Assembly: GCA_032595675.1 (NCBI GenBank)
Contig: JAVQMD010000001.1
Location: forward strand, 124,001-188,000
DNA: 64,000 bases
Direction of reading: 5' to 3'
Origin: Candidatus Electrothrix rattekaaiensis
Lineage (GTDB): Bacteria > Desulfobacterota > Desulfobulbia > Desulfobulbales > Desulfobulbaceae
In this document: in pieces, positions 1 through 64,000 of the stretch
Position numbering within the stretch: the first letter of the stretch is position 1
Layout of the letters: the number at the start of each line of letters is the position of its first letter
Notes under the pieces: model-generated
The model's database searches: none
What the model was told of the DNA's origin: nothing
Seen by the model: only the letters and a program-made list of their open reading frames with translations
Made by a program: the position numbers and the translations under genes

Positions 1-115
1 ATTCCCGATGAATGGGTCGAGGCATTCCCGATGAATGGGTCGGGGCATTCCCGATGAATTGTCAGAGGCATTCCCGATGAATTTTCAGGGGCATTCTCGA
101 TGAATTGTACGGATA
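1..115. repeat. 23-bp tandem repeat array (5 units, truncated by window edge)
   Basis: Five head-to-tail units begin at 1, 24, 47, 70 and 93, an exact 23-bp period. Each starts ATTCCCGATGAAT (the fifth ATTCTCGATGAAT), followed by a more variable 10-bp half. There is no spacer/repeat alternation, so this is not CRISPR. Arrays of about 20-bp transposase-binding repeats are known at the ends of IS21-family elements, so an IS end lying to the left is possible, but no transposase is visible here. Confidence 0.85.
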
Positions 116-255
116 ACCGATCATGAGATATCGTTCCGATATCCGGGGATGTTTCAGAAATACATGCAGGCATGTTTTGCCCGTTTTATGCCCGGCCCGT
201 AAGGGTGGCCCCCTGTGTCCGCCCTGCAATCCCCACGATCCCGGTATGATCCACC

Positions 256-281
256 AAGGGCACGACACGTCGTGCCCCTAC
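256..281. repeat. REP-like GC palindrome 1
   Basis: A 9-bp perfect stem, GGGCACGAC (258-266) with GTCGTGCCC (269-277) and a 2-nt loop, continues into CCTAC on the right. It is one of a family of similar palindromes in this window (near 331, 8029, 26501, 34472 and 35827). Confidence 0.75.
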
Positions 282-330
282 AAAACCTTGGAATAACAAA
301 CGATCATGTTGTTATAACCAACGCCGCCGG

Positions 331-356
331 TAGGGTCACGGCGTGCCGTGACCTTA
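331..356. repeat. REP-like GC palindrome 2
   Basis: Stem GGTCACGGC (334-342) with GCCGTGACC (345-353), loop GT, flanked by TAG/TTA. It sits about 40 bp beyond the end of pckG and might also help end its transcription, but no T-run follows. Confidence 0.75.
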
Positions 357-392
357 CTGTGCGGGGCCCCGCTACCTACCCCGTGCCCCTGC

Positions 393-2384
393 TCAAAGCA
401 TATGCGCAGCCGCATATTCAATCACCTGCCCCGGAGTGACCACAGGTCCGATAGTAGATTCTAGGGCGCGGAGGTCTCGTCTCCAGGTATCAAGGGTGTG
501 GAAAAATTCTTCCGGCATTTCCTTTTCTTGGGCGAACTCCTCGTAGGATGTGTCTATCCGATGGATAAGGCTTTCAATGTACAGGGAGAACTGGTGGGTG
601 TAGACCTCCTGACTGTATTCCTTGTTAATCAGCTCGCTGAAGAGCCGTTTCAGGTCACGGTATTTGGGGATACGACCGATGGGGGTCCAGATATTTTCCA
701 CCTTGCCCTGATGCATCAGGGCCATGATCCGCATCCAGACCTTGGTGTCTTGTTTTTCTCCCAGGAGACCGTCTTCTTCTCCGGGGGCGAGTTCGCGGCG
801 GGCATTTTTATGCAGCCAGTAATTGACCTGAAAACCGCTGGGGAGGCAGTCTTCATGAATAGCAGGATTTTCTCCGAAGGCTTTATAATGGGCAATGTAT
901 TGTCCCAGAGGGCCGGGAAAGAATGCCTCGTTGGCAAAGGGCGAGCGTTTTTCACTACCATCGCTACCGAGTTCTGTCGCTGTGGTGGCTGAGCGGATAA
1001 TCGCTCCATGCACAACCGTGTTCATCCAGTCATGGGCCATGACAATGGTGGGCATGGTGCTGTAATCTCGACCTCCAAAAACGAGGGCACTCAGCTTGAC
1101 CCCTTCAGAATTTTCCGTAGCCGGGTCATAATTGGCCAAGGCCCCCAGGGGGATGGTAAAGCGGGCGTTTTTATGGGACATGGGGCGACCAGACTCTTTT
1201 GTCCATTCGCCAGCAAAATTACGCCCTGTTTCCGGCAAATCATAATCGCAGCCCTGCCAAAACGGTTTTTGTTCATGGACCAGCAGGTTGGAAAAAATGA
1301 CTTCTTCACCTTCCCGTTCCAGCACATCCATTGTTTCTGGGTCATCTGTCCGGTTCATGCCTTCGATAATCCCGAACATGCCTTTTTCTGGATTTACTGC
1401 TCGGACCTCACCGCTCTCCTTATCAATGAATATCTTGGCAAGATCGTCACCGATCAGGGCATCACCCGTCATTGCGGTTCCGGTCTTACCGCAGCCGCTG
1501 GGATATGCGCCCGCAAAATAGACTCTGTCGCCATCAACATCAAAACCAGTGATGAACATGTGTTCATCCAACCGACTGCCGAAATGGTGGCGCAGGTTGT
1601 TCATATTGGCGAAACGGTGATTGATTTTCTTTGGGGCAATGGAATTGCCCGCGTACTGGTTGTTGACGCTATAGGAATGGAAACGCTCCACATCCATGTA
1701 GATGCGCCGATGCTCAAGGTGGGCGGAAACATGGTCGGCTGTCAAGTCGCCAGCAGTATGGTAGTTGATAAAGAGGTAGCCTTTTTCTTCTACATCGCGG
1801 GAAAAATTCTTCGGGTCAATCATGCGATAGAGCAGGTACTCACTATGGATGACATAGTATGAATCCGTGATCTGGAGGGTCGGGTCTGCAACCCTGCTGC
1901 CGATGGGACCACGGGAGATGAATGAGACAATCATCTCTTTATTAACCATGAGATCATCCATGATCATGCGAACCTCAACCAATCCGGCCCGATGGTCGAT
2001 TTTTTGCTGGAGAGAGCTGATAGGCGTATCTGGGTATGCGAGGTATTTTGTATTGGCTGTGTCGCGTCCCTGGTCCTTAGGCCCGTCGAAATGGTAGGTG
2101 TGACCCGAGGTTGCCAGCGGGAACTCTTCATTATGGTTGAGGGCCTGCCGCCTAATATAGGCCATATCTTCTTCTGAACCGGTATTCAGGAACAGGGAGG
2201 CGGGGTTCATTCTGGTGGCACCGTTGAAGATAGGTTCGATGACAGCCGGACTGCACAGCATCAGTTTAGAAGAGTCAGCCTTGTCCATCAACCCTTCAAG
2301 GAAGGTTTTCATTGTTTCTAGTCTGAAAACGCTTGTCGAGCTGTCTTGCGTGTGCCGGGTGTTCTGTCGGTCATCAGTATTCAT
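393..2384 (-). CDS. pckG: Phosphoenolpyruvate carboxykinase (GTP)
   Basis: Interconverts oxaloacetate + GTP with phosphoenolpyruvate + CO2 + GDP in the cytosol, linking the C4-acid pool to gluconeogenesis. The 663-residue protein has the PEPCK nucleotide-binding loop PSGCGKTG (about residues 296-303; family form PSACGKTN), whose Cys lies in the active site. The downstream IGDD and NPEKGMFG stretches are also typical of the GTP class. It is about 40 residues longer than usual GTP-PEPCK, with a polar N-terminal tail, so a later start such as Met25 is possible. The ribosome site before the chosen ATG is weak. It stands alone, divergent from the GT2/acyltransferase pair. Family assignment is firm. 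Confidence 0.93.
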   Translation of the reverse strand: MNTDDRQNTRHTQDSSTSVFRLETMKTFLEGLMDKADSSKLMLCSPAVIEPIFNGATRMNPASLFLNTGSEEDMAYIRRQALNHNEEFPLATSGHTYHFDGPKDQGRDTANTKYLAYPDTPISSLQQKIDHRAGLVEVRMIMDDLMVNKEMIVSFISRGPIGSRVADPTLQITDSYYVIHSEYLLYRMIDPKNFSRDVEEKGYLFINYHTAGDLTADHVSAHLEHRRIYMDVERFHSYSVNNQYAGNSIAPKKINHRFANMNNLRHHFGSRLDEHMFITGFDVDGDRVYFAGAYPSGCGKTGTAMTGDALIGDDLAKIFIDKESGEVRAVNPEKGMFGIIEGMNRTDDPETMDVLEREGEEVIFSNLLVHEQKPFWQGCDYDLPETGRNFAGEWTKESGRPMSHKNARFTIPLGALANYDPATENSEGVKLSALVFGGRDYSTMPTIVMAHDWMNTVVHGAIIRSATTATELGSDGSEKRSPFANEAFFPGPLGQYIAHYKAFGENPAIHEDCLPSGFQVNYWLHKNARRELAPGEEDGLLGEKQDTKVWMRIMALMHQGKVENIWTPIGRIPKYRDLKRLFSELINKEYSQEVYTHQFSLYIESLIHRIDTSYEEFAQEKEMPEEFFHTLDTWRRDLRALESTIGPVVTPGQVIEYAAAHML

Positions 2385-2417
2385 GGTTGGGTTCTCGTGG
2401 GAGTTATAGAAGATGCA

Positions 2418-2630
2418 TTATCTTTCTTTTTGTACTTTCGCTCTTCGCTCTATATCCATAGCATATTTCGGCGGAATCTGAAAGCCACTTGCGTCGGCAA
2501 GAGAAGAGTGAGAGGGGGATAAGCTATTTTTCAAGCGAATGCTCGTTTTTGCTTGCCTTGTTAAGGCGATCCTTTTAGAATTTATTTTTGGACTTACGTC
2601 CTTTGCCTTAATAATAGGATGTTCCTGCAT
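2418..2630 (-). CDS. Possible small basic protein upstream of pckG
   Basis: A 70-codon frame starting at ATG 2630, preceded by a strong GAGGAG ribosome site 6-7 nt upstream and ending 33 bp before pckG. The product would be Lys/Arg/Ser-rich with no recognised domain or membrane segment. Support is only the ribosome site and position. It could be a leader peptide for pckG or a chance frame. Confidence 0.3.
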   Translation of the reverse strand: MQEHPIIKAKDVSPKINSKRIALTRQAKTSIRLKNSLSPSHSSLADASGFQIPPKYAMDIERRAKVQKER

Positions 2631-2664
2631 GAATATCTCCTCTCTGAACTCGTAACTGTCCCCC

Positions 2665-3390
2665 ATGCCCCCCGCCATAATCATCCCAGTCTACAACCAC
2701 GGCAGACAAATAGGTGAGGTTGTCCGTAAGGCCCAACAGCTTAACCTGCCGATCTTTGTGCTTGATGACGGCTCCACCGACACCACCCCGGAAGTTCTGG
2801 CCTCCCTTGACGGAATTGACGGTATGAACAACGGCATTACCGTCCTTTGCCATGCGGAAAACCAGGGCAAAGGAGCTGCTCTCCTCACCGGTTTCAAGGC
2901 CGCAGCGGCACAGGGGCATGACTGGGCTGTCAGTCTGGATGGCGACGGCCAGCATCACCCTGAAGACGCGGAAAAGCTGCTGCACGCAGTTCGGGGCAAG
3001 GAACGCTGTCTGGTCATCGGTAAACGGCAGGGCATGGAAAACAATGCCGATGTCCCCTGGACCAGCCGCTTTGGCCGGGGTTTTTCCAATTTCTGGGTAT
3101 GGGCCGCAGGCGGTCCGTGGCTGGCAGACTCCCAATCCGGTTTCCGGCTCTATCCGCTCCCGGAGGCCCTGCACCTGCATGTTCAGGCTCGTCGCTACCA
3201 GTTCGAGGTGGAGATCCTGGTTAAGGCCCGACAGCAGGGACTTGCTGTCAAGGAGGTTCCTATCCGGGTTGTTTATCAGCCCAAGGGGGTACGGGTGAGC
3301 CATTTTCAGCCCTGGTTGGATTTTCTGCGCAACTCCGTAACCTTCAATAGTTTGATATGGAAAAGAATTTTTAGGATATTCAAACGATGA
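2665..3390 (+). CDS. Family 2 glycosyltransferase
   Basis: A 241-residue GT-A fold transferase of the dolichol-phosphate-mannose-synthase-like GT2 type. The N-terminal IIIPVYN strand, DDGSTD (34-39) and the metal-binding DGD (92-94) in SLDGDGQH are all present. No membrane segment is evident, so it probably acts at the cytoplasmic face. The stop overlaps the next gene's start (ATGA), so the two are translationally coupled. GT2 plus LpxL-like acyltransferase pairs occur in lipid and aryl-polyene pathways, but no other such genes are present here and the substrate is unknown. Confidence 0.85.
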   Translation: MPPAIIIPVYNHGRQIGEVVRKAQQLNLPIFVLDDGSTDTTPEVLASLDGIDGMNNGITVLCHAENQGKGAALLTGFKAAAAQGHDWAVSLDGDGQHHPEDAEKLLHAVRGKERCLVIGKRQGMENNADVPWTSRFGRGFSNFWVWAAGGPWLADSQSGFRLYPLPEALHLHVQARRYQFEVEILVKARQQGLAVKEVPIRVVYQPKGVRVSHFQPWLDFLRNSVTFNSLIWKRIFRIFKR

Positions 3391-4253
3391 ACGGTTTTTG
3401 GTATAGAGTGGTTGCTTGGGCATCCAGGATCTTCGGCTCTTGGTTTTTCGCCCTTATCGCCCGGCTCATCGCTGCTGGCTATTTCCTCTTTTCCCGAAAC
3501 GTCCCGGAAAGTCGCCGTTTCTATGCAGCCTTGTATCCAGAACAAAGCAAAATTTATCATCTCTGGTGTACCTTTCAGCAGTACCAGCATTTCACCACCA
3601 TCCATTTTGACCGGTTGCTGCTGAATAGATCCCGTCCCGTTGATTTCACTTCCCAGGGCTGGGAAAATCTGGAAGCGGTGATCGGGAAACAGGGCGGCAT
3701 CCTCCTGATGTCCCATCTTGGTAACTGGGAAATGGCGGCCACCCTGCTCAAGCGGCAAAAGGCGGATCTCCGTTTGCTGCTCTATATGGGCGTCAAGGAG
3801 AAAGAAGGGGTGGAGCGCATTCAGAAAGAGGACCTGCAACGATCCGGGGTGACCATTATCGGGGTTGATCAGGGAGAAAACGCGGCTTTTTCCGCTGTGG
3901 AGGGGATTCGCTTTCTTCAATCTGGTGGGCTGGTGTCCCTGACCGGGGACAGGCTGTGGCGACATGATCAGCGCAGGCTGCGGGTGACCTTTCTCGGCCA
4001 TGATGCCTTTCTCCCGGAAGCACCGTTTATCTTTGCCCTAGTTTCCGGCTCGCCCTTATTCGCCTTTTTCACCTTCCGCACAGAAAAGGGGTACACCTTT
4101 TCCCTGTCCGATCCCATTGCTGTGAAGGCAGAATCCCGGCAGGACAGGGCTACCGCCGTGAGCCGGGCTGCTCAACAGTATGCGGATATGCTGGAGCAGG
4201 TCTTACGACAGCACCCCTTTGAATGGTATCATTTTGAGCGTTTTATTCATTGA
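3387..4253 (+). CDS. LpxL/HtrB-like acyltransferase
   Basis: A 288-residue member of the bacterial lipid A late-acyltransferase family. It has an N-terminal membrane anchor (about residues 18-36) and the catalytic H-X4-E motif in SHLGNWE (His110, Glu115). Such enzymes move an acyl chain from acyl-ACP to a glycolipid at the inner membrane. The gene overlaps the preceding glycosyltransferase by 4 bp, suggesting the pair glycosylates and then acylates one lipid. Assignment to lipid A itself is not certain, since partners of an aryl-polyene or other lipid route look alike. Confidence 0.82.
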   Translation: MNGFWYRVVAWASRIFGSWFFALIARLIAAGYFLFSRNVPESRRFYAALYPEQSKIYHLWCTFQQYQHFTTIHFDRLLLNRSRPVDFTSQGWENLEAVIGKQGGILLMSHLGNWEMAATLLKRQKADLRLLLYMGVKEKEGVERIQKEDLQRSGVTIIGVDQGENAAFSAVEGIRFLQSGGLVSLTGDRLWRHDQRRLRVTFLGHDAFLPEAPFIFALVSGSPLFAFFTFRTEKGYTFSLSDPIAVKAESRQDRATAVSRAAQQYADMLEQVLRQHPFEWYHFERFIH

Positions 4254-4258
4254 CTGTT

Positions 4259-5587
4259 TCACGCTACGAGAGGGGTGAGGGGGCCGATCAACCGAATCTT
4301 TACCCGCTGATTTTTCTCTGTTTCGCCACGCCCGTTGTTTCCATCTGCCTTGCAAACAAGATGTATGATCGCGTTGATCGGCTCAAGTTTTCCTGCTGGA
4401 CGAACCTGTACGCGACCATTGCGTAAGGTCGCCACAGCACTTTTGAGGGCAAGATGCCCGGTCCTTCGAATATTCACCGGTTCTGTCAGGGTGGCATCCA
4501 CTAATCCATTGGATATTATGTCGTTTTCCGGCAAACCTTGGAGACGATGCAACCCCGGAACAACAAGTTCATGAAAGAGCAGGCGGACCGCAGGCGGCGG
4601 GCCGGGGAGGGCGAAGAGCGGGGTGTTTTCGATCAGAGCAAATAGCGTTGCTTTGCCGGGACGTACCTTCAGTCGATTATACACAGGTTTTCCGCCAAGA
4701 CGGGTAACGACCTGTTCCAGCAGATCAAATTTCCCTGGTCCCATACCGCCCGTGCTGATCAGCAGGTCCGGTTTGTCTCGGGCCAGCACCTGCCGAATAC
4801 AGGTAATAATCATATTCGCATCATCCCCCACAGTCACTGACTGTACAAGACGGCAATGTTCCTGCTGTAACAGGGCAGTCAGCAACACCCCGTTACTGGA
4901 TATTTTTTGGCCGGGGAGGAGCTTTTCTCCACTCTTGATCAGTTCGCTACCAGTGCAGATTACCGCCACTCCCGGACGTCGATACACCCTGACCTGCTGC
5001 GAGCCGTTTTCCGCCAAGAGAAGGAGATGGTCGGGACCGAGCCGAGTTCCGGCGGCAACCAGTTCCTGCCCCTGCCTGATATCCTTTCCCTGCGAACGGA
5101 TATAGAGCTGTTTTCGTCTCAGTTCCTTTCTTGCTATCGTCAGCCGCGAGCCTTTTTCCTGACAGATCTCAAAGGGCATAACCCGCACAGCACCGGAGGG
5201 CAGCATGGCTCCGGTCATAATTCTATACGCCTGTCCAGGCTGAATCCGCTGTTGTTCAAGGCAACCGGCAGCAACTTCCCCGTTCAGCTGGAATTCAGCA
5301 GATAACTCGTCAACGGAATGGGGTTGTTCGGCAAGAGCAAAACCATCTCGGGTCGATTGGTTATAGGAGGGTTTAGGTCGGTCAGCAAAAATGGATACGG
5401 CATTGATGCGCCCCAATGCCTGAGCAAGAGGCACTTGCTCCTGTGCTAAAGGGCTTAGCTTGGCAGCAATGGCTGCATGGGCTTCTTGGAGTGAATACGT
5501 AAGAGAGGGAGAGTTATCCTTCATCATTTCCTGGGGTAGTGGAGCATTGAGTGAGATGCTGGGGGGCATTGCATTCCAGACCAGCAT
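4259..5587 (-). CDS. moeA: Molybdopterin molybdenumtransferase MoeA
   Basis: Inserts molybdate into adenylated molybdopterin to form molybdenum cofactor. The 442-residue protein shows the MoeA N-terminal STRDGFA motif (about 78), the MPT-binding STGGMGPGKFD block (about 277-287) and LPGPPPAV (about 326), where most homologues have LPGNPV. It is convergent with the acyltransferase, with only 5 bp between the stops. The start is uncertain: ATG 5587 has a weak ribosome site, and a downstream ATG pair (MMKDN) lies just after AGGAA. A formate dehydrogenase or other molybdoenzyme is not in the window. Confidence 0.92.
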   Translation of the reverse strand: MLVWNAMPPSISLNAPLPQEMMKDNSPSLTYSLQEAHAAIAAKLSPLAQEQVPLAQALGRINAVSIFADRPKPSYNQSTRDGFALAEQPHSVDELSAEFQLNGEVAAGCLEQQRIQPGQAYRIMTGAMLPSGAVRVMPFEICQEKGSRLTIARKELRRKQLYIRSQGKDIRQGQELVAAGTRLGPDHLLLLAENGSQQVRVYRRPGVAVICTGSELIKSGEKLLPGQKISSNGVLLTALLQQEHCRLVQSVTVGDDANMIITCIRQVLARDKPDLLISTGGMGPGKFDLLEQVVTRLGGKPVYNRLKVRPGKATLFALIENTPLFALPGPPPAVRLLFHELVVPGLHRLQGLPENDIISNGLVDATLTEPVNIRRTGHLALKSAVATLRNGRVQVRPAGKLEPINAIIHLVCKADGNNGRGETEKNQRVKIRLIGPLTPLVA

Positions 5588-5872
5588 TTTTCCAGAGAAA
5601 TTAAAAAGGTATTCGGTTGTTCGGTAAAAGTAAAGTCGTATGCAAGAAATTGAGTATGCAGGGCAAGTAGGTCAGCTCGATACCACAGCGGTCTGTTTAC
5701 TCAGGCTGGCTGAATAGGAAAAAAATCTAACATTATTGCTTCGGGTAAGGTACAGTATGCTACGTTTATTGTAGCCCGGAGGGATACATCGGTAATAGGC
5801 TGGCAATAATGAGAATTCCCTGAGAAAGAAAGGCCAAGTGCAGCAAAATCGCTGAAAATAAGAGGTAACTGT

Positions 5873-6985
5873 ATGGAAACAGAGGTTGTCGTCGTTCATG
5901 CGGAAAGAGCTCCTATGAAGGGCGTTGCCGATCCCGGCCCACATCAGATATATAAAAATCCGCAGGTCTCTGTCGAAAAAAGAACCTTACAGGAGCTGGA
6001 TCCTGATGAAATCAGGGTGCAGATGCTTTATGCCGGTATCTGCGGCACAGATGTGCATTTAGCGGAACGCATTCCGGAAACCGGATATATTCGAAGTTCG
6101 GCCCCTGCTGAAATTCCTTCTGAAGGAAGGGTTATAGGTCATGAAGGGGTCGGTAGGATTTTGGAAACAGGCGCCAATGTCCGTCACCTGCACGCCGGGG
6201 CCATTGTTACCTTTGAATCTATCATTGTTTGCCATTACTGCGATGTCTGCCGGAAAGGGCATTTTAACCAGTGCCGCAATGCAAAATTATTAGGCCTGGA
6301 AAAAGACGGCATCTTTGGGACAACTGTGGATATCGCAGCCATGCTGGCCCATGATGTCACTGATCTGGTGAAGAGCGATCAGGATCTGCAAAGTGCGGCC
6401 TGTGTGGAACCTGCTGGCGTCGCCTATGTGGCCTGTCAGAATACCCATATCAAGGGCGGAGACTCTGTGGTTATCTTCGGAGCCGGGCCTATCGGTTTGT
6501 TTGCCGCTATATTCAGCAAGCTGATTTTCGGAGCTTCTTCCGTGCATATTGTTGAGCCGGTGCCTTTTCGGCGGCAATTCGCTAGCAAATGGTGCGATTA
6601 TGTGTACACACCAAAGGAATTCTTTGCCGCTCCTCCGATGGGCGTTGATGTGGTGATCGAAGCGTCCGGTTACCTGGATAATGTGAATAAGGTTTTTCGT
6701 CAGATCAATGCCAACGGTCGCATAGCCTTTCTAGCACGAAGCGGAATGCCACTGACCCTGGATGCTATGGATCATATGATTACGAATGCGATTCAGCTCA
6801 TCGGCTCCAGAGGTCATCTTTGCGGAGCCTTTACAGATATCCTGCGTCTGTACCGAGAAGGTAAGATACCCTTGCACGAAGTTGTCACCACTGTCTTGAA
6901 AGGTCCAGCAGAGTTGGCAGACTTCATGCAAAGTCCGGATAAGATTTTCAGTGAAAACTGCAAGGTTCTTGTCCGACTGAGGTGA
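5873..6985 (+). CDS. Zinc-dependent alcohol dehydrogenase (MDR superfamily)
   Basis: A 370-residue medium-chain dehydrogenase of the threonine/sorbitol dehydrogenase type. It has a catalytic zinc Cys57 in CGTDVH, HE at 90-91, the four structural-zinc cysteines 120, 123, 126 and 134, and the NAD(P)-binding GAGPIG (203-208). It oxidises an alcohol or polyol with NAD(P)+, but the substrate cannot be told from sequence. The ATG at 5873 is preceded by AGAGG at 8 nt. It ends 3 bp before holB, so the two may be co-transcribed by chance of spacing. Confidence 0.85.
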   Translation: METEVVVVHAERAPMKGVADPGPHQIYKNPQVSVEKRTLQELDPDEIRVQMLYAGICGTDVHLAERIPETGYIRSSAPAEIPSEGRVIGHEGVGRILETGANVRHLHAGAIVTFESIIVCHYCDVCRKGHFNQCRNAKLLGLEKDGIFGTTVDIAAMLAHDVTDLVKSDQDLQSAACVEPAGVAYVACQNTHIKGGDSVVIFGAGPIGLFAAIFSKLIFGASSVHIVEPVPFRRQFASKWCDYVYTPKEFFAAPPMGVDVVIEASGYLDNVNKVFRQINANGRIAFLARSGMPLTLDAMDHMITNAIQLIGSRGHLCGAFTDILRLYREGKIPLHEVVTTVLKGPAELADFMQSPDKIFSENCKVLVRLR

Positions 6986-6988
6986 GGT

Positions 6989-7975
6989 ATGCCTTTTTCG
7001 TCAATTATCGGCCAGCCCAAGGCGGTCAACCTGCTCACCCGTGCCCTTAACGGCAATCGTCTGGCGCATGGGTATCTCTTTGTCGGCCCTGGAGGGGTCG
7101 GCAAAACCACAACAGCCCACGCCTTGGCAGCGCACCTTTTTTGTCAGACAGCGGAGGTTAGCTCCCCCTGCGGCTATTGCAGTGGCTGTATCAAGGTGCG
7201 CTCTGGCAATCATCCTGACCTGTTGACCATCAGACCTGAAGGAGCTGGGATCAAGATCCAGCAAATCCGTGAACTGAAAAAAAGCCTTTCCTTCCCCCCC
7301 TTTGAAGCGGAGCTGCGGATCGTCATTATTGAAGATACGCAGACCATGAAGCGGGAAGCAGGGAACAGTCTGCTCAAGATCCTGGAAGAACCTCCTCCCA
7401 ATAATCTCCTGCTGCTGGTAGCGGCAGACTCTGAGCCTCTTCTGGACACCATCGTCTCAAGATGCCAAGTCATTCCTTTTATGGCCTTGCCCGCAGAGCA
7501 GGCAGTTGCGATTATTCAGCGAAATCATCCCGAGTTTGGTACAGAAGAGGCCGAGACTCTGGCCAAGCTGACCGGAGGATGCCCGGGGCAGGCCGGAATC
7601 CTGTATAATGATGAGGTCTTGCTTCTGCACAAGGAATGTATTCAGGCCCTGTCAGCGAAGAATGGAACCCAGGCCGAATTGCTGGAGCAGGCCCTTTATC
7701 TGGCCGGTCGTCTTGCCGAACTCAAGGACGGGCTGGATCAGCTCTTTGATCTCCTTGCCCTCTCTTTGAAAGAAAATATGATTGCCCTACTCAGTGAAAA
7801 CAAACAGACTGATCCAGATGTCCCCTCAGTAGCACGAGGGGGAGCAAGAGAGCACTGGAATTTGCAGCGTCTTTCTGCTATGGTGGACGCTGTTGATGCC
7901 GCTCGTCGTCAACTGGCGAGGAATTGTAACCGGGCCTTGGTTTGCGAGGTTTTGCTGCTGGAACTCTTTGCATAA
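6989..7975 (+). CDS. holB: DNA polymerase III delta' subunit
   Basis: A clamp-loader subunit that helps load the sliding clamp at primed DNA. The 328-residue protein has the Walker A GPGGVGKT (33-40), zinc-binding cysteines 52, 61, 64 and 67, the delta' LLKILEEPP stretch and the SRC motif (VSRCQ). Followed by ricT, as in Bacillus (holB-yaaT) and many other genomes. The C-terminal collar domain is poorly conserved, as is usual. Confidence 0.92.
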   Translation: MPFSSIIGQPKAVNLLTRALNGNRLAHGYLFVGPGGVGKTTTAHALAAHLFCQTAEVSSPCGYCSGCIKVRSGNHPDLLTIRPEGAGIKIQQIRELKKSLSFPPFEAELRIVIIEDTQTMKREAGNSLLKILEEPPPNNLLLLVAADSEPLLDTIVSRCQVIPFMALPAEQAVAIIQRNHPEFGTEEAETLAKLTGGCPGQAGILYNDEVLLLHKECIQALSAKNGTQAELLEQALYLAGRLAELKDGLDQLFDLLALSLKENMIALLSENKQTDPDVPSVARGGAREHWNLQRLSAMVDAVDAARRQLARNCNRALVCEVLLLELFA

Positions 7976-8028
7976 AGAAACAGGAAGGGATTCTTCAAAA
8001 AAAGGTACCCTTTTGAGGTGCAGGATTG

Positions 8029-8053
8029 TAGGGGTACACGGCGTGCCGTGCCA
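8029..8053. repeat. REP-like GC palindrome, degenerate
   Basis: CACGGC (8037-8042) pairs with GCCGTG (8045-8050), with partly matching GGGG/CC arms. It has the same core as the palindromes at 256, 331, 26501 and 34472 and lies in the holB-ricT gap. Confidence 0.6.
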
Positions 8054-8120
8054 CAGCAAGTCGTTCATCACTCCATTCATTCTAATAAAGATCTGCCGGT
8101 ACATAACCGGTGAACTATAT

Positions 8121-9092
8121 ATGACGGAAATTAAAGAATTACAATCTCTTGAGCCGCTTTTCAATACTACAGCAGATGCCGATCATTGCGGGGAAAAAAA
8201 ATATTTTTATCGTATTCGTTTTCGGGATCAAGGGCAGGAATACACTGCCTTGAGCATTGAACCTGACCTGCGCAATGGTGATGTTGTGACAGTGGAGGCA
8301 GAGCAGTGTCTGGAGCCGGTGACGGTTATTAGCAGAACAGCAGGCGCAACAGAACCGGATATCAAAAGGGGCTTTTCCTATAAAATCCTTCGGCGTGCAA
8401 ATGCGGAGGAAAAGAAAAAGTATGAGTATTTGCCGGTCCTGGAAAAACAGGCGGCCTCTTTTTGCCGGGAATGTATAAAAAAGCATTCGTTATCCATGCA
8501 TCTGGTCCGGGCGGAGCGTTTTTTTAACGGATCCAAGGTGATTTTTTATTTTACTGCGGAAAACCGGGTGGATTTCCGGGAGCTGGTCAAGGATTTGGTG
8601 CAGGAATTTCGCACTAGGGTTGAAATGCGCCAGATCGGGGTTCGGCACGAGACCAAGATGACCGGCGGCATAGGGGCTTGTGGTCGGGAGTTATGCTGCA
8701 CCTCGTTTTTGCAAAAGTTTGATTCCGTGTCCATCAAAATGGCCAAGACCCAGGATCTTCCCTTGAATCCGGCCAAGATTTCCGGGGTCTGCAACCGGCT
8801 ACTCTGCTGTTTGACCTATGAGTTTGATAACTACAAAAGCATAAAGCGGGAAATGCCCCGTGTCGGTCGTCTGTTGAATTATGAGGGGACTGTCTATCGG
8901 GTTGTGCGAATTTTTGCCCTACAAGGCACGGTGCTGGCTGTGTCCCGCGAGAACGGGGAGCTGTTGATGACCGAGGAACAGTGGCGGGCAGCAACACCGG
9001 TGAGTCGTCAAGCACCGAAAAAAGGTAAGGCAAAGGTCGGTAAAAAGACTGGTCAGCGAAAAAAGGGAAAAAAGGACGAAACGTCCGATTGA
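8121..9092 (+). CDS. ricT: PSP1-domain protein RicT/YaaT
   Basis: A 323-residue PSP1-domain protein. In Bacillus, RicT (YaaT) works in an iron-sulfur complex that steers RNase Y and mRNA processing. The role here is inferred from the family. The signature cysteine blocks are present: ACGRELCC (Cys187, 192, 193) and CNRLLCC (Cys224, 229, 230). The Lys-rich tail (about 295-323) looks disordered. ATG 8121 is chosen because GGTGA lies upstream and homologues start here. The open frame extends 76 codons further upstream into holB and the palindrome. Confidence 0.88.
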   Translation: MTEIKELQSLEPLFNTTADADHCGEKKYFYRIRFRDQGQEYTALSIEPDLRNGDVVTVEAEQCLEPVTVISRTAGATEPDIKRGFSYKILRRANAEEKKKYEYLPVLEKQAASFCRECIKKHSLSMHLVRAERFFNGSKVIFYFTAENRVDFRELVKDLVQEFRTRVEMRQIGVRHETKMTGGIGACGRELCCTSFLQKFDSVSIKMAKTQDLPLNPAKISGVCNRLLCCLTYEFDNYKSIKREMPRVGRLLNYEGTVYRVVRIFALQGTVLAVSRENGELLMTEEQWRAATPVSRQAPKKGKAKVGKKTGQRKKGKKDETSD

Positions 9093-9128
9093 TCAAACCT
9101 GTAAATAATACCCTGGACAGAGAAACCG

Positions 9129-11054
9129 ATGGCAGCAGATGCACACTCCTTGGCCCCTGAAGTCGTGGTTGAGTTTTTTGCCAACATCATGCCCTTTAAA
9201 GAGCTTGATCATGAAACTCTTCATGGTATGGCGCGGCATGTTAAGGTTGATTTTTTCCCAAAAGGGACGCGGCTCTTTCATGCCCATGAAACAGAAATAT
9301 CCCATCTTTTGTTTATTCAACAGGGCGGAGTAAAATCCTTTATTATCGACGATGAGGGTGAGGTCACCCTCAAGGATTATCGGGGCGAGGGCGATTATAT
9401 CGGTGCTCTCAGCATTATCCGGGGGACCAAAGCCAGTCTTGACGTGGAAACCGTTGAGGACACCTTCTGTTTTCTTCTGCCCAAAGCGGTCTTTCTCGAC
9501 CTGATCAATACCCAGCCCGGTTTCTCCCAGTATTACCTGAAAAGCTTCTCTGAAAAGTTTGTCGGCACAGCCTATGCCGAGCTGCGTCGCCACAAAATGA
9601 CCCGCCGGGGCGATGAAAATCTTTATCTGTTTTCTATGCAGGTGGGAGATATCGTCAAGCAGCCTCTTCGTAAAACCTCGGCTGACAGCACTATTCAGCA
9701 GGCGGCGCAGGAGATGGCAAAACACCGCGTGGCCTCCCTGCTCATTCATCAACCCGGCCTTCCTGACGAGATTATCGGCATTATCACGGACCGTGATTTA
9801 AGCTGTAAGGTGCTCGCGCCAGGGCTTGATTATAATGAGCCGGTTCGTTGCATCATGTCCTCACCTGTTGCCACGGTCCTCTCCCAGTCAACCTGTTTTG
9901 ACGCTCTGCTCAAGATGATGTCCAGCTCCATCCATCATCTTGCTGTTGAACGACGGGGAAAGATCATCGGGATCATCACCTCCCATGATATCACTCTGAT
10001 TCAGGGAATATCGCCGTATTCTCTGTTTAAGGAGGTCGGCAAGCAGCAAACCATTGTTGGCCTCTATCCCCTGTCGAAAAAAATCCCGGAAATGATCCGT
10101 AACCTGATTAAGGAAGGGGCTAAACCGGGCAATATTTCCCGGATGATTTCTATTCTTAATGATCATATCCTAGAGCGGCTACTGACGCTGCTGGAAGAGG
10201 AAATGGGGCCTCCTCCGGTTCCGTATTGCTGGCTTCTCATGGGTTCTGAAGGGAGACGGGAGCAGACCTTTAAAACTGATCAGGACAACGCAATTATTTA
10301 TGCGGACCCAAAAAACGAGCAGCAAGGCAGGGATGCGGAAGAATATTTTACCTGCTTTGCCCGTAAGGCGATAGATCACTTGGTGGAATGCGGTTATCCG
10401 CTGTGTCCGGGAGATATCATGGCGGTCAATCCGAAATGGTGCCAACCGCTTTCTGTCTGGAGGGGCTATTTTGCAGACTGGGTCGCTTCGCCTGATCCGC
10501 AGGAAATCCTCAATGCTACTATTTTCTTTGATTTTCGGGCCGGATTCGGGAAAGCAGCCTTGGCTGATGAACTGCGTCAGCAGCTGAACGAGCTGACGGA
10601 ACGGCAGGAGCTGTACCTGCTCCATCTTGCCAACCAATGTCTAGCTGGCAGAACGCCGCTCTCTTTTTTCAGAAACTTCATTGTGGAAAAAAACGGTGAG
10701 CATAAGAATAAATTAGATATCAAGCACCAAGGCCTGACCCCCTTTGTTAATTTTGCCCGGATACTGGCTCTCAGGAACGGGGTGCGGGAGACCAATACCC
10801 TGGCCCGTCTGCACGTCCTTACGCAGGAAAAAATTCTTGATGAATCCCTCTGGGCCAAGGCTGTTGATGCCTATGAGATGCAAATGCAGCTTCGTATTAT
10901 CCATCAGCTGAACCAGATAGAAGCTGACATTCAGCCGGATAACTATATTGCCCCGGATGAGCTGTCAGAGCTGGAAAAACGGATGCTCCGAGATGCCTTT
11001 GAAGTGATTGACCGGTTGCACGGTGTCTTAAAAACAATGTTTCCCACCCCCTGA
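9129..11054 (+). CDS. cNMP-binding/CBS/DUF294 nucleotidyltransferase-like protein
   Basis: A 641-residue signalling protein. A cyclic-nucleotide-binding domain (about 15-140) is followed by a CBS pair (about 170-290), then a DUF294 nucleotidyltransferase-like domain with GSEGRRE (372-378) and DQD (384-386), and a DUF294 C-terminal domain (about 490-635). The middle domain resembles GlnD uridylyltransferases. Target and activity are not established for the family. The gene is repeatedly found beside a DEDDh exonuclease and the DUF4212/symporter pair, as here, hinting at control of sodium-coupled uptake. It ends 2 bp before the next gene. Confidence 0.87.
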   Translation: MAADAHSLAPEVVVEFFANIMPFKELDHETLHGMARHVKVDFFPKGTRLFHAHETEISHLLFIQQGGVKSFIIDDEGEVTLKDYRGEGDYIGALSIIRGTKASLDVETVEDTFCFLLPKAVFLDLINTQPGFSQYYLKSFSEKFVGTAYAELRRHKMTRRGDENLYLFSMQVGDIVKQPLRKTSADSTIQQAAQEMAKHRVASLLIHQPGLPDEIIGIITDRDLSCKVLAPGLDYNEPVRCIMSSPVATVLSQSTCFDALLKMMSSSIHHLAVERRGKIIGIITSHDITLIQGISPYSLFKEVGKQQTIVGLYPLSKKIPEMIRNLIKEGAKPGNISRMISILNDHILERLLTLLEEEMGPPPVPYCWLLMGSEGRREQTFKTDQDNAIIYADPKNEQQGRDAEEYFTCFARKAIDHLVECGYPLCPGDIMAVNPKWCQPLSVWRGYFADWVASPDPQEILNATIFFDFRAGFGKAALADELRQQLNELTERQELYLLHLANQCLAGRTPLSFFRNFIVEKNGEHKNKLDIKHQGLTPFVNFARILALRNGVRETNTLARLHVLTQEKILDESLWAKAVDAYEMQMQLRIIHQLNQIEADIQPDNYIAPDELSELEKRMLRDAFEVIDRLHGVLKTMFPTP

Positions 11055-11056
11055 TC

Positions 11057-11770
11057 ATGCTTTCCTTTCTCAAGCCCCTCAGAAAGATACTTTCTCTGGA
11101 ACCTCCGCACCCTGTTCTACACAGAAACAGAAAGCTATTTGCTGATTTTAAGCAGGGATCCCCCCTGAATGACTATACCTTTGTGGTCTGCGACACCGAA
11201 CTCACCGGTCTGAATAAACGCAAAGACGAGATTATCTCCATCGGTGCTGTTCGTATAGTTAATTTACAGATTCAGCTTGATCAGACTTTTCATCGCTATA
11301 TCCGCCCAGCGAATATCAATCCTAATGAGGCAACCCTTATCCATCGGATTACGCCGGAAGAATTAAAAAAGGCAGACAGTGTTCAGGATGTACTGCCCGA
11401 GTTTATTGAATTTTGCGATAACAGTTTGATAGTCGGTCATTTTGTCGGGTTAGACATGCATTTTCTCAATAAAACGTCCCGTCAGGTTCTGGGAGGGACC
11501 CTGTCAAATCCCGGGATTGATACTATGCGACTCGCCCGCAGGTTCAAGGATAGCGGAAAGACAGACCATTACGGACATCATGACCACGCCTCGTCGTATA
11601 CCCTTGATGCGCTCGCCAAAGAATTCAACCTCCCTGTTTTCAAACCCCATGACGCGTTAGAAGATGCCCTGCAAACAGCGTATCTTTTTTTATACCTCCT
11701 GAAAAAATTTAAAGTTGGTGGCATTAATTCCTTAAAAGAATTGTACCGAGCCGGGAGAATTCGTGCCTGA
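11057..11770 (+). CDS. DEDDh 3'-5' exonuclease (PolC/DnaQ-like)
   Basis: A 237-residue exonuclease with all DEDDh acidic residues: Asp46/Glu48 in DTELTGL (usual DTETTGL), Asp133 in GHFVGLDMHFL, and His198/Asp203 in PHDALEDA. An amphipathic N-terminal ~40 residues precede the fold. It starts 2 bp after the DUF294 gene, so the two form an operon. Its substrate in this context is unknown. It is not necessarily the replicative proofreading subunit. Confidence 0.87.
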   Translation: MLSFLKPLRKILSLEPPHPVLHRNRKLFADFKQGSPLNDYTFVVCDTELTGLNKRKDEIISIGAVRIVNLQIQLDQTFHRYIRPANINPNEATLIHRITPEELKKADSVQDVLPEFIEFCDNSLIVGHFVGLDMHFLNKTSRQVLGGTLSNPGIDTMRLARRFKDSGKTDHYGHHDHASSYTLDALAKEFNLPVFKPHDALEDALQTAYLFLYLLKKFKVGGINSLKELYRAGRIRA

Positions 11771-12204
11771 GACGTCTCGTTTTATATTCTTCGATCTTGA
11801 CAGCATTGTCAGAGAAAAGTATAAAAGCATTTGTTCAAGTTTTTTAACAAGGCATGTTGTTGCAGTGCTTATCTTTAAGAATTAAGTGGTTACGGTGTGG
11901 GGATGTTGTTTTTTTCATGAAAGCAACTCCCACTTTGTGTTCTTTTTTTGTAAGAATGGAAGACATTCCAGGGTGTTTGAAATTTACAACGGACAAAAAA
12001 ACAGCATAGGCCTCTTTTGATATCTTCTTTTTTGGAGAAGGGGGGACCGGAATGCAATCGTCTTACGTTGTAACGCAGATCGCAGGCATTCGAGGGATGG
12101 CTTCGAATCTTTGTATTATATGTAAGGAAGATATGCAAGTATGGGAATGAATCCCAAGAGCAGGTAAGCTTGTTGCCTGTTAAAGATTAACACAAGGAGG
12201 TTAT
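11771..12204. other. Intergenic stretch before symporter genes
   Basis: 434 bp with no convincing gene. It must hold the promoter for the DUF4212/symporter operon. No clear sigma-54 or other recognisable box was found by eye. The strong ribosome site AAGGAGG lies just before the ATG at 12205. Confidence 0.5.
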
Positions 12205-12462
12205 ATGAGCAGTGATTCGCAGGAATACTGGAAAGCGAACATCCGTTTGGTCATGGGATGTCTGGCTGTCTGGTTTATCGTGTCCTACGGTTGCGGAATA
12301 CTCTTTGCCCCGGCATTGAACAGCATTCACATCTTGGGCGGCTATCCGCTCGGTTTCTGGTTTGCCCAGCAAGGGTCTATTTACAGCTTTGTCATACTCG
12401 TCTTTTTTTATGCTTGGCGTATGAATCAGCTGGATCGTAAATTTGGCGTTCAGGAAGACTAA
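12205..12462 (+). CDS. DUF4212 small subunit of Na+/solute symporter
   Basis: An 85-residue membrane protein with two hydrophobic helices (about 14-36 and 50-72). Family members lie next to sodium/solute symporters and act as their small subunit. The AAGGAGG ribosome site is strong. The symporter gene begins 11 bp downstream. Confidence 0.9.
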   Translation: MSSDSQEYWKANIRLVMGCLAVWFIVSYGCGILFAPALNSIHILGGYPLGFWFAQQGSIYSFVILVFFYAWRMNQLDRKFGVQED

Positions 12463-12473
12463 GGAGAGAATCG

Positions 12474-14228
12474 ATGGATTTGAAAATAATGACCTACTTG
12501 GTCGTGGGTGCAACCTTTGCCCTCTATATGTTTATTGCCTATAGGGCCCGGGCCGGTACAACAGGTGAGTTTTATGTTGCCGGTAAAGGTGTGCATCCGG
12601 TGCTTAACGGGATGGCCACTGGTGCTGACTGGATGTCTGCGGCTTCCTTTATCTCCATGGCCGGACTTATCGCTTTTAAGGGTTATGATGCATCAGTCTT
12701 TTTGATGGGCTGGACCGGCGGTTATTGCCTGCTGGCTATGCTCTTGGCACCCTATCTCCGGAAGTACGGTAAATTTACCGTACCTGAATTTATCGGTGAC
12801 CGGTACTACTCCAATACTGCTCGAGTCGTGGCGGTTATCTGCCTGATTGTGGCCTCGCTGACCTATGTTATCGGCCAGATGAAGGGTGTTGGCGTGGCTT
12901 TTTCTCGCTTTCTTGAACTCCCTTATGAAGTCGGCCTTGGTGTCGGCATGGTTATTGTTTTTATCTACGCTGTTCTTGGCGGGATGAAGGGCGTTACCTA
13001 CACTCAGATCGCCCAGTACTGTGTTTTGATTTTTGCCTATACCGTACCTGCGGTGTTTATATCTCTCCAGCTCACTGATAATCCTCTGCCCCAGCTTGGC
13101 TTAGGAGCACAGCTGAATGATGGATCAGGGATGTTTCTGCTGGAAAAGCTGGACAAAACCTTGGTTGATCTTGGCTTCACCCAGTATACCACCCAGAACG
13201 GCAGTACCCTGAATATCTTCCTGTATACCCTGACCTTAATGATTGGTACAGCAGGTCTACCCCATGTTATCACCCGTTTTTTCACCGTGCCCAAGGTAAA
13301 GGATGCCCGCTCTTCCGTAGGCTGGTCCTTAGTCTTCATTGCTATTCTGTACACCACTGCCCCTGGTGTAGGTGCTATGGCTCGGCTGAACCTGATGGAA
13401 ACCATTCGTCCTTCTGGTACTGCCCAAGCCGGGCAACAGGACGGTGGCGAGTGGCTCAAGTATGAGGAACGTCCGACTTGGTTTAAAAACTGGGAAAAAA
13501 CCGGGTTGCTGCAGTTTGAGGATAAAAACGGCGACGGCAGGATTCAGTATGTCGGTCCCAACTATAAAGGGACGGAAAACGAAATGGTCAAGGTTGATCG
13601 GGACATCATGGTTCTTGCCAACCCTGAGATCGCTAAGCTGCCTAACTGGGTCATTGCCTTAGTTGCAGCCGGTGGTATTGCAGCTGCGTTGTCCACAGCT
13701 GCTGGACTCCTGCTGGCTATCTCCTCTTCCATTTCTCATGATCTGCTCAAGGGCATTGTTGTAAAGGATATGAGCGATAAGGCTGAGCTGTTGGCTGGTC
13801 GTATCGCTATGGCCGGTGCCATTGCTGTGGCCGGGTGGTTTGGTCTGCATCCTCCGGGATTTGCTGCGCAGGTTGTTGCTCTGGCTTTTGGTCTGGCAGC
13901 ATCCTCTATTTTCCCGGCCCTGATGATGGGTGTCTTTGTTAAGCGGGTGAATAATATAGGCGCGGTCTGCGGTATGCTGGCTGGTCTGGGTATCACCCTG
14001 GTCTACATCTTCTGGTTCAAAGGCTGGTTCTTTGTGCCCGGAACAGAGATGGCTGCCAATACTCCAGAGAACTGGTTCCTTGGCATTTCTCCTGAAGCAT
14101 TTGGAGCGGTTGGTGCCTTGGTGAACTTTGCTATCGCCTACTTGGTATCGCGCATTACCCCGCCACCGCCGGAACATATCCAGAATTTGATCGAAGATAT
14201 TCGGGTTCCTGGAGTTATTCAGCGATAA
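12474..14228 (+). CDS. Sodium:solute symporter, acetate permease-like
   Basis: A 584-residue SSS-family transporter with about 13 membrane helices. It resembles the VC_2705/ActP-like branch that goes with DUF4212 partners. It probably imports a short organic acid, such as acetate, with Na+. A soluble loop of roughly 80 residues (about 310-390) splits the helices and includes an EF-hand-like DKNGDGRIQ. That stretch is reminiscent of a calcium site, an observation of mine rather than an annotated function. A terminator follows. The last 20 bp of this gene plus the terminator are duplicated at 23712. Confidence 0.88.
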   Translation: MDLKIMTYLVVGATFALYMFIAYRARAGTTGEFYVAGKGVHPVLNGMATGADWMSAASFISMAGLIAFKGYDASVFLMGWTGGYCLLAMLLAPYLRKYGKFTVPEFIGDRYYSNTARVVAVICLIVASLTYVIGQMKGVGVAFSRFLELPYEVGLGVGMVIVFIYAVLGGMKGVTYTQIAQYCVLIFAYTVPAVFISLQLTDNPLPQLGLGAQLNDGSGMFLLEKLDKTLVDLGFTQYTTQNGSTLNIFLYTLTLMIGTAGLPHVITRFFTVPKVKDARSSVGWSLVFIAILYTTAPGVGAMARLNLMETIRPSGTAQAGQQDGGEWLKYEERPTWFKNWEKTGLLQFEDKNGDGRIQYVGPNYKGTENEMVKVDRDIMVLANPEIAKLPNWVIALVAAGGIAAALSTAAGLLLAISSSISHDLLKGIVVKDMSDKAELLAGRIAMAGAIAVAGWFGLHPPGFAAQVVALAFGLAASSIFPALMMGVFVKRVNNIGAVCGMLAGLGITLVYIFWFKGWFFVPGTEMAANTPENWFLGISPEAFGAVGALVNFAIAYLVSRITPPPPEHIQNLIEDIRVPGVIQR

Positions 14229-14264
14229 TGAACTGATTCATTCAGTCTCGTGAACGCGTGCTGA

Positions 14265-14304
14265 CGGCATCTCAACCACCTTGGTTGAGGTGCCGTTTTT
14301 TTTT
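14265..14304 (+). terminator. Intrinsic terminator of symporter operon
   Basis: A 13-bp stem, CGGCATCTCAACC (14265-14277) with GGTTGAGGTGCCG (14283-14295) and one G-T pair, is followed by nine T. An almost identical copy lies at 23768. Confidence 0.92.
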
Positions 14305-14339
14305 GCTTCCTCTTTCCGTTGTCCTGCTCGCAGGCAATG

Positions 14340-14366
14340 AATCAATAGGGTCAGACTCGATTGATT
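14340..14366. repeat. RAYT-unit left inverted repeat, copy 1
   Basis: A 27-bp sequence beginning AATCAATAGGGTCAGACTCG, itself an imperfect palindrome. Its exact reverse complement lies at 16546-16572, so the pair bounds the RAYT unit. Confidence 0.92.
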
Positions 14367-14904
14367 TTGTCAATATAATCAATTATAATAGGAGCAGAGC
14401 CATCCCCTTGTCTACATAACAGAACATATTGCTCTGCAAATCTCTCTCCAACAGGATCCGCTATGCCTCGCCATCCTCGTTTCGTTTTAGTCGGCCACCC
14501 CCAGCATGTAATTATACGCGGAAACAACCGAGAACCGATATTCTACACCGATGAAGATTACCGGTTTTATCTGGAAAAATTACAGGCAGCCTGCGAAAAA
14601 CACACCTGTGATGTTCATGCCTATGTCCTGATGACCAACCATGTTCACCTCCTGATCACACCCCATGAAAAGGATGGCATCTCTAAAACCATGCAGATGA
14701 TCGGTCGCTATTATGTGCAATATTTCAATCACACCTATCAGCGTACAGGGACATTATGGGAAGGCCGCTATAAAGCGACTCTTATCGACAGCGAACAATA
14801 TGCCCTCACCTGTTATCGCTATATAGAAATGAATCCGGTACGGGCAGAGATGGTCAATCACCCCGCCGAGTACCCTTGGTCCAGTTATCGCATGAATGCT
14901 TTGG

Positions 14905-16281
14905 CAATGGTTCGGTAAATTTCACTCGCGATTATGCAAGCGCACCTGCGGTATTCAGCAATTCTTCATAATCGAAGCTGAATTTTTCTGAACTCAGCTC
15001 AATATCTAACTTGGACAAAATCCGATCAAGAAATAATTTGGTGGAATAATAATCGGTTATATTTCTCATCGAAAAAGGTGCCCCCTGATTTTCAACTTTG
15101 TCGAAGAAGTCGGCTTTTGCAAGTGATACGGAGGTCAATGAGCAGTTGAAGTGAAAATACAGCTTATTTTCACTTCGCGCCTGACAGTGTGTGAGCCCGG
15201 TATATTGCTTCGCGTCCCGAAAGAGAAATTCTATCTGAAAGCGGGCCTTGTAATATTTATAAATCAGCAATCCGTCTAGGTTTATATCGGTTGAAAAAAG
15301 AACGGCATAACTATCGGAGCCTTTTCTGCTGATATAAGCAATACGGATGTTACGCTTCAGCGACACACTATTAACGATAGCTGTATGTATAATAATTTCA
15401 TCATCTTCATAGCAAATGTCAAAGCGGTTGAGTTCAAGATTCTTCCACTGGATTTTGCCATCATATTGCTTCGGCTTGCCTGGCCCCGGCCTCCTCGGGC
15501 CAGTGTATAAATAACGCAAGTTCGCATCTCGGCGAAGTTTACTAACGAGATGCAATCCGGTGTGTTCAACGATGCCGTCGGCAAACTTTTTCTTTGCGGC
15601 AGCTCCGTCGTAGACAAAGTAATCGGCGAGTTCTTTGAGATCTTTGGCATGCCTGACCACTTGATCGACATAGAAATCAATTCGACTTTCGTTGTCAGGA
15701 AGAGTCCCTGGAGTCTGTTCGCATTCGAGATGAAAAGCCCTGTTCGTGTCAACATCAATAACCGCCAGAGAGCTAATTTCAAGCCCCGGTAGTGCCTTGG
15801 AAGCACATCCGCTCCAGAATTTGCCAAGATGAGGAGTACTTTTACCGGCTTTGGGGATGAAAGAGCAGTCTCCTGCGATAATTCGATGAGGAGAACAGAA
15901 CTGCTTCACAAGTTGTTTGTTGAAATCGAAAAAATCAAATTTTTTCTCGAAATGATTTCGATATGTTCTTTCAGAAAAATGACCGTGGCGGGCCATGGCG
16001 AGAAAATTGACACGGCTTGGTAAAGCGACAAAGAGGGTGAAAATATGGATCAGGGCGTTTCTCCTGACGGCCTTGAGGCCCTCTGTACCGCTTAAAATAC
16101 TTCTGATTTTTTGCTCCATCGCTCTGTATGCTCGGTGAAAGTTGACAATAAAGTTTTCAAACAGCAGAGAAAAAACACTACTAATAATAAATTGTTAAGA
16201 ATTATTCAAAGTTTTTTTCTCAAAATCAGGCTGCTCTGAACATCGCTTGTTTCACAGCGGAAAAAAATTACCGAACCATTG
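14905..16281 (-). mobile_element. IS4-family insertion sequence, 1377 bp
   Basis: The element's ends are CAATGGTTCGGTAA on the left and TTACCGAACCATTG on the right, a perfect 14-bp inverted repeat with further partial match. It is flanked by the 5-bp target duplication TTTGG (14900-14904 and 16282-16286). The boundaries are exact because the uninterrupted target is present at 24417 onward. It carries one DDE transposase. Confidence 0.96.
14932..16119 (-). CDS. IS4-family DDE transposase
   Basis: A 395-residue transposase that moves the surrounding IS by cut-and-paste. Catalytic residues read as Asp84 (AGDCSF), Asp171 (YDGAAAKKKF) and Glu297. The last sits in the IS4 signature Y-(2)-R-(3)-E-(6)-K: Tyr290, Arg293, Glu297, Lys304. 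The frame is intact and the inverted repeats are perfect, so the element looks recently active. Confidence 0.94.
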   Translation of the reverse strand: MEQKIRSILSGTEGLKAVRRNALIHIFTLFVALPSRVNFLAMARHGHFSERTYRNHFEKKFDFFDFNKQLVKQFCSPHRIIAGDCSFIPKAGKSTPHLGKFWSGCASKALPGLEISSLAVIDVDTNRAFHLECEQTPGTLPDNESRIDFYVDQVVRHAKDLKELADYFVYDGAAAKKKFADGIVEHTGLHLVSKLRRDANLRYLYTGPRRPGPGKPKQYDGKIQWKNLELNRFDICYEDDEIIIHTAIVNSVSLKRNIRIAYISRKGSDSYAVLFSTDINLDGLLIYKYYKARFQIEFLFRDAKQYTGLTHCQARSENKLYFHFNCSLTSVSLAKADFFDKVENQGAPFSMRNITDYYSTKLFLDRILSKLDIELSSEKFSFDYEELLNTAGALA

Positions 16282-16545
16282 TTTGGGAAAACATGATAAT
16301 ATGGTTACTCCCCACCCTCTTTATCAGGCCTTGGCAGAGACCCCGGAGAAACGAAGGGAAATGTACAGATCCTTCTTTGATCAGCAACTGGATGAGACTT
16401 CACTCAAAGAAATTCGGGAGGCGACCAATAAAGCATGGGTACTGGGAAGTGCTTATTTTAAGGAAAAGATAGAAGTAAGGATCAATCGTCAAATGACTCC
16501 TAAGCAGAAAGGCGGCGATAGAAAATCAGAGAAATATCGTCAAAA

Positions 16546-16592
16546 AATCAATCGAGTCTGACCCTATTGATTGAGTCTGACCCTATTGATTG
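16546..16592. repeat. RAYT-unit right inverted repeat, copy 1, plus partial second copy
   Basis: 16546-16572 is the exact reverse complement of 14340-14366. It overlaps the last codons of the RAYT and provides its stop. A partial repeat GAGTCTGACCCTATTGATTG follows directly (16573-16592), marking the inner left junction of the Mrp core. Confidence 0.9.
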
Positions 16593-16594
16593 CT

Positions 16595-16687
16595 CTCATG
16601 CAACAGGTCGTTCCATACTCATGCAACAAATCGTTCCATTAGAATGCAACTCAAAGGTTCCATGAGAGTGCAACCAAAGGTCGTACT
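16595..16687. repeat. Degenerate 23/24-bp tandem repeats at Mrp core edge
   Basis: Four units begin at 16595, 16618, 16641 and 16665. They share the pattern ATGCAAC-N5-GGTTCCAT with variations (CTCATGCAACAGGTCGTTCC is the first unit's start). The period matches the array at the left edge of the window although the sequence differs. They lie between the REP and the end of mrpG and could be a worn IS end. Confidence 0.7.
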
Positions 16688-16745
16688 TTACTCAAAACAG
16701 GATGCGGAAAAGGCGTGACAGTACGGCCCAAATGGAGCTGTAATG

Positions 16746-17063
16746 TCAGCGTAAGTCATCAAACTCGGTTTTCTCCCACAACGGCACGCCATCTTGATAG
16801 GCGGCCCGGCCAATGAGATGGGCCGCAACCGGTGCGGTCAGCAGCAAAAATACAATGATGGCCCCGGCGCGGATAAAGGTAGCAAAATCGCCAAAATAGA
16901 GAGCCACGCCCAGCAAGGTAGCACCTACGCCCAATGTGGCCGCCTTGGTTGAGGCCGACACCCGCAAGAAGAGGTCGGGCATCCGTACTAGGCCCACGCC
17001 AGCCAGTAGAATAAAAAATGAGCCAATGGTTATAAGTAGGGTACTGATAAAAAGTTGCATCAT
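16746..17063 (-). CDS. mrpG: Mrp Na+/H+ antiporter subunit G
   Basis: A 105-residue subunit (MnhG/PhaG family) with three membrane helices and the typical LLAGVGLVRMPDLFLRVSASTKAATLG segment near residues 18-44. It is one of seven membrane subunits that together exchange Na+ for H+. A good AGGAG ribosome site precedes ATG 17063. It is the last gene of the operon. Confidence 0.92.
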   Translation of the reverse strand: MMQLFISTLLITIGSFFILLAGVGLVRMPDLFLRVSASTKAATLGVGATLLGVALYFGDFATFIRAGAIIVFLLLTAPVAAHLIGRAAYQDGVPLWEKTEFDDLR

Positions 17064-17102
17064 AAATTCTCCTGTTTGATAGAGATGAGAAGATTAGAGA
17101 CC

Positions 17103-17184
17103 GGCAAAGCCCACCGTACCCATTATTCGCCAACCTCCAGTTTTCCCCGCCGTTCAATATAATAGGCAAAGCCCACCGTACCCA
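17103..17184. repeat. 20-bp direct repeat at the mrpF end
   Basis: GGCAAAGCCCACCGTACCCA occurs at 17103-17122 and 17165-17184. The right copy encodes part of the last MrpF helix. The left copy lies just beyond the mrpF stop. It looks like a remnant of local slippage duplication. Confidence 0.85.
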
Positions 17185-17407
17185 AAAAGACCAGTAAGGC
17201 CAAGACAATGGCTACATCCAGTAGTGCCGGTTGGCCAGTAGCCAGGGCGTAAACCGCCACAACAGCAATGCTCAATGTAGCGGTCATATCCAGGGCTATC
17301 ACCCGATCGGGCAGACTGGGACCGAGGAGCAAACGGGCAAAGGTTAACAAAAGTGCCAAGCTCAACACCGGCAGAATCACCAGTACAACAAAGGTCGGTA
17401 AACTCAT
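17123..17407 (-). CDS. mrpF: Mrp antiporter subunit F
   Basis: A 94-residue MnhF/PhaF-type membrane protein with three helices and the family segment LLLGPSLPDRVIALDM (about 26-41). Its start overlaps the mrpE stop by 4 bp. Downstream, a 59-bp gap holding a copied 20-mer separates it from mrpG. Confidence 0.92.
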   Translation of the reverse strand: MSLPTFVVLVILPVLSLALLLTFARLLLGPSLPDRVIALDMTATLSIAVVAVYALATGQPALLDVAIVLALLVFLGTVGFAYYIERRGKLEVGE

Positions 17408-17871
17408 TCAAAAATCTCCTTGATGTAGCATTCAAATCCTTCTTTGATTTCTCTGCGGAACGTGTCGGCATCTTGCACATACATGGTGTGGACATAGAGT
17501 GTTTTGCCGTTGGGTGCTACGTCCAGGGTTAATGTGCCGGGCGTCAGGGTGATCAGGTTAGCCAGCAGCGTCACTGCGGCAGGATGCTTCATATCCAGCG
17601 GCACGGCAACGATGGCCGGGCGCATCGTGTGGGGCGGGGTGATTACTTCATAGGCAACCCGCAGGTTGGACAACAACAGTTGCCAGATAAAGAAACCGAT
17701 AAATTTGATGATCTGCCATACTTTTCTGAAATAGCTCAACTCCCCATAGGCGTGTCGAAGCAACCAGAGCAACAGGAAGCCCACCACAAAACCAAAGCCA
17801 AAGTTAACAGGTGTCAACTGTCCGGTAAGGGCCACCCAGGCCAGAGCCAGTAAAAGATTCAAGAGCAACAT
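17404..17871 (-). CDS. mrpE: Mrp antiporter subunit E
   Basis: A 155-residue MnhE/PhaE-family protein. Two or three N-terminal helices are followed by a soluble domain with TLTPGTLTLDV and the LYVHTMYV stretch typical of MrpE. The start codon overlaps the mrpD stop (TAATG), and the stop overlaps mrpF, so the genes are translationally coupled. Confidence 0.92.
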   Translation of the reverse strand: MLLLNLLLALAWVALTGQLTPVNFGFGFVVGFLLLWLLRHAYGELSYFRKVWQIIKFIGFFIWQLLLSNLRVAYEVITPPHTMRPAIVAVPLDMKHPAAVTLLANLITLTPGTLTLDVAPNGKTLYVHTMYVQDADTFRREIKEGFECYIKEIFE

Positions 17872-19376
17872 TACAATACACCTCCCAGCACGGTCTCAAT
17901 GTAATCTGCCGGGTTCAGCAATTGTCCAGCCACCAGCAATGACAGGTTTACCAGTGGTTCGGCCAGCAGTCCTATAACCACTAAGATAGCCGCCAGTGCG
18001 CCCACCGGCAGCAGCATCGACACCCCGGCCTGGTGGGGTATAAAGCTGATCGCTTGAACAGGTGTCTCTTTACCGGGTTGGTCTTTCCAAAAGACTTCAG
18101 CCCAAATTTTGGTCATGGAGAACAGTGTCAAAAGACTAACACCCAATGACACGGCCACAATCACATACTGCTCGGCGGCCAGTCCGGCCTGAACCAGGGC
18201 AAATTTGGCCCAAAAACCGGATAAGGGCGGGATACCGGCCAGCGACAACGCTGGAATGAGAAACAGTAAGGCCAGTCCCGGATAGAGAATGGATAACCCG
18301 CCTAGTTGCTTCAAATTATAAGTACCGCGCAGTTTGTAAATGATGCCGCCTACCAGAAACAGGGCCGACTTAGCCAGGATGACATGCACCATAAAGTAGA
18401 CCGCACCACCCAACGCTGCCGTACTGAACAGCCCCAGGCCCATCAGCAGATAACCAATCTGGCTGATAATGTGGAACGACAGCAGCTTGCGAAACTCGGT
18501 TTGAGCCACGGCACCCAATACGCCGGTCACCATAGTGAAACCGGCAATGATCAAAATAAGGGTATGTGTGTAGCCAGTGTCTTGCGTGAAAAACAGAGTA
18601 AATACCCGCACCAGCGCATAAACGCCAACTTTGGTCATCAACCCGGCAAACAAAGCCAGCAACGCTGCCGGGGCGGTGTGATACGAGGCTGGCAGCCAGA
18701 AAAAGAGCGGAAAAGCCCCGGCCTTGATCCCGAAGGCCACCAGAAACAGCATCGCCAGCGTGGTAACCAGCCCCGACGGCAGGCTGTTAAGTTGGTCAGC
18801 CAAATCGGCCATATTCAGTGTGCCAGCTACCCCGTACAGAATTCCCACGGCCACCAAAAACAATATCGAACCGAACAAGTTGATGGCTACGTATTTGAAG
18901 GTGCCTTCTAACTGATCGCGCCGACCACCCAACACCAGAAGCACAAAGGAGGCGATCAACAGCAGTTCAAACCAGACATACAAGTTGAACATATCGCCTG
19001 TCAAAAATGCACCATTGACGCCCATCAGTATGAAATGTAACAAAGCCGAATAGCCAAAATGTTCGACTCGCTGTTCTGCGGTGGCCCGGCTGTAAATGAT
19101 AACACCCAGGCCCATTAAGGCTGCCAGGAGTACCATCATGGCGCTGAACAGATCGGCCACCAGGGTGATGCCAAAGGGCGCAGCCCATTCCCCTACCTGA
19201 ATGACCTGGATGCCATCACGCCATACCAGCACCAGCAGCTCAACAGCGATGATAAGCAGCAGCCCGGCCCCGCCCAGGCTTAGATTACGCCGGAGACGAG
19301 GTCGCTGACGGGCCAAGAGCACGCCGATGGTAGTGATCAAGGGAATAAGAATTGGCAGCAAAACAAAAATATTCAT
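17871..19376 (-). CDS. mrpD: Mrp antiporter subunit D
   Basis: A 501-residue NuoN/NuoM-like subunit (MnhD) with about 14 membrane helices. It contains the [10 protein letters not shown] stretch with the key helix-5 Glu and the [18 protein letters not shown] region of proton-translocating subunits. Works with MrpA as the ion-translocating core. It starts 13 bp after mrpC ends. Confidence 0.93.
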
Positions 19377-19389
19377 CGGCAGGTCCTTA

Positions 19390-19743
19390 TCAAGTTTCGG
19401 TTGTTCTCAGTTGGTCCAGGTCATCGGTGCGCGCCGACTGGTAAAGGCGGCGGGCCAACACCAGGGCAAAGGCTTGCAGGCCAAAACCAATCACAATGGC
19501 CGTTAGCACCAACGCCTGCGGCAGCGGGTCGGCAAAGAGTCCAACAGGTTGGGTTGCGTCCACCGGAACAAGCGGAGGTCGACCGGGAATGAGGCGGCCC
19601 ATCAAAAAGATGAGCAGGTTGGCACCGTGTCCCAGCAGAATCAGCCCCACCAGCAACTTGACCAGATTACGCCGCAACAGCATATAAACGCCCCCGGCAA
19701 ACAGTCCGCCAATAACCAAGGCCAGTACAATTTCCACGGTCAT
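19390..19743 (-). CDS. mrpC: Mrp antiporter subunit C
   Basis: A 117-residue NuoK-like subunit (MnhC) with three helices. It has the family stretch [20 protein letters not shown] and the [12 protein letters not shown] segment. Its ATG overlaps the mrpB stop by 4 bp. Confidence 0.93.
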
Positions 19744-20186
19744 TCCTCCTTAATAGAACCGGTCTTGGAGTCGGTTTCATTTTCCATGAGGGCAAAAATA
19801 ATGGTCAGCGTAACACCAATGACCACCAGATAAACGCCCACATCAAACAGTAGCGGCGTGCCCAGCTTGCCGATGACGGGCAGGGTTTGGGTGCTCCACA
19901 GACCGGTCATAAACACCTGCCCGCTCAATAGGCCCAGCAAGCCGCTCACCACCGCTGTCAGTAAGCCAACATAAATGAGCATGCGTGGGTCGATGCCTAG
20001 CAGTTGCCGCGCAGAGCGCAGGCCCAGAGCTAGGCCGTACAGAACCAGTGCCGCAGCGGCAACTAAGCCGCCGGTAAACCCGCCACCCGGCTCATTATGG
20101 CCCCGTAGCAACAGGAAAATCGAGAACATCAACAGCAAAGGCAACAGATAGCGAGTTGCCGTTGATAAGATCATAGAGTGCATCAA
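19740..20186 (-). CDS. mrpB: Mrp antiporter subunit B
   Basis: A 148-residue MnhB-type protein with four helices and the conserved [17 protein letters not shown] segment (about 26-42). A 43-bp gap separates it from mrpA. Confidence 0.93.
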
Positions 20187-20229
20187 TGCTGTCCTTTCTG
20201 TTAAGTGCCCAACTCGGTGCGCAGGTAAT

Positions 20230-22536
20230 TTATTTATTGTGCTTTTGTTGTTTCAGCAGTGCGTAAATGCCAATGGCGGCCACGGCCAGCACCGTGATTT
20301 CACCCAAGGTATCGAGCGCACGGAAATCAACCAGGATAACGTTCACAATGTTACGCCCTTTTGCCAGGGTGACGCTGTTTTCAGCAAAAAAAGGAGTCAG
20401 GCGAGACCGCATCGGTACTGTCAGAACCGTCAGTACCAGCACCGACACTAATCCACCAACCGTCAGTGCCACCAGCGCATCGCGGGCACGACTGGCCGTA
20501 CTGCTCAACCGGGAAAAGCGCGGCAAATGGTACAGCGTCAGAGCCAGGATAATTACAGTCAGGGTTTCGACGGCCAGTTGGGTCATCGCCAGATCGGGCG
20601 CACCGTAAAAAACAAACAGCAGCGACAGCCCATAGCCGATCATGCCCAAAGCGGCAATGGTAGCCAGTCGAGAGTTAGAAACTACTGCCGCTACTGTAGC
20701 CAACAAAATAACAACCGCCACCGTTATTTCATGCACCCGCACTCCCGACCAATGAGCTCCGATATTCAAGCCGTAGCGAGTCAGGAGCGTGTAACCAATC
20801 AATCCGGCGGCGGTGAGGACGATGGTTAGCAGGTAGAGCGGCAAATACCCATGCTGCAACAAGCGGGTTTGCCCGGTAGCAACGATTTGCAATCCGGCCA
20901 GCGTCCGCTCATAAATACGCTCCGGCCCGATGGCGACCAAAGCATTGGCAGGTGAAAGCAAGCGGCGCAATCCGTTGCGCCCGGTGTACAGGCCAATTCC
21001 GGCGAGCAAGGTAGCTAGGCTGAGCCAGAAAATGGCGTTGACCCCGCTCCAGGCGGCCAGCTTGACCCGTACCAATTCATCGGCAATGGCTGTGGCCGAG
21101 GTTGCCAAAAATGGGGTCAACAGGCTGCTGGGTACAAATTCCAGCAGCCCCACGAGTAACAGCCCCAGCCCGGCCAAGAGCAGCGGCCCCAGCCATAAGC
21201 TAGGGGGTGCTTCGTGAGCCGGTTTGGGTGTGGGCTTGAGTTGTCCCCAAAAGGGGCGCACGGCTACTAGTCCGGCCACCACCACGGTGAACGTGTTGGT
21301 CAACAGCACCAATCCGGTCAGCAGCCAAGCCGCCGATGGCGCGGTTAGCGCAGCCTCGTAAATGAGCTTTTTGCCAATGTAGCCTACAAACAAGGGCAGC
21401 GCCCCGGCCATTGAGAGGGCCGCCAGGGTGACGGCCACAAAGGTGATGGGCATTACCCGGCGCAAACCACGCAGTTGGTTGATGTCGCGCGTGCCTGTTT
21501 CGTGGTCAATGGCACCGGCGGCCATAAAGAGCGCACCCTTGTACAACGAGTGAACAATCAGAAAAACAACCGCCGCTTTGACCGCTATTGCCGTACCCAC
21601 GCCCAACAGTAACACCAATGTACCCAACGCGCTGATGGTAGAGTAGGCCAAAATACGCTTCAAATCGGTTTGTTGCCAGGCTAGGTAAGCACCCAAGAGC
21701 ATAGTGACGGCCCCGGTAGCGGTCAGGCTGCATTGCCAGATTGGCGTATTGCCCAAAATTGGGTTAAAGCGAGCCAGCAGAAAAATGCCCGCTTTCACCA
21801 TAGTGGCTGAGTGCAGGTAGGCACTCACCGGCGTAGGCGCGGCCATGGCGTTGGGCAGCCAGATATGAAACGGAAATTGAGCCGATTTGGTGAATGCGCC
21901 CAACAGGAAAAGCAAGACGATAGGCAGGTATAGCGGGTGATTTTGAATGACTATGTCCTGAGTTAACAGGTTGGATAGTTCCCAACTGCCGCCAACCTGT
22001 CCCAACAGCACCAGACCGGCCAGCAAGGCCAGCCCACCGCCCCCGGTTATCAGCAATGCTTGCAGTGCCGAAGCTCTGGCCTCGGACTGACGATGGTTGA
22101 AGCCAATCAGCAAGTAAGAACTCAGGCTGGTCAGTTCCCAAAACACAAACATAGCGATGATGTTGCCCGACAGTGCCAGACCCAGCATTGCGGTCATAAA
22201 AAGCAGCAGGTAGACGTAAAACCGGCCTAGCTGTGGATGCCCGTCCAGGTATCCTCCGGCGTAAATTATCACCAGGGTGCCGATGCCGCTAATGAGCAGG
22301 GCAAAAACCAGGCTCAGACCGTCAATATAAAAAGAAAGGTTGACGCCCAGACTGGGCACCCAAGGGTAGCTGACAGTGATGACCTCACCAGTAGCTACCC
22401 GGCCAATCAAACCGGCAAATAAGAGGGTGAGGCTCAACGGCAATAGGGCAACAAACCATCCCGAGTTGAGACGGTGTAACCAGGATTTGCCATTGGCGGT
22501 TTTTTGTTCGGAAGCAATGGCTGGTGTCATGTTCAA
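20230..22536 (-). CDS. mrpA: Mrp antiporter subunit A
   Basis: The 768-residue largest subunit. A NuoL-like core has [17 protein letters not shown] and [16 protein letters not shown], and is followed by the C-terminal DUF4040 (about 625-690) and MbhE-like (about 725-768) modules. These extras are what distinguish full MrpA from NuoL. The whole operon therefore encodes a complete group-1 type Mrp. Na+/H+ exchange would sustain pH and Na+ balance and could feed the Na+-coupled symporter next door, which is my inference. Confidence 0.94.
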
Positions 22537-22542
22537 GTCTCG

Positions 22543-23490
22543 TTATTCATCCAGTTTGACCGGAGTGACAAATCCTTCGGGTTTAACGGCCATCACCGAG
22601 CTGTTTACCTGATTGAGCACATTCTCAGCGGTATTTCCGATGAAAAAACCGGGAACACCGGTGCGACCCACTGTGCCCATTACAATCAAACCAATGTTGT
22701 TTTGTTCAGCTAAGGCGGGAATAATATTTTTGGCTTCGCCTTTCAGGAAATGGATTTTGTGTTGTAGCTTTTCCAGGTCATATCTGGACAGCAGTTTATC
22801 CAACGCATCTTTGTGCTCGCTTTCGGTTCGGCGCAACAACTTTTCTAATTCAGTCGGTGGAATCTGGGCACGTCCGTGCGTTAAAAGAGATTCCCCATAC
22901 AAGGTCCAGGCGTTGACAATGTGTAGTTCAGCGTTATAGCACAGAGCCTTAGAAGTGGCCAAGTCCATAATTTTGATGGCCAGTTCGTTTTTTTGTTTGT
23001 CAGAATCGGGGTCCACTGCCGCCAGGATGCGGGCGTAGTGACCAGAATGATCCGGTTTGACCACCCACACCGGGCAGGGAGATTTACGCATCAAGTGCAT
23101 GGAGGTACTACAAAATACACGTTCTCTTAAACCACCATTCCCGTCGGCGGTCATAATGACCAGATCGTGTTTAAAGCGCAGTACTTCTCGAATGATTTGT
23201 AGAAACGGTGTACCTGTAATCACTTTTGTTGCTACTTGAATACCCTCCTGCCGAACAGGTTCAACGAATTGCTCCAGGTCTCGCTTGCGAATCTCAAGGT
23301 CATGCGAGCGCAATGAGGATAACACTTCCGGGGTTGGCTCCAAGTCTCCTGCATGTAACACGTCTTCAACAACATTAACAACTGTCAGGCGCGTCTGATT
23401 TCGTTTGCAGAGGTCTTTAGCTTGTTCAATCGTCGCTTTGTTCTGCGTGCTTTCATTAAAAACCAATAGAATGTTCTTAAAACGTTTCAT
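22543..23490 (-). CDS. Tandem universal stress protein
   Basis: A 315-residue protein with two USP domains (about 1-145 and 150-305). The second has the ATP-binding G-x2-G-x9-G-N pattern in GTVGRTGVPGFFIGN. It ends 6 bp before mrpA and is the first gene of the operon. USP genes next to cation antiporters are common, and a nucleotide-sensing regulatory role is inferred. It lies within the imported core. Confidence 0.9.
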   Translation of the reverse strand: MKRFKNILLVFNESTQNKATIEQAKDLCKRNQTRLTVVNVVEDVLHAGDLEPTPEVLSSLRSHDLEIRKRDLEQFVEPVRQEGIQVATKVITGTPFLQIIREVLRFKHDLVIMTADGNGGLRERVFCSTSMHLMRKSPCPVWVVKPDHSGHYARILAAVDPDSDKQKNELAIKIMDLATSKALCYNAELHIVNAWTLYGESLLTHGRAQIPPTELEKLLRRTESEHKDALDKLLSRYDLEKLQHKIHFLKGEAKNIIPALAEQNNIGLIVMGTVGRTGVPGFFIGNTAENVLNQVNSSVMAVKPEGFVTPVKLDE

Positions 23491-23711
23491 GATGTCTCCT
23501 AGGTAGGACTTATTTCGTAATTGATAAAACCCATTATATCACAAAAACACCACACTACCAAAATCAATTCAAGGCAAACCAACTATACAAAGTCAGTTTG
23601 CCTTGTCACCCACTCGAAAAGGGCGTTGGGTTTCCTCTGTCAACCCAACCTACTCCCTTAAATCAATAGGGTAAATCAATAGAAATCAATAGGGTCAGAC
23701 TCGATTGATTT
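23491..23711. other. Upstream region of the usp-mrp operon and inner junction
   Basis: 221 bp upstream of the operon, likely holding its promoter. It contains a perfect 10-bp hairpin CAAGGCAAAC/GTTTGCCTTG (23570-23579, 23596-23605), a second hairpin GTTGGGTT/AACCCAAC (23625-23632, 23642-23649), and then three stuttered pieces of the RAYT repeat (23661 onward; full-length 23684-23710). The GTTGGGTT type palindrome differs from the palindromes elsewhere in this window, consistent with a foreign source for the core. Confidence 0.65.
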
Positions 23712-23767
23712 CTGGAGTTATTCAGCGATAATGAACTGATTCATTCAGTCTCGTTAACGCGTGCTGA

Positions 23768-23808
23768 CGGCATCTCAACCACCTTGGTTGAGGTGCCGTT
23801 TTTTTTTT
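23768..23808 (+). terminator. Duplicated copy of the symporter terminator
   Basis: The same 13-bp hairpin as at 14265, followed by ten T. Here it lies in front of the second RAYT and downstream of a 20-bp copy of the symporter's 3' end, with no intact gene before it. Confidence 0.9.
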
Positions 23809-23861
23809 GCTTCCTCTTTCCGTTGTCCTGCTCGCAGGCAATATGCTCATCAAATGCAAGG

Positions 23862-23888
23862 AATCAATAGGGTCAGACTCGATTGATT
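23862..23888. repeat. RAYT-unit left inverted repeat, copy 2
   Basis: Identical to 14340-14366. Its reverse complement is at 24686-24712. Just before it, 18 bp (ending GCAAG) are present that are missing from copy 1. Confidence 0.92.
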
Positions 23889-23984
23889 TTGTCAATATAA
23901 TCAATTATAATAGGAGCAGAGCCATCCCCTTGTCTACATAACAGAACATATTGCCCTGCAAATCTCTCTCCAACAGGATCCGCT

Positions 23985-24701
23985 ATGCCTCGCCATCCTC
24001 GTTTCGTTTTAGTCGGCCACCCCCAGCATGTAATTATACGCGGAAACAACCGAGAACCGATATTCTACACCGATGAAGATTACCGGTTTTATCTGGAAAA
24101 ATTACAGGCAGCCTGCGAAAAACACACCTGTGATGTTCATGCCTATGTCCTGATGACCAACCATGTTCACCTCCTGATCACACCCCATGAAAAGGATGGC
24201 ATCTCTAAAACCATGCAGATGATCGGTCGCTATTATGTGCAATATTTCAATCACACCTATCAGCGTACAGGGACATTATGGGAAGGCCGCTATAAAGCGA
24301 CTCTTATCGACAGCGAACAATATGCCCTCACCTGTTATCGCTATATAGAAATGAATCCGGTACGGGCAGAGATGGTCAATCACCCCGCCGAGTACCCTTG
24401 GTCCAGTTATCGCATGAATGCTTTGGGAAAACATGATAATATGGTTACTCCCCACCCTCTTTATCAGGCCTTGGCAGAGACCCCGGAGAAACGAAGGGAA
24501 ATGTACAGATCCTTCTTTGATCAGCAACTGGATGAGACTTCACTCAAAGAAATTCGGGAGGCGACCAATAAAGCATGGGTACTGGGAAGTGCTTGTTTTA
24601 AGGAAAAGATAGAAGTAAGGATCAATCGTCAAATGACTCCTAAGCAGAAAGGCGGCGATAGAAAATCAGAGGAATATCGTCAAAAAATCAATCGAGTCTG
24701 A
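23985..24701 (+). CDS. REP-associated tyrosine transposase (RAYT), intact
   Basis: A 238-residue Y1/HUH single-strand transposase of the IS200-like REP-associated type. It has the HUH motif His60-Val-His62 in MTNHVHLL and a candidate nucleophile Tyr120 in YRYIEMNPVRA. A basic tail (QKGGDRKSE) follows. AGGA lies before ATG 23985. Such enzymes recognise and cut palindromic REP DNA, and this gene is flanked by a perfect inverted pair of 27-bp REP-like repeats. It is nearly identical to the broken copy at 14463. Confidence 0.93.
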   Translation: MPRHPRFVLVGHPQHVIIRGNNREPIFYTDEDYRFYLEKLQAACEKHTCDVHAYVLMTNHVHLLITPHEKDGISKTMQMIGRYYVQYFNHTYQRTGTLWEGRYKATLIDSEQYALTCYRYIEMNPVRAEMVNHPAEYPWSSYRMNALGKHDNMVTPHPLYQALAETPEKRREMYRSFFDQQLDETSLKEIREATNKAWVLGSACFKEKIEVRINRQMTPKQKGGDRKSEEYRQKINRV

Positions 24702-24712
24702 CCCTATTGATT
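24686..24712. repeat. RAYT-unit right inverted repeat, copy 2
   Basis: Exact reverse complement of 23862-23888. It overlaps the RAYT stop. Unrelated sequence begins right after it, marking the outer right edge of the island. Confidence 0.92.
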
Positions 24713-24790
24713 CCTGCGACCCAGGTTCAGGAGATTCTGCGTTGTCTGCCCAGGGCCTTGGATAAGGTGCATAAGGATTTGGGGCTGTAG
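24713..24790 (+). pseudogene. 3' tail of an unidentified gene cut by the RAYT unit
   Basis: Directly abutting the right REP, an open frame reads PATQVQEILRCLPRALDKVH and six more residues to TAG at 24788. It looks like a helical protein's C-terminus whose 5' part has been lost. The family is not recognised. It could also be a chance frame. Confidence 0.4.
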
Positions 24791-24815
24791 GAATTCGGGA
24801 ATTCTTTTGCAGTGT

Positions 24816-24843
24816 GTAGGGGCAGACCTCTGTGTCTGCCTTT
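24816..24843. repeat. REP-like palindrome, CAGAC type
   Basis: GGCAGAC pairs with GTCTGCC around a CTCT core, preceded by GTAGG. The same type occurs at 35874. Confidence 0.65.
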
Positions 24844-24884
24844 CTGTTCTCGGAACTTGTTTGACTATACTTTCGTAGAAAACG

Positions 24885-25901
24885 TTATAGGGTTGCAAGT
24901 AATTCTTTAACATTATCTTTATATCGTTCGAGAGGGCCTGGATTTACCTGTGGATTTGCATCATGTACTTTATACTTTCCCGGTGTAACTTTATATAATG
25001 GTCTTCCATAATGAGAACATACAATAGCTACAGAATGACTGTCAGGCATTTCCCTGAAAATAGCTCTTCCATTTACAAATCGAGTGCTATCATTTTTTTG
25101 AAAGGTTATAACATTTTCTTTGATTGCATTAAACATCGCCTCGAATGCTTTACTTGCTTTTTTGTTATATTGAGTTGAACGATTCAATATAACGGCATGG
25201 ATAAGAGGTAGCGGAATGTCAAAATCAGTAGTTTTTGTTGAAAAATTAACCGGTATATATTCAGTGGAAACCCCAAAGCCGTAAAGTAATGATGCAACAT
25301 TGTCAATAGCTCTAGCAGAAGAGCCATCACTTGAGCATGGTATAATTAAACGATCACAAGCTATCATTGCAAGTTCAGTATATGCAGAAAAACTTGGATT
25401 GCAGTCAATCAGCACCATAGTTTGTTCTTGGCCGATTTTTCTAGAACAGGCTTGTATTAGATCACTTAGCCAATACCTTACGTTTTTCCACGCATTAACT
25501 GGTAATGTTTGCCCACCGATTTGGCTAATAACCTGTGCCTGTATTTCTAAGCTTGGATCGCCGCAAATTAAGAATAGATTTGAGGGAAGTTCATTATTGT
25601 AATCTTCAAGGTGAAGTAAAAACGATGTCTCGTCACCGGTTTTTTCATGCGGAGATGAAATTCTTGAGTCTAGATACCCTCCTACAGTTTTCCTCTCTTC
25701 TCCTTTTGATAGTATTTTTAAAAGGTTGGCACTTCCTTTTCCGTTTCCTCCTAAAACAATCTCTGAAAGATTGGCTTGAGGACACATATCCACCAGAATT
25801 ATCTTTTTGTCTGGGTGAGCATGAGCATATTCTACACCTAAGATAAAGGATAGAAATGTTTTTCCAACACCACCTTTATTGTTCCATACCCCGTATTTCA
25901 T
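24885..25901 (-). CDS. ParA-family ATPase, orphan
   Basis: A 338-residue Walker-type ATPase with the deviant Walker A KGGVGKT (9-15), VDMCPQANLS (Walker A' region, about 38-47) and VLIDCNPSFS (Walker B). Family members position or segregate DNA or protein cargo. No ParB-like gene or centromere-like repeat is next to it, so its cargo is unknown. It is AT-richer than its surroundings and lies between a RAYT island and a Fic remnant, which suggests acquired DNA. Confidence 0.85.
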   Translation of the reverse strand: MKYGVWNNKGGVGKTFLSFILGVEYAHAHPDKKIILVDMCPQANLSEIVLGGNGKGSANLLKILSKGEERKTVGGYLDSRISSPHEKTGDETSFLLHLEDYNNELPSNLFLICGDPSLEIQAQVISQIGGQTLPVNAWKNVRYWLSDLIQACSRKIGQEQTMVLIDCNPSFSAYTELAMIACDRLIIPCSSDGSSARAIDNVASLLYGFGVSTEYIPVNFSTKTTDFDIPLPLIHAVILNRSTQYNKKASKAFEAMFNAIKENVITFQKNDSTRFVNGRAIFREMPDSHSVAIVCSHYGRPLYKVTPGKYKVHDANPQVNPGPLERYKDNVKELLATL

Positions 25902-26227
25902 TGGTCATACCCTTGAGATAGATTAGCTATAAAACTTTTTATAGCTTTGGAAATTATTACAATCTAAGAACTTAAATCTATAGGTCTTAATTTAGCATAC
26001 TATACAGGTAATGCATAATGCGTTCAACGTTATAAAACGTGCTGCATTATTTGACCGCTGCGCAGTTACTTTCCCGGTGTCCATCTGAGGTAATAAGTAG
26101 GTGTGCATAAATAACTTAACATTTTCCAGCAGGAAGTCCCTGTAACTTCGTACTTCACTGTTTAAGTAGTTATGCACAGGTACTTATGATATCTTGGCCA
26201 ATGTTGGACAAGATTACCACATCAACT
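25902..26227. other. AT-rich gap with an imperfect inverted repeat
   Basis: No gene seen. Two ~27-bp arms (26093-26119 and 26162-26187) match as ATAAGTA-NN-TGTGCATAA-N3/4-CTTAA in opposite orientation, separated by about 42 bp. This could be a large hairpin, a MITE remnant or a recombination site. Confidence 0.6.
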
Positions 26228-26428
26228 TTACGTAACTTTTGTTAGAATAATTTTGGTCGGGTACTTACTTTGAATGGTTGCCATCCCTTTCAGTTCTTGG
26301 AGAAAAACAGGGTGCAATTGCTCCAGATGTTCCCATTTTCCTCGAAACAGATCAATCTCGGCAACCAGCTGGATAATTTGCTGATTTGCTGTAAAAGCAA
26401 AATGTAATTTCTGATCTAAGGTGTTCAT
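26228..26428 (-). pseudogene. N-terminal remnant of a Fic-family protein
   Basis: A 66-codon frame whose first ~48 residues resemble the N-terminal helical part of Fic proteins: LVAEIDLFRGKWEHLEQLHP, then ELKGMATIQS. In intact Fic proteins this is followed by a conserved S-STRIEG segment. Here a STR can be read only in a shifted frame, and the catalytic HPFxxGNGR is absent. I infer a truncated, frameshifted gene. Confidence 0.5.
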
Positions 26429-26500
26429 ATTTTATCTGTATTTATACGATAAATTGCAATGCCTTCGCCAGGGGGCATTTTCTGTATGCAGGGTTTGCCG

Positions 26501-26527
26501 TAAGGGCACGGCACGCCGTGCCCCTAC
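26501..26527. repeat. REP-like GC palindrome
   Basis: Stem GGGCACGGC (26504-26512) with GCCGTGCCC (26515-26523) around AC, flanked by TAA and CTACC. It lies just past the 3' end of the macroglobulin gene. Confidence 0.8.
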
Positions 26528-26536
26528 CGAAATCCC

Positions 26537-29500
26537 TCACTCCGTCCCGCTCACGATAACCGTGCCAACCCCGCTTCGAGCGCGATACTCGGGTCGATAC
26601 ATGGCCTCAACCTCCGCCGGAGGCAGGGTATAGATGCCCGGCGTGACCGCCCGGACCAGATAGGCTGACCGGAACCTGCTCATCTTCTTGTTCCCGTTGA
26701 CCCTGGGCAGAAATTTGGTGGCAAAGGCCGCCACAAAGCGATCATCCCGCGCATCCACATACAGGTTGCCGGTGAGCTGATTCTTGAGCCAGCTGAAGGC
26801 CGTATCCTGCTCGGTAATGGGCCGTTCGATTTCAAAGCCCGCAGGCAGCAGGTCAACCAGCAGGGCCTGGAAGTCGGACCCGGTCTTCACCTCACCCTGA
26901 AGGGTCACCACCATAAGCTCCCCCTGTTGGATCGCATCCACCGGCATGGGTTCTCCTGCGGTGTTGTACCATTCCCGGAAAATCGTGAAGCCGTTTTCCA
27001 TCGGCTCAGGTGCTTTAATGGGTGAACCTTGCAGAGTGGTGACCAGCCAGACCGCCTTATCGCCATTATTGGTGATGGTGACCGGGTTGCTCAGCAGCGC
27101 GTTCCCGTCTCGTTGCAGGGCAAAGAAGGTGCTGTTCGGCGTTTTCGGCTTGGGCTGCTCTTTTTCCTCGTCCTGAGGAGTTGCCGGAACTTCGGCTTCC
27201 AGGGGTTCGCTGCTGCCAAAGCTCAGGGCAGCTTTGATCCTGGCGAGCAAGGAAGGTTTCTTTTTTTCCGGCTGCTCTTTTTCTTCCTTCGCGGCTTGAG
27301 CAGGGGCCTTTTCCGCAATATTCAGCTCAAGGGGACTGCTCGGCTCCAAGGTCAGTGAGGCCATGATCAGCCATGCCTGTTCCTGGGTGGACAGGTATTT
27401 CTCCTGAGCAAAGAGCCGGGTCAACTCCTGCCAGGCCGGGGCAGGATCCACTTCCTTGGTCCCGGATTCAGCAATGATATGGATGATACCTGCCAGATCA
27501 CGGAGCCGCGATCCGTAGTTTCGCCAAGTAGAGCCGGGATCGCCGTTTGCTTGGTCTATAGCTGCCTTCAGCCCCTTGATTGCCCGACTGCGATCCCCTA
27601 ACAGGGCCAGAGCACCGGAAAGCTGGGCCTTGGCCAGCGGTGAAGGGATCTTCTGAAACCAGGTGTCAAAGAGATAACGGGCATCCTCATGTCGGCCCTG
27701 TCCGGTCCGGGCCAGCACCCAGTGGGCATAAGTGAGGGGAGCCAAATCCTGCACCTGGGGATTATTGGCGTTCTTGACCGTATTGATTAGCCATTGCATC
27801 CCTTTTCTATAAAAATACTCCGGCACCACATAGCCCTTTTCCTGGGATCGACTGAGGAAATCCAGGGCATAGGCGGAAAGCCAGGGCGCAACGCTGCCGC
27901 TGTCCGACCACAGGGAAAAGCTGCCGTCGCCCCGTTGTTTCTGGAGAATACGGTCAATAGCCTCCTGGACCCTGCCGGGTAACTCCTTATCCAGCGGCGC
28001 GGCAAAGCGTTTTGCCAGCAGATTGGCGGAAAGCAGGGGCATGGCCCGGCTGGTGAGCTGCTCCAGGCAGCCGTAGGGGTAGCGGTCAAGCTGGCCTAAT
28101 AAGCCGGGCACGTCCAAGTTGGGCGAGCTGGAGATACTCAGAGCCACCTTGGCGGTTTCCGGGAACAAACCGCTGAGGGTCTCTTTATTCAGGATAACGG
28201 ACTCGCCGGGATCAAGCCTGCTGGAACGGCGTTCCAGGGTGGGCAGATATTTTCCGCGAACATTGAGCGGGAAATCTCCGCTATAGCTGTAGTCTTCCGG
28301 CCCCTTGACCTGGACATGGAGGCTGCCTGCGCCGATCTTATCCGCCTGCACCGGGAAGCGCAGGTTCTTTCGTTTACCCGGTTCCAGAGCGATAGTGATT
28401 GGATTGTCTCCTCCCTCCGTCCCCATCTCTGTTTCTGTTTCCATCGTCACCGCACCTTCTGCGGTCCAGGTGATGCTGTACTCGCCAGCCGGGCCGTCGA
28501 TATTCTCCAAAAGCAGCTGAATACTCGACTCATCGCCCTGGGCCAGATAACGGGGCAGGGCAGGGGAGACCACCACCGGATCATTGACCTGCATATCGCG
28601 GCTGGCCGCCCCCAGCTTATCCCGTGACCAGACCACGGTCATCAGGCGGAGCCTGCCGTTGAAATCAGGGATCTCCAGAGGAACCAGGGCCGTGCCGTCC
28701 TCCCCGGCCTGAACCACCCCGGAAAAGAGGGAGACCACCTTGATATTGGAATCCGGGGCGCCGCGCAGCCCGTTCTCTCCGGCACCGGTGCGCAGGATAA
28801 GGGGTTTGCTTTCCGGCGGGGCGATCAGCTGGCCGTACAGATCCCGGATTTCCAGACCTAACTGCTGCTTGTTAAAGAACCAGACCAGCGGATCGGGCGA
28901 GACAAAATTGGTCAGGCGGAGAACACCGTCATCCACTGCGGCCAGGGTCAGGTGGACCGCTTCATTGGGAGCGGCCTCTTTGATTTCCACCGGCACCTGC
29001 AAGGTCTGACGGGGCCGGATCTTGTCCGGGGTTTTGATGGCGACCTGCAAACGTTGGGCCGCCGGATCAACATTGAGCCAGACCAGTCCCACGGCCCGAT
29101 CCGCGCCTTTCGGCTGGCCTTTACCCGGTCGGTAGACCGTGACCAGGGCATAAACGCCTGCGCCCCAGTCTGCCTTGACCGGGATCTCCAGGCTGTCCTC
29201 TCCCTCTGTAAGGGAGATATTGCGCACATCGTGAATGGAACTGTTGGCCAGGATCAAACTTGCCTGCCCCGGATAGGGGGATTTGATGATCAGCGTGGCC
29301 GTATCGCCGACCTGATATTGCTGCCGATCCAGCTCCACCCTGACCGCATCCGGGGTGTCGCTTGTGCCGATGAGCTGTTCGCCAGCTGTAAAACGAAAGG
29401 CTGTGACCAGTTCTGTATCCTTATTGACCAGCTCCAGCCGATACGTACCTTGGGTAACGGGCAGGGCAAGGGGTATCGGGCCGGTCTTCTTCCAGGTGAG

Positions 29501-31945
29501 CTGATCCCGTGCCTCTTCGTGATCACGAACCATCCGCTCGTAGCCCCAGGTACCGCCTTTCTGAAACCACTGGTAATCAATCTCCTCCCGGACAAGCCGG
29601 TAGCCGAATGCGCCCTGCTGCTGCGGTTGGCCCTTGCTGTCCAGAGCAATGACGGAAAACTTCGCCGTGCTGTCGGCCTGAACCTGCTCATCCGTGAAGT
29701 CCGGCTGCACACCCAGGTATTCGGGCAGATGCCATACCGGAACTCCGGCGGTCGCGGCAACGGTTCTGCCGTCGATATCCATGACCTCGGCGTGAACCAC
29801 GGCCTTGAGCGGCTGGCGGGTGGTCTCCTGCTGTCCGTTCAGCTGGAGGGACAGGATACCGTGTCCTTGAGCATCTGTTCTGATGTCCGGGATCTCGATA
29901 TCAGCGATACCCGGTTCTTCACCCGCCCTGCCGAAAAAGAAACCGGCAAAGTCGGCAAAGGGATGAGGATCATACTGAAGGCTCATCCGGGCCTGAACCC
30001 GCAGGTCCGAGCCGGGTGAACCGTAGAGATAATCGGCCTGCACTGCGGCCTCGGCTCCCTGCTCGGGGGTGAGAACGCCTTTCGCCTCCAGCCGGGCATC
30101 CAGACGGGGCGGTTTAAAGGATTTGACCAGAAAGCCGACCTGACCCACGGGTTTTTCTTCCACATCTATATAGAGGGCTGCTGTCCAGGAACCGGAACGG
30201 GCTGAGGTAGGCAGGTTGATGGTCTCGGTATAGCCGCCAGCGGCATCCGGCGTGAGGATGCGTTCCAGCTTGACCTTGGCATTGGGGCCTTTGAGGCGCA
30301 GGGTCAGGGGCGGGGCATCTATGGCCCGGCCTAATTCGTCCCGAACCAGGGCCACCACATGCACGGTTTCGCCGGGGCGATAGATTCCCCGCTCGGTATA
30401 GACAAAGGCATCCACCGGGCCGGGAGCGGCCCGTCCGCCCACGCCCCGATCACTGAAGTCAAAAGGAGCCTGTTGAAGCTGCAAAAAGGTGAAGCCGTAT
30501 CGGCTGTCCGCAGAGGCCAGCTGAACAGCGGCCTGTCCCCCCTTGCCACGTAGCAAGCCGGGAGCAAAACGAACCAAGCCGTTTTCGTCCGTGGTCAGAC
30601 GGGACAGCGGAGTATTGTTGCGGGCAGAGAGAACCACCTCGATTCCGGCAAGGGGCAGAGCGGTTGCCAGACTGCGGGCCATAACGGTCAGGCCGTCATT
30701 GCCCTGATAGGAAGTCAGGCCGATATCGGTTCTGACCAGCCATTGACCGGCGAACCCCTGCCAGCGTTTCGGAGCGGTGTTGTCGTCCTCGGCAATGAGG
30801 ATATAGAGACCCGGAGCGGCAATACTCTCCTCGGGCAGGGCCAGATCGCTGACGGTTTTCTCGTCCTCAGCAGCCGTAATATCTGCCACGCCCTGCCAGA
30901 CCAGCTCGCCCTCTCTGTCCCGGACGGTCTCCAGCTCGTATTCATTGAGTTTGCGCCGAAAGGCGTTGCTGACAAACTCACCCAGGATATTGCGCTCATG
31001 AATACGGTAGAGGCGCAGTTTCACCTTATGCACGTTTATCGTATGCAGGCCCACAGCCCCGGAGGCATCTGCCAGGATGTAGTCGTTCTGGTTGAACCAG
31101 AGCAGCGGCGCACTATGCCCGGTAGTAATGGTGAAAACCGCCGTGTCCATGAGTTCTCTATTTTTCCCTTTCAGACCCTTGCGCAGGGTGACCTCATAGG
31201 TGGTGCCGTAGGATGCGCCACCGATGCAGAGCTTTCGGTACTCTGTAAAGAAGGTAGCGTTGATGGCCGGGGAGATCCGCACATAATCGCCGTAATGAGC
31301 CTGATCCGGGTTGATCAGCTCATCATTTACTCCGATACAGAGTCTGGGATGACCGGATTCGGTATTTGCCGTGTAACTTTGAATCAGCAGCTTCCTGTCC
31401 TCGTTCTGCTTGATGCGCAGACGGGCCAGCTTTTCCGCATTCTCGTTGGTGCTCTTCAGCGTATTGAGCCGTTCATAGAGATCAACCGCAACCGGAGTCC
31501 AGTTATGGTAGGCGGTGGTGCGGTTTTCCAGAGCCGCTCCGGCCAGAGAGAGGGCGGCTGCCCGGAGGTTGTCATTATCGGCTGCCCGATAGGCCAGCCA
31601 GCCGCTCTGACTTGCCTGGGGCCATTTTTCGGCGCAGCTGTTCGCCTTGGTCAGGGCCAGCCAGAGATTAGCATCCGGTTGACCGGAAAACAGGGCGGCC
31701 TGTCGGTACAGAGGGATGGCGGCAGCGCATTGTCCTTCCGTGACCATGATGTCCGCAGCCCGACTCAGGAGATCCGCCTCCTGCGGCTTCGGGGGCAGGT
31801 TGCCCTTGGCTGTGTAGCTTGGGGCAAACTTGCGGGATTCTTTCTCCAAGGTTTCAAGACGATATTCTTTGGCCCGGACTGATCCGGAAAAGAACACCGT
31901 CAGGAGGAGAAACAGGAAAGGTACTGCACGGAGAGTCGTTTTCAT
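26537..31945 (-). CDS. Bacterial alpha-2-macroglobulin (YfhM-like), with thioester
   Basis: A 1802-residue secreted protein with a signal peptide (MKTTLRAVPFLFLLLTVFFS...), tandem macroglobulin domains, a bait region and a thioester domain. The Cys-Leu-Glu-Gln motif (YGCLEQ, Cys1293) is intact, so it should form the covalent trap that captures proteases in the periplasm. A Pro/Lys/Glu-rich linker near residues 1550-1605 is unusual. The start at 31945 is preferred over an ATG four codons upstream because GGAG lies 7 nt before it. The usual partner, penicillin-binding protein 1C, is not adjacent. No Cys at a lipobox is obvious. Confidence 0.92.
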   Translation of the reverse strand: MKTTLRAVPFLFLLLTVFFSGSVRAKEYRLETLEKESRKFAPSYTAKGNLPPKPQEADLLSRAADIMVTEGQCAAAIPLYRQAALFSGQPDANLWLALTKANSCAEKWPQASQSGWLAYRAADNDNLRAAALSLAGAALENRTTAYHNWTPVAVDLYERLNTLKSTNENAEKLARLRIKQNEDRKLLIQSYTANTESGHPRLCIGVNDELINPDQAHYGDYVRISPAINATFFTEYRKLCIGGASYGTTYEVTLRKGLKGKNRELMDTAVFTITTGHSAPLLWFNQNDYILADASGAVGLHTINVHKVKLRLYRIHERNILGEFVSNAFRRKLNEYELETVRDREGELVWQGVADITAAEDEKTVSDLALPEESIAAPGLYILIAEDDNTAPKRWQGFAGQWLVRTDIGLTSYQGNDGLTVMARSLATALPLAGIEVVLSARNNTPLSRLTTDENGLVRFAPGLLRGKGGQAAVQLASADSRYGFTFLQLQQAPFDFSDRGVGGRAAPGPVDAFVYTERGIYRPGETVHVVALVRDELGRAIDAPPLTLRLKGPNAKVKLERILTPDAAGGYTETINLPTSARSGSWTAALYIDVEEKPVGQVGFLVKSFKPPRLDARLEAKGVLTPEQGAEAAVQADYLYGSPGSDLRVQARMSLQYDPHPFADFAGFFFGRAGEEPGIADIEIPDIRTDAQGHGILSLQLNGQQETTRQPLKAVVHAEVMDIDGRTVAATAGVPVWHLPEYLGVQPDFTDEQVQADSTAKFSVIALDSKGQPQQQGAFGYRLVREEIDYQWFQKGGTWGYERMVRDHEEARDQLTWKKTGPIPLALPVTQGTYRLELVNKDTELVTAFRFTAGEQLIGTSDTPDAVRVELDRQQYQVGDTATLIIKSPYPGQASLILANSSIHDVRNISLTEGEDSLEIPVKADWGAGVYALVTVYRPGKGQPKGADRAVGLVWLNVDPAAQRLQVAIKTPDKIRPRQTLQVPVEIKEAAPNEAVHLTLAAVDDGVLRLTNFVSPDPLVWFFNKQQLGLEIRDLYGQLIAPPESKPLILRTGAGENGLRGAPDSNIKVVSLFSGVVQAGEDGTALVPLEIPDFNGRLRLMTVVWSRDKLGAASRDMQVNDPVVVSPALPRYLAQGDESSIQLLLENIDGPAGEYSITWTAEGAVTMETETEMGTEGGDNPITIALEPGKRKNLRFPVQADKIGAGSLHVQVKGPEDYSYSGDFPLNVRGKYLPTLERRSSRLDPGESVILNKETLSGLFPETAKVALSISSSPNLDVPGLLGQLDRYPYGCLEQLTSRAMPLLSANLLAKRFAAPLDKELPGRVQEAIDRILQKQRGDGSFSLWSDSGSVAPWLSAYALDFLSRSQEKGYVVPEYFYRKGMQWLINTVKNANNPQVQDLAPLTYAHWVLARTGQGRHEDARYLFDTWFQKIPSPLAKAQLSGALALLGDRSRAIKGLKAAIDQANGDPGSTWRNYGSRLRDLAGIIHIIAESGTKEVDPAPAWQELTRLFAQEKYLSTQEQAWLIMASLTLEPSSPLELNIAEKAPAQAAKEEKEQPEKKKPSLLARIKAALSFGSSEPLEAEVPATPQDEEKEQPKPKTPNSTFFALQRDGNALLSNPVTITNNGDKAVWLVTTLQGSPIKAPEPMENGFTIFREWYNTAGEPMPVDAIQQGELMVVTLQGEVKTGSDFQALLVDLLPAGFEIERPITEQDTAFSWLKNQLTGNLYVDARDDRFVAAFATKFLPRVNGNKKMSRFRSAYLVRAVTPGIYTLPPAEVEAMYRPEYRARSGVGTVIVSGTE

Positions 31946-32221
31946 GGGCGGCTCCATTGAAAAACAGGGGAAAGGGTTGGGCTACGCCGTGGACGGTAGG
32001 AAGCTACGGTCTTTGGTGAAACCCTCTTGCTTCCTACGTAGAAAGCTGGCTGGTGCGATATGTTGATAGTATTTTCTTAAACACAGGTGGGAGGGCTTGG
32101 CAAGGGGAAAATGCTTTGGAGGTCGATATGTTTGGAAGAAAGGGTGGTTGTGTGGAGTCGGTTGGGACACCGGCCTGTAACCCGCATGGCTGCGCTGATT
32201 GATTTGGGCCTGTCATACAAA

Positions 32222-32273
32222 AATAAAGCTGCGAGAACTGCCTTGTTCCCTCGGCAGCCCTTGCAGCTTTATT
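32222..32273. repeat. Nested hairpin
   Basis: Outer stem AATAAAGCTGC (32222-32232) with GCAGCTTTATT (32263-32273), 11 bp perfect. Inside it is a second stem, CTGCC (32238-32242) with GGCAG (32253-32257). No T-run follows on either strand. Confidence 0.75.
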
Positions 32274-32311
32274 ACTCTAATCAGCCGCACGCCTTTTTGC
32301 GTCGGTGTATT

Positions 32312-32338
32312 ATAGCCTTGTTAGCCTTGTTAGCCTTT
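32312..32338. repeat. 9-bp tandem repeat, 3 units
   Basis: Three units of TTAGCCTTG, with the first and third varying by one base. A simple slippage-type repeat. Confidence 0.7.
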
Positions 32339-32369
32339 TGGTCTTACTTATTAGGGATCCAGCATTGCT

Positions 32370-32774
32370 TCAAGTCATTAGATATACGATAGCTGGACAG
32401 AGAAATAGCAATCCCATGCCTACACCAAGTAGGCTACCCTTTCTTAGATCGAAGTCTTCTAGTATCTTAATCCATTTGAAACGGAATACGTACCTTCCAA
32501 AATAAATATCCAGGCAGAGCATTAAGAGCATCCAGATTAAACCTATCAAGAAACAGTCTTGCAATTTTGAGGGATTGACCCAAGGTAGCGTATACCAGCA
32601 TATCGTATAAATTATTGTGATCCCGGTGAAGAAACTAATTTTCTTAGCACGATTTATTCCATATCTTCTATGCAGGAATCTGACACGGAAATTTCCGTTT
32701 AATATTTCTCCTGCTGCAATTAATATCCAAATTGATATAGCTTTCGCAATCAACGTATTCATATTATTATTCAT
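32370..32774 (-). CDS. Hypothetical four-helix membrane protein
   Basis: A 134-residue protein with hydrophobic segments at about 8-24, 46-64, 74-92 and 115-132, and a basic cytoplasmic stretch (RVRFLHRRYG) after the first helix. No family recognised with confidence. A start at Met5 is equally possible. It lies downstream of another unrecognised membrane protein on the same strand. Confidence 0.6.
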   Translation of the reverse strand: MNNNMNTLIAKAISIWILIAAGEILNGNFRVRFLHRRYGINRAKKISFFTGITIIYTICWYTLPWVNPSKLQDCFLIGLIWMLLMLCLDIYFGRYVFRFKWIKILEDFDLRKGSLLGVGMGLLFLCPAIVYLMT

Positions 32775-32786
32775 TTGAATAAATAA

Positions 32787-33083
32787 CTAACGTTGATTTA
32801 GCCATAGACAGCCTTTCGATTCATTGAATAGTGCTGTTACGATTACGCTTATCGCTAGGCATCCAGCAAAGAACGCTGTGAGTGACCACTCGCTCTGCTG
32901 GGTTCCACTCAACAGGTACTGTAAAGTGGGAGCCCAGTGCCCATCCGGGTAAGTCACGGGGACATGCCTGGATAATACCCTCCCACCGACGCAGGGTAAT
33001 GAGGGGACAGGACAGGTAAGGGTTAAAGATGAAGACACGTTGCTGCGGGGGTGCCTCCATTCCCGCTGTCTTCTCTTTCCCAT
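32787..33083 (-). CDS. Doubtful small ORF with a C-terminal membrane segment
   Basis: A 98-codon frame whose C-terminal third (AFFAGCLAISVIVTAL) looks like a membrane helix. The N-terminal part is low-complexity and overlaps the end of the 231-residue protein in another frame. It may be a separate small protein, or the true C-terminus of the upstream gene after a frameshift. Confidence 0.25.
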   Translation of the reverse strand: MGKRRQREWRHPRSNVSSSLTLTCPVPSLPCVGGRVLSRHVPVTYPDGHWAPTLQYLLSGTQQSEWSLTAFFAGCLAISVIVTALFNESKGCLWLNQR

Positions 33084-33718
33084 TCTTCAATGGCTATGGC
33101 AACTGCGACGATCAGCCATGCAGAATACAGGAGCAGAGGTAGGCTGTGCCAGGGGAGAGCATGGGGATATACTACACTTTTTGTGTTAAGTCCTATAGTC
33201 AGCGGTAATGGATATTCTGAACATTCCAATATATCGACCCAGAGTTCATTCATGGATTCTATAGACTTTATACCGCTCTGCAGAACAAAACCAAAAGAAA
33301 ATGTTGACCACGCTCCTACTCCGCTCAATATCCACGGAAGCCAGTTCAAAACCCTGTTTCCTCCCCAGGCAAAACCCAACGTGGTGAAAAGGAGACCGTT
33401 CAAGGTCAGCATCCACATCATGCGTTGATCAATCATTTCATTCTCTTCCCGGACAATATCCCGGACAGAATCACTGAAATGAGCTATGACGGAATCACTG
33501 AACTGCGTGATCATATCACCTCTCATTTCATGGCCTTCTTTCTGTGTTATTCCGCAGAATTCATTGGTCAATGCTACTTTTCTGTCCAGATCTTTCGTGT
33601 TCTCTGTAAAGAAACATGTGTATTTTGAAATAATAATATAGTTTCCGATAAAAAAGAAAAAGCTGAGGACAGCCAGAATAATCCCAAAACGAATATTACG
33701 CGTGTTGTATGTCATCAT
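33023..33718 (-). CDS. Hypothetical membrane protein
   Basis: 231 residues with an N-terminal helix (about 10-31), a polar, Asp/Glu/Met-rich region (about 35-97), and helices at about 98-118, 125-146 and 190-208. The layout suggests a sensor-like or pore-like membrane protein with an extracytoplasmic helical domain. No family recognised. Confidence 0.6.
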   Translation of the reverse strand: MMTYNTRNIRFGIILAVLSFFFFIGNYIIISKYTCFFTENTKDLDRKVALTNEFCGITQKEGHEMRGDMITQFSDSVIAHFSDSVRDIVREENEMIDQRMMWMLTLNGLLFTTLGFAWGGNRVLNWLPWILSGVGAWSTFSFGFVLQSGIKSIESMNELWVDILECSEYPLPLTIGLNTKSVVYPHALPWHSLPLLLYSAWLIVAVAIAIEEWEREDSGNGGTPAATCLHL

Positions 33719-33781
33719 CTCTATCCCGCGTCTGTACTGATGCTGTTTAGTGACTGCTCATTTTCAGCCGGAAGCTGAGTG

Positions 33782-34444
33782 TTATTCTACAAAGCTGGCA
33801 ACCTCTTCCACCGGGCTGCGTTCAGTCCGGTAGCTGTTGACCGGGGCTGTCATATCCGGATAGCCTATAGATATTCCGAGAACTAACCGCTTATCCGTCG
33901 GAATACCCAGGTATTCCTTGACCTGCTGGGCATAGTCCGTGGCAAAGCCCTGGGGCACTGTGCCTAATCCTTTGGCCTGAGCAGCCAACATCAGGGTCTG
34001 GGCAAAGAGACCGAGATCGAACAGCGACCAAGAAGACAGGGAACTGTCCTGATACAGATAGATGGCATGGGGGGCCCCGTAAAAGGAGAAGTTGGCCTTC
34101 TTGGCCCTGGTAATTATTGCCGGGTCACTCAGATCCATACCTGTGAGTTCTTGGCGTTTCGCCATTAAGTAATCAATACGGGCCTGTTCTGCTTTGGGCC
34201 ACGATGCAGGTGCAGGAAGATCTGGGCTGGCCTGGATGCCTTTGTCCAGCAAATCAATCATCATCTGCGAAAGACCTTCCTTTTTTGCCCCGGAGACCAC
34301 CATGATCTGCCAAGGCTGGGTGTTCTTATACGAAGGACTCCAGCAGGCCGTGGCAATGATCTCTCTCAGTAAGTCCTGGGGAACCGGTTTCTCTTGGAAG
34401 GCGCGGATACTGCGCCGGTTGGTAATGCAGGTGAGGGTGTCCAT
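33782..34444 (-). CDS. Nitroreductase family protein
   Basis: A 220-residue FMN-dependent oxidoreductase. The N-terminal RRSIRAF and WSPSYKNTQPWQ motifs bind FMN phosphate and are typical. The C-terminal LGIPTDKRLVLGISIGYPD completes the fold. The physiological substrate is unknown. ATG 34444 is chosen because AGGAG precedes it. An upstream ATG at 34486 would add 14 residues reading into a REP palindrome. Confidence 0.9.
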   Translation of the reverse strand: MDTLTCITNRRSIRAFQEKPVPQDLLREIIATACWSPSYKNTQPWQIMVVSGAKKEGLSQMMIDLLDKGIQASPDLPAPASWPKAEQARIDYLMAKRQELTGMDLSDPAIITRAKKANFSFYGAPHAIYLYQDSSLSSWSLFDLGLFAQTLMLAAQAKGLGTVPQGFATDYAQQVKEYLGIPTDKRLVLGISIGYPDMTAPVNSYRTERSPVEEVASFVE

Positions 34445-34471
34445 TCTGTTTCTCCTTTGTATGGGTTTGGG

Positions 34472-34499
34472 GTAGGGGCACGGCACGCCGTGCCCCTAC
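34472..34499. repeat. REP-like GC palindrome, best copy
   Basis: A perfect 13-bp stem, GTAGGGGCACGGC (34472-34484) with its complement (34487-34499), and a 2-nt loop. This is the cleanest member of the family. It lies between the transformylase and the nitroreductase. Confidence 0.9.
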
Positions 34500-34512
34500 G
34501 GGACCGTTCTGC

Positions 34513-35802
34513 TTAATGCTTGAATGACCGCTGACCGGTGAACATCATAGCCACCTGCGGGTCTGCCTCGTTACAGGCCTCAATGGTTGCATAGTCACGC
34601 ATGGAACCACCTGCCTGAAGGATAGCGGTGATACCCTCGCGGATACCCACATCAGCCCCATCCCGGAACGGGAAAAAGGCATCAGAGATCATGGTGGAGC
34701 CGGGCAGGCCGCCTTGATCCGCCTTGACCTTGGCATCAATGGCCTCTTTATCGCCAGTATCCCGCTTGCCTTGCTCAATTTCTAAAGCTAAGTCCGCATA
34801 AGGGATACCGAGCTGATCAAAACAGATGATGTCGGCATATTTCACATAGGCCTTATGTACGGCAATCTCTGCCACGCCCACGCGGTCCTGCTCACCCGTC
34901 CCGATACCGGTGGTGCAGCCGTCTTTAACATAGATGACCGAGTTAGAGGTCACGCCGTGCTCCACAGCCCAGCCAAAGAGCATGTCATCCAGCTCCTGCT
35001 GCGTGGGCTGGCGTTCACAGGCGTATTCCTGGCCCTTCCAGGTTGCAGTGGCTGGTTTCAGGTCCGCAGCAGAACGGATAGAGTTGACCGCAGATTGCTG
35101 GACAATGATACCGCCGTCGATCAGGGATTTGAAATCAACAAATCGATATTTCTCAAAATCAGCCAGACGGTTGATACCATCCATGCGGATCACCCGCAGG
35201 TTCTTGGCCTTGGCCAGGATTTCCAGGGTGCCGTCCTCAAATTCAGGGGCGCAGACAACCTCCAGATAGTTTTGACTCATCAGCTCTGCTGTTGCCTTGT
35301 CAATGGCCTGACTGGTGATAACAGCTCCACCAAAGGCAGCAATGCGGTCGGCCCGGTTGGCCTTATTATAGGCATCTGCCATATTCGCACCGACAGCAGC
35401 ACCACAGGGGTTATTATGCTTGAGGATAACAGCGGCTGGTTTATCCACCAAGTACTTGATAATGTTGAGGCCGTTGTCCACGTCGGTGAGGTTGATCTTG
35501 CCTGGATGCTTACCCACCTGGAGCATATCCTCTACGCTGATGCCACTGACCAAGGCATTACCCGGCTCAATGAATTTGCAGTCACCAAGGACCAGGTTGC
35601 CGTTGACCAGCTCATACAGGGCTGCTTCCTGATCTGGGTTCTCGCCGTAGCGAATGCCGCGCTCGTCCACGCCCCCATCTTCTGTAGGAATGGCCCAGGT
35701 CCGCTTGCGGTAGACCAGGGTCTGGTCGCCAAAGGAGATAGTCATATCCATGGGAAAGGAATCACCAAGGATGGTTGTGTACATTTTTTTGATGTCGCTC
35801 AT
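34513..35802 (-). CDS. Stand-alone AICAR formyltransferase (PurH C-terminal type)
   Basis: Transfers a formyl group from 10-formyl-THF to AICAR, the penultimate step of purine synthesis. The 429-residue protein has RYGENPDQ (51-58) and the catalytic KHNNPCG (128-134; KH pair). It lacks the N-terminal IMP-cyclohydrolase (MGS-like) domain of bifunctional PurH, so another protein must close the ring to IMP. A good start at ATG 35802. Upstream lie two REP-like palindromes. Confidence 0.88.
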   Translation of the reverse strand: MSDIKKMYTTILGDSFPMDMTISFGDQTLVYRKRTWAIPTEDGGVDERGIRYGENPDQEAALYELVNGNLVLGDCKFIEPGNALVSGISVEDMLQVGKHPGKINLTDVDNGLNIIKYLVDKPAAVILKHNNPCGAAVGANMADAYNKANRADRIAAFGGAVITSQAIDKATAELMSQNYLEVVCAPEFEDGTLEILAKAKNLRVIRMDGINRLADFEKYRFVDFKSLIDGGIIVQQSAVNSIRSAADLKPATATWKGQEYACERQPTQQELDDMLFGWAVEHGVTSNSVIYVKDGCTTGIGTGEQDRVGVAEIAVHKAYVKYADIICFDQLGIPYADLALEIEQGKRDTGDKEAIDAKVKADQGGLPGSTMISDAFFPFRDGADVGIREGITAILQAGGSMRDYATIEACNEADPQVAMMFTGQRSFKH

Positions 35803-35826
35803 GTTCTTGCTCCGGGTTGTCTTGGG

Positions 35827-35855
35827 GTAGGGGCACGGTACGCCAGTGTCCCTAC
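35827..35855. repeat. REP-like palindrome, degenerate
   Basis: GTAGGGGCACGG-TACG-CCAGTGTCCCTAC. The left arm equals that of the 34472 copy, and the right arm carries mismatches. Confidence 0.65.
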
Positions 35856-35873
35856 CGGAATTGCAAAACTATC

Positions 35874-35900
35874 GGGCAGACACACAGGTCTGCCCCTACG
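35874..35900. repeat. REP-like palindrome, CAGAC type
   Basis: GGGCAGAC (35874-35881) pairs with GTCTGCCC (35888-35895) and is followed by CTAC. It is about 20 bp from the other palindrome, giving a BIME-like pair. Confidence 0.7.
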
Positions 35901-36172
35901 GGTCTGTCCTTCCTTGACAGACAGGGGATCTCTTCAGAAAGCAGAAAGCTCAAAAAGATAAAGATAACGAGTATAATAGGAACAGAATCGCTTGCCAAGA
36001 GAGAAAATGGGTTGTTGCTGCACTGGAGCCAAGGATGGGTTGGGCAGCAGAATGACAAAATCATTTACCCTCTGTGTCTGCTGTGTTAGATTAGCAGTCG
36101 TTTGTGGTGTTACTTCGGGTTTGTTTATTTTCTTCAGGCGAAAAAAACTCAGCAAGGAAGGAGTTGTCCGTC

Positions 36173-37063
36173 ATGTATTTTCAAGATATTATCGCAGCGT
36201 TGAATAGCTACTGGGCCTCTGCCGGTTGCGTTGTTATGCAGCCCTATGATATGGAAGTCGGTGCCGGAACCTTTCACCCGGCCACCCTACTCAAGGCTCT
36301 GGGGCCGGAACCCTGGAAGGCCGCTTATGTGCAGCCCTCCCGCCGTCCCACTGATGGGCGTTACGGTGAGAATCCCAACCGTCTGCAACATTATTATCAG
36401 TATCAGGTGGTGATTAAACCTTCGCCGAACAATATCCAGGAGATGTATCTGGAGAGCCTGAAGCAATTTGGCCTCAACCTGCTGGAGCATGATATCCGCT
36501 TTGTCGAGGATGACTGGGAATCACCCACCCTTGGGGCCTGGGGCCTGGGTTGGGAGGTCTGGCTTGACGGTATGGAAATCACTCAGTTCACTTATTTCCA
36601 GCAGGCCGGTTCTATTGATCTCAAGCCGATTACTGTGGAGATTACCTATGGCCTGGAGCGCATTGCCATGTATCTCCAAGAAAAGGAGTCGGTCTATGAT
36701 ATTCAGTGGAACGATGAGGTGACCTACGGGGAGATCTTCCTTCAGGCAGAAAAAGAGTTCTCAGCCTTTAACTTTGAAGAGGCCAAGGTGGATGATCTGA
36801 TCACCAGCTTTGATAACTATGAGCGGGAGGCCCTGAAGTTGGTGGAAAAAGATTTGATCCGTCCGGCCTATGATTACTGCCTCAAATGCTCCCATACCTT
36901 TAACCTGCTGGATGCGCGTAAGGCGATCTCTGTTGCCGAGCGAACTAGGTATATCGGACGTATCCGTAATATTGCTCGTCAGGTTGCTCGACATTATGTG
37001 GATCAGCGCGAGGCAATGGGTTGGCCTATGTTGAAGGAAAAGGAAGAACTGCTATGTGGGTAG
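36173..37063 (+). CDS. glyQ: Glycyl-tRNA synthetase alpha subunit
   Basis: A 296-residue catalytic subunit of the alpha2beta2 enzyme that charges tRNA-Gly. [40 protein letters not shown] and EITYGLERI are nearly invariant family segments. ATG 36173 is chosen because homologues start there and AAGGAAGGAG precedes it. The beta-subunit gene glyS, normally the next gene, is not downstream. Instead the start of a Septu-like ATPase overlaps the last codons by 10 bp. Confidence 0.95.
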
Positions 37064-38376
37064 AAGAATTAACCCTAGAGAATATTCGATGTTTTGAGAA
37101 AGTTACGTTACGTTTTGCTAAGAAAGGAAAGCCGTATAGGTGGATAACTCTACTCGGTGAGAATGGCGGGGGGAAGAGTACTACTGTTCAAACGCTGGCT
37201 TTACTTTTGGCAGGCCCAGAAGGGGCACAGAAATTATTACCTCGTCCGGTTGGCTGGTTGAGAGATGAAAATCAGTATGGAAAGCTTTCTATAAGAATTC
37301 ATCAGGGAGCAAATGATCCAGGACAACATGGAGAGAAAAAAATTACAAGTGTTTTTGGCTACTCTTATTTTGTTACAGGAAATAAGCCGTTAACTATTAG
37401 AAATAAAAAATATACAGAGCCTACAATTGTTGAGAATCCTGATAAACGATTAACATGGTTGCGACAGAATGCTCTGACCTCAAAAGGTGAGGGCTGGTTT
37501 TCTGTTGGATACGGGGCCTTTCGGAGATTGACCAGATCAAGTCAAATTATCGTTCCTTCTTTGGAACCACAGGCTCGATTCAGCAACTTCATCACTCAAT
37601 TTGATGAAGACCAGCCTTTAGCAGCTTTTGAGCAATGGATGGTTTATCTTGATTATCGCATTGCTAAAGAGAAAGACCCTGAGGCTGAACGTCAGAAAGA
37701 GCTAGGGATATTGGCTATTAATAAAGTACTTCCCGATGATGTATCCTTTCATTCGGTTACAGCAGAAGGTAGGATTTTATTTGATATCGGTGGGATGAAA
37801 GTGCCGACAATTGCGTTGAGCGACGGCTACCGTAGTGTTCTTGCCTTGGCAGGAGATATTGTATGGAGGCTTTTGCTGTCTTACCCCGAAAGCAATGACC
37901 CTTTGATGGAGGAAGGTGTTGTCCTGATAGATGAGTTGGATATTCATCTGCATCCGATCTGGCAACGGGATATTGCTCTTTGGTTGCAGGAACAATTTCC
38001 CAATATTCAATTTATTGTTGCAACGCATAGCCCTTTAGTTGCTTCAGGAGCAGGAGAAGATGCATTGACGTATCGTTTTTTCTTTCAAGATGGAACGAGT
38101 TCCGTGGAACAAATTAAAAATATAGCAGCAATGAATGTTGATCGTATTTTAGAAAGTGCTGCTTTTGGCCTTGTGTCTCCGTATTCTCCACAAACCCAAG
38201 AAAAGATAGATAGATACGACACGATTGCACGCAAAAGACAGCGGAGCAAGCAAGAGGAAGAGGAAATGCAGCTCCTGTTGCCGTTTATGAAAACTGCTCG
38301 CCCCGTTGGAGGCCCACCGGAACCGGGATCACTTGAAAGTAAAATTGACCAATATCTTGACAAAAAACTGTCATGA
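37054..38376 (+). CDS. ptuA: PtuA-like AAA ATPase (Septu-type defence)
   Basis: A 440-residue ABC/SMC-type ATPase. It has Walker [10 protein letters not shown] (35-43), Walker B VVLIDELD, an adjacent HLHP, and the H-loop ATHSP. A partner HNH protein overlaps its stop by 4 bp (ATGA). ATPase + HNH pairs of this kind form the Septu anti-phage system and also occur in some retrons, but no reverse transcriptase is present. The start ATG lies inside glyQ's last codons. It is AT-richer than glyQ, suggesting transfer. It is somewhat shorter than typical PtuA. Confidence 0.8.
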
Positions 38377-39023
38377 TAGCTCTTCAACGGGCAGACCAGC
38401 CGAAAATTCTTGAAAGAAAGGCGGTGGAATGGAGAGAGAAGTTGTTATCAGCGACAACCACAAAGCAACGTCGTAACGCAAAATCAAAGTATCGGCATAA
38501 AGATATTAAACATGCCTTACGTGCCATGTGTCACGATAAGTGTGCTTATTGTGAAAGCAAGGTTACTCATGTGGATCATGGCGATATTGAACATTATCGT
38601 CCCAAGAGTAAATTCCCGGAATTGACATTTACGTGGTCGAATTTACTTTTGGCCTGTGGGGTGTGCAATGGGACCAAATATAAGGGGGATAAGTTTCCAG
38701 AAGAGGAGCAGGATGGCCCTCTTGTTCACCCTTGTGAGGATGATCCCTCACAGCATTTTGCTTTTCATTATGAACCGCAGGCGGGTATTGCCAGTATATA
38801 TGGCATTACTCCGCGAGGTGAGACAACAGAGAGAATTTTGGGTCTTAATCGGCATGAGTTACGGGCATATCGTTCCGGGCAAATAGCCAAGCTGTATACA
38901 TTGGCCCAATTGGCTGATTCGGACCCTGAAGCTGCTGCTCTTTTCCAGGAAGCGACAGAAGATTCGGCTGAATATTCTGCATTTGCACGAGTTATAAAGA
39001 GAGAGTCGGAGCACAAGAAGTGA
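38373..39023 (+). CDS. ptuB: PtuB-like HNH endonuclease
   Basis: A 216-residue HNH nuclease. It has a zinc knuckle CAYC (57-60) and CGVC (95-98), the HNH core DIEHYRPKS (His74) and Asn90 in WSNLL. It matches the family of HNH proteins that partner an AAA ATPase. It would be the effector that cuts nucleic acid when the ATPase is triggered by phage, by analogy to Septu. It is translationally coupled to ptuA. Confidence 0.8.
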   Translation: MIALQRADQPKILERKAVEWREKLLSATTTKQRRNAKSKYRHKDIKHALRAMCHDKCAYCESKVTHVDHGDIEHYRPKSKFPELTFTWSNLLLACGVCNGTKYKGDKFPEEEQDGPLVHPCEDDPSQHFAFHYEPQAGIASIYGITPRGETTERILGLNRHELRAYRSGQIAKLYTLAQLADSDPEAAALFQEATEDSAEYSAFARVIKRESEHKK

Positions 39024-39039
39024 TAAGGAGTTTTTTTCC

Positions 39040-39309
39040 ATGACTTGGCAAGAAACAGGCGCTTTTATCGTTCAACGCATTGTCGCGCTGATTACGGGCT
39101 TGGTTATTATTGCGATTATCCGGTCGAGTATCCTGCCGCCGGATATGCTCCCGCCCGATGCCGGTTGGCTTGCACGGAATGCAAAGCTGCTTTGTATCTC
39201 TGGGGTTCTTGCCGAAATGGCCCTAGTCTTCCAATATTGGTCGCAGAAATTGAGAAAAGTCGGCTGGGTGCTCTTGGCTCTGACTTTTATTGCGGTGGCA
39301 CTGGGGTAA
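39040..39309 (+). CDS. Small two-helix membrane protein downstream of ptuB
   Basis: 89 residues with hydrophobic segments at about 11-29 and 69-88, plus a weaker one at about 47-62. AAGGAG is 8 nt before the ATG. It starts 16 bp after ptuB, so it is probably in the same transcript. No family recognised. Candidate accessory protein of the defence cluster. Confidence 0.6.
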   Translation: MTWQETGAFIVQRIVALITGLVIIAIIRSSILPPDMLPPDAGWLARNAKLLCISGVLAEMALVFQYWSQKLRKVGWVLLALTFIAVALG

Positions 39310-39322
39310 GGTGATTTGATCT

Positions 39323-39970
39323 ATGATGGTTACCGATTTTATCGTACAGGTTGTTGTTTCACTAACCGCAACTTTGCTTGCAGCGATGGTAGTGTATATT
39401 TACCGGAAGGTTATTGCCATAAAGTTGCAAACTTGGGTGCTGAACCGCAGTGGAATGGGAATAGTACAAATCTATAAGCACCGTAGAGAGGCCGCTCCTG
39501 CTATCAAAACGCTTTTGAAGGAAGCTCAATCCGTTAAACTTATGGCTATTAAAGGCGTTGATATAATTGAGGGGCGCCAAGCTATAGATTCGGAGCTTGT
39601 GCAAGTTGGTAACATGAGGCAAAGAAAAGCAAAATTTCTGATATTGGATCCAAACTCACATTATGTGACGAGAAGAGCGGAAGAAGCTGGAAGTAAGGTA
39701 GAGCCGCATAGGAAAGAAATTCAACATGCCTTGGAAACGTTGGCCGTGCTAGATGAGCATGTTGAAGAATTGTCTATTGAAAAACGCATATATGATTTTA
39801 TGCCGATATGGAATTTGTTATTTATAGACAATGTGTTATTCTTATCCTTTTATTTAAAAGGAGTACGTGGTCCTGAATCTATATGCTTGCAGATTCGTAG
39901 ACCATCACCTTTATTCCTTGCCTTCAATGTATACTTTGATGAAACCTGGAAAAAAAGCACAAGTGGATGA
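39323..39970 (+). CDS. Membrane-anchored protein, PLD-like/DUF5919-like fold suspected
   Basis: 215 residues. An N-terminal helix (about 8-27) is followed by a basic linker and a soluble domain with VKLMAIKGVDII and AKFLILDPNSHYVTRRAEEAG. Such segments occur in phospholipase-D-like or DUF5919 domains found near immunity genes. No HKD catalytic motif is present, so any enzymatic role is doubtful. It starts 13 bp after the preceding small membrane gene. The C-terminus overlaps the next frame. Confidence 0.55.
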   Translation: MMVTDFIVQVVVSLTATLLAAMVVYIYRKVIAIKLQTWVLNRSGMGIVQIYKHRREAAPAIKTLLKEAQSVKLMAIKGVDIIEGRQAIDSELVQVGNMRQRKAKFLILDPNSHYVTRRAEEAGSKVEPHRKEIQHALETLAVLDEHVEELSIEKRIYDFMPIWNLLFIDNVLFLSFYLKGVRGPESICLQIRRPSPLFLAFNVYFDETWKKSTSG

Positions 39971-40133
39971 ATTTGTTGTTTCTCCTAATAGTGACATAGC
40001 AGCGACAGCAACAAGAAGTTTTGTTAACCGGCTAGAATTGCTTGATATAGTACAGAAAAGGCGAGCAGAGATTCTTTCCGGCAAAGTTACTACGATAAAA
40101 TGGAATGAAATAAAAGAGTTTGTCTGTCGGTAA
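39939..40133 (+). CDS. Small addiction-module-component-like protein
   Basis: A 64-codon frame (an open frame also extends upstream to 39867) that overlaps the end of the preceding gene. Its C-terminal part, QKRRAEILSGKVTTIKWNEI, resembles the tail of TIGR02574-type addiction-module components (R-x-A/E-I-SG-x-WxEI/V). No toxin partner is adjacent. It could be an antitoxin remnant. Confidence 0.4.
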   Translation: MKPGKKAQVDEFVVSPNSDIAATATRSFVNRLELLDIVQKRRAEILSGKVTTIKWNEIKEFVCR

Positions 40134-40203
40134 AGATTAATTCAATTAATGTGATTTCATAGAACTGAACAGAAAACAGGCGGAATGCTCCGATCTCAAT
40201 ATT

Positions 40204-42186
40204 ATGACTACCTATATTACCACCCCGATTTACTACGTCAACGCCATGCCCCACATCGGGCATGCCTACACCACCATTATTGCCGATACCTACGCCCGTT
40301 TTCGCCGTCTCTGCGGCGACGAGGTGCGTTTTCAAACCGGCACGGATGAACACGGTGAGAAAATTGTCCAGGCTGCCGAAAAGGAAGGCGTTAATCCACG
40401 GGAATACGTTGACCGGATTTCAGCGTCGTTTCAGCAAACTTGGCCGGACCTGGATATTGCCCCGGATAAATTTATCCGAACCACAGATGCGGATCATATC
40501 AGTCTGGTGCAGGATATTCTCCAAAAGGTCTACGATGACGGAGATATTTATTTTTCCGAGTATTCAGGTCATTACTGCAAGGGCTGTGAACGCTTCCTCA
40601 CGGAAAAAGAGTTAGTGGACGGCAAATGTCCGGATCATCTCACTGTGCCCGAGGTGGTCAGCGAGCAGAACTATTTTTTCCGCATGTCCAAGTATCAGGA
40701 TTGGCTGATTGAGCATGTTGAGAGTAATCCTGAATACATCACCCCGGAGTGCTATCGCAACGAGGTGCTCTCCTTTCTCCGTGAGCCGCTGGAGGATCTC
40801 TGCATCTCCCGGCCCTGCTCCCGTCTGACGTGGGGCATTCCCTTGCCTTTTGATAAGAATTTCGTCACCTATGTTTGGTTTGACGCCCTGATCAATTACC
40901 TGACCGGGGTTGGTTATCCTGATAGCTCCTGCTTTGATTACTGGACTGCTGCCGAGCATGTCATTGCCAAAGATATTCTCAAACCCCATGCTATTTACTG
41001 GCCAACTATGATTCGGGCAATGGGGTTGCCTCCGTATCGACGGTTGCATGTCCACGGCTACTGGAATGTGGATGAGACCAAGATGTCCAAGTCGTTAGGC
41101 AATGTTATTCGTCCTGGTGACTTGGTTGAGGAATACGGGGTGGATACGGTGCGGTATTTCTTACTCCGGGAGATGAGTTTTGGTCGGGATTCTTCTTTTT
41201 CCACCGAAGCCTTGGAGGCCCGTCGTAACTCGGATTTGGCCAATGATGTGGGGAACCTTTTCTCCCGTGCCCTGACTATGTTGGCCAAGTATGCCGACTC
41301 CATCGTACCGGAGATCGACAAAGCCACGGTTACTGATGAAGATCGGTTGTTGGTGGATGCCTTGGAAAAGATGGTGGCCGATTATACCACCGCTATGAAC
41401 GCCTTTGAGTTTCACAAAGCCTTGCAGTCAATCTGGGAGGTCATCGGTATGCTCAACCGTTTCATTGTCACCAATGCCCCTTGGGAGCTGGCTAAAGAAC
41501 CGGAGCAGGCTGGACGGCTGAACACGGTTCTGTATTTTTTGGCTGATAGTCTGCGCCTCCTTGCTCTGGTGCTCCGTCCGGTTATGCCCAGTGCTGCGGA
41601 GAAAATGGCAGTGGCTCTGGGGATGGAGAAGGAATTGGCTGCGGCGACATTGGAGCAAGAAGGATGTTGGGGCAGAATGCAGGCAGGCACTGTACTGCAT
41701 CAGGGAGAGGCATTATTTCCGCGCTTGGCAAAAAAGAAAAAACAGCAGCCCCAAGCTCAACCTCAAGAAAATCAAGAGAAAGAGCAGGAGAAGAAAGGCA
41801 AGGCAAAGAAAAAAGAGGCTGCTTCGGATACTGCGGACGGAGACATGGAAGGGCTGATTACCTTTGAGCAATTCGGTGATGTTGAATTGCGGGTGGCGGA
41901 AATCGTCACAGCAGAGAAGATCAAGAAGGCCAATAAGCTGCTTAAACTCACGGTCAAGGCTCCAGAGGAACGAACCTTGGTTGCGGGCATTGCCAAGCAT
42001 TACAGCCCGGAAGAACTGATCGGCAAGAAGGTCATCATCGTGGCTAACCTGAAACCAGCCAAGCTGATGGGGATTACTTCACAAGGGATGGTGCTGGCTG
42101 CCAAGGAAATCGATGCGGACGGTAATGAGCGGTTGGTGTTGTCCACGGTGGCCGGGGATATTGCGCCGGGGTCGCGGGTGGCCTAA
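40204..42186 (+). CDS. metG: Methionyl-tRNA synthetase
   Basis: A 660-residue class I synthetase. It has HIGH (17-20), a zinc-knuckle region with CKGCERFL and a following Cys, KMSKS (293-297), and a C-terminal EMAP/Trbp111-like tRNA-binding domain (about 555-660). That domain is joined by a Lys/Glu/Gln-rich linker (about 505-545). It charges initiator and elongator tRNA-Met. No neighbours form an evident operon. Confidence 0.96.
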   Translation: MTTYITTPIYYVNAMPHIGHAYTTIIADTYARFRRLCGDEVRFQTGTDEHGEKIVQAAEKEGVNPREYVDRISASFQQTWPDLDIAPDKFIRTTDADHISLVQDILQKVYDDGDIYFSEYSGHYCKGCERFLTEKELVDGKCPDHLTVPEVVSEQNYFFRMSKYQDWLIEHVESNPEYITPECYRNEVLSFLREPLEDLCISRPCSRLTWGIPLPFDKNFVTYVWFDALINYLTGVGYPDSSCFDYWTAAEHVIAKDILKPHAIYWPTMIRAMGLPPYRRLHVHGYWNVDETKMSKSLGNVIRPGDLVEEYGVDTVRYFLLREMSFGRDSSFSTEALEARRNSDLANDVGNLFSRALTMLAKYADSIVPEIDKATVTDEDRLLVDALEKMVADYTTAMNAFEFHKALQSIWEVIGMLNRFIVTNAPWELAKEPEQAGRLNTVLYFLADSLRLLALVLRPVMPSAAEKMAVALGMEKELAAATLEQEGCWGRMQAGTVLHQGEALFPRLAKKKKQQPQAQPQENQEKEQEKKGKAKKKEAASDTADGDMEGLITFEQFGDVELRVAEIVTAEKIKKANKLLKLTVKAPEERTLVAGIAKHYSPEELIGKKVIIVANLKPAKLMGITSQGMVLAAKEIDADGNERLVLSTVAGDIAPGSRVA

Positions 42187-42269
42187 GGGTAATGCAACGG
42201 CGACTGTTACGTTCAAAAAAAGCAGTGAAACTTTTCCAGAGGTAAGATGTTATCCTGTTCCAGAATGGA

Positions 42270-44441
42270 ATGATGAATAAAGATATATCGTGGCTGGCAT
42301 CACAGGTTGTCTATGAAATTTTTCCTGATCGATTTGCTATCGGAAAAAGATACGAAGCACGGGAAAAGCTTGCTCTGCCGTGTTATGAACGGGCAACTGA
42401 CTATGTAGTTCGAGACTGGAGTGAACGCCCGAACGCCTTGACCGCAACAAAAGAATTTTTCGGGGGAGATCTTTACGGCATTATTGATCGCCTGGATTAC
42501 TTGCAGGATCTCGGCATTACTACTTTATACCTTACCCCTGTCTTTTTTGCTCCTTCCAATCATAAATATGATGCCACTGATTTTTTCGAGATTGACGAAC
42601 AATTCGGGGGTCGTGAAGCACTTGTGGAGCTGCTCAAAGAACTCCATAAGCGCAACATGTATCTTTTCCTCGATATCGCTTTTAATCATATCAGCGACAT
42701 CCATCCCTGGTTTATCGCTGCTGTACGGAATGAACAGCCTTGTAGAAACTTTTTCATCCCATCGGCAGACTTTCTTGACGATGAGTTCAGCTCGCTGGAT
42801 GAGCCTGATTTCTCTCTGCATGAATTTCAAGGTCGATCATCTCCAGAAGCCTTATGTAAAGCCATAACAAGTGATTACCCTGTATGGCAATTGCCTGCTC
42901 CTGCAAAAAGAGTTGACTGGCTCAAAATTGATTGGCTGAATAACCTGCTCAAAGAACATAAGCTATACAGCGAACTGGTTGCATCTGCCCAACTCAGAAA
43001 AGTCAATGCAGCGGAAAAGTGCTCTGTTGATCAACTGAGGTTGCAATACAACGGAACAAAAGATGAGGAGGATCTGAAGAAACTCGTTCGCTCTCTTTTA
43101 GAGATAGCGTATCCAGGAGAAACTCCCAAAGTTCGTAATAGATTTTCTGTTGCAGGACTTTGTCAGAAAATAAGGGCTGACGATTACGGACAAAAGATTT
43201 CAGCTGAGGAAAATACCATTTCTTGGCTGAATGCACTTCTACGTACTGCTGATTTGTACCATAAGGTTTTTAAAAAGAAGAACATAAGCCTTGACAAATT
43301 AACCCGGCGTACTCTGGAGGCACTCAAAGTAAAGTACGACCAATCTCAATGTGAAGATGATCTTGCGATACTAAACCGATATCTTCTGGAGTCCTTTTAT
43401 CCCAGGGAAACGCCGATGAGCTATCAGGCTTGGCAAGGCTACAGGCCGATGCCTGAACTCAATCTCACGGATAAAAAACTTCAGGGGAGGCTGTACCGTA
43501 ATGATGACAGTGTACTGCAGCAATATCTACGTTTAGGAGTAGATGGCTTACGCTTCGATACTGCCAATGATGTGGGGCGAGAGACCATAAAGGATATCCG
43601 CCACGCCCTGAAAGAGAAATTTCCTCATGCTGTTTTTATCGGGGAAATAACAAATTATGCGGGAGATTGGATAGATCGGGAGGAAAAATATCATGGCGTA
43701 ATGAATTATTATTTTCATGGTGCCTTATCTGCTTGGCTGTTGGGAACTCTTTCATCGTTGCAGATGAATCATACTGTCCGTGAGTATTACCAGGGATACG
43801 GGAAAGAAGGCTCTTGTTCCTCCTGGAATATTTTGTCAAGCCACGATACGGTTCGTTTGAAAAATCTGCTGCCTGAAGAAAAGGCACGAACCCTTGCTCT
43901 CATTGCCCAATTTACTCTTCCCGGCATACCACTTATTTATTATGGGGAAGAAGTCGGTATGGAAGGCGGGCCGGATCCTGACTGCCGACGCCCCATGATA
44001 TGGGATGAGAGATTATGGGATAAAGAAGTACTCGCCTTGTACAAAAAACTTATTGAAATACGGCATTCACGGACGGAGCTGCGAGAGGGGCGTTTTATGA
44101 TGTTGGGTCACAAGATGGTTTCTGATGCCTTGGTGTTTCTGCGCTATACGGAACAAATCAATGAAGTTGCTTTGGTGGTGATCAACAGAAGTCGAAACCC
44201 TTTAAAGGAGAAATTATTTTTACCCCATTCCCATTTATATCAAGGGTTACGCTTAAAGGATTTACTTTTTCCTGCTCAGACTGTTGAAATACAGACTGGT
44301 GGAAATATTGAGTTAAAAATGCTTGCTCGTTCAGCAGCTGTTTTTGTACCGGATGACACGGCCTTTGTAAATTATGATTTTTATAAATCTCGAAGCTTGA
44401 CTGCTGGAGCAAGTAGGAATGTCCCGCATAATGAATTGTAA
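42270..44441 (+). CDS. GH13 alpha-amylase-family glycoside hydrolase
   Basis: A 723-residue GH13 enzyme, resembling neopullulanase/cyclomaltodextrinase, without signal peptide and so cytosolic. The catalytic nucleophile is Asp430 (GLRFDTAND), the acid Glu459 (FIGEI) and the third carboxylate Asp526 (SSHDT). YEIFPDRFA and FGGDLYGI mark the N-terminal barrel. Between barrel strands about residues 190-395 form an unusual insert holding two similar ~65-residue repeats (222-286 and 319-382), each from WLN-LL to YP-ETP. It would act on alpha-1,4 glucans. It has no glycogen-gene neighbours. Confidence 0.88.
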   Translation: MMNKDISWLASQVVYEIFPDRFAIGKRYEAREKLALPCYERATDYVVRDWSERPNALTATKEFFGGDLYGIIDRLDYLQDLGITTLYLTPVFFAPSNHKYDATDFFEIDEQFGGREALVELLKELHKRNMYLFLDIAFNHISDIHPWFIAAVRNEQPCRNFFIPSADFLDDEFSSLDEPDFSLHEFQGRSSPEALCKAITSDYPVWQLPAPAKRVDWLKIDWLNNLLKEHKLYSELVASAQLRKVNAAEKCSVDQLRLQYNGTKDEEDLKKLVRSLLEIAYPGETPKVRNRFSVAGLCQKIRADDYGQKISAEENTISWLNALLRTADLYHKVFKKKNISLDKLTRRTLEALKVKYDQSQCEDDLAILNRYLLESFYPRETPMSYQAWQGYRPMPELNLTDKKLQGRLYRNDDSVLQQYLRLGVDGLRFDTANDVGRETIKDIRHALKEKFPHAVFIGEITNYAGDWIDREEKYHGVMNYYFHGALSAWLLGTLSSLQMNHTVREYYQGYGKEGSCSSWNILSSHDTVRLKNLLPEEKARTLALIAQFTLPGIPLIYYGEEVGMEGGPDPDCRRPMIWDERLWDKEVLALYKKLIEIRHSRTELREGRFMMLGHKMVSDALVFLRYTEQINEVALVVINRSRNPLKEKLFLPHSHLYQGLRLKDLLFPAQTVEIQTGGNIELKMLARSAAVFVPDDTAFVNYDFYKSRSLTAGASRNVPHNEL

Positions 44442-44483
44442 TTACACGATGGGTTCTCCGGTGGCGTAGCAGCATATAAGCTT

Positions 44484-44508
44484 GCCCCTCACCATCAACA
44501 TGAGGGGC
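44484..44508. terminator. Hairpin between convergent genes
   Basis: GCCCCTCA (44484-44491) with TGAGGGGC (44501-44508) around a 9-nt loop, 6 bp before the tonB stop and 43 bp after the amylase. There is no clear T-run. It may serve as a two-way transcription end. Confidence 0.5.
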
Positions 44509-44514
44509 GAATTC

Positions 44515-45387
44515 TCAACGCAGCTCAAAGCGCACAGGGACTTTCACCCACATTGACTGTGCCCTGCCCCCGACCGTGCCCGGAGAAAATCGCCAAGCCC
44601 GCACAGCCTTCAGGGCCGCCTTATCAAGAATCGAATGGCCGCTGCTGGCAAAGATTCGTAATTTTTCCACCCTGCCGTTTCTATCAATTTTGGCCTCAAT
44701 AGTGACAAGCCCTTCAAGCCCGCGTCGTTTGGCCATGCGGGGGTATTCCGGCGGCGGATTGCTTTGGTACAGCGGAGCCGCTTCCCGGACAACACCGGTG
44801 CTCGCTTGCGGTGCCGGTCTGGTCGTTGTTTTGACCGGGGCAGATGAAACCGCCTGCCTCGTGATCGGAAGAGTACGGCGAACGGGTTGTGTGCGTCGCC
44901 TGATCGGCTGCTGATACTGCGGTTTAGGCTTTTTTATCGGTTGAAGAAGAGCCAGGGGCTTTATCGCCTGCCGGATAACCGGGGCAAGTTTCGGCAGCGG
45001 CTGAGGAACAGCGGAGATTTTTCTTCCGGGCTTCAGCATGAGCGGGCGGGCCGCTTGATGCTGCACCCGAGTGATTTTGGGCAGAGCCGGTGCTTTCTGG
45101 ACGATCTTCTTTAGCGGTTCGGGCTTTGGCTTGGGTTTAGGCAATAAGGGGCGGAGCGGCTGATGCTCTGTCGCGGTGATCTTGGGGAGAGCCTGCACTT
45201 CCTGAACAATCTTTTTCAGCGGAGGAGGAGGCGGGGGAAGCCGCTTCAGGCTGACGGAAATTTTTTGGGGCAGGGGTTTGGGACGCTCTGTTTCAGGCAG
45301 CGGCATTCGCCAGGAAGAAAGTAACGCCCCATGTAAGGCGAGTGTGAGAAGAGCTGCGGGCACCATCCGTTGCATTGCTTCGTTCAC
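44515..45387 (-). CDS. tonB: TonB family protein
   Basis: 290 residues. An N-terminal inner-membrane anchor (about 8-27) and a long Pro/Lys-rich periplasmic spacer with repeated PLxPKPKPxP/LPKI motifs precede a C-terminal TonB domain (about 212-290; YPRMAKRRGLEGLV...RFSPG). It passes proton-motive energy to outer-membrane receptors, here most likely the BtuB encoded upstream. The spacer has internal repeats (KKIVQEVQALPKIT / KKIVQKAPALPKIT). It overlaps exbD by 4 bp. Confidence 0.92.
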   Translation of the reverse strand: MNEAMQRMVPAALLTLALHGALLSSWRMPLPETERPKPLPQKISVSLKRLPPPPPPLKKIVQEVQALPKITATEHQPLRPLLPKPKPKPEPLKKIVQKAPALPKITRVQHQAARPLMLKPGRKISAVPQPLPKLAPVIRQAIKPLALLQPIKKPKPQYQQPIRRRTQPVRRTLPITRQAVSSAPVKTTTRPAPQASTGVVREAAPLYQSNPPPEYPRMAKRRGLEGLVTIEAKIDRNGRVEKLRIFASSGHSILDKAALKAVRAWRFSPGTVGGRAQSMWVKVPVRFELR

Positions 45388-45812
45388 GGTGTTGCGGTCT
45401 CCGTCTCGGCCTGAAGAGATATACTGGTGAGGCCAGCCTGCTTGACCCTGTCCAGTACCTGAAAAAGCCCCTGATAGGGAACCGATTTATCGGCAAAGAT
45501 CTGCACATTAGGGTTTTTATCCTTACTTGCCGCCTTTTTTTTCTCAAGCAGCAGTTCCAGCTGCGGGAGTTCCACCGACTCCTCATCAACAAAGAGCTTC
45601 AGGCCCCCGTTCGCAGCCTGGATGGAAATCCCGATTGCCTCTGCAGTTTCCAAGCCAGCAGTGCCGGACTCAGGCAGGTCCACCTGTTGTCCGTGATGCA
45701 CGGCCATGGACAGCATGGCATAGATGAAAAAGACAAGCAGCAGGAAAACAATGTCGATCAGGGGCAACATTTCGACACGGGGCGGTGCCATACTGCGGTT
45801 TCTCAGTTTCAT
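45384..45812 (-). CDS. exbD: ExbD/TolR biopolymer transporter
   Basis: 142 residues with a single N-terminal helix (about 17-38) containing the essential Asp in LPLIDIVFLLLVFF, and a periplasmic domain with VQIFADKSVPYQGLFQVLDRVKQAG typical of ExbD. Works with ExbB and TonB. The stop overlaps the tonB start (ATGA). Confidence 0.93.
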   Translation of the reverse strand: MKLRNRSMAPPRVEMLPLIDIVFLLLVFFIYAMLSMAVHHGQQVDLPESGTAGLETAEAIGISIQAANGGLKLFVDEESVELPQLELLLEKKKAASKDKNPNVQIFADKSVPYQGLFQVLDRVKQAGLTSISLQAETETATP

Positions 45813-45941
45813 TTTTTTGCCTCTGCCTGCATCGCTTTGCTCATGTCATAGTTCCCTGTGCAAGGATGCCTATTTTGAGCACCCGCACCATAGTGTCATC
45901 GCTCCCCTTTGTTTTTTTCCGGTGTCCGGGCACAAAGCGGG

Positions 45942-48044
45942 CTAAAAGGACAGGTTGTCGGTTTTAATCAGCAGCGGTCTGTTCTTTTCTATATCGCCCA
46001 AGGCCCCGTTGAACAATGCGCCAATCCCTTTTGCCAGTACCGGAGGGAGAAGATCCGTTGTAGGCCCGATATCAATATCCGCCGATTCAGACAACACGGC
46101 CTTTTTACCGGCAATATCCGCTGCAACAGCCTCACACCAGAGATCAATCCCTTCAGTATTCCGTACCAGCCCTTTGGCATAATCATCGCTGACCGCCATG
46201 ATCGCGGTCAGAAAGCCCGCATATTTTGGTTCCAGCAGCAGCTGTTCAACCCGCTGGCGCAGGATTTTTGCATCGCCCTTTTTCCCGACTTTTTCGATAA
46301 AATGCCGGCTCAGAACACCCAGATCTATCTTGCGCTCTTTGAGCCGTTGAAACACGGAGCGTTTGCTGACTAGGCCGTTTTGCAGATGCATGGCCTGCTG
46401 TACCCCGGCATAGACAGCTCGGGCGATCAGCTCGCCCATCTTGGTGTGTCCGCCGCTGGAATCAATGGGCAGCCCGGCCCCTTCAAGGACAATGATATTA
46501 TCCGTACCTGTGCCGGTGGCCTGATTGTTGCGCGGTGAAACGCCGGAGCGGATATCCATGTCCTGGAGAGCCGCCGACTTGGCTTCTGTTGCGGTGATGA
46601 GGGCACGGGTCATGGCTCTGGGGCTTAATTGCATATTACTCAGTAGCAGGATGTTGATAGTGCCGGGTTTTTTCTTTTTGATTTTTTCTCTGTCCAGGCT
46701 GTCCGGTTCATAAAACAGGCCCTCATCCACGCTCATCCGCATGGCGTTGCCCGTGACCCCGGCAGTGACCAAGGCGATGACTTCCATGTCTTGATACGAT
46801 TTTTTGACCACAGCCAGATTGTCCATGTCCGCACCGGTGAAGAGCATTGCCGTGCTCTCGGCATTGAGGCCCAGCACTTTTCTGACGGATTCATTCAGAG
46901 TGGCCAGTCCCTGCTCATGGCCCAGCCCCCAGGAAGGCGGCGGGAAATAATGGTTGGCCACGGTGGTGATGCCCTCACGCTGTCCCTCCAAGGTGGAGAC
47001 CACCCGCATGGGGTTGTTCAAATGGAGAAGGACAGTTTTATTGCGGAAATCCTTGATATCGCTCTCCACGATTTCGGCCTTGTCCACATAGGGTACCTCG
47101 ACTTGGACCGGCTTCCTGTTCACCACTTCTTCCGGGAGGACGAAGTTCTTGGGTTCGCTGAATTCATCCGCATAGATACGGGCGGCGAGCCAAGAGACAA
47201 AAGATCCCTGATGAGTTGCGGCCCGGCAGGTGAGGTCGCAGTGAAAGAAGAAGATCCGGTGGTTGCGAACAGCATCCACCTCATTCCAGCCCGGCTGATC
47301 CAGGATGGTCAGGGCCTTGAGGTCGCCGCCGCAGGCGTACAGCACCTGGGGGTTGAATTTCTGCCATTCCTCCAGGCTCACGGAGATAATGTTGCCGGTT
47401 TTGCCGAATTCTGGAGCAATGGCCCCGGCCGCCCGGATGTAATCGTTCTGAAAGGAGTCATCCCCGGGTGCCATAAGCGTATCCCGTCCCATAAAACGCA
47501 TCACCCGTTGTCGTTCCTCCACGGGTATCCTAGCTGTCTTGTCAGCAATCACGGCCAGTTGTCGTTGCTCTTCCGCAATGATCCGCGCAGCCCTGTCTTC
47601 ACAGTTGAACATCCGCCCGAGGAGATCAAGCTGGGCAAAGCTCTGTTCCAGCGAAGACGGTGAGAGCTCCACCAAGGTGGCTTTGCCCGCAAAGGGTTGA
47701 ATTAGTTCCTTGTGCAGATCAGCGTAAAAGATCAGATCCGGTTCCAGCTTCGCTACTTTGTCCAAATCAGGCTTTAAAAAACCGCCGATGATCTCTTTGC
47801 CCGCCGCTTCTGGGGGAAGAACCGAATGATAGGTGATGCCTTTCACCCGGTCCCCGGCTCCGATGCGGAGCAGCATTTCCGTGACCGAAGGCACGAAGGA
47901 GACCACCCGTTGCGGAGTCGCTTTGAGGATGATTTCTTTCTCGCCGGAATCTTGAAAACGGAGAGGGAAGTCTGCTCCCCAGGCTGTGCCGGAGAGCAGA
48001 AGAATGAGTATGAGGAGCAGGGTGTTGCATTGTCGTCTTTTCAT
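45942..48044 (-). CDS. Secreted BtuF-CbiZ fusion (B12 binding + adenosylcobinamide amidohydrolase)
   Basis: 700 residues. A signal peptide (MKRRQCNTLLLILILLLSGTAWG) leads a BtuF-like corrinoid-binding domain (about 35-300; RVVSFVPSVTEMLLRIGAGDRV). A CbiZ-type amidohydrolase domain follows (about 335-570; SWGLGHEQGL, VTAGVTGNAMR, GTGTDNIIVL), then a ~130-residue tail of unknown fold (about 570-700). CbiZ cleaves adenosylcobinamide or pseudo-B12 side chains to salvage cobyric acid. Joined to a binding protein, it would trim incomplete corrinoids in the periplasm. It lies between exbB and exbD. Confidence 0.85.
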   Translation of the reverse strand: MKRRQCNTLLLILILLLSGTAWGADFPLRFQDSGEKEIILKATPQRVVSFVPSVTEMLLRIGAGDRVKGITYHSVLPPEAAGKEIIGGFLKPDLDKVAKLEPDLIFYADLHKELIQPFAGKATLVELSPSSLEQSFAQLDLLGRMFNCEDRAARIIAEEQRQLAVIADKTARIPVEERQRVMRFMGRDTLMAPGDDSFQNDYIRAAGAIAPEFGKTGNIISVSLEEWQKFNPQVLYACGGDLKALTILDQPGWNEVDAVRNHRIFFFHCDLTCRAATHQGSFVSWLAARIYADEFSEPKNFVLPEEVVNRKPVQVEVPYVDKAEIVESDIKDFRNKTVLLHLNNPMRVVSTLEGQREGITTVANHYFPPPSWGLGHEQGLATLNESVRKVLGLNAESTAMLFTGADMDNLAVVKKSYQDMEVIALVTAGVTGNAMRMSVDEGLFYEPDSLDREKIKKKKPGTINILLLSNMQLSPRAMTRALITATEAKSAALQDMDIRSGVSPRNNQATGTGTDNIIVLEGAGLPIDSSGGHTKMGELIARAVYAGVQQAMHLQNGLVSKRSVFQRLKERKIDLGVLSRHFIEKVGKKGDAKILRQRVEQLLLEPKYAGFLTAIMAVSDDYAKGLVRNTEGIDLWCEAVAADIAGKKAVLSESADIDIGPTTDLLPPVLAKGIGALFNGALGDIEKNRPLLIKTDNLSF

Positions 48045-48060
48045 GGGGGTACGGATATCT

Positions 48061-48735
48061 CTATTTGTTCATTATGTTCTGTTGCAAGGGGAGGGGCACT
48101 TCCTCTCCCTTGCCGCCTTGATATTTTTCCAACTTTTTAAAGACAACCTCCAGGCTGGTGGCATATTTCTCCATCACATGGACAGCTCTGCTTATCTTGG
48201 TGTTGAAGAAATTATATGGAACCACCGCAATAATAGAGATGGCAAGACCGGCAGCAGTGGTGATGAGGGCCTGTGCAATCCCTCCGGTGACCAGTTTAGG
48301 GTCAGCCATGCCGGTGCCGCTTCCCAACATTTTGAATGAGCTGATAATGCCCAATACGGTTCCAAAGATGCCCAGGAGCGGGGCAATGGTGATCATCGTA
48401 TCCAGCACCGGCATGAAGCGGCTCATACGCTGAAACATCCGGTCTGCCTCGGCTTCCATAGCCTTGCCCATGTCATAGTCCCGATGAACAATGCCCACAG
48501 CAAGCAGGCGAATCACATGGTCTTCGCATCCTGTGGTTTTCTCTTTGATCAACGCCCAATGGCCGCTCTCGGCAAGGACAAGAACCTCGTCCATCAGCTT
48601 TCGGTTCCGTTTTCTCTCAAGATCGATCCAGAACATGGCCCGTTCTATGACCACTGTTCCGACAGCTATGGAACAAAGCAACAGAGGCCACATCACCGGG
48701 CCGCCGTTCAGCAGGATTTGGTAGGCAGGCATCAT
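48061..48735 (-). CDS. exbB: ExbB/TolQ/MotA-type proton channel
   Basis: 224 residues with three membrane helices and the family GTVLGIISSFKML and ALITTAAGLAISI segments. Forms the proton channel that energises TonB together with ExbD. The start overlaps the stop of the upstream binding-protein gene by 4 bp. Confidence 0.92.
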   Translation of the reverse strand: MMPAYQILLNGGPVMWPLLLCSIAVGTVVIERAMFWIDLERKRNRKLMDEVLVLAESGHWALIKEKTTGCEDHVIRLLAVGIVHRDYDMGKAMEAEADRMFQRMSRFMPVLDTMITIAPLLGIFGTVLGIISSFKMLGSGTGMADPKLVTGGIAQALITTAAGLAISIIAVVPYNFFNTKISRAVHVMEKYATSLEVVFKKLEKYQGGKGEEVPLPLQQNIMNK

Positions 48736-49595
48736 CTTGTCGAAGTCAGTTCAGGATGAATAAGAGCGGCCATGGTGGAGAGGGTCTCTGCAAAGGTGGC
48801 CGGGGAAGGGCTGCATGCCAGGTCCGGGCTGACCACATGCACCTGATCATTCTGGACAGCCGCTATGGGAAAGCCCTGCCACTTCTTTTTTTCCTCCTGA
48901 GCAATGCCGGTTTCACTACCCATCATGGCGATGATGATCACCTCGGGGTTTTTCATAAGGATTTTCTCGTAACTGACTGTGCCGTGCTGTTGCTCTTCGA
49001 TGACGTTGACAGCACCGCTCAGGGCAATAAAGTCATGGGTAAAAGAGTCTGGTGCTGCCCCGAAAAGCGGTCGGGAGCCGATTTGCAGAAAGACCTTGGG
49101 TCGGGGGAGTTGCGCCGTGGCAACGGCCACTGCTGCTACTTTTTTTTCAGCCTCCCGCACAACCTGTTCGGCCCGTTCCTCCAGACCGAGAAGCTCGCCG
49201 AGTTGACGGAATTGGGTGCAGATTTCGGCAAAGGAGGCAGACTGCGGAAACTGTTCCACCCGCAGGCCGAGATCGCGGAATTTTTTCAGCTGAACCGGTG
49301 AAGTCAGACCGGTTGCCAAGATGAGATCTGGGCGTAGGCTGAGGATTTTTTCAAGGGAGAACTGCATGACCGAGCCGATCTTTTTCTTGTCTTGAGCCGC
49401 TTCAGGACGGACGCAGTAGCTGGTGTTACCCACCAGCCGGTCTTCAGCACCAAGGAGATAGACGTTCTCTGTGTTGATCGGGCCGAGGGAGATGATCCGC
49501 TGGGGGAAATGGTTCTCTTGCTCTTGGGCCAACCCGGTCAGGGGCAAGGCGCAGGAGAGCAGAGTTATGATAAGAAAAAAGGAGGTTGTATACAT
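48732..49595 (-). CDS. btuF: Periplasmic corrinoid-binding protein (BtuF-like)
   Basis: A 287-residue class III solute-binding protein with a signal peptide (about 1-23) and the two-lobed helical-backbone fold (RIISLGPINTENVYLLGAEDRLVG near 33-56). It probably delivers cobalamin to an inner-membrane importer. The permease BtuC and ATPase BtuD are not in the window. It is the second BtuF-type domain of the locus, besides that fused to CbiZ. Iron-siderophore binding is a less likely alternative, given the context. Confidence 0.8.
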   Translation of the reverse strand: MYTTSFFLIITLLSCALPLTGLAQEQENHFPQRIISLGPINTENVYLLGAEDRLVGNTSYCVRPEAAQDKKKIGSVMQFSLEKILSLRPDLILATGLTSPVQLKKFRDLGLRVEQFPQSASFAEICTQFRQLGELLGLEERAEQVVREAEKKVAAVAVATAQLPRPKVFLQIGSRPLFGAAPDSFTHDFIALSGAVNVIEEQQHGTVSYEKILMKNPEVIIIAMMGSETGIAQEEKKKWQGFPIAAVQNDQVHVVSPDLACSPSPATFAETLSTMAALIHPELTSTR

Positions 49596-49737
49596 CTATG
49601 TTCTCAATGGTAAAGTTCAGGGGACAGGGAAGAAATGGAAACAAGGGACAGACCCCAATTGTTTTTTTTTTAGGGGGGAGTGAGGCATGAATTGCTTTTG
49701 TGCTGTTTCAAGCTTTGGCCTGATCCCGATTCCGAGC

Positions 49738-50643
49738 CTATCGGCTCCAGGCTGCCAGCTGTGAAACTTCAGCCCGCAAACGTGTTAAGGTTTCAGGGGA
49801 GTTGAACAGTTTTCGACATAGCTCGCATTTACTATAGGTTATGATCTCGCGGGCCTTCATACCGGTAAATGATGCAATATTTGTTACCCCCTTGGTTCTG
49901 ATGAAGCTGTACAACGGGTCCGTTTCAGTTTGAGTAAAAAGCTGTTCTATTGAATTGTCGGTCAGGTTCCCAAGGTGAAAAAAATTTGTCTCCGAAAAAT
50001 GGCTTCCTGCATCGCAACAGGCGTACATATCAAGATCTGGAGTAAGATAGGGGTTCATCTCGCAGCAGTTTTCCTGATAATCGGTCAGAATATTTCTGCG
50101 TTCAAAAGAAGCGGCGCGACCTGCATATATGACAGGTTCTGGAAAAAATTTGAGGCCCTGATCCCGCAAAAACTGTTCATATGGATCATCCTCTATGGAA
50201 AAGTCGGTGATAAATGAAATAAAATAATTTAACCCGTTCTTGTGGCAACTGTGTGCTGCATTCAACACATTGTTCCGAGTTACATTTTTCTGGTGCCACC
50301 TTGAGTAACTTAATCTTAATTGGCAAAGCCCATTTTCTTTCAATTCTGAAACAAAACTTTCAGAATCCTTTGCTGTCTTTGCCCAATAACAGTTGGTAAC
50401 AACTCTCGTATATATTCCGACTTGTTTGCATAGTTTCACAAGCTCTGCAATTTCATTGAAATACAGAAACGGTTCACCAGCTGAAAAACTTATTCCGCCA
50501 ACACCTGCTTGGGCCATTTCGACAATTATTTCTTTTGCCGTATTATGATCCATTTTCCTGCAATCAGGGATATCCTCCGCAGCCACGCAGTGCTCGCACT
50601 TGATATTACATCTGGTTGAGTATCCAAAAGCTAATTTACGCAT
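49738..50643 (-). CDS. Radical SAM protein with C-terminal cysteine clusters
   Basis: A 301-residue radical SAM enzyme. The [4Fe-4S] motif CNIKCEHC (Cys12, 16, 19) and a GEP motif (FSAGEPFLYF) are present. C-terminal cysteines (CCEMN, ACCDAG, CELC) resemble a SPASM-like auxiliary cluster domain. The substrate is unknown. A start at ATG 50643 (MRKLAFGYSTRC) is preferred. The frame extends 29 codons further into the PIN remnant on the other strand. It sits between btuB and btuF but is not an obvious B12 gene. Confidence 0.82.
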   Translation of the reverse strand: MRKLAFGYSTRCNIKCEHCVAAEDIPDCRKMDHNTAKEIIVEMAQAGVGGISFSAGEPFLYFNEIAELVKLCKQVGIYTRVVTNCYWAKTAKDSESFVSELKENGLCQLRLSYSRWHQKNVTRNNVLNAAHSCHKNGLNYFISFITDFSIEDDPYEQFLRDQGLKFFPEPVIYAGRAASFERRNILTDYQENCCEMNPYLTPDLDMYACCDAGSHFSETNFFHLGNLTDNSIEQLFTQTETDPLYSFIRTKGVTNIASFTGMKAREIITYSKCELCRKLFNSPETLTRLRAEVSQLAAWSR

Positions 50644-50701
50644 ATTTAGAAATGATCTTCTTATCGCATTATTACGGGAAGGCAGGAGGAAACAGTCCTT
50701 G

Positions 50702-50944
50702 TTTTCCGCAGCCCAAGAAATATTCAGCAAATTTTCCGACCGCTGCTTGGCCTTCGGGGCATCCGAAGCCTCAATCTATGCCGGAATTATTGCCGATGCC
50801 CGTAAAAAAGGAAAAATAATAACCGTGGAAGACGGCCTAATCGCTGCTGTCGCCGTATCCAACGGCTTCAGTTTGGCAACCCGGAATATCAAAGACTTTA
50901 ACAGCATTGCAGAATTACCGTTAATCAATCCCTTTGAAGGGTAA
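50702..50944 (+). pseudogene. 5'-truncated VapC/FitB-type PIN domain remnant
   Basis: About 80 codons that match only the C-terminal half of PIN-domain toxins: SIYAGIIADARKKGK, then VEDGLIAAVAVSNGF with the third acidic residue, ATRNIKDF with the last, and the ending LINPFEG. The N-terminal acidic pair is missing and no antitoxin gene is adjacent. The 5' boundary abuts the radical SAM gene's start, so that gene's arrival may have cut it. Confidence 0.7.
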
Positions 50945-50989
50945 CCCCTGTCAACCGACAGATACAGAACAGCAGCGAATCAGGCAGAC

Positions 50990-53002
50990 TTAATACTCCC
51001 AACGCAAGGTAGCAAAGAAGCCCCGTCCCGGCATGGGATACCCTTTCACATAGGCGTAGTCTTCGTCAAAGAGGTTGTTGATTTCCCCGCGCAGAGTAAA
51101 GGCACCCAGCCGCTCGGCTTCATAAAAACGCCAGGAAGCCGTGAGGTCGGTGACCGTGCTTGCGTCCAGCTCAACCACCGGGGTCGGGTGAACGTCCGAT
51201 TCCCAATTCTCCACATCCTGAGTGCTGGCATAGGCGATATTGAGGCGGTAGGAAATGCCGTCGCCGTTGCCGATTGCCAGCCCGGCAGACATATTTGCGC
51301 CGTTGACATTCAGCAGATCCTCGCCTGTGCTTTCATCCTCATATTGGGTCAGCAAGGTCATGTTGAAATAGGGGCGCACTTCCCATTCCCAGCCTAAGCT
51401 CAGGCCCAGATCATAGGAGAACTCGCCTTCAAAGCCGGACAGGGTGGCATCACCGAGGTTCTTCCAGGTCTTGGACCCGTCCGCCTGATAATCCGTGATG
51501 ATCTTGTCTTCAAAGTCGGTATGAAAATAGGTGAGACCGGCCTTGAAGCCGTTGCGGCTGTAGTCCATGCCGCCTTCGTAGGTGGAGCTTGTTTCAGGGG
51601 CGAGATCGGGATTGCCCACTGTGCGGGTGCCGAAGTTGTCAAAGTCCGCAGCCAACTGATCCGCTGAAGGGATCATAAAGGCCTGGGCATACTGTGCCCG
51701 GAGCTTGAGCTGTTCCGTAACCATCCAGGAAAGACCGACCTTGGGGGTGAAATGATTCGTGTCAATGCTCCGGCCCGCCGGTTCCACAACCTCCACCTCG
51801 TACCAGTCATAGCGCATCCCGACATCAAGGGTCAGGCGTTGCTCGGGAAAGGTTGTTTTGCCGAGGAGAAAGACTGCGGGATTGGTGTAGCTGGTTGTGT
51901 TGGGGGTCCAGGTGTTCTCCACCTCATAGTCCAGCCAGTCAATGCCGCCGGTGAGCCGGGTTTGTCCGAAGGTACCGGTGAGCTGGGCCTGTGTACCCTG
52001 CTGATCGGTTGTATTGGAGGAGACGATACCATCATCCCAGCCGCTCGGGTCGGACCCGGCAGGATCAGACCAGGAATTCTCATCCCTGCCGAAAAACCAA
52101 CGTGCGGTCCACTGCCAGCGATCCGAAGCGGTTGCGCCTGTATAGTTCAGGTCAACGGAATACTTTTCCTTATCCGTGCTGTCGTCCAGATCCTGCTTGC
52201 TGAAGTAACCGGGACTACCGTAGTTATCCAGCTCGGAGCCTGTGAAGATCAGGCCGAGGCGATGCTTGTCGGAAAACGACCAGCCTATGTTCGCACTGAC
52301 GCCGGAGGACGCATCAAAGCCGGTGTTGCCGAACTCGTCGCCGCTCCCAGTTGTATAGGCATCACGGGAGGATCGACTGTAGGAACCTGCGAAGTCGAGC
52401 TTGCCCTCCTTGAAGGTGCCGCCGATGCTGGATTCATAGGCCCCGAAAGAACCACCACTTGCCTCGACAAAGGCGGAATTGCGCTCGGCCTTGCGGGTAA
52501 TAACATTAACCACCCCGCCCATACCGGCTGAACCGTACTGCACTGCTCCGGCACCCCGGACAATCTCAATCCGCTCAACATTCCCGGTCAGCAGCTTGGC
52601 TACATTGCCGGTACCTGCTCGCCGCCCGTCCAGGAGGATCAGGACATGGCCCTGAAGGTCATTGCCGTGGGTGTCGGTACGGAAGCCCCTAAGTCCGATG
52701 GAGGTCAATCCGCCCGGATACTTATGCAAATGACCGATGGATTTCTCTGTCAGCAGATCGCCCACATTACCGGCACCGGACTGTTCAATCTCATCCCGGT
52801 CAATCACGGTGACATTGGCACTGACTTCCTTTTTGTTCTCCGCTGTCCGGGCGGCGGTAACCACCACTTCCTCCATCATGATCCGCTGTTCAGCTCCTAA
52901 ATCCACGGGAGAATTTGCGGCGGAATCCGAGGCAAAAGCCTTTTGTCCTGTCCATATACCGGCCAGCACTAGGCAGACTGAAACCGAATAACACTTCCTC
53001 AT
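50990..53002 (-). CDS. btuB: TonB-dependent receptor, BtuB-like
   Basis: A 670-residue outer-membrane receptor. It has a signal peptide (about 1-25), a TonB-box-like EEVVVTAART, a plug domain (about 50-165; RGAGAVQYGSAGMGGVVNVITRK) and a 22-strand barrel ending in FFATLRWEY with a terminal aromatic residue. The cobalamin riboswitch directly upstream makes B12 the likely ligand. ATG 53002 is chosen for AGAGGAAC just before it and the signal peptide. The open frame upstream reads through the leader terminator. Confidence 0.92.
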   Translation of the reverse strand: MRKCYSVSVCLVLAGIWTGQKAFASDSAANSPVDLGAEQRIMMEEVVVTAARTAENKKEVSANVTVIDRDEIEQSGAGNVGDLLTEKSIGHLHKYPGGLTSIGLRGFRTDTHGNDLQGHVLILLDGRRAGTGNVAKLLTGNVERIEIVRGAGAVQYGSAGMGGVVNVITRKAERNSAFVEASGGSFGAYESSIGGTFKEGKLDFAGSYSRSSRDAYTTGSGDEFGNTGFDASSGVSANIGWSFSDKHRLGLIFTGSELDNYGSPGYFSKQDLDDSTDKEKYSVDLNYTGATASDRWQWTARWFFGRDENSWSDPAGSDPSGWDDGIVSSNTTDQQGTQAQLTGTFGQTRLTGGIDWLDYEVENTWTPNTTSYTNPAVFLLGKTTFPEQRLTLDVGMRYDWYEVEVVEPAGRSIDTNHFTPKVGLSWMVTEQLKLRAQYAQAFMIPSADQLAADFDNFGTRTVGNPDLAPETSSTYEGGMDYSRNGFKAGLTYFHTDFEDKIITDYQADGSKTWKNLGDATLSGFEGEFSYDLGLSLGWEWEVRPYFNMTLLTQYEDESTGEDLLNVNGANMSAGLAIGNGDGISYRLNIAYASTQDVENWESDVHPTPVVELDASTVTDLTASWRFYEAERLGAFTLRGEINNLFDEDYAYVKGYPMPGRGFFATLRWEY

Positions 53003-53051
53003 AACTGTTCCTCTTCGTCTTGTTCGTCCGAGGAATGGCTCTGTGAAGAGC

Positions 53052-53095
53052 AAAAAAAATCCCCGGACCAATTGTATAAACATTGATCCGGGGAT
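53052..53095 (-). terminator. Leader terminator of the B12 riboswitch
   Basis: On the minus strand, a long stem formed by 53095-53081 and 53074-53059 (ATCCCCGGATCAATG paired with CAATTGGTCCGGGGAT) is followed by eight T. It lies between the riboswitch and btuB, about 50 bp before the start codon, so it is the probable off-switch. Confidence 0.88.
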
Positions 53096-53193
53096 GCCCT
53101 GATTTTCCACGAATAACTCTGCGTATCCCTCCCTTGTCCACGGGGAGCGAGACGATTCTGTCATGCTTTTTCTCCGGCACGGCAGCTTAATAA

Positions 53194-53355
53194 ATTTCAG
53201 ACAGGTCTTCTGACTTCCGGATCATCCTCCTGCTGCGCCTTCCCGCATGGAATCATGCAGTGGCTTTATGCAGCGTTTGTCCCCGGTTACAGCGGCGGGC
53301 CCGTCCCGGATTTACACCGGGTTCCCTCTTACGCTCGGTTAGGAGCATCTGAAAT
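53194..53355 (-). ncRNA. Cobalamin riboswitch aptamer
   Basis: Read on the minus strand, the closing stem ATTTCAGA (53355-53348) pairs with TCTGAAAT (53201-53194). Inside lie the conserved AAGAGGGAACCCGGTGTAAATCCGGG, CCCGCCGCTGTAACCGGGGA and GCCACTG elements of the adenosylcobalamin class, plus the final GGAAGTCAGAAGACCTG. With the terminator at 53052-53095 it should shut down btuB when B12 is plentiful. Confidence 0.95.
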
Positions 53356-53904
53356 GCGGGGCAAGCCTACCTGAAAAAAAACAAAAGGTCAAGTGTGTTG
53401 GTGTGCCCGTTTTGAGTGAGCCTATTTTGGTTTGTGTTTGAACAAGTGCCTTGCCAGGAAAAGTTTTCTCTTGGCTTTGACGATCCTCGGAATCCCTGGG
53501 TGATTCGGATTGAATGGAATTTTAGGGGAAAGAGTATTTTTATGATCCGATATTTGGACATGATAATGTTTTCAGATGATTATATTCTTTTTTGGATATG
53601 CAGGGGGGCTGTGAAGGAGTATCAATAGCTCGAAAGCAATCCCTGACGAGCAGATTGACGGTATATTTGTTTTGAAAAAACAAGAAAGATCATTTATTAT
53701 TATGAGTTTGTTGTGATGAAACGGTACAGGGCTTGCATTACTTCTATATATGATTATATCGTTATTCGTCACTTCAAAAGGGCACTGTATATTGTGCTTT
53801 TTGAGTACGTTGGAAATAATAGCTACCCAGTGCCGATGACAGGTTACGAGCAAGGATTGTTGCTTTCAGAGGCTCTGTGAATTCTTCCCATAAAAGGCGG
53901 TTAG
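53356..53904. other. Gene-less stretch between riboswitch and pilZ gene
   Basis: 549 bp, AT-rich. It should contain the btuB promoter near its left end (minus strand) and the promoter of the PilZ gene at its right end. A 93-codon frame on the minus strand (53572-53853) has no supporting features. Nothing else seen. Confidence 0.5.
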
Positions 53905-54291
53905 ATGAATAGTAAGAGTGCCCGGCAGTATACTCGGGTGGATTTCCAACGGGATGTACACCTTGATTTCGACGGAAAAAAATATATACACAACACGGTC
54001 AGTGATCTCAGCTTGGGCGGGATGTATGTGAAAGGCAGGTTTGAGCAGCAGAAAGGCGATATCTGTACGGTGGAACTCAGTAATCCTGAGAACAGTTTTG
54101 GCGTTGAACTGCGTGCCCGCTGTACTGTTGTCCGGGTGAGTGATAACGGTATTGCCCTCAGGTTTACTTCGATGGACCACGAAAGTTTTCTCTTTCTTCA
54201 AACGATCTTGCTCTATGAAGCAGACGACCCTATGCTGTTAGGGGCGGAGTTTATCAAAGCGATCTCTTTTGAACTGGATGATGATGAGTGA
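53905..54291 (+). CDS. PilZ domain protein
   Basis: A 128-residue single-domain protein likely to bind cyclic di-GMP. It has the RxxxR motif (Arg7-Arg11) and the D/N-x-S-x-x-G motif in DLSLGGMYV (about 34-42), the two required binding motifs. It could link c-di-GMP to surface or motility behaviour. No neighbouring partner is apparent. AGGCGG lies before the ATG. Confidence 0.88.
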   Translation: MNSKSARQYTRVDFQRDVHLDFDGKKYIHNTVSDLSLGGMYVKGRFEQQKGDICTVELSNPENSFGVELRARCTVVRVSDNGIALRFTSMDHESFLFLQTILLYEADDPMLLGAEFIKAISFELDDDE

Positions 54292-54298
54292 AGATCGT

Positions 54299-54325
54299 AA
54301 CGTCATAAACGTCATAAACGTCATG
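54299..54325. repeat. 9-bp tandem repeat, about 3 units
   Basis: CGTCATAAA occurs as two full copies followed by CGTCATGAG, just after the PilZ gene. A simple slippage repeat. Confidence 0.65.
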
Positions 54326-54385
54326 AGCTTATCAGGAAAAAGGGCGACTTATCGGCCTCATCGGATTATCAGCACGTTATCGGAC

Positions 54386-55516
54386 TTATTTTTTGGTGAT
54401 AATCGCCATTGCATCGCCGTAGCTGAAAAAGCGATATCCCTGTTCTACAGCGTCTCTATACGCCTCCAGAACACGTTCTTTTCCTGCCAATGCAGCAACC
54501 AGAAATAGTAATGACGACTTGGGAAGATGAAAATTGGTGATCAGGTTGTCTACTATTTTAAATCGGTACCCTGGGTACATATAAAGGCCGCATAATTCTT
54601 CAATCTCTTGTAACTTTCCATCCTTACCAGTATGTCTGGCAGCGAATTCCAGCGTTCTTGCGGTGGTCGTGCCCACGGCCCATATCCTCCCGCCGTTTTC
54701 CCTCGTTATATTTATCGCTTCAGCTGTCTCTTTTGGAACACGGATCAATTCCTTATGCAGGGTATGGTCGCGGATATCCTCGCAGCGTACAGGAGCAAAG
54801 GTTCCGTAACCGACATGCAGGGTAACCTCTGCAAAGCAGATTCCAGCATCTTTTAATTTTTTTATCAATGGGTTGCTGAGATGCAAACCTGCTGTTGGTG
54901 CGGCAACAGAGCCGATATGACGGGCGTAGTTTGTTTGATAACGTTGCGCGTCTTCAGTTGTGCTTCCTTCGGGTCGCCTGATATAAGGAGGCAGGGGGAT
55001 TTCTCCATATTTTTCCAGGAGCTGTTCAAGATCGGCATGGGCAGGGTAGAAGAGGCTTACTTCCGCCTTGCCGTCGGGGAGAAGGGCTTCCACTTTGGCT
55101 TGTAGTGCATCGGAGAAATGGAGCATACTACCGGGCTTCGGGCGTTTGGAGCTTTTGATCAGTGCCAGTGTTGTTGCTTGGCAGACACCCTCTTCCTGTT
55201 TAACTGGAGCGGGAAAATGGAGAAGGAGCATTTCGATTTTGCCGCCAGTCTCCTTGTGTCCGAATAAACGTGCCGGAAAAACCTTTGTGTTATTCACCAC
55301 CAGCAGATCGCCAGGACTGATCAGCTCGCAAAGCGTCTCAAACTGCGTATGATGCCTGTTGTTGTTTGTACAATCTAGGACGAGGAGACGCGACTGGTCT
55401 CTCTGCTTCGTAGGTTGTTGAGCAATTTGATTTTCCGGCAGGGGATAGTCGTAGGAAGACAGGCGGTAGATCTCTTGCACGGTATCTTCTACCCTATCGT
55501 TACATTCTTCAGACAT
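54386..55516 (-). CDS. queA: tRNA preQ1(34) S-adenosylmethionine ribosyltransferase-isomerase
   Basis: A 376-residue enzyme that makes epoxyqueuosine in tRNA by moving the ribosyl part of SAM to preQ1. It shows YDYPLPENQIAQ-P, VNNTKVFPARLFG, TAGLHLS and LHVGYGTFAPV, all characteristic. The N-terminus carries about 28 extra residues before the family start. ATG 55516 is chosen over the in-frame GTG at 55534. Neither has a good ribosome site. It is convergent with the pilZ gene. Confidence 0.94.
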   Translation of the reverse strand: MSEECNDRVEDTVQEIYRLSSYDYPLPENQIAQQPTKQRDQSRLLVLDCTNNNRHHTQFETLCELISPGDLLVVNNTKVFPARLFGHKETGGKIEMLLLHFPAPVKQEEGVCQATTLALIKSSKRPKPGSMLHFSDALQAKVEALLPDGKAEVSLFYPAHADLEQLLEKYGEIPLPPYIRRPEGSTTEDAQRYQTNYARHIGSVAAPTAGLHLSNPLIKKLKDAGICFAEVTLHVGYGTFAPVRCEDIRDHTLHKELIRVPKETAEAINITRENGGRIWAVGTTTARTLEFAARHTGKDGKLQEIEELCGLYMYPGYRFKIVDNLITNFHLPKSSLLFLVAALAGKERVLEAYRDAVEQGYRFFSYGDAMAIITKK

Positions 55517-55574
55517 TATTGACACAGTTGACACAGAATACGTTGAAAAGAATCCGCTATGTTTTTGATTGAAT

Positions 55575-55595
55575 CCCGCCCCGTAACGAGGCGGG
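55575..55595 (-). terminator. Possible terminator hairpin
   Basis: CCCGCC (55575-55580) with GGCGGG (55590-55595) and a 9-nt loop, 35 bp past the secreted-protein gene. There is no strong T-run. Confidence 0.4.
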
Positions 55596-55629
55596 TACTC
55601 TCATCTTTCCTACGAGCTGTCCTGCGAAC

Positions 55630-57807
55630 TTAATTAAACTGCCAAACGCTGTTATGGGCCGGAGGTGCAGCCTGTTTAGCTGGCCACTGCGACTGTGGTG
55701 GAGACCATTGCGGCTGCGTTTGTTGCATTGATTGCGCAGGCTCCCTATCCATAATGATTAGGTCAATAATAGTCGGTTCGTCAGCTTTGATTTGTACTTC
55801 TCGAATCACTGAGGTATCTGCCCCTTTTGTCGCCTGTATCTGTCCGGTGAAATTCTTTTGGATAAAGTTGAGGGTGAAACCACCGTTATAGTCTGTTGTT
55901 GCGGTATAGGCCCTACCGGAGATCGCGTCCCAAATCTTGATGAGAGCGTTTTGAGCAGGACTTCCGTTGCTCCTGTACACGACCCGGCCTTTGATATCAG
56001 GCTGTGGTTCCGGTGCTTGAAAAACACTCGGGCGGTACTCTGGATTGGAGTAGTCAGGAATATAGGGTTGATTGAAGGTGATGCTCCCCTCCTGTCGCGC
56101 ATTGCTCTTCATAGGGTACGATGAAGTATTCTTCTGTTTGCATCCGCAGCTTTGCGAGCCGGATGGGCTGGTGGACGACGTGTTGTTGAAATTATGCTCA
56201 GGGCTGTATCCCGGATTGTATTGCGGGCTGTGTACATGGATTTTTCGTGTTGCTTTATCGCTTTGCGCGTTTTTGCGATCAATCGTTACACAGGATATCT
56301 CCTGATCTCCGGAGGTGTAGAAGACCAGAGCGGCAGTTACTGTCGATTGTGGTGCTACCCAGTTGGAAACATAAGGGGCATTCCCTGTTATGTTGGAATC
56401 TTTTGCTGAGCATTGGACTTTGACCATGTCTCCGTCAGGATCTGAGCCCGCAGTGACAGAGATATAGGTTGTTTTACCGGGACTCGTGTTATAGGGATAC
56501 TCGTTGATCTCAGGTTGGCTCGGTGCTTGGTTGTCATATCGGATACTGATTGTCTTTCTGGTTGAAGGACTGGCCACTTCATGCCGACTGAGCGATGTGC
56601 AGTAAATGTTTTTTTCTCCGGGTGAGTAAAAGGTAAACATTCCTTTGGTTTCTGCTTCCGGTGGGAGCCAATCTGACAGGTAGGGATCTGCTGCTGTTCT
56701 GTTGGAATCGTCAGCAGTACAACCTATTCTGACCAAGTCTCTGTTTTGAGGATCGTGTCCGGCAATGAGTGTGATGCTGATCGGATCATTTACTGAGCCT
56801 TGATCAGGCACTTCAACGAGAGGCTCCGGAGTACTGGTGATTCGTTTTCGTGCAGGAAGAGGAAGAGGAACAGGTCTGGAGAGATCTCGCCTCGGCGCAG
56901 GTGCTGGTGGAGTACTGTAAAGTTCTCTCATCGGTGCGGGAGATACAGAGAAAATCGGGTCGGGAGCAACAGTGATTGTTCGCTGGCTCAGGGAGCTGGT
57001 TGTGCCGTAACTATCCAGAGTGTTGCAGAAAATAGCCTGGGTTCCCGTTGAATGAAAGGTCAGAGGAATGGTAACACTGTCTCCACTGTATATCCAGCTG
57101 GAACGATATGGGCTGCTCGGGGTGTTGTCAGAATTACTGGCTGTACATTGGACCCTGACCATATCATTGCTGTGTGTTTGTCCCGCAGTCACAGTAATAT
57201 TGACCACTGCGTTTATTTCTGTCCTCTCCGGGGTTTCACTGATAACGGGGCGTTGCGGTCCACTAACGTCATTAGCTTGCTGCGTAACGGGTTGTGAATC
57301 ATCCCAGGGGACAGGCTCTCTTGTTGCTGTTTCGTTTTTTGAGATTTGTATGGGACCGACCCAGGCATAGCCGATATTATTTGTTATGGTTGCAAAAAAA
57401 TGGTGGGGGAAAGATGCAACAGCACTCAGATCCAGCCGAAGTCTTGCAGCTTCGCTCCCAGGAGGAACTTTGCCGGATGCGATGATCGGGCCGGTATGGC
57501 TCCCAGATCTGACGCTGACACTGTTCGCGTTGTAAAAAGGCCCTTTCTTTGAGGTAATGCTGAATATCGCATCAGATCCTTCGATACGGGCATTCATCTT
57601 CAGAATTTCCCCCCAAGTGCCTCCACCATTGTCGGTTTCTTCAATATCTGCCTGATATTGCGCAGAGGAATACGAGCTGCTGTCAGGGTATTGGGCAAAG
57701 GCAGTATTGCCGATGATCACACAACAGCAGACGATGAGCAGGAGCAGACTGCTCCGAGCTATGCGTATAGTGTTCTGCAGCTGGTTGTTGTTTAGCGAGG
57801 AATTCAT
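55630..57807 (-). CDS. Secreted repeat protein with paired cysteines and a CarboxypepD_reg-like domain
   Basis: 725 residues starting MNSSLNNNQ, with GGAGG 7 nt upstream. A signal peptide ends near AFA-QYPDSS. Three ~90-residue Ig-like repeats follow (about 195-280, 335-430 and 435-530). Each has a V+C...A-DSN-T...PY-S-W core and a closing C-T. Next come a Pro-rich linker, a Cys-x-Cys-rich spot (SQSCGCKQKN), and a carboxypeptidase-regulatory-like beta domain (about 620-690; GRVVYRSNGSPAQNALIKIWD). It is likely extracytoplasmic and disulfide-stabilised. The function is not known; a cell-envelope structural or adhesive part is my guess. Confidence 0.75.
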   Translation of the reverse strand: MNSSLNNNQLQNTIRIARSSLLLLIVCCCVIIGNTAFAQYPDSSSYSSAQYQADIEETDNGGGTWGEILKMNARIEGSDAIFSITSKKGPFYNANSVSVRSGSHTGPIIASGKVPPGSEAARLRLDLSAVASFPHHFFATITNNIGYAWVGPIQISKNETATREPVPWDDSQPVTQQANDVSGPQRPVISETPERTEINAVVNITVTAGQTHSNDMVRVQCTASNSDNTPSSPYRSSWIYSGDSVTIPLTFHSTGTQAIFCNTLDSYGTTSSLSQRTITVAPDPIFSVSPAPMRELYSTPPAPAPRRDLSRPVPLPLPARKRITSTPEPLVEVPDQGSVNDPISITLIAGHDPQNRDLVRIGCTADDSNRTAADPYLSDWLPPEAETKGMFTFYSPGEKNIYCTSLSRHEVASPSTRKTISIRYDNQAPSQPEINEYPYNTSPGKTTYISVTAGSDPDGDMVKVQCSAKDSNITGNAPYVSNWVAPQSTVTAALVFYTSGDQEISCVTIDRKNAQSDKATRKIHVHSPQYNPGYSPEHNFNNTSSTSPSGSQSCGCKQKNTSSYPMKSNARQEGSITFNQPYIPDYSNPEYRPSVFQAPEPQPDIKGRVVYRSNGSPAQNALIKIWDAISGRAYTATTDYNGGFTLNFIQKNFTGQIQATKGADTSVIREVQIKADEPTIIDLIIMDREPAQSMQQTQPQWSPPQSQWPAKQAAPPAHNSVWQFN

Positions 57808-58126
57808 TATCGGACCTCCGAGGATCAATTCTATAACGTTAGGTATCGCACGAACTGTCATTAATTAAACAGTCATTATTTGGTTTGTTGTCTGCCGAGC
57901 AGTATGAGGAAATGCGGGCAGAGGAAAAGACATGTGCATAATGGTTGTAAACGATAACAGGATTTCTGTCAAAAAGAAATATATGTCAGTCCCTTGCAGC
58001 TGAGCATGCGGCAGAGCAATAGGAGCGTGCTGAAAAAGCTTTTCTTCGGACTATAAACGGATTAGCAAGAAGGAGAGACTCTGCTTGGTTAAACAATATT
58101 TTTTGCTTGAGAGGGGAAGAGCCATC
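57808..58126. other. Divergent intergenic region
   Basis: 319 bp between the secreted-protein gene and mqnB. It must hold both promoters. A short AT-rich repeat (ACTGTCATTAATTAAACAGT) lies at its left end. No gene seen. Confidence 0.45.
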
Positions 58127-58789
58127 GTGAACGTTTTGATAACAGCGGCAACAGAGCTGGAGATGCAGGCATTTCTTGATGCTAGTGGGGGGAAGAGTTC
58201 TGTACATTGCCTTATCACAGGGATTGGGCCGGTAGAGACGACGCTCTCTCTGACGAATATTCTCCATAAGCGGTCGGAGATAGATTGCGTGTTGAATTTC
58301 GGTATTGCCGGAGCATATCTGGAAAATTATACATCGGTTCATGCCGAATTGCTTGATCTTTGTCTTGCTGAGCAGGAAATCCTTGGTGATCTCGGTATTC
58401 AGTTAGCAGACAAAGTGGAATGCTTTGGTGCCGAGTTGCCGGTTCGGGATCGGTTTGTTCTTGATCCAGGGCTTTTGCTGACAGCCGGTCGAATCCTGGG
58501 GGATGCGGGTATTCCGTATACGCAGGGAATTTTTGTCACTGTGAACTGCGCTAGCGGCACGCAACACAGGGGAGATCAGCTCGGGCGTCAGTTTCGTGGG
58601 CTTTGCGAGAATATGGAAGGGGCCGCAGTGGCTCGGGTTTGTGAAGAATTTTCTTTGCCCTGTCTGGAGGTTCGCTGTATTAGTAATATGGTGGAGGATC
58701 GGAATCGGGAAAAATGGCGGCTCCGAGAAGCCTGTGTTCACGCGGGAAGGGCAGCCGCAGTTGTTGCTGCTGGGCTTTTGCCCCAATAA
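58127..58789 (+). CDS. mqnB: Futalosine hydrolase
   Basis: A 220-residue nucleoside-phosphorylase-fold enzyme that splits futalosine into hypoxanthine and dehypoxanthinyl futalosine on the alternative menaquinone pathway. It has NVLITAATELEMQ, LNFGIAGAY, ENMEGAAVARV and SNMVEDRNREKW. GTG 58127 is chosen because GGGGAAG lies 6 nt upstream. A TTG at 58085 would add 14 residues. It implies that this organism respires with menaquinone. Other mqn genes are not here. Confidence 0.87.
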   Translation: MNVLITAATELEMQAFLDASGGKSSVHCLITGIGPVETTLSLTNILHKRSEIDCVLNFGIAGAYLENYTSVHAELLDLCLAEQEILGDLGIQLADKVECFGAELPVRDRFVLDPGLLLTAGRILGDAGIPYTQGIFVTVNCASGTQHRGDQLGRQFRGLCENMEGAAVARVCEEFSLPCLEVRCISNMVEDRNREKWRLREACVHAGRAAAVVAAGLLPQ

Positions 58790-58794
58790 TAATG

Positions 58795-58925
58795 ACGACA
58801 CCGCCATGCCCCGAAGGGGCTGGATGATTATAGCCCTATGTTTTAACATTGGGTACAACCGTGGTTGCTGACGCGGAAAAACTCTACGCACTGCGTAGAG
58901 AATTGAGTTAACCCCAATGTGTTGG
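58795..58925. repeat. Palindrome-rich repeat-like segment
   Basis: Contains GCCCCGAAGGGGC (58808 region), a perfect 9-bp palindrome CTCTACGCA-C-TGCGTAGAG (58882-58900), and an outer pair ACATTGGG (58846-58853) with CCCAATGT (58913-58920). The nested arrangement could fold into a branched structure. It lies just before hsdS. Confidence 0.55.
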
Positions 58926-58946
58926 GGATTTGGGAGGGGAAGAGGG

Positions 58947-60122
58947 ATGAAAATTAAGAAGGTTGGTGAAGTCGCGGAAGTCAACCCACGCTTGTTAGCA
59001 GGTGCAAAACCCGATTCTGATGACCTTATCAGTTTTGTCCCGATGGCGGCAGTATCCGAGGTAACTTTATCAATCGAGAAGCCCGTTGATCGTCCCTACT
59101 CTGAGGTAGCCAAGGGGTTTACCTCGTTCCGTCGCGGAGATATTCTTATCGCCAAAATCACACCATGCTTTGAAAACGGCAAAATGGCTTACACACAGAA
59201 CTTGCCGCGTGATCTTGGCTTCGGCTCGACAGAATTTCATGTATTGAGACCCAAAGAAAATCTGGAAGGAGCCTATCTCTTCCACTTATTACGGGCACCC
59301 CTTGTTCGGCGATCAGGAAAGATGAAGATGAAGGGTGCTGCGGGACAACGAAGGGTCCCAGCAGACTTTTTTGCCAATCTCCAAATCCCACTCCCGCCTC
59401 TAGTCGAACAAAAACGCATCGCAAAAATCCTGGATGCAACAGATGCCCTGCGGGCCAAACGCCGCGAGGGCCTCGCTCAGCTCGACATCCTCCTGCAATC
59501 CACCTTTCTGGATATGTTCGGTGATCCGGTCACTAATCCGATGGGGTGGAACGTGACACTCGTTGAGGATGAGGTGCATTTTTTAACGAGTGGCTCTCGG
59601 GGATGGGCAAAATATTATGCTGATTCAGGAGATGTATTTATTAGAATTCAAAATCTCAAAAACGGTAATCTTGATCTCAGTGACATTGCTTACGTGAACG
59701 CTCCAGAATCGGCGGAGGCAAAACGTACCAAGGTCGAGCCCGGCGATGTACTTCTAAGCATCACGGCGGATTTAGGTCGAACTGCTGTTGTTCCCAATGA
59801 TATCGGAAAGGCTCACATCAACCAACACTTGGCAATTTTACGATTTAAGGAATTAAATCCGGTGTTCGTTAGTTATCAACTGGCATCACATGGAGGACAA
59901 TCGCAGTTCGTTCGGCTGAATCGAGAAGGCGTTAAGGCAGGGTTAAATTTCAATGATGTAAAAATGATACAACTAACCAAGCCTCCCCTCACCCTGCAAA
60001 CCTGCTTCGCCAGCATAGTAAAATCCATAGAACAACAAAAAGCCCGAATGCAAGCCCATCTCGCCGAACTAGACACCCTCTTCGCAGCCCTTCAACAACG
60101 TGCCTTCAACGGGGACCTCTAA
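58947..60122 (+). CDS. hsdS: Type I restriction specificity subunit HsdS, orphan
   Basis: A 391-residue S subunit with two target-recognition domains (about 1-150 and 200-355). Each is followed by a conserved helical spacer (IPLPPLVEQKRIAKILDATDALR and TLQTCFASIVKSIEQQKARM). It would direct a methylase/restriction complex to a split DNA target. No HsdM or HsdR lies within the window on either side, so it may be an alternative S subunit working in trans. GGGAAGAGGG precedes ATG 58947. Its end overlaps the alr stop by 4 bp, tail to tail. Confidence 0.87.
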   Translation: MKIKKVGEVAEVNPRLLAGAKPDSDDLISFVPMAAVSEVTLSIEKPVDRPYSEVAKGFTSFRRGDILIAKITPCFENGKMAYTQNLPRDLGFGSTEFHVLRPKENLEGAYLFHLLRAPLVRRSGKMKMKGAAGQRRVPADFFANLQIPLPPLVEQKRIAKILDATDALRAKRREGLAQLDILLQSTFLDMFGDPVTNPMGWNVTLVEDEVHFLTSGSRGWAKYYADSGDVFIRIQNLKNGNLDLSDIAYVNAPESAEAKRTKVEPGDVLLSITADLGRTAVVPNDIGKAHINQHLAILRFKELNPVFVSYQLASHGGQSQFVRLNREGVKAGLNFNDVKMIQLTKPPLTLQTCFASIVKSIEQQKARMQAHLAELDTLFAALQQRAFNGDL

Positions 60123-61330
60123 ATTGCCCGATGCTCATTGATGAAAATCCTGGGAACCCGCGCACTGATATTAGTCAGGACTTCATAATTGATCGTGCCG
60201 AGTTGATCAGCAAGTTCGTTCGCAGTGATTACCTCCTTGCCCTGTCTGCCGATGAGCTGCACTTCATCCCCGATATATGCCTCTCCATCACCGATACTGA
60301 TCATTGTTTGGTCCATACAGATGCTCCCTGCCACAGGATATCTTTTACCACGCAGCAAAACCTGTGCTTTGTTGGAAAGACCGCGAGCATAGCCATCACC
60401 GTAGCCCACCGGAATGGTCACGACCCGGCAGTTCTGCGGAGCTGTCCATGTTCTGCCGTAGCCGATGGAGCTTCCGGCCAACACGACCTTGAAATACATG
60501 ACTTTTGCCCTGAGAGAGAGGGCGGGTAGCAGGTCAGCCTTGGATTCTGAAGAAGGGGAAGGGTGGTAGCCGTAGAGCATAATTCCCGGCCTGATCATAT
60601 CAAGCTGGCTTTCCTTGATTCTCAGGATAGCGGCGGAATTGGCGATTTGGAGCCGTGGGGAGGGGCGATGTTCCTTGTCAAAGAAACGCGCTGCTTCAAG
60701 AAATCGTTCTAGCTGAAGATGCGTGAATGCAAGGTCTTCGTTATCTGCATTGGCGAAATGAGAAAAGATGGAGACGAGGTTCAGATACTTTTCCGCCTCC
60801 AGGGCAGCAGTAAAGAGTTTATGGGCGTTTGTATGGCGTATCCCGATCCGCATCATGCCGGTGTCGATCTTCAGGTGGATGTTGACCCGTTTCCCGTAGA
60901 ACTCAGCGGCCTCCCGGATATATTGCAGCGCATCCACCGAAGCAATGGTCAGATCGATATTATTTTCTATGAACAACCCAATCTGAAATTTTGAAAACGG
61001 ACCTGAGGTGATGATGGGAATGGTTATACCTGCCTTTCTCAGCTCCAGAGCCTCTTCAACAAAGGCAGTGCCGAGATAATCTACGCCTTCGGAAGCCAAG
61101 TGCTCAGCAACCCGTACCAGACCGTGACCATAGGCATTGGCCTTGACCATAGCGATGATCTTCCGGCCCGGGGCCTTTTCCCGGACGACCCCAAGGTTAT
61201 GGCTTATGCAGGCTAAGTCCACCACCGCAGCGGAGCGGTGATAGAGGCTGGCAATATTTTCTCCTATGATGTGGTTCAATGCGTTTGTGTCCTTTTGCGT
61301 TGATACCGGCTCCGTATCCGACGCAGCCAC
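60119..61330 (-). CDS. alr: Alanine racemase
   Basis: A PLP enzyme making D-alanine for peptidoglycan. The PLP-binding Lys63 lies in MVKANAYGHG and the second catalytic base Tyr (about 294) in GSSIGYGRTW. The C-terminal PVAGSICMDQTMISIG is typical. It is 403 residues from GTG 61330. The first ~30 residues are unusual and overlap the upstream membrane-protein gene, so a later start is possible. The 3' end overlaps hsdS. Confidence 0.92.
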   Translation of the reverse strand: MAASDTEPVSTQKDTNALNHIIGENIASLYHRSAAVVDLACISHNLGVVREKAPGRKIIAMVKANAYGHGLVRVAEHLASEGVDYLGTAFVEEALELRKAGITIPIITSGPFSKFQIGLFIENNIDLTIASVDALQYIREAAEFYGKRVNIHLKIDTGMMRIGIRHTNAHKLFTAALEAEKYLNLVSIFSHFANADNEDLAFTHLQLERFLEAARFFDKEHRPSPRLQIANSAAILRIKESQLDMIRPGIMLYGYHPSPSSESKADLLPALSLRAKVMYFKVVLAGSSIGYGRTWTAPQNCRVVTIPVGYGDGYARGLSNKAQVLLRGKRYPVAGSICMDQTMISIGDGEAYIGDEVQLIGRQGKEVITANELADQLGTINYEVLTNISARVPRIFINEHRAI

Positions 61331-61767
61331 TGTTCCCAGCCGTGGCGACTTGAGAGGAGAAGACCCCAGCCTGCGGCAACATAGATCGTACCCAGGAACA
61401 GGCCCGGTTCGGTCATGCTGCGCAGAGCGATCCCAGTGGCCATCATCAGGATAACGAGAAGCCAGGTCTTCCAGGGATAGACCGCGCCGATGCAGCTCCT
61501 TTCCTTGAGCAGCATAATCCGGGTCAGATTCTTTTTTGCCGACTTATCCAGAACGGTCAGTGACTTGACCGTGCCGACAATCAGGGCGATAATCAAGGCG
61601 ATGATGAACAGCCGACAGGTCAGGCTGAACCCGATCCAGCCCAGTCCGCGCACCATGAGCATGATCCCCACAGCGGTCCAGATAAGAGGGGCAATAAAGA
61701 GATGGACAGACTTGCCAACATCGGGTCTGAATCGTGTTGCGGTATTTTTTTTCGGCGTATCAGCCAT
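61276..61767 (-). CDS. Hypothetical membrane protein upstream of alr
   Basis: 163 residues with helices at about 23-40, 44-64, 98-112 and 122-138, and a strongly basic C-terminus. The layout suggests an inner-membrane protein with a positive cytoplasmic tail. The 3' end overlaps the alr start by 55 bp, pointing to coupled expression. No family identified with certainty. Confidence 0.65.
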   Translation of the reverse strand: MADTPKKNTATRFRPDVGKSVHLFIAPLIWTAVGIMLMVRGLGWIGFSLTCRLFIIALIIALIVGTVKSLTVLDKSAKKNLTRIMLLKERSCIGAVYPWKTWLLVILMMATGIALRSMTEPGLFLGTIYVAAGWGLLLSSRHGWEQWLRRIRSRYQRKRTQTH

Positions 61768-62135
61768 GAACCGATCCCCTTATTCATTGATGGATTGTGA
61801 TACTTTTGTACAGTGTGCGGAGTGTCATGTACAGCTTTTCTTGAGACTCCCTCTACAGAACCTCCTTTGGTTTGTCAAGGGAAATGAGGAGGTTTGCCGA
61901 GATGGAATCTGTAAAGGCGAAAAATTTTTCGCCCCTGCCCTGTGCTGAAAAATAAATTTGTCTTCTTTTCGCTGAACAGGGAAGAAAATAAGATCTTTTC
62001 TGTGGAAACAGAGCAAAGCTGTCAGCTCTTCCTTGCCCCCTAATGATAGTCCGTGTTAACTATAAGCAGGGACGTAAGAAGGTAGATACCCCGGTAAGCA
62101 ACCGGTTCAATCATAATGACAACGAGGACTGGAAT
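61768..62135. other. Intergenic stretch
   Basis: 368 bp between divergent genes. The frames across it lack features. It should contain the promoters of the membrane protein/alr pair and of the two-CW gene. Nothing else seen. Confidence 0.45.
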
Positions 62136-62450
62136 ATGAAAAAGAAACTAAACTGCTGGGAAGTAAAAAAATGCGGGCGCGAGCCGGGCGGCGACAAGGT
62201 CTCTGAGCTGGGCGTATGCCCTGTTGCCCAAGAGGGAAGAGCCGAAGGTATTCATGGTGGAGAAAAAGGTGGGCGGTGTTGCTGGGCCATAGCAGGAACG
62301 CTTTGTAGGGGAGAGCAGCAGGGAAACTATGCCGAGAAATTCGGTGATTGCCGTACCTGTGATTTCTATGAGATGGTGAAGAGAGAGGAAATGCCGCAGT
62401 TTAAGCTGGGCATTACCATCCTGAGGGAAATAAAGGAGAAAGGCTCCTGA
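62136..62450 (+). CDS. Two-CW domain cysteine-rich protein
   Basis: 104 residues with the NCWEVKKCGREPGG motif near the N-terminus, then CPVAQ, RCCWAIAGTLC and CRTCDFY. The conserved Cys/Trp pairs are those of the two-CW family, presumed to bind a metal or cluster. It is often found next to signalling proteins in Desulfobacterota, but its function is unknown. GAGGA lies 8 nt before ATG 62136. Confidence 0.85.
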   Translation: MKKKLNCWEVKKCGREPGGDKVSELGVCPVAQEGRAEGIHGGEKGGRCCWAIAGTLCRGEQQGNYAEKFGDCRTCDFYEMVKREEMPQFKLGITILREIKEKGS

Positions 62451-62473
62451 GCGACAAGGTCCTGCTTGTCGTA

Positions 62474-62507
62474 TTTGATCCATTTGATCCATTTGATCCA
62501 TTTGATC
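62474..62507. repeat. 9-bp tandem repeat, nearly 4 units
   Basis: TTTGATCCA occurs three times in a row (62474, 62483, 62492), then TTTGATC-. It lies between the two-CW gene and the helicase gene. Confidence 0.85.
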
Positions 62508-62652
62508 GGATGCAGCACGCGAAAGCGGGATCTGATTCTATTCCGGCGCGATGACTGGACAGTCGGGCCGGGGTTTCCTCCGGTCTGATGTTTTTTGAGG
62601 AGGCTCTCCTTCTCCGAGTGGAACTCCCGGCCTTCTTGATTTTTGATAATGA

Positions 62653-64000
62653 GTGATTTTGAGTGATTTGACACATAAGAGCGCAGAGAAGTTGGTTCGG
62701 CTTGTTCGGTACCTGCGTGCATTATCGATAAGTAACACAAAGACTGTCCGTACACTGGAACAGTATAAAAAGGTGTTTTGGTTGCCCCTTGAATCCGGCG
62801 TTGTCAGTGGCGAACAGGATCAGTCTGACGATTCTCTCTGGATTGAGGTCAAAAGGACGGAAAAACCGCTGTTGCCCCCGCCCCCGGAACAATGCAGTCA
62901 ATGGATTGAGGAGGAGAGTCTGGCTAATCTTGATGCGATCCCGGAACTGCGTTTTCCAGTTGAGTTCGCGCACACAACTCTGACTGCGCTCAAAGCGCAG
63001 GGGGAGGAGACACTTTATCCAGATACCTTTGCCCGCAGAGAACAGCAATGGCAAGACTATATTGAGCAGCAGTGGAAGCCTTGGCGGGAACGCTATCGAC
63101 GTGTTCTCTCTCATGAGAGGATCTCTACCGATCTGTTTCGTTTGTACCAGGAACAGCAAAAGCTCGGTGAGCAATATGAACTGCTGCTCTGTTTCGGCCT
63201 GGTAACCTGGGAGACCCCGAACCAGGAGATTGTCCGACGGCATCTCCTGGTTACGGAAGCGGCCATCTCCTTTGATCCGACCCAGAAAAGGCTGGCTGTT
63301 TATCAGACCTCACCGAGTCCGAGAGTTGAGCTGGATATGCTTTCCCTGGAGGAACAGCCGCAGGATGCTCATAAGATTACCTTGGACAGTCACCGGGCAT
63401 TAGAGGGGAATCTTCGCAGGAAGAAGGCGGTTGATGCTGTTCTTCATACCCTTGCCCACGCCCTGTTTGATCCTCCGAGACGCTACCTTCCCGACACGGT
63501 TCAGCCCGAGCGTGATGCTCTGACTTCTCCGACATCGCAAGCGGTTATTACCTATGCCCCAGCCCTGATCATGAGAAAGCGTTCCATGCGTCCTCTGGAA
63601 TATTTTCTTGATAAGATTCTGGATCAGCGCATACCCGCTACAACAGGATCGGAAAGCAGACTGCAGGAGATACCGGAAGAGTTCCTCAACCTCTGCGAAA
63701 TCTTACCAGAGAGTATACCGGAGGACTCAACGAGTGAGCTGAAAGAACTGACACAGGATCAGATGCAGGAGCAGGCGGAGGACAGGATATTTTTCCCCCT
63801 CCCCTCCAACCAGGAGCAACGTAGGATAGTCGGAAAACTTCAAGAGAACAAAGGGGTGCTCGTGCAGGGGCCTCCGGGTACCGGCAAGTCGCACACTATC
63901 GCCAATCTCATCTGCCATTTGTTAGCCCAGGGAAAACGGGTTTTGGTGACAGCGCAAACCACTAGAGCCTTACATGTGCTCCATGATTTACTTCCTGAGA
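62653..64000 (+). CDS. Large SF1-type helicase/AAA protein, 5' part only
   Basis: An open frame of about 449 codons continuing past the window edge. An N-terminal region of unknown fold (about 1-385) precedes the start of a superfamily 1 helicase-like ATPase: FPLPSNQEQRRIV, Walker A GPPGTGKSH (about 406-414) and VLVTAQTTRALHV (motif Ia). The start may be GTG 62653, TTG 62659 or TTG 62668; no good ribosome site decides. Proteins of this layout are often long and some belong to defence islands, but this cannot be decided here. Confidence 0.8.
   Translation, partial: MILSDLTHKSAEKLVRLVRYLRALSISNTKTVRTLEQYKKVFWLPLESGVVSGEQDQSDDSLWIEVKRTEKPLLPPPPEQCSQWIEEESLANLDAIPELRFPVEFAHTTLTALKAQGEETLYPDTFARREQQWQDYIEQQWKPWRERYRRVLSHERISTDLFRLYQEQQKLGEQYELLLCFGLVTWETPNQEIVRRHLLVTEAAISFDPTQKRLAVYQTSPSPRVELDMLSLEEQPQDAHKITLDSHRALEGNLRRKKAVDAVLHTLAHALFDPPRRYLPDTVQPERDALTSPTSQAVITYAPALIMRKRSMRPLEYFLDKILDQRIPATTGSESRLQEIPEEFLNLCEILPESIPEDSTSELKELTQDQMQEQAEDRIFFPLPSNQEQRRIVGKLQENKGVLVQGPPGTGKSHTIANLICHLLAQGKRVLVTAQTTRALHVLHDLLPE

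Follow-up and report, generated by a model that had tools for sequence, protein, structure and literature searches.

Cobamide remodeling by the amidohydrolase CbiZ is usually taken to be cytoplasmic, and the enzyme must tell foreign cobamides from the cell's own cofactor. Several described systems share parts with the fusion protein analyzed here. CbiS, of the Methanopyrus kandleri type (NF038002), also consists of a CbiZ domain followed by a CobZ-like domain, and the activities of CbiS and CobZ have reportedly been described (Woodson, 2006; Zayas, 2006). However, the fusion has a signal peptide and a BtuF domain in front, has lost the acidic CobZ motifs, and scores 89 bits against a CbiS cut-off of 250. 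The cytoplasmic CbiZ proteins of Dehalococcoides and Paracoccus have the same core residues as the fusion and presumably catalyze the same reaction; unlike the fusion, they stand alone in the annotation, at 255 and 228 amino acids, respectively, and on reading their N-termini we saw no signal sequence. In the BtuD-CbiZ type of fusion in Bacilli (Cytobacillus, 489 amino acids), CbiZ is likewise tied to a B12-transport-type protein and encoded in a transport operon; however, its partner is a cytoplasmic ABC ATPase (residues 1 to 254), and neither an export signal nor a CobZ-like tail was noted. Finally, the heme de-chelatase system HmuS of Bacteroidota shares with the loci of some relatives a CobN-like protein with hydrophobic ends, a MotA/ExbB-like protein, DUF2149, and DUF2162, but the loci in the relatives lie behind cobalamin riboswitches, and none was found in the genome studied here. 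CbiZ and CbiS themselves are already known, and CbiZ was counted as a marker of remodeling in 1041 species (PMC6461909). A CbiZ that is exported or fused to BtuF was not described in the open-licence literature that we searched (titles, abstract starts, and passages); domain databases may well list the BtuF-CbiZ architecture.

The window, i.e., the whole stretch of DNA that was analyzed, comprises 64,000 nucleotides from Candidatus Electrothrix rattekaaiensis (GCA_032595675.1, contig JAVQMD010000001.1, positions 124,001 to 188,000). The host is a bacterium related to sulfate reducers. An open reading frame of 700 amino acids on the minus strand encodes, in this order, a signal peptide, a BtuF domain, a CbiZ domain, and a C-terminal domain. 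The features of the fusion and of the cluster around it are as follows:

53183..53367, minus strand: cobalamin riboswitch aptamer (RF00174) at the head of the cluster (cmscan 120.8 bits, E 9.3e-30)
50990..53164, minus strand: TonB-dependent outer-membrane receptor, probably BtuB-like (Pfam Plug and barrel)
49738..50730, minus strand: radical SAM protein (Pfam)
48732..49595, minus strand: BtuF2, a second corrinoid-type substrate-binding protein (Peripla_BP_2 114.9 bits; PRK03379 102 bits, below cut-off)
48061..48735, minus strand: ExbB (MotA_ExbB 107.3 bits against a cut-off of 22.9)
45942..48044, minus strand: fusion of BtuF, CbiZ, and a degenerate CobZ-like domain, 700 amino acids (list of open reading frames, Pfam, NCBIfam, structure model)
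47973..48044, minus strand: predicted signal peptide of the fusion, residues 1 to 24 (sequence, hydropathy, helix 2 to 21 of the model; cleavage point by reading)
47145..47972, minus strand: BtuF-type binding domain of the fusion, residues 25 to 300 (Pfam, fold comparison; three invariant cysteines)
46401..47021, minus strand: CbiZ amidohydrolase domain of the fusion, residues 342 to 548 (Pfam; 25 of 26 conserved CbiZ positions)
45975..46376, minus strand: C-terminal CobZ/PgpA-like domain of the fusion, residues 557 to 690, without the acidic CobZ motifs (VIA, hhalign, motif counts)
45384..45812, minus strand: ExbD (Pfam 95.7 bits against a cut-off of 25.4)
44515..45387, minus strand: TonB (TonB_C 92.2 bits against a cut-off of 24.6)

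Along the minus strand, the order is riboswitch, TonB receptor, radical SAM, BtuF2, ExbB, fusion, ExbD, and TonB. Based on the coordinates, the genes for ExbB and BtuF2 overlap by 4 bases, as do those for ExbD and TonB, and 16 bases separate the ExbB gene from the fusion gene. A first-pass annotation of this DNA had described a signal-peptide-bearing BtuF-CbiZ fusion in a cluster with its own TonB/ExbB/ExbD trio and a second BtuF. This description is borne out: both domains of the fusion score above their Pfam cut-offs, its N-terminus is signal-like, and the trio and BtuF2 have Pfam matches on the same strand; the NCBIfam equivalog cut-offs for ExbB and ExbD were not reached by the cluster's genes. 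The receptor scores higher against the TonB-hemin model (222 bits) than against the TonB-B12 model (171 bits), both below cut-off, and, therefore, its substrate could be wider than corrinoids. By reading, its real start is probably internal, at MRKCYSVSV.

We suggest, with a probability of roughly 0.6, that the fusion system is an exported corrinoid salvage enzyme, which captures corrinoids and removes their nucleotide loop in the periplasm before import via BtuF2 and a BtuCD transporter encoded elsewhere. According to this model, the riboswitch would permit expression of the cluster when B12 is scarce. The outer-membrane receptor, powered by the cluster's TonB-ExbB-ExbD, would take foreign cobamides or cobinamide into the periplasm, where the fused BtuF half would bind the corrinoid and hand it over to the tethered CbiZ half. 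The CbiZ half would hydrolyze the amide between the nucleotide loop (on the aminopropanol side) and the corrin ring to give cobyric acid, which BtuF2 would pass to BtuCD. Inside the cell, CbiB and later enzymes would turn the product back into the cell's own cobamide, for which the cell may make the benzimidazole itself. The C-terminal CobZ-like domain, the phosphatase activity of which is probably lost, may hold the nucleotide tail or act as a structural or dimer part. Cleavage outside the cytoplasm would keep the amidohydrolase from the cell's own coenzyme, and, therefore, a futile cycle would be avoided even without selectivity for the lower ligand. The main chemical doubt about this mechanism is adenosylation: the CbiZ enzymes studied to date are reported to use adenosylated substrates, a form that is unusual for corrinoids in the periplasm. 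On the biological side, the main doubt concerns the substrate, given the higher score of the receptor against the hemin-receptor model.

The same fusion is present in many relatives and is, thus, more than a chance arrangement. A search for CbiZ in 257 genomes of the class gave matches in 64 genomes and 40 distinct two-domain fusion open reading frames in 40 genomes, including the window; duplicates from overlapping loci (L001, L022 to L031) had been dropped, and one protein without the N-terminal half (L062, genome G208) was excluded. All 40 also match the C-terminal domain of the window's fusion by BLAST. In a scan of named genomes, the fusion was encoded in one open reading frame at all 80 loci among the best 80 of 382 relatives. 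After 17 open reading frames identical in their CbiZ core to earlier ones were dropped, 64 new ones from 63 loci remained. Altogether, about a hundred related bacteria carry the fusion (40 plus 64 open reading frames). By their titles, the best 80 of 382 are mostly Deltaproteobacteria/Desulfobacterota, with a few Mariprofundaceae, Pseudomonadota, and entries named simply "bacterium"; the closest among the relatives found is Desulfobulbaceae bacterium S24.Bin023 (74% identity). Named isolates with the fusion include Desulfogranum marinum DSM 2058, Desulfofustis glycolicus DSM 9705, strain NaphS2, Desulfosarcina alkanivorans, D. widdelii, and Desulfonema magnum. A second CbiZ was not seen in 36 of the 40 fusion genomes, several of which are incomplete. 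In the genus of the window, CbiZ was found in two of eight sampled genomes, arguing that its function is dispensable.

The gene company is similar across loci. A cobalamin riboswitch lies on the same strand within 7 kb upstream of the fusion gene in 34 of 40 loci; among the six misses, four (L044, L051, L053, and L059) end less than 2 kb upstream, in L050 the riboswitch overlaps the start of an over-long open reading frame by ∼11 bases, and in L049 there is none nearer than 13.5 kb. On the same strand and within 11 kb, the 40 loci contain a receptor in 34 cases, BtuF2 in 25, TonB in 19, ExbB in 16, ExbD in 14, any of TonB, ExbB, or ExbD in 24, and BtuC or BtuD in 12; because many contigs are short, these counts are lower bounds.

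A CobN-like gene is found near the fusion gene on the same strand in 15 of the 40 loci, again as a lower bound, and in 14 of the 64 further ones, and most of these loci also have DUF2149, DUF2162, and an extra MotA/ExbB-like gene. The CobN-like proteins of the 15 loci have a hydrophobic helix at the C-terminus (15/15) and mostly also a hydrophobic N-terminus at the listed start (12/15, the other three starts being doubtful). In these ends, they may resemble HmuS, which has single predicted membrane helices at both ends (PMC12583661). According to PMC4285132, a Dehalobacter operon with two CbiZ, transporters, and CobN showed an average 46-fold rise on corrinoid starvation; therefore, the company of CbiZ and CobN is not confined to this phylum. 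The CobN-like neighbors in the relatives and their hydrophobic ends, together with the resemblance of the receptor to hemin receptors, would fit a function in which corrinoids or other tetrapyrroles are stripped for cobalt: CbiZ would first remove the nucleotide loop in the periplasm, and the metal would then be taken out by an HmuS-like chelatase, as HmuS does with heme. However, we found no CobN-family protein in the genome of the window, which makes this function unlikely there; moreover, CobN could equally insert metal, and some loci (L041) have CbiA, a corrinoid builder. We, therefore, regard cobalt stripping as improbable. A wider reading is conceivable, albeit doubtful: Desulfobacterota would have a compartmentalized corrinoid economy, in which the loop is cut in the periplasm by the exported CbiZ, the tail is read by the dead CobZ, and the metal is handled in many species by an HmuS-like chelatase that has a proton channel of its own as partner, so that nothing but the stripped ring or parts of it would be imported. 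If so, this would be a periplasmic corrinoid-processing pathway and the B12 counterpart of the periplasmic heme-stripping system. The loci for the putatively exported CbiZ also provide a setting in which CobN-like membrane proteins, the role of which is unclear, can be tested.

The BtuF half of the fusion matches Peripla_BP_2 (PF01497) at residues 47 to 267 (E 2.2e-20, 73.6 bits against a cut-off of 27.5) and has the fold of heme- and siderophore-binding proteins (Z 25.4 to 2r7a, rmsd 2.5, 244 residues aligned). The cut-off of 234 bits for the BtuF equivalog PRK03379 was reached neither by this domain (27.1 bits) nor by BtuF2 (102.4 bits). The two are paralogues with 30% identity over 265 residues. 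Three cysteines of the fused domain, C238, C269, and C273, occur in every one of the 29 aligned fusions (alignment A1 took 29 and alignment A2 33 of the 40), while BtuF2 retains only the third. In the structure model, C238 ends the strand 234 to 238 and C269 comes after the strand 264 to 267, positions that we take to be near the usual ligand site of this class of binding proteins. In five relatives (L068, L051, L131, L144, and L161), BtuF2 itself is fused on behind the CobZ-like domain, with 40 to 63% identity to the BtuF2 of the window, and three of these loci (L131, L144, and L161) have BtuC and BtuD on the same strand.

The CbiZ domain (PF01955, residues 342 to 548) was matched with an E of 1.9e-53 and 181.8 bits against a cut-off of 27. 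As references, we used nine CbiZ sequences without a BtuF domain (from Dehalococcoides, Cytobacillus, Leptospira, and Paracoccus, a CbiS-like protein, and four from relatives), and defined 26 columns kept in at least eight of the nine; these columns reflect conservation and are not a mapped active site. The fusion of the window is identical at 25 of them. Across the fusions, 24 of these 26 columns are conserved in 39 or all 40, including the GTIN, TE, ATGTGTD, and GxH blocks. Thus, the alignment speaks against a loss of the CbiZ catalytic residues, which the first-pass annotation had raised as a way in which its proposal could fail, and supports that the CbiZ core is intact. A PDB search with the whole fusion sequence matched the BtuF part only. 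When 66 CbiZ domains were placed in a quick tree, a branch with weak support (70) had all 40 fusions on one side, and the fusions, the CbiS-like protein L169, and the Dehalococcoides CbiZ form a group with a support of 98; several outgroup branches are long, making their placement unsure.

For the C-terminal part, the first-pass annotation had noted a ∼130-residue domain without a clear family. Our data argue against an orphan domain, and fold and profile comparisons agree on CobZ/PgpA. Modeled alone (pLDDT 84.9, pTM 0.76) and compared with 139 chains using VIA, the domain gave a Z of 11.7 to 1rfz (rmsd 3.4, 133 residues aligned), 11.6 to 1tlq (YpjQ), and 11.3 to 1y9i, with the next chain at 2.9. 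These three are presumably chains of the PgpA/YpjQ superfamily, to which we take CobZ to belong as well. A Z under ∼13 can arise by chance for helical bundles; however, the gap to the fourth chain and the sequence evidence argue against a chance match. Foldseek alone placed 1y9i first with an E of 0.96 and 1rfz eighth. At the sequence level, the CbiS model NF038002 matches residues 337 to 629 of the fusion along positions 2 to 265 of 335 (89.1 bits). It runs into the C-terminal domain in 15 of 33 C-termini (best E 1.5e-4, window 0.015), which still included ∼15 residues of the CbiZ end. None of the 297 genomes of the phylum has a protein above the equivalog cut-off of 250 bits, and the CbiS-like protein L169 of a phylum relative, which aligns along positions 3 to 334, also stays below it (173.5 bits). 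Using hhalign, the 33 fusion tails matched the CobZ part of L169 with an E of 1.8e-10 when the CbiZ end was included and 5.9e-7 when it was trimmed; the trimmed score of 43.5 was reached in 0 of 200 shuffles (maximum 19.6). The assignment to CobZ/PgpA is based on this trimmed match, the gap in Z, and the CbiS model running into the domain. Several other searches were negative: the CobZ model TIGR03161 (cut-off 152.5) gave one match among the 33 C-termini (E 0.21) and none for that of the window, nor any match in the window's genome at an E of 0.001; a Pfam scan of the 33 domains gave nothing consistent; the best match in a PDB sequence search with the domain (E 0.011) was unrelated; the PgpA protein of a relative gave no alignment (probability 0.05); and the CobZ part of L169 had no match among plasmid records. 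A CbiZ type of ∼400 amino acids in relatives has a tail that matches the fusion tail with a probability of 91.6 (CbiZ end included) but the CobZ part of L169 with only 1.3.

The acidic motifs DExxG, xDxxKP, and xDDxxxG are common to L169 and the PgpA-type proteins L167 and L168, and are present in 2, 0, and 0, respectively, of the 33 fusion C-termini. We infer that these motifs contain the catalytic residues. Because the CobZ-like fold and profile are combined with missing acidic motifs, CobZ is the most likely ancestor of the tail, in which the phosphatase site would have been lost, and the fusion is probably an exported CbiS-like protein with a dead CobZ. Such decay within a protein that is kept also lends something to a second alternative, in which the CbiZ domain binds without cutting, so that BtuF2 would be fed by a high-affinity store or shuttle of corrinoids. 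However, the retention of conserved CbiZ positions in the window and across the fusions is unexpected for a dead enzyme, and we consider pure capture slightly less probable still than cobalt stripping.

An active salvage enzyme in the periplasm requires export, which the N-terminus is predicted to support. In the window, this sequence (MKRRQCNTLLLILILLLSGTAWG/AD) has three K/R residues ahead of a hydrophobic stretch, an A-x-A/G-type end, and no lipobox, and residues 1 to 24, thus, look like an export signal; in the model of the whole fusion (mean pLDDT 83.4), residues 2 to 21 form a helix. Among the 40 fusions, 39 have, ahead of the BtuF domain, a stretch of 11 residues with a hydropathy of at least 2.0 (1.88 in the fortieth), K/R residues precede the hydrophobic stretch in all 40, and none has a lipobox. 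In the second set, 60 of 64 have a hydrophobic N-terminus; three of the other four begin where the retrieved DNA begins, and the fourth (L125) may have a wrong start. The mature part contains a 19-residue stretch reaching a hydropathy of 1.6 in 7 of 40 fusions (maximum 1.83); these stretches are probably buried, with membrane contact possible. Whether the signal acts as a membrane anchor, which would have refuted the earlier proposal, is answered in part: the N-terminus of the window looks cleavable by sequence, although a crude [AVSG]-x-A pattern near the end of the hydrophobic stretch occurs in only 24 of 40 fusions. Its absence from the other 16 is what speaks for an unused N-terminal sequence and a cytoplasmic enzyme, which we find very hard to reconcile with a substrate-binding domain directly behind the N-terminus, with BtuF2 on the same chain in five relatives, and with the basic residues in all 40 fusions, all of which place the domains outside the cytoplasm, be the signal cleaved or kept as an anchor. 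Overall, the interpretation in the first-pass annotation is supported in part: it stands with regard to export, the intact CbiZ core, the Ton system, and the second BtuF, and gives way at the C-terminal domain, while its route for unusual corrinoids is putative.

The rest of the genome contains candidates for the later steps of salvage. The fusion is the only CbiZ found in it. The window's own cluster is without BtuC and BtuD, and the genome has one full-length FecCD permease (a second match is weak at 34.7 bits). The best NCBIfam matches of this permease are BtuC models and that of the ATPase behind it is a corrinoid transporter model, both under cut-off. A second cobalamin riboswitch and a CbiK gene precede the pair by ∼5 kb; because CbiK is separated from BtuC by genes for an AAA ATPase and a protease-like protein, the riboswitch may not reach BtuC. 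CbiB is also present. Of two ThiC-family genes, one lies beside ThiE and is likely the thiamine enzyme, while the other lies directly behind a cobalamin riboswitch. Such a B12-controlled second copy of ThiC has the look of the Bza-type makers of lower ligands. This paralogue scores above the ThiC cut-off, but reaches 499 of the 700 bits required for BzaB, making its role unsure. Its position suggests that the cell makes its own lower ligand. The cell may, thus, take up cobyric acid and turn it into a cobamide of its own, and the fusion would have a purpose in this.

If the fusion is exported, CbiZ would solve the problem of telling foreign from own cofactors by place rather than by selectivity. 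Moreover, "CbiZ" calls in genomes would read differently in predictions of who uses whose B12, the putatively exported form being the sole CbiZ seen in most of the sampled fusion genomes.

Some loci contain further genes. The radical SAM gene (49738 to 50730) was considered as a working part and rejected: it is a same-strand neighbor in 1 of 40 loci, i.e., the window itself, and is probably not part of the system. In L063, a radical SAM relative lies on the opposite strand, 5 kb from the fusion gene. The L041 locus adds the CbiA-type gene, and the L038 locus contains a gene for a pterin-binding protein that scores just under the Pfam cut-off.

In the BtuF domain of the window's BtuF-CbiZ fusion (45942-48044), residues 238, 269 and 273 are invariant cysteines in all 29 aligned fusions. 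These three cysteines lie close to what is presumed to be the ligand cleft, and they could serve as a cobalt ligand, form a disulfide or constitute a metal site.

Among the loci of relatives, a CobN-like gene together with DUF2149, DUF2162 or MotA/ExbB-like genes is found near the fusion in L032, L034, L036, L038, L045, L049, L050, L055-L058, L064, L065, L067 and L071, and most of these gene groups follow cobalamin riboswitches. Possibly, the CobN-like gene and its partners form a system for corrinoids that resembles HmuS, the heme de-chelatase system of Bacteroidota. Loci L002-L021 encode a distinct CbiZ type of ~400 aa, which is set apart from the fusion, apparently lacks a signal sequence and carries its own conserved, helical-looking tail of no clear family.

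In the window, the TonB receptor and BtuF2 genes of the fusion's cluster are separated by what looks like an insertion:

49738-50944: radical SAM gene and, on the + strand, a 114-aa ORF

The ORF overlaps the start of the radical SAM gene, for which the top NCBIfam model is the YydG epimerase with a score under the cut-off. A Pfam search with the ORF gave no match; judging by its sequence, it resembles the end of a PIN-domain toxin.

Two further loci of the same genome are riboswitch-led:

L080, about 9173-9660 (G000:C2:79172-79659): pair of oppositely oriented cobalamin riboswitches
L079, 4688-8173: AAA ATPase and subtilisin-like protease genes (named by reading)

The L080 riboswitches are about 140 bases apart, and a second ThiC-family gene (9659-11080) lies directly 3' of the + strand riboswitch. 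In L079, a BtuCD locus, the ATPase and protease genes separate CbiK from BtuC and are perhaps an inserted pair.

The window also encodes an anti-phage system of the Septu type, identified with PADLOC models (PtuA, E 3.8e-185; PtuB, E 7.6e-64):

37021-39023, + strand: AAA ATPase and HNH protein (PtuA/PtuB)
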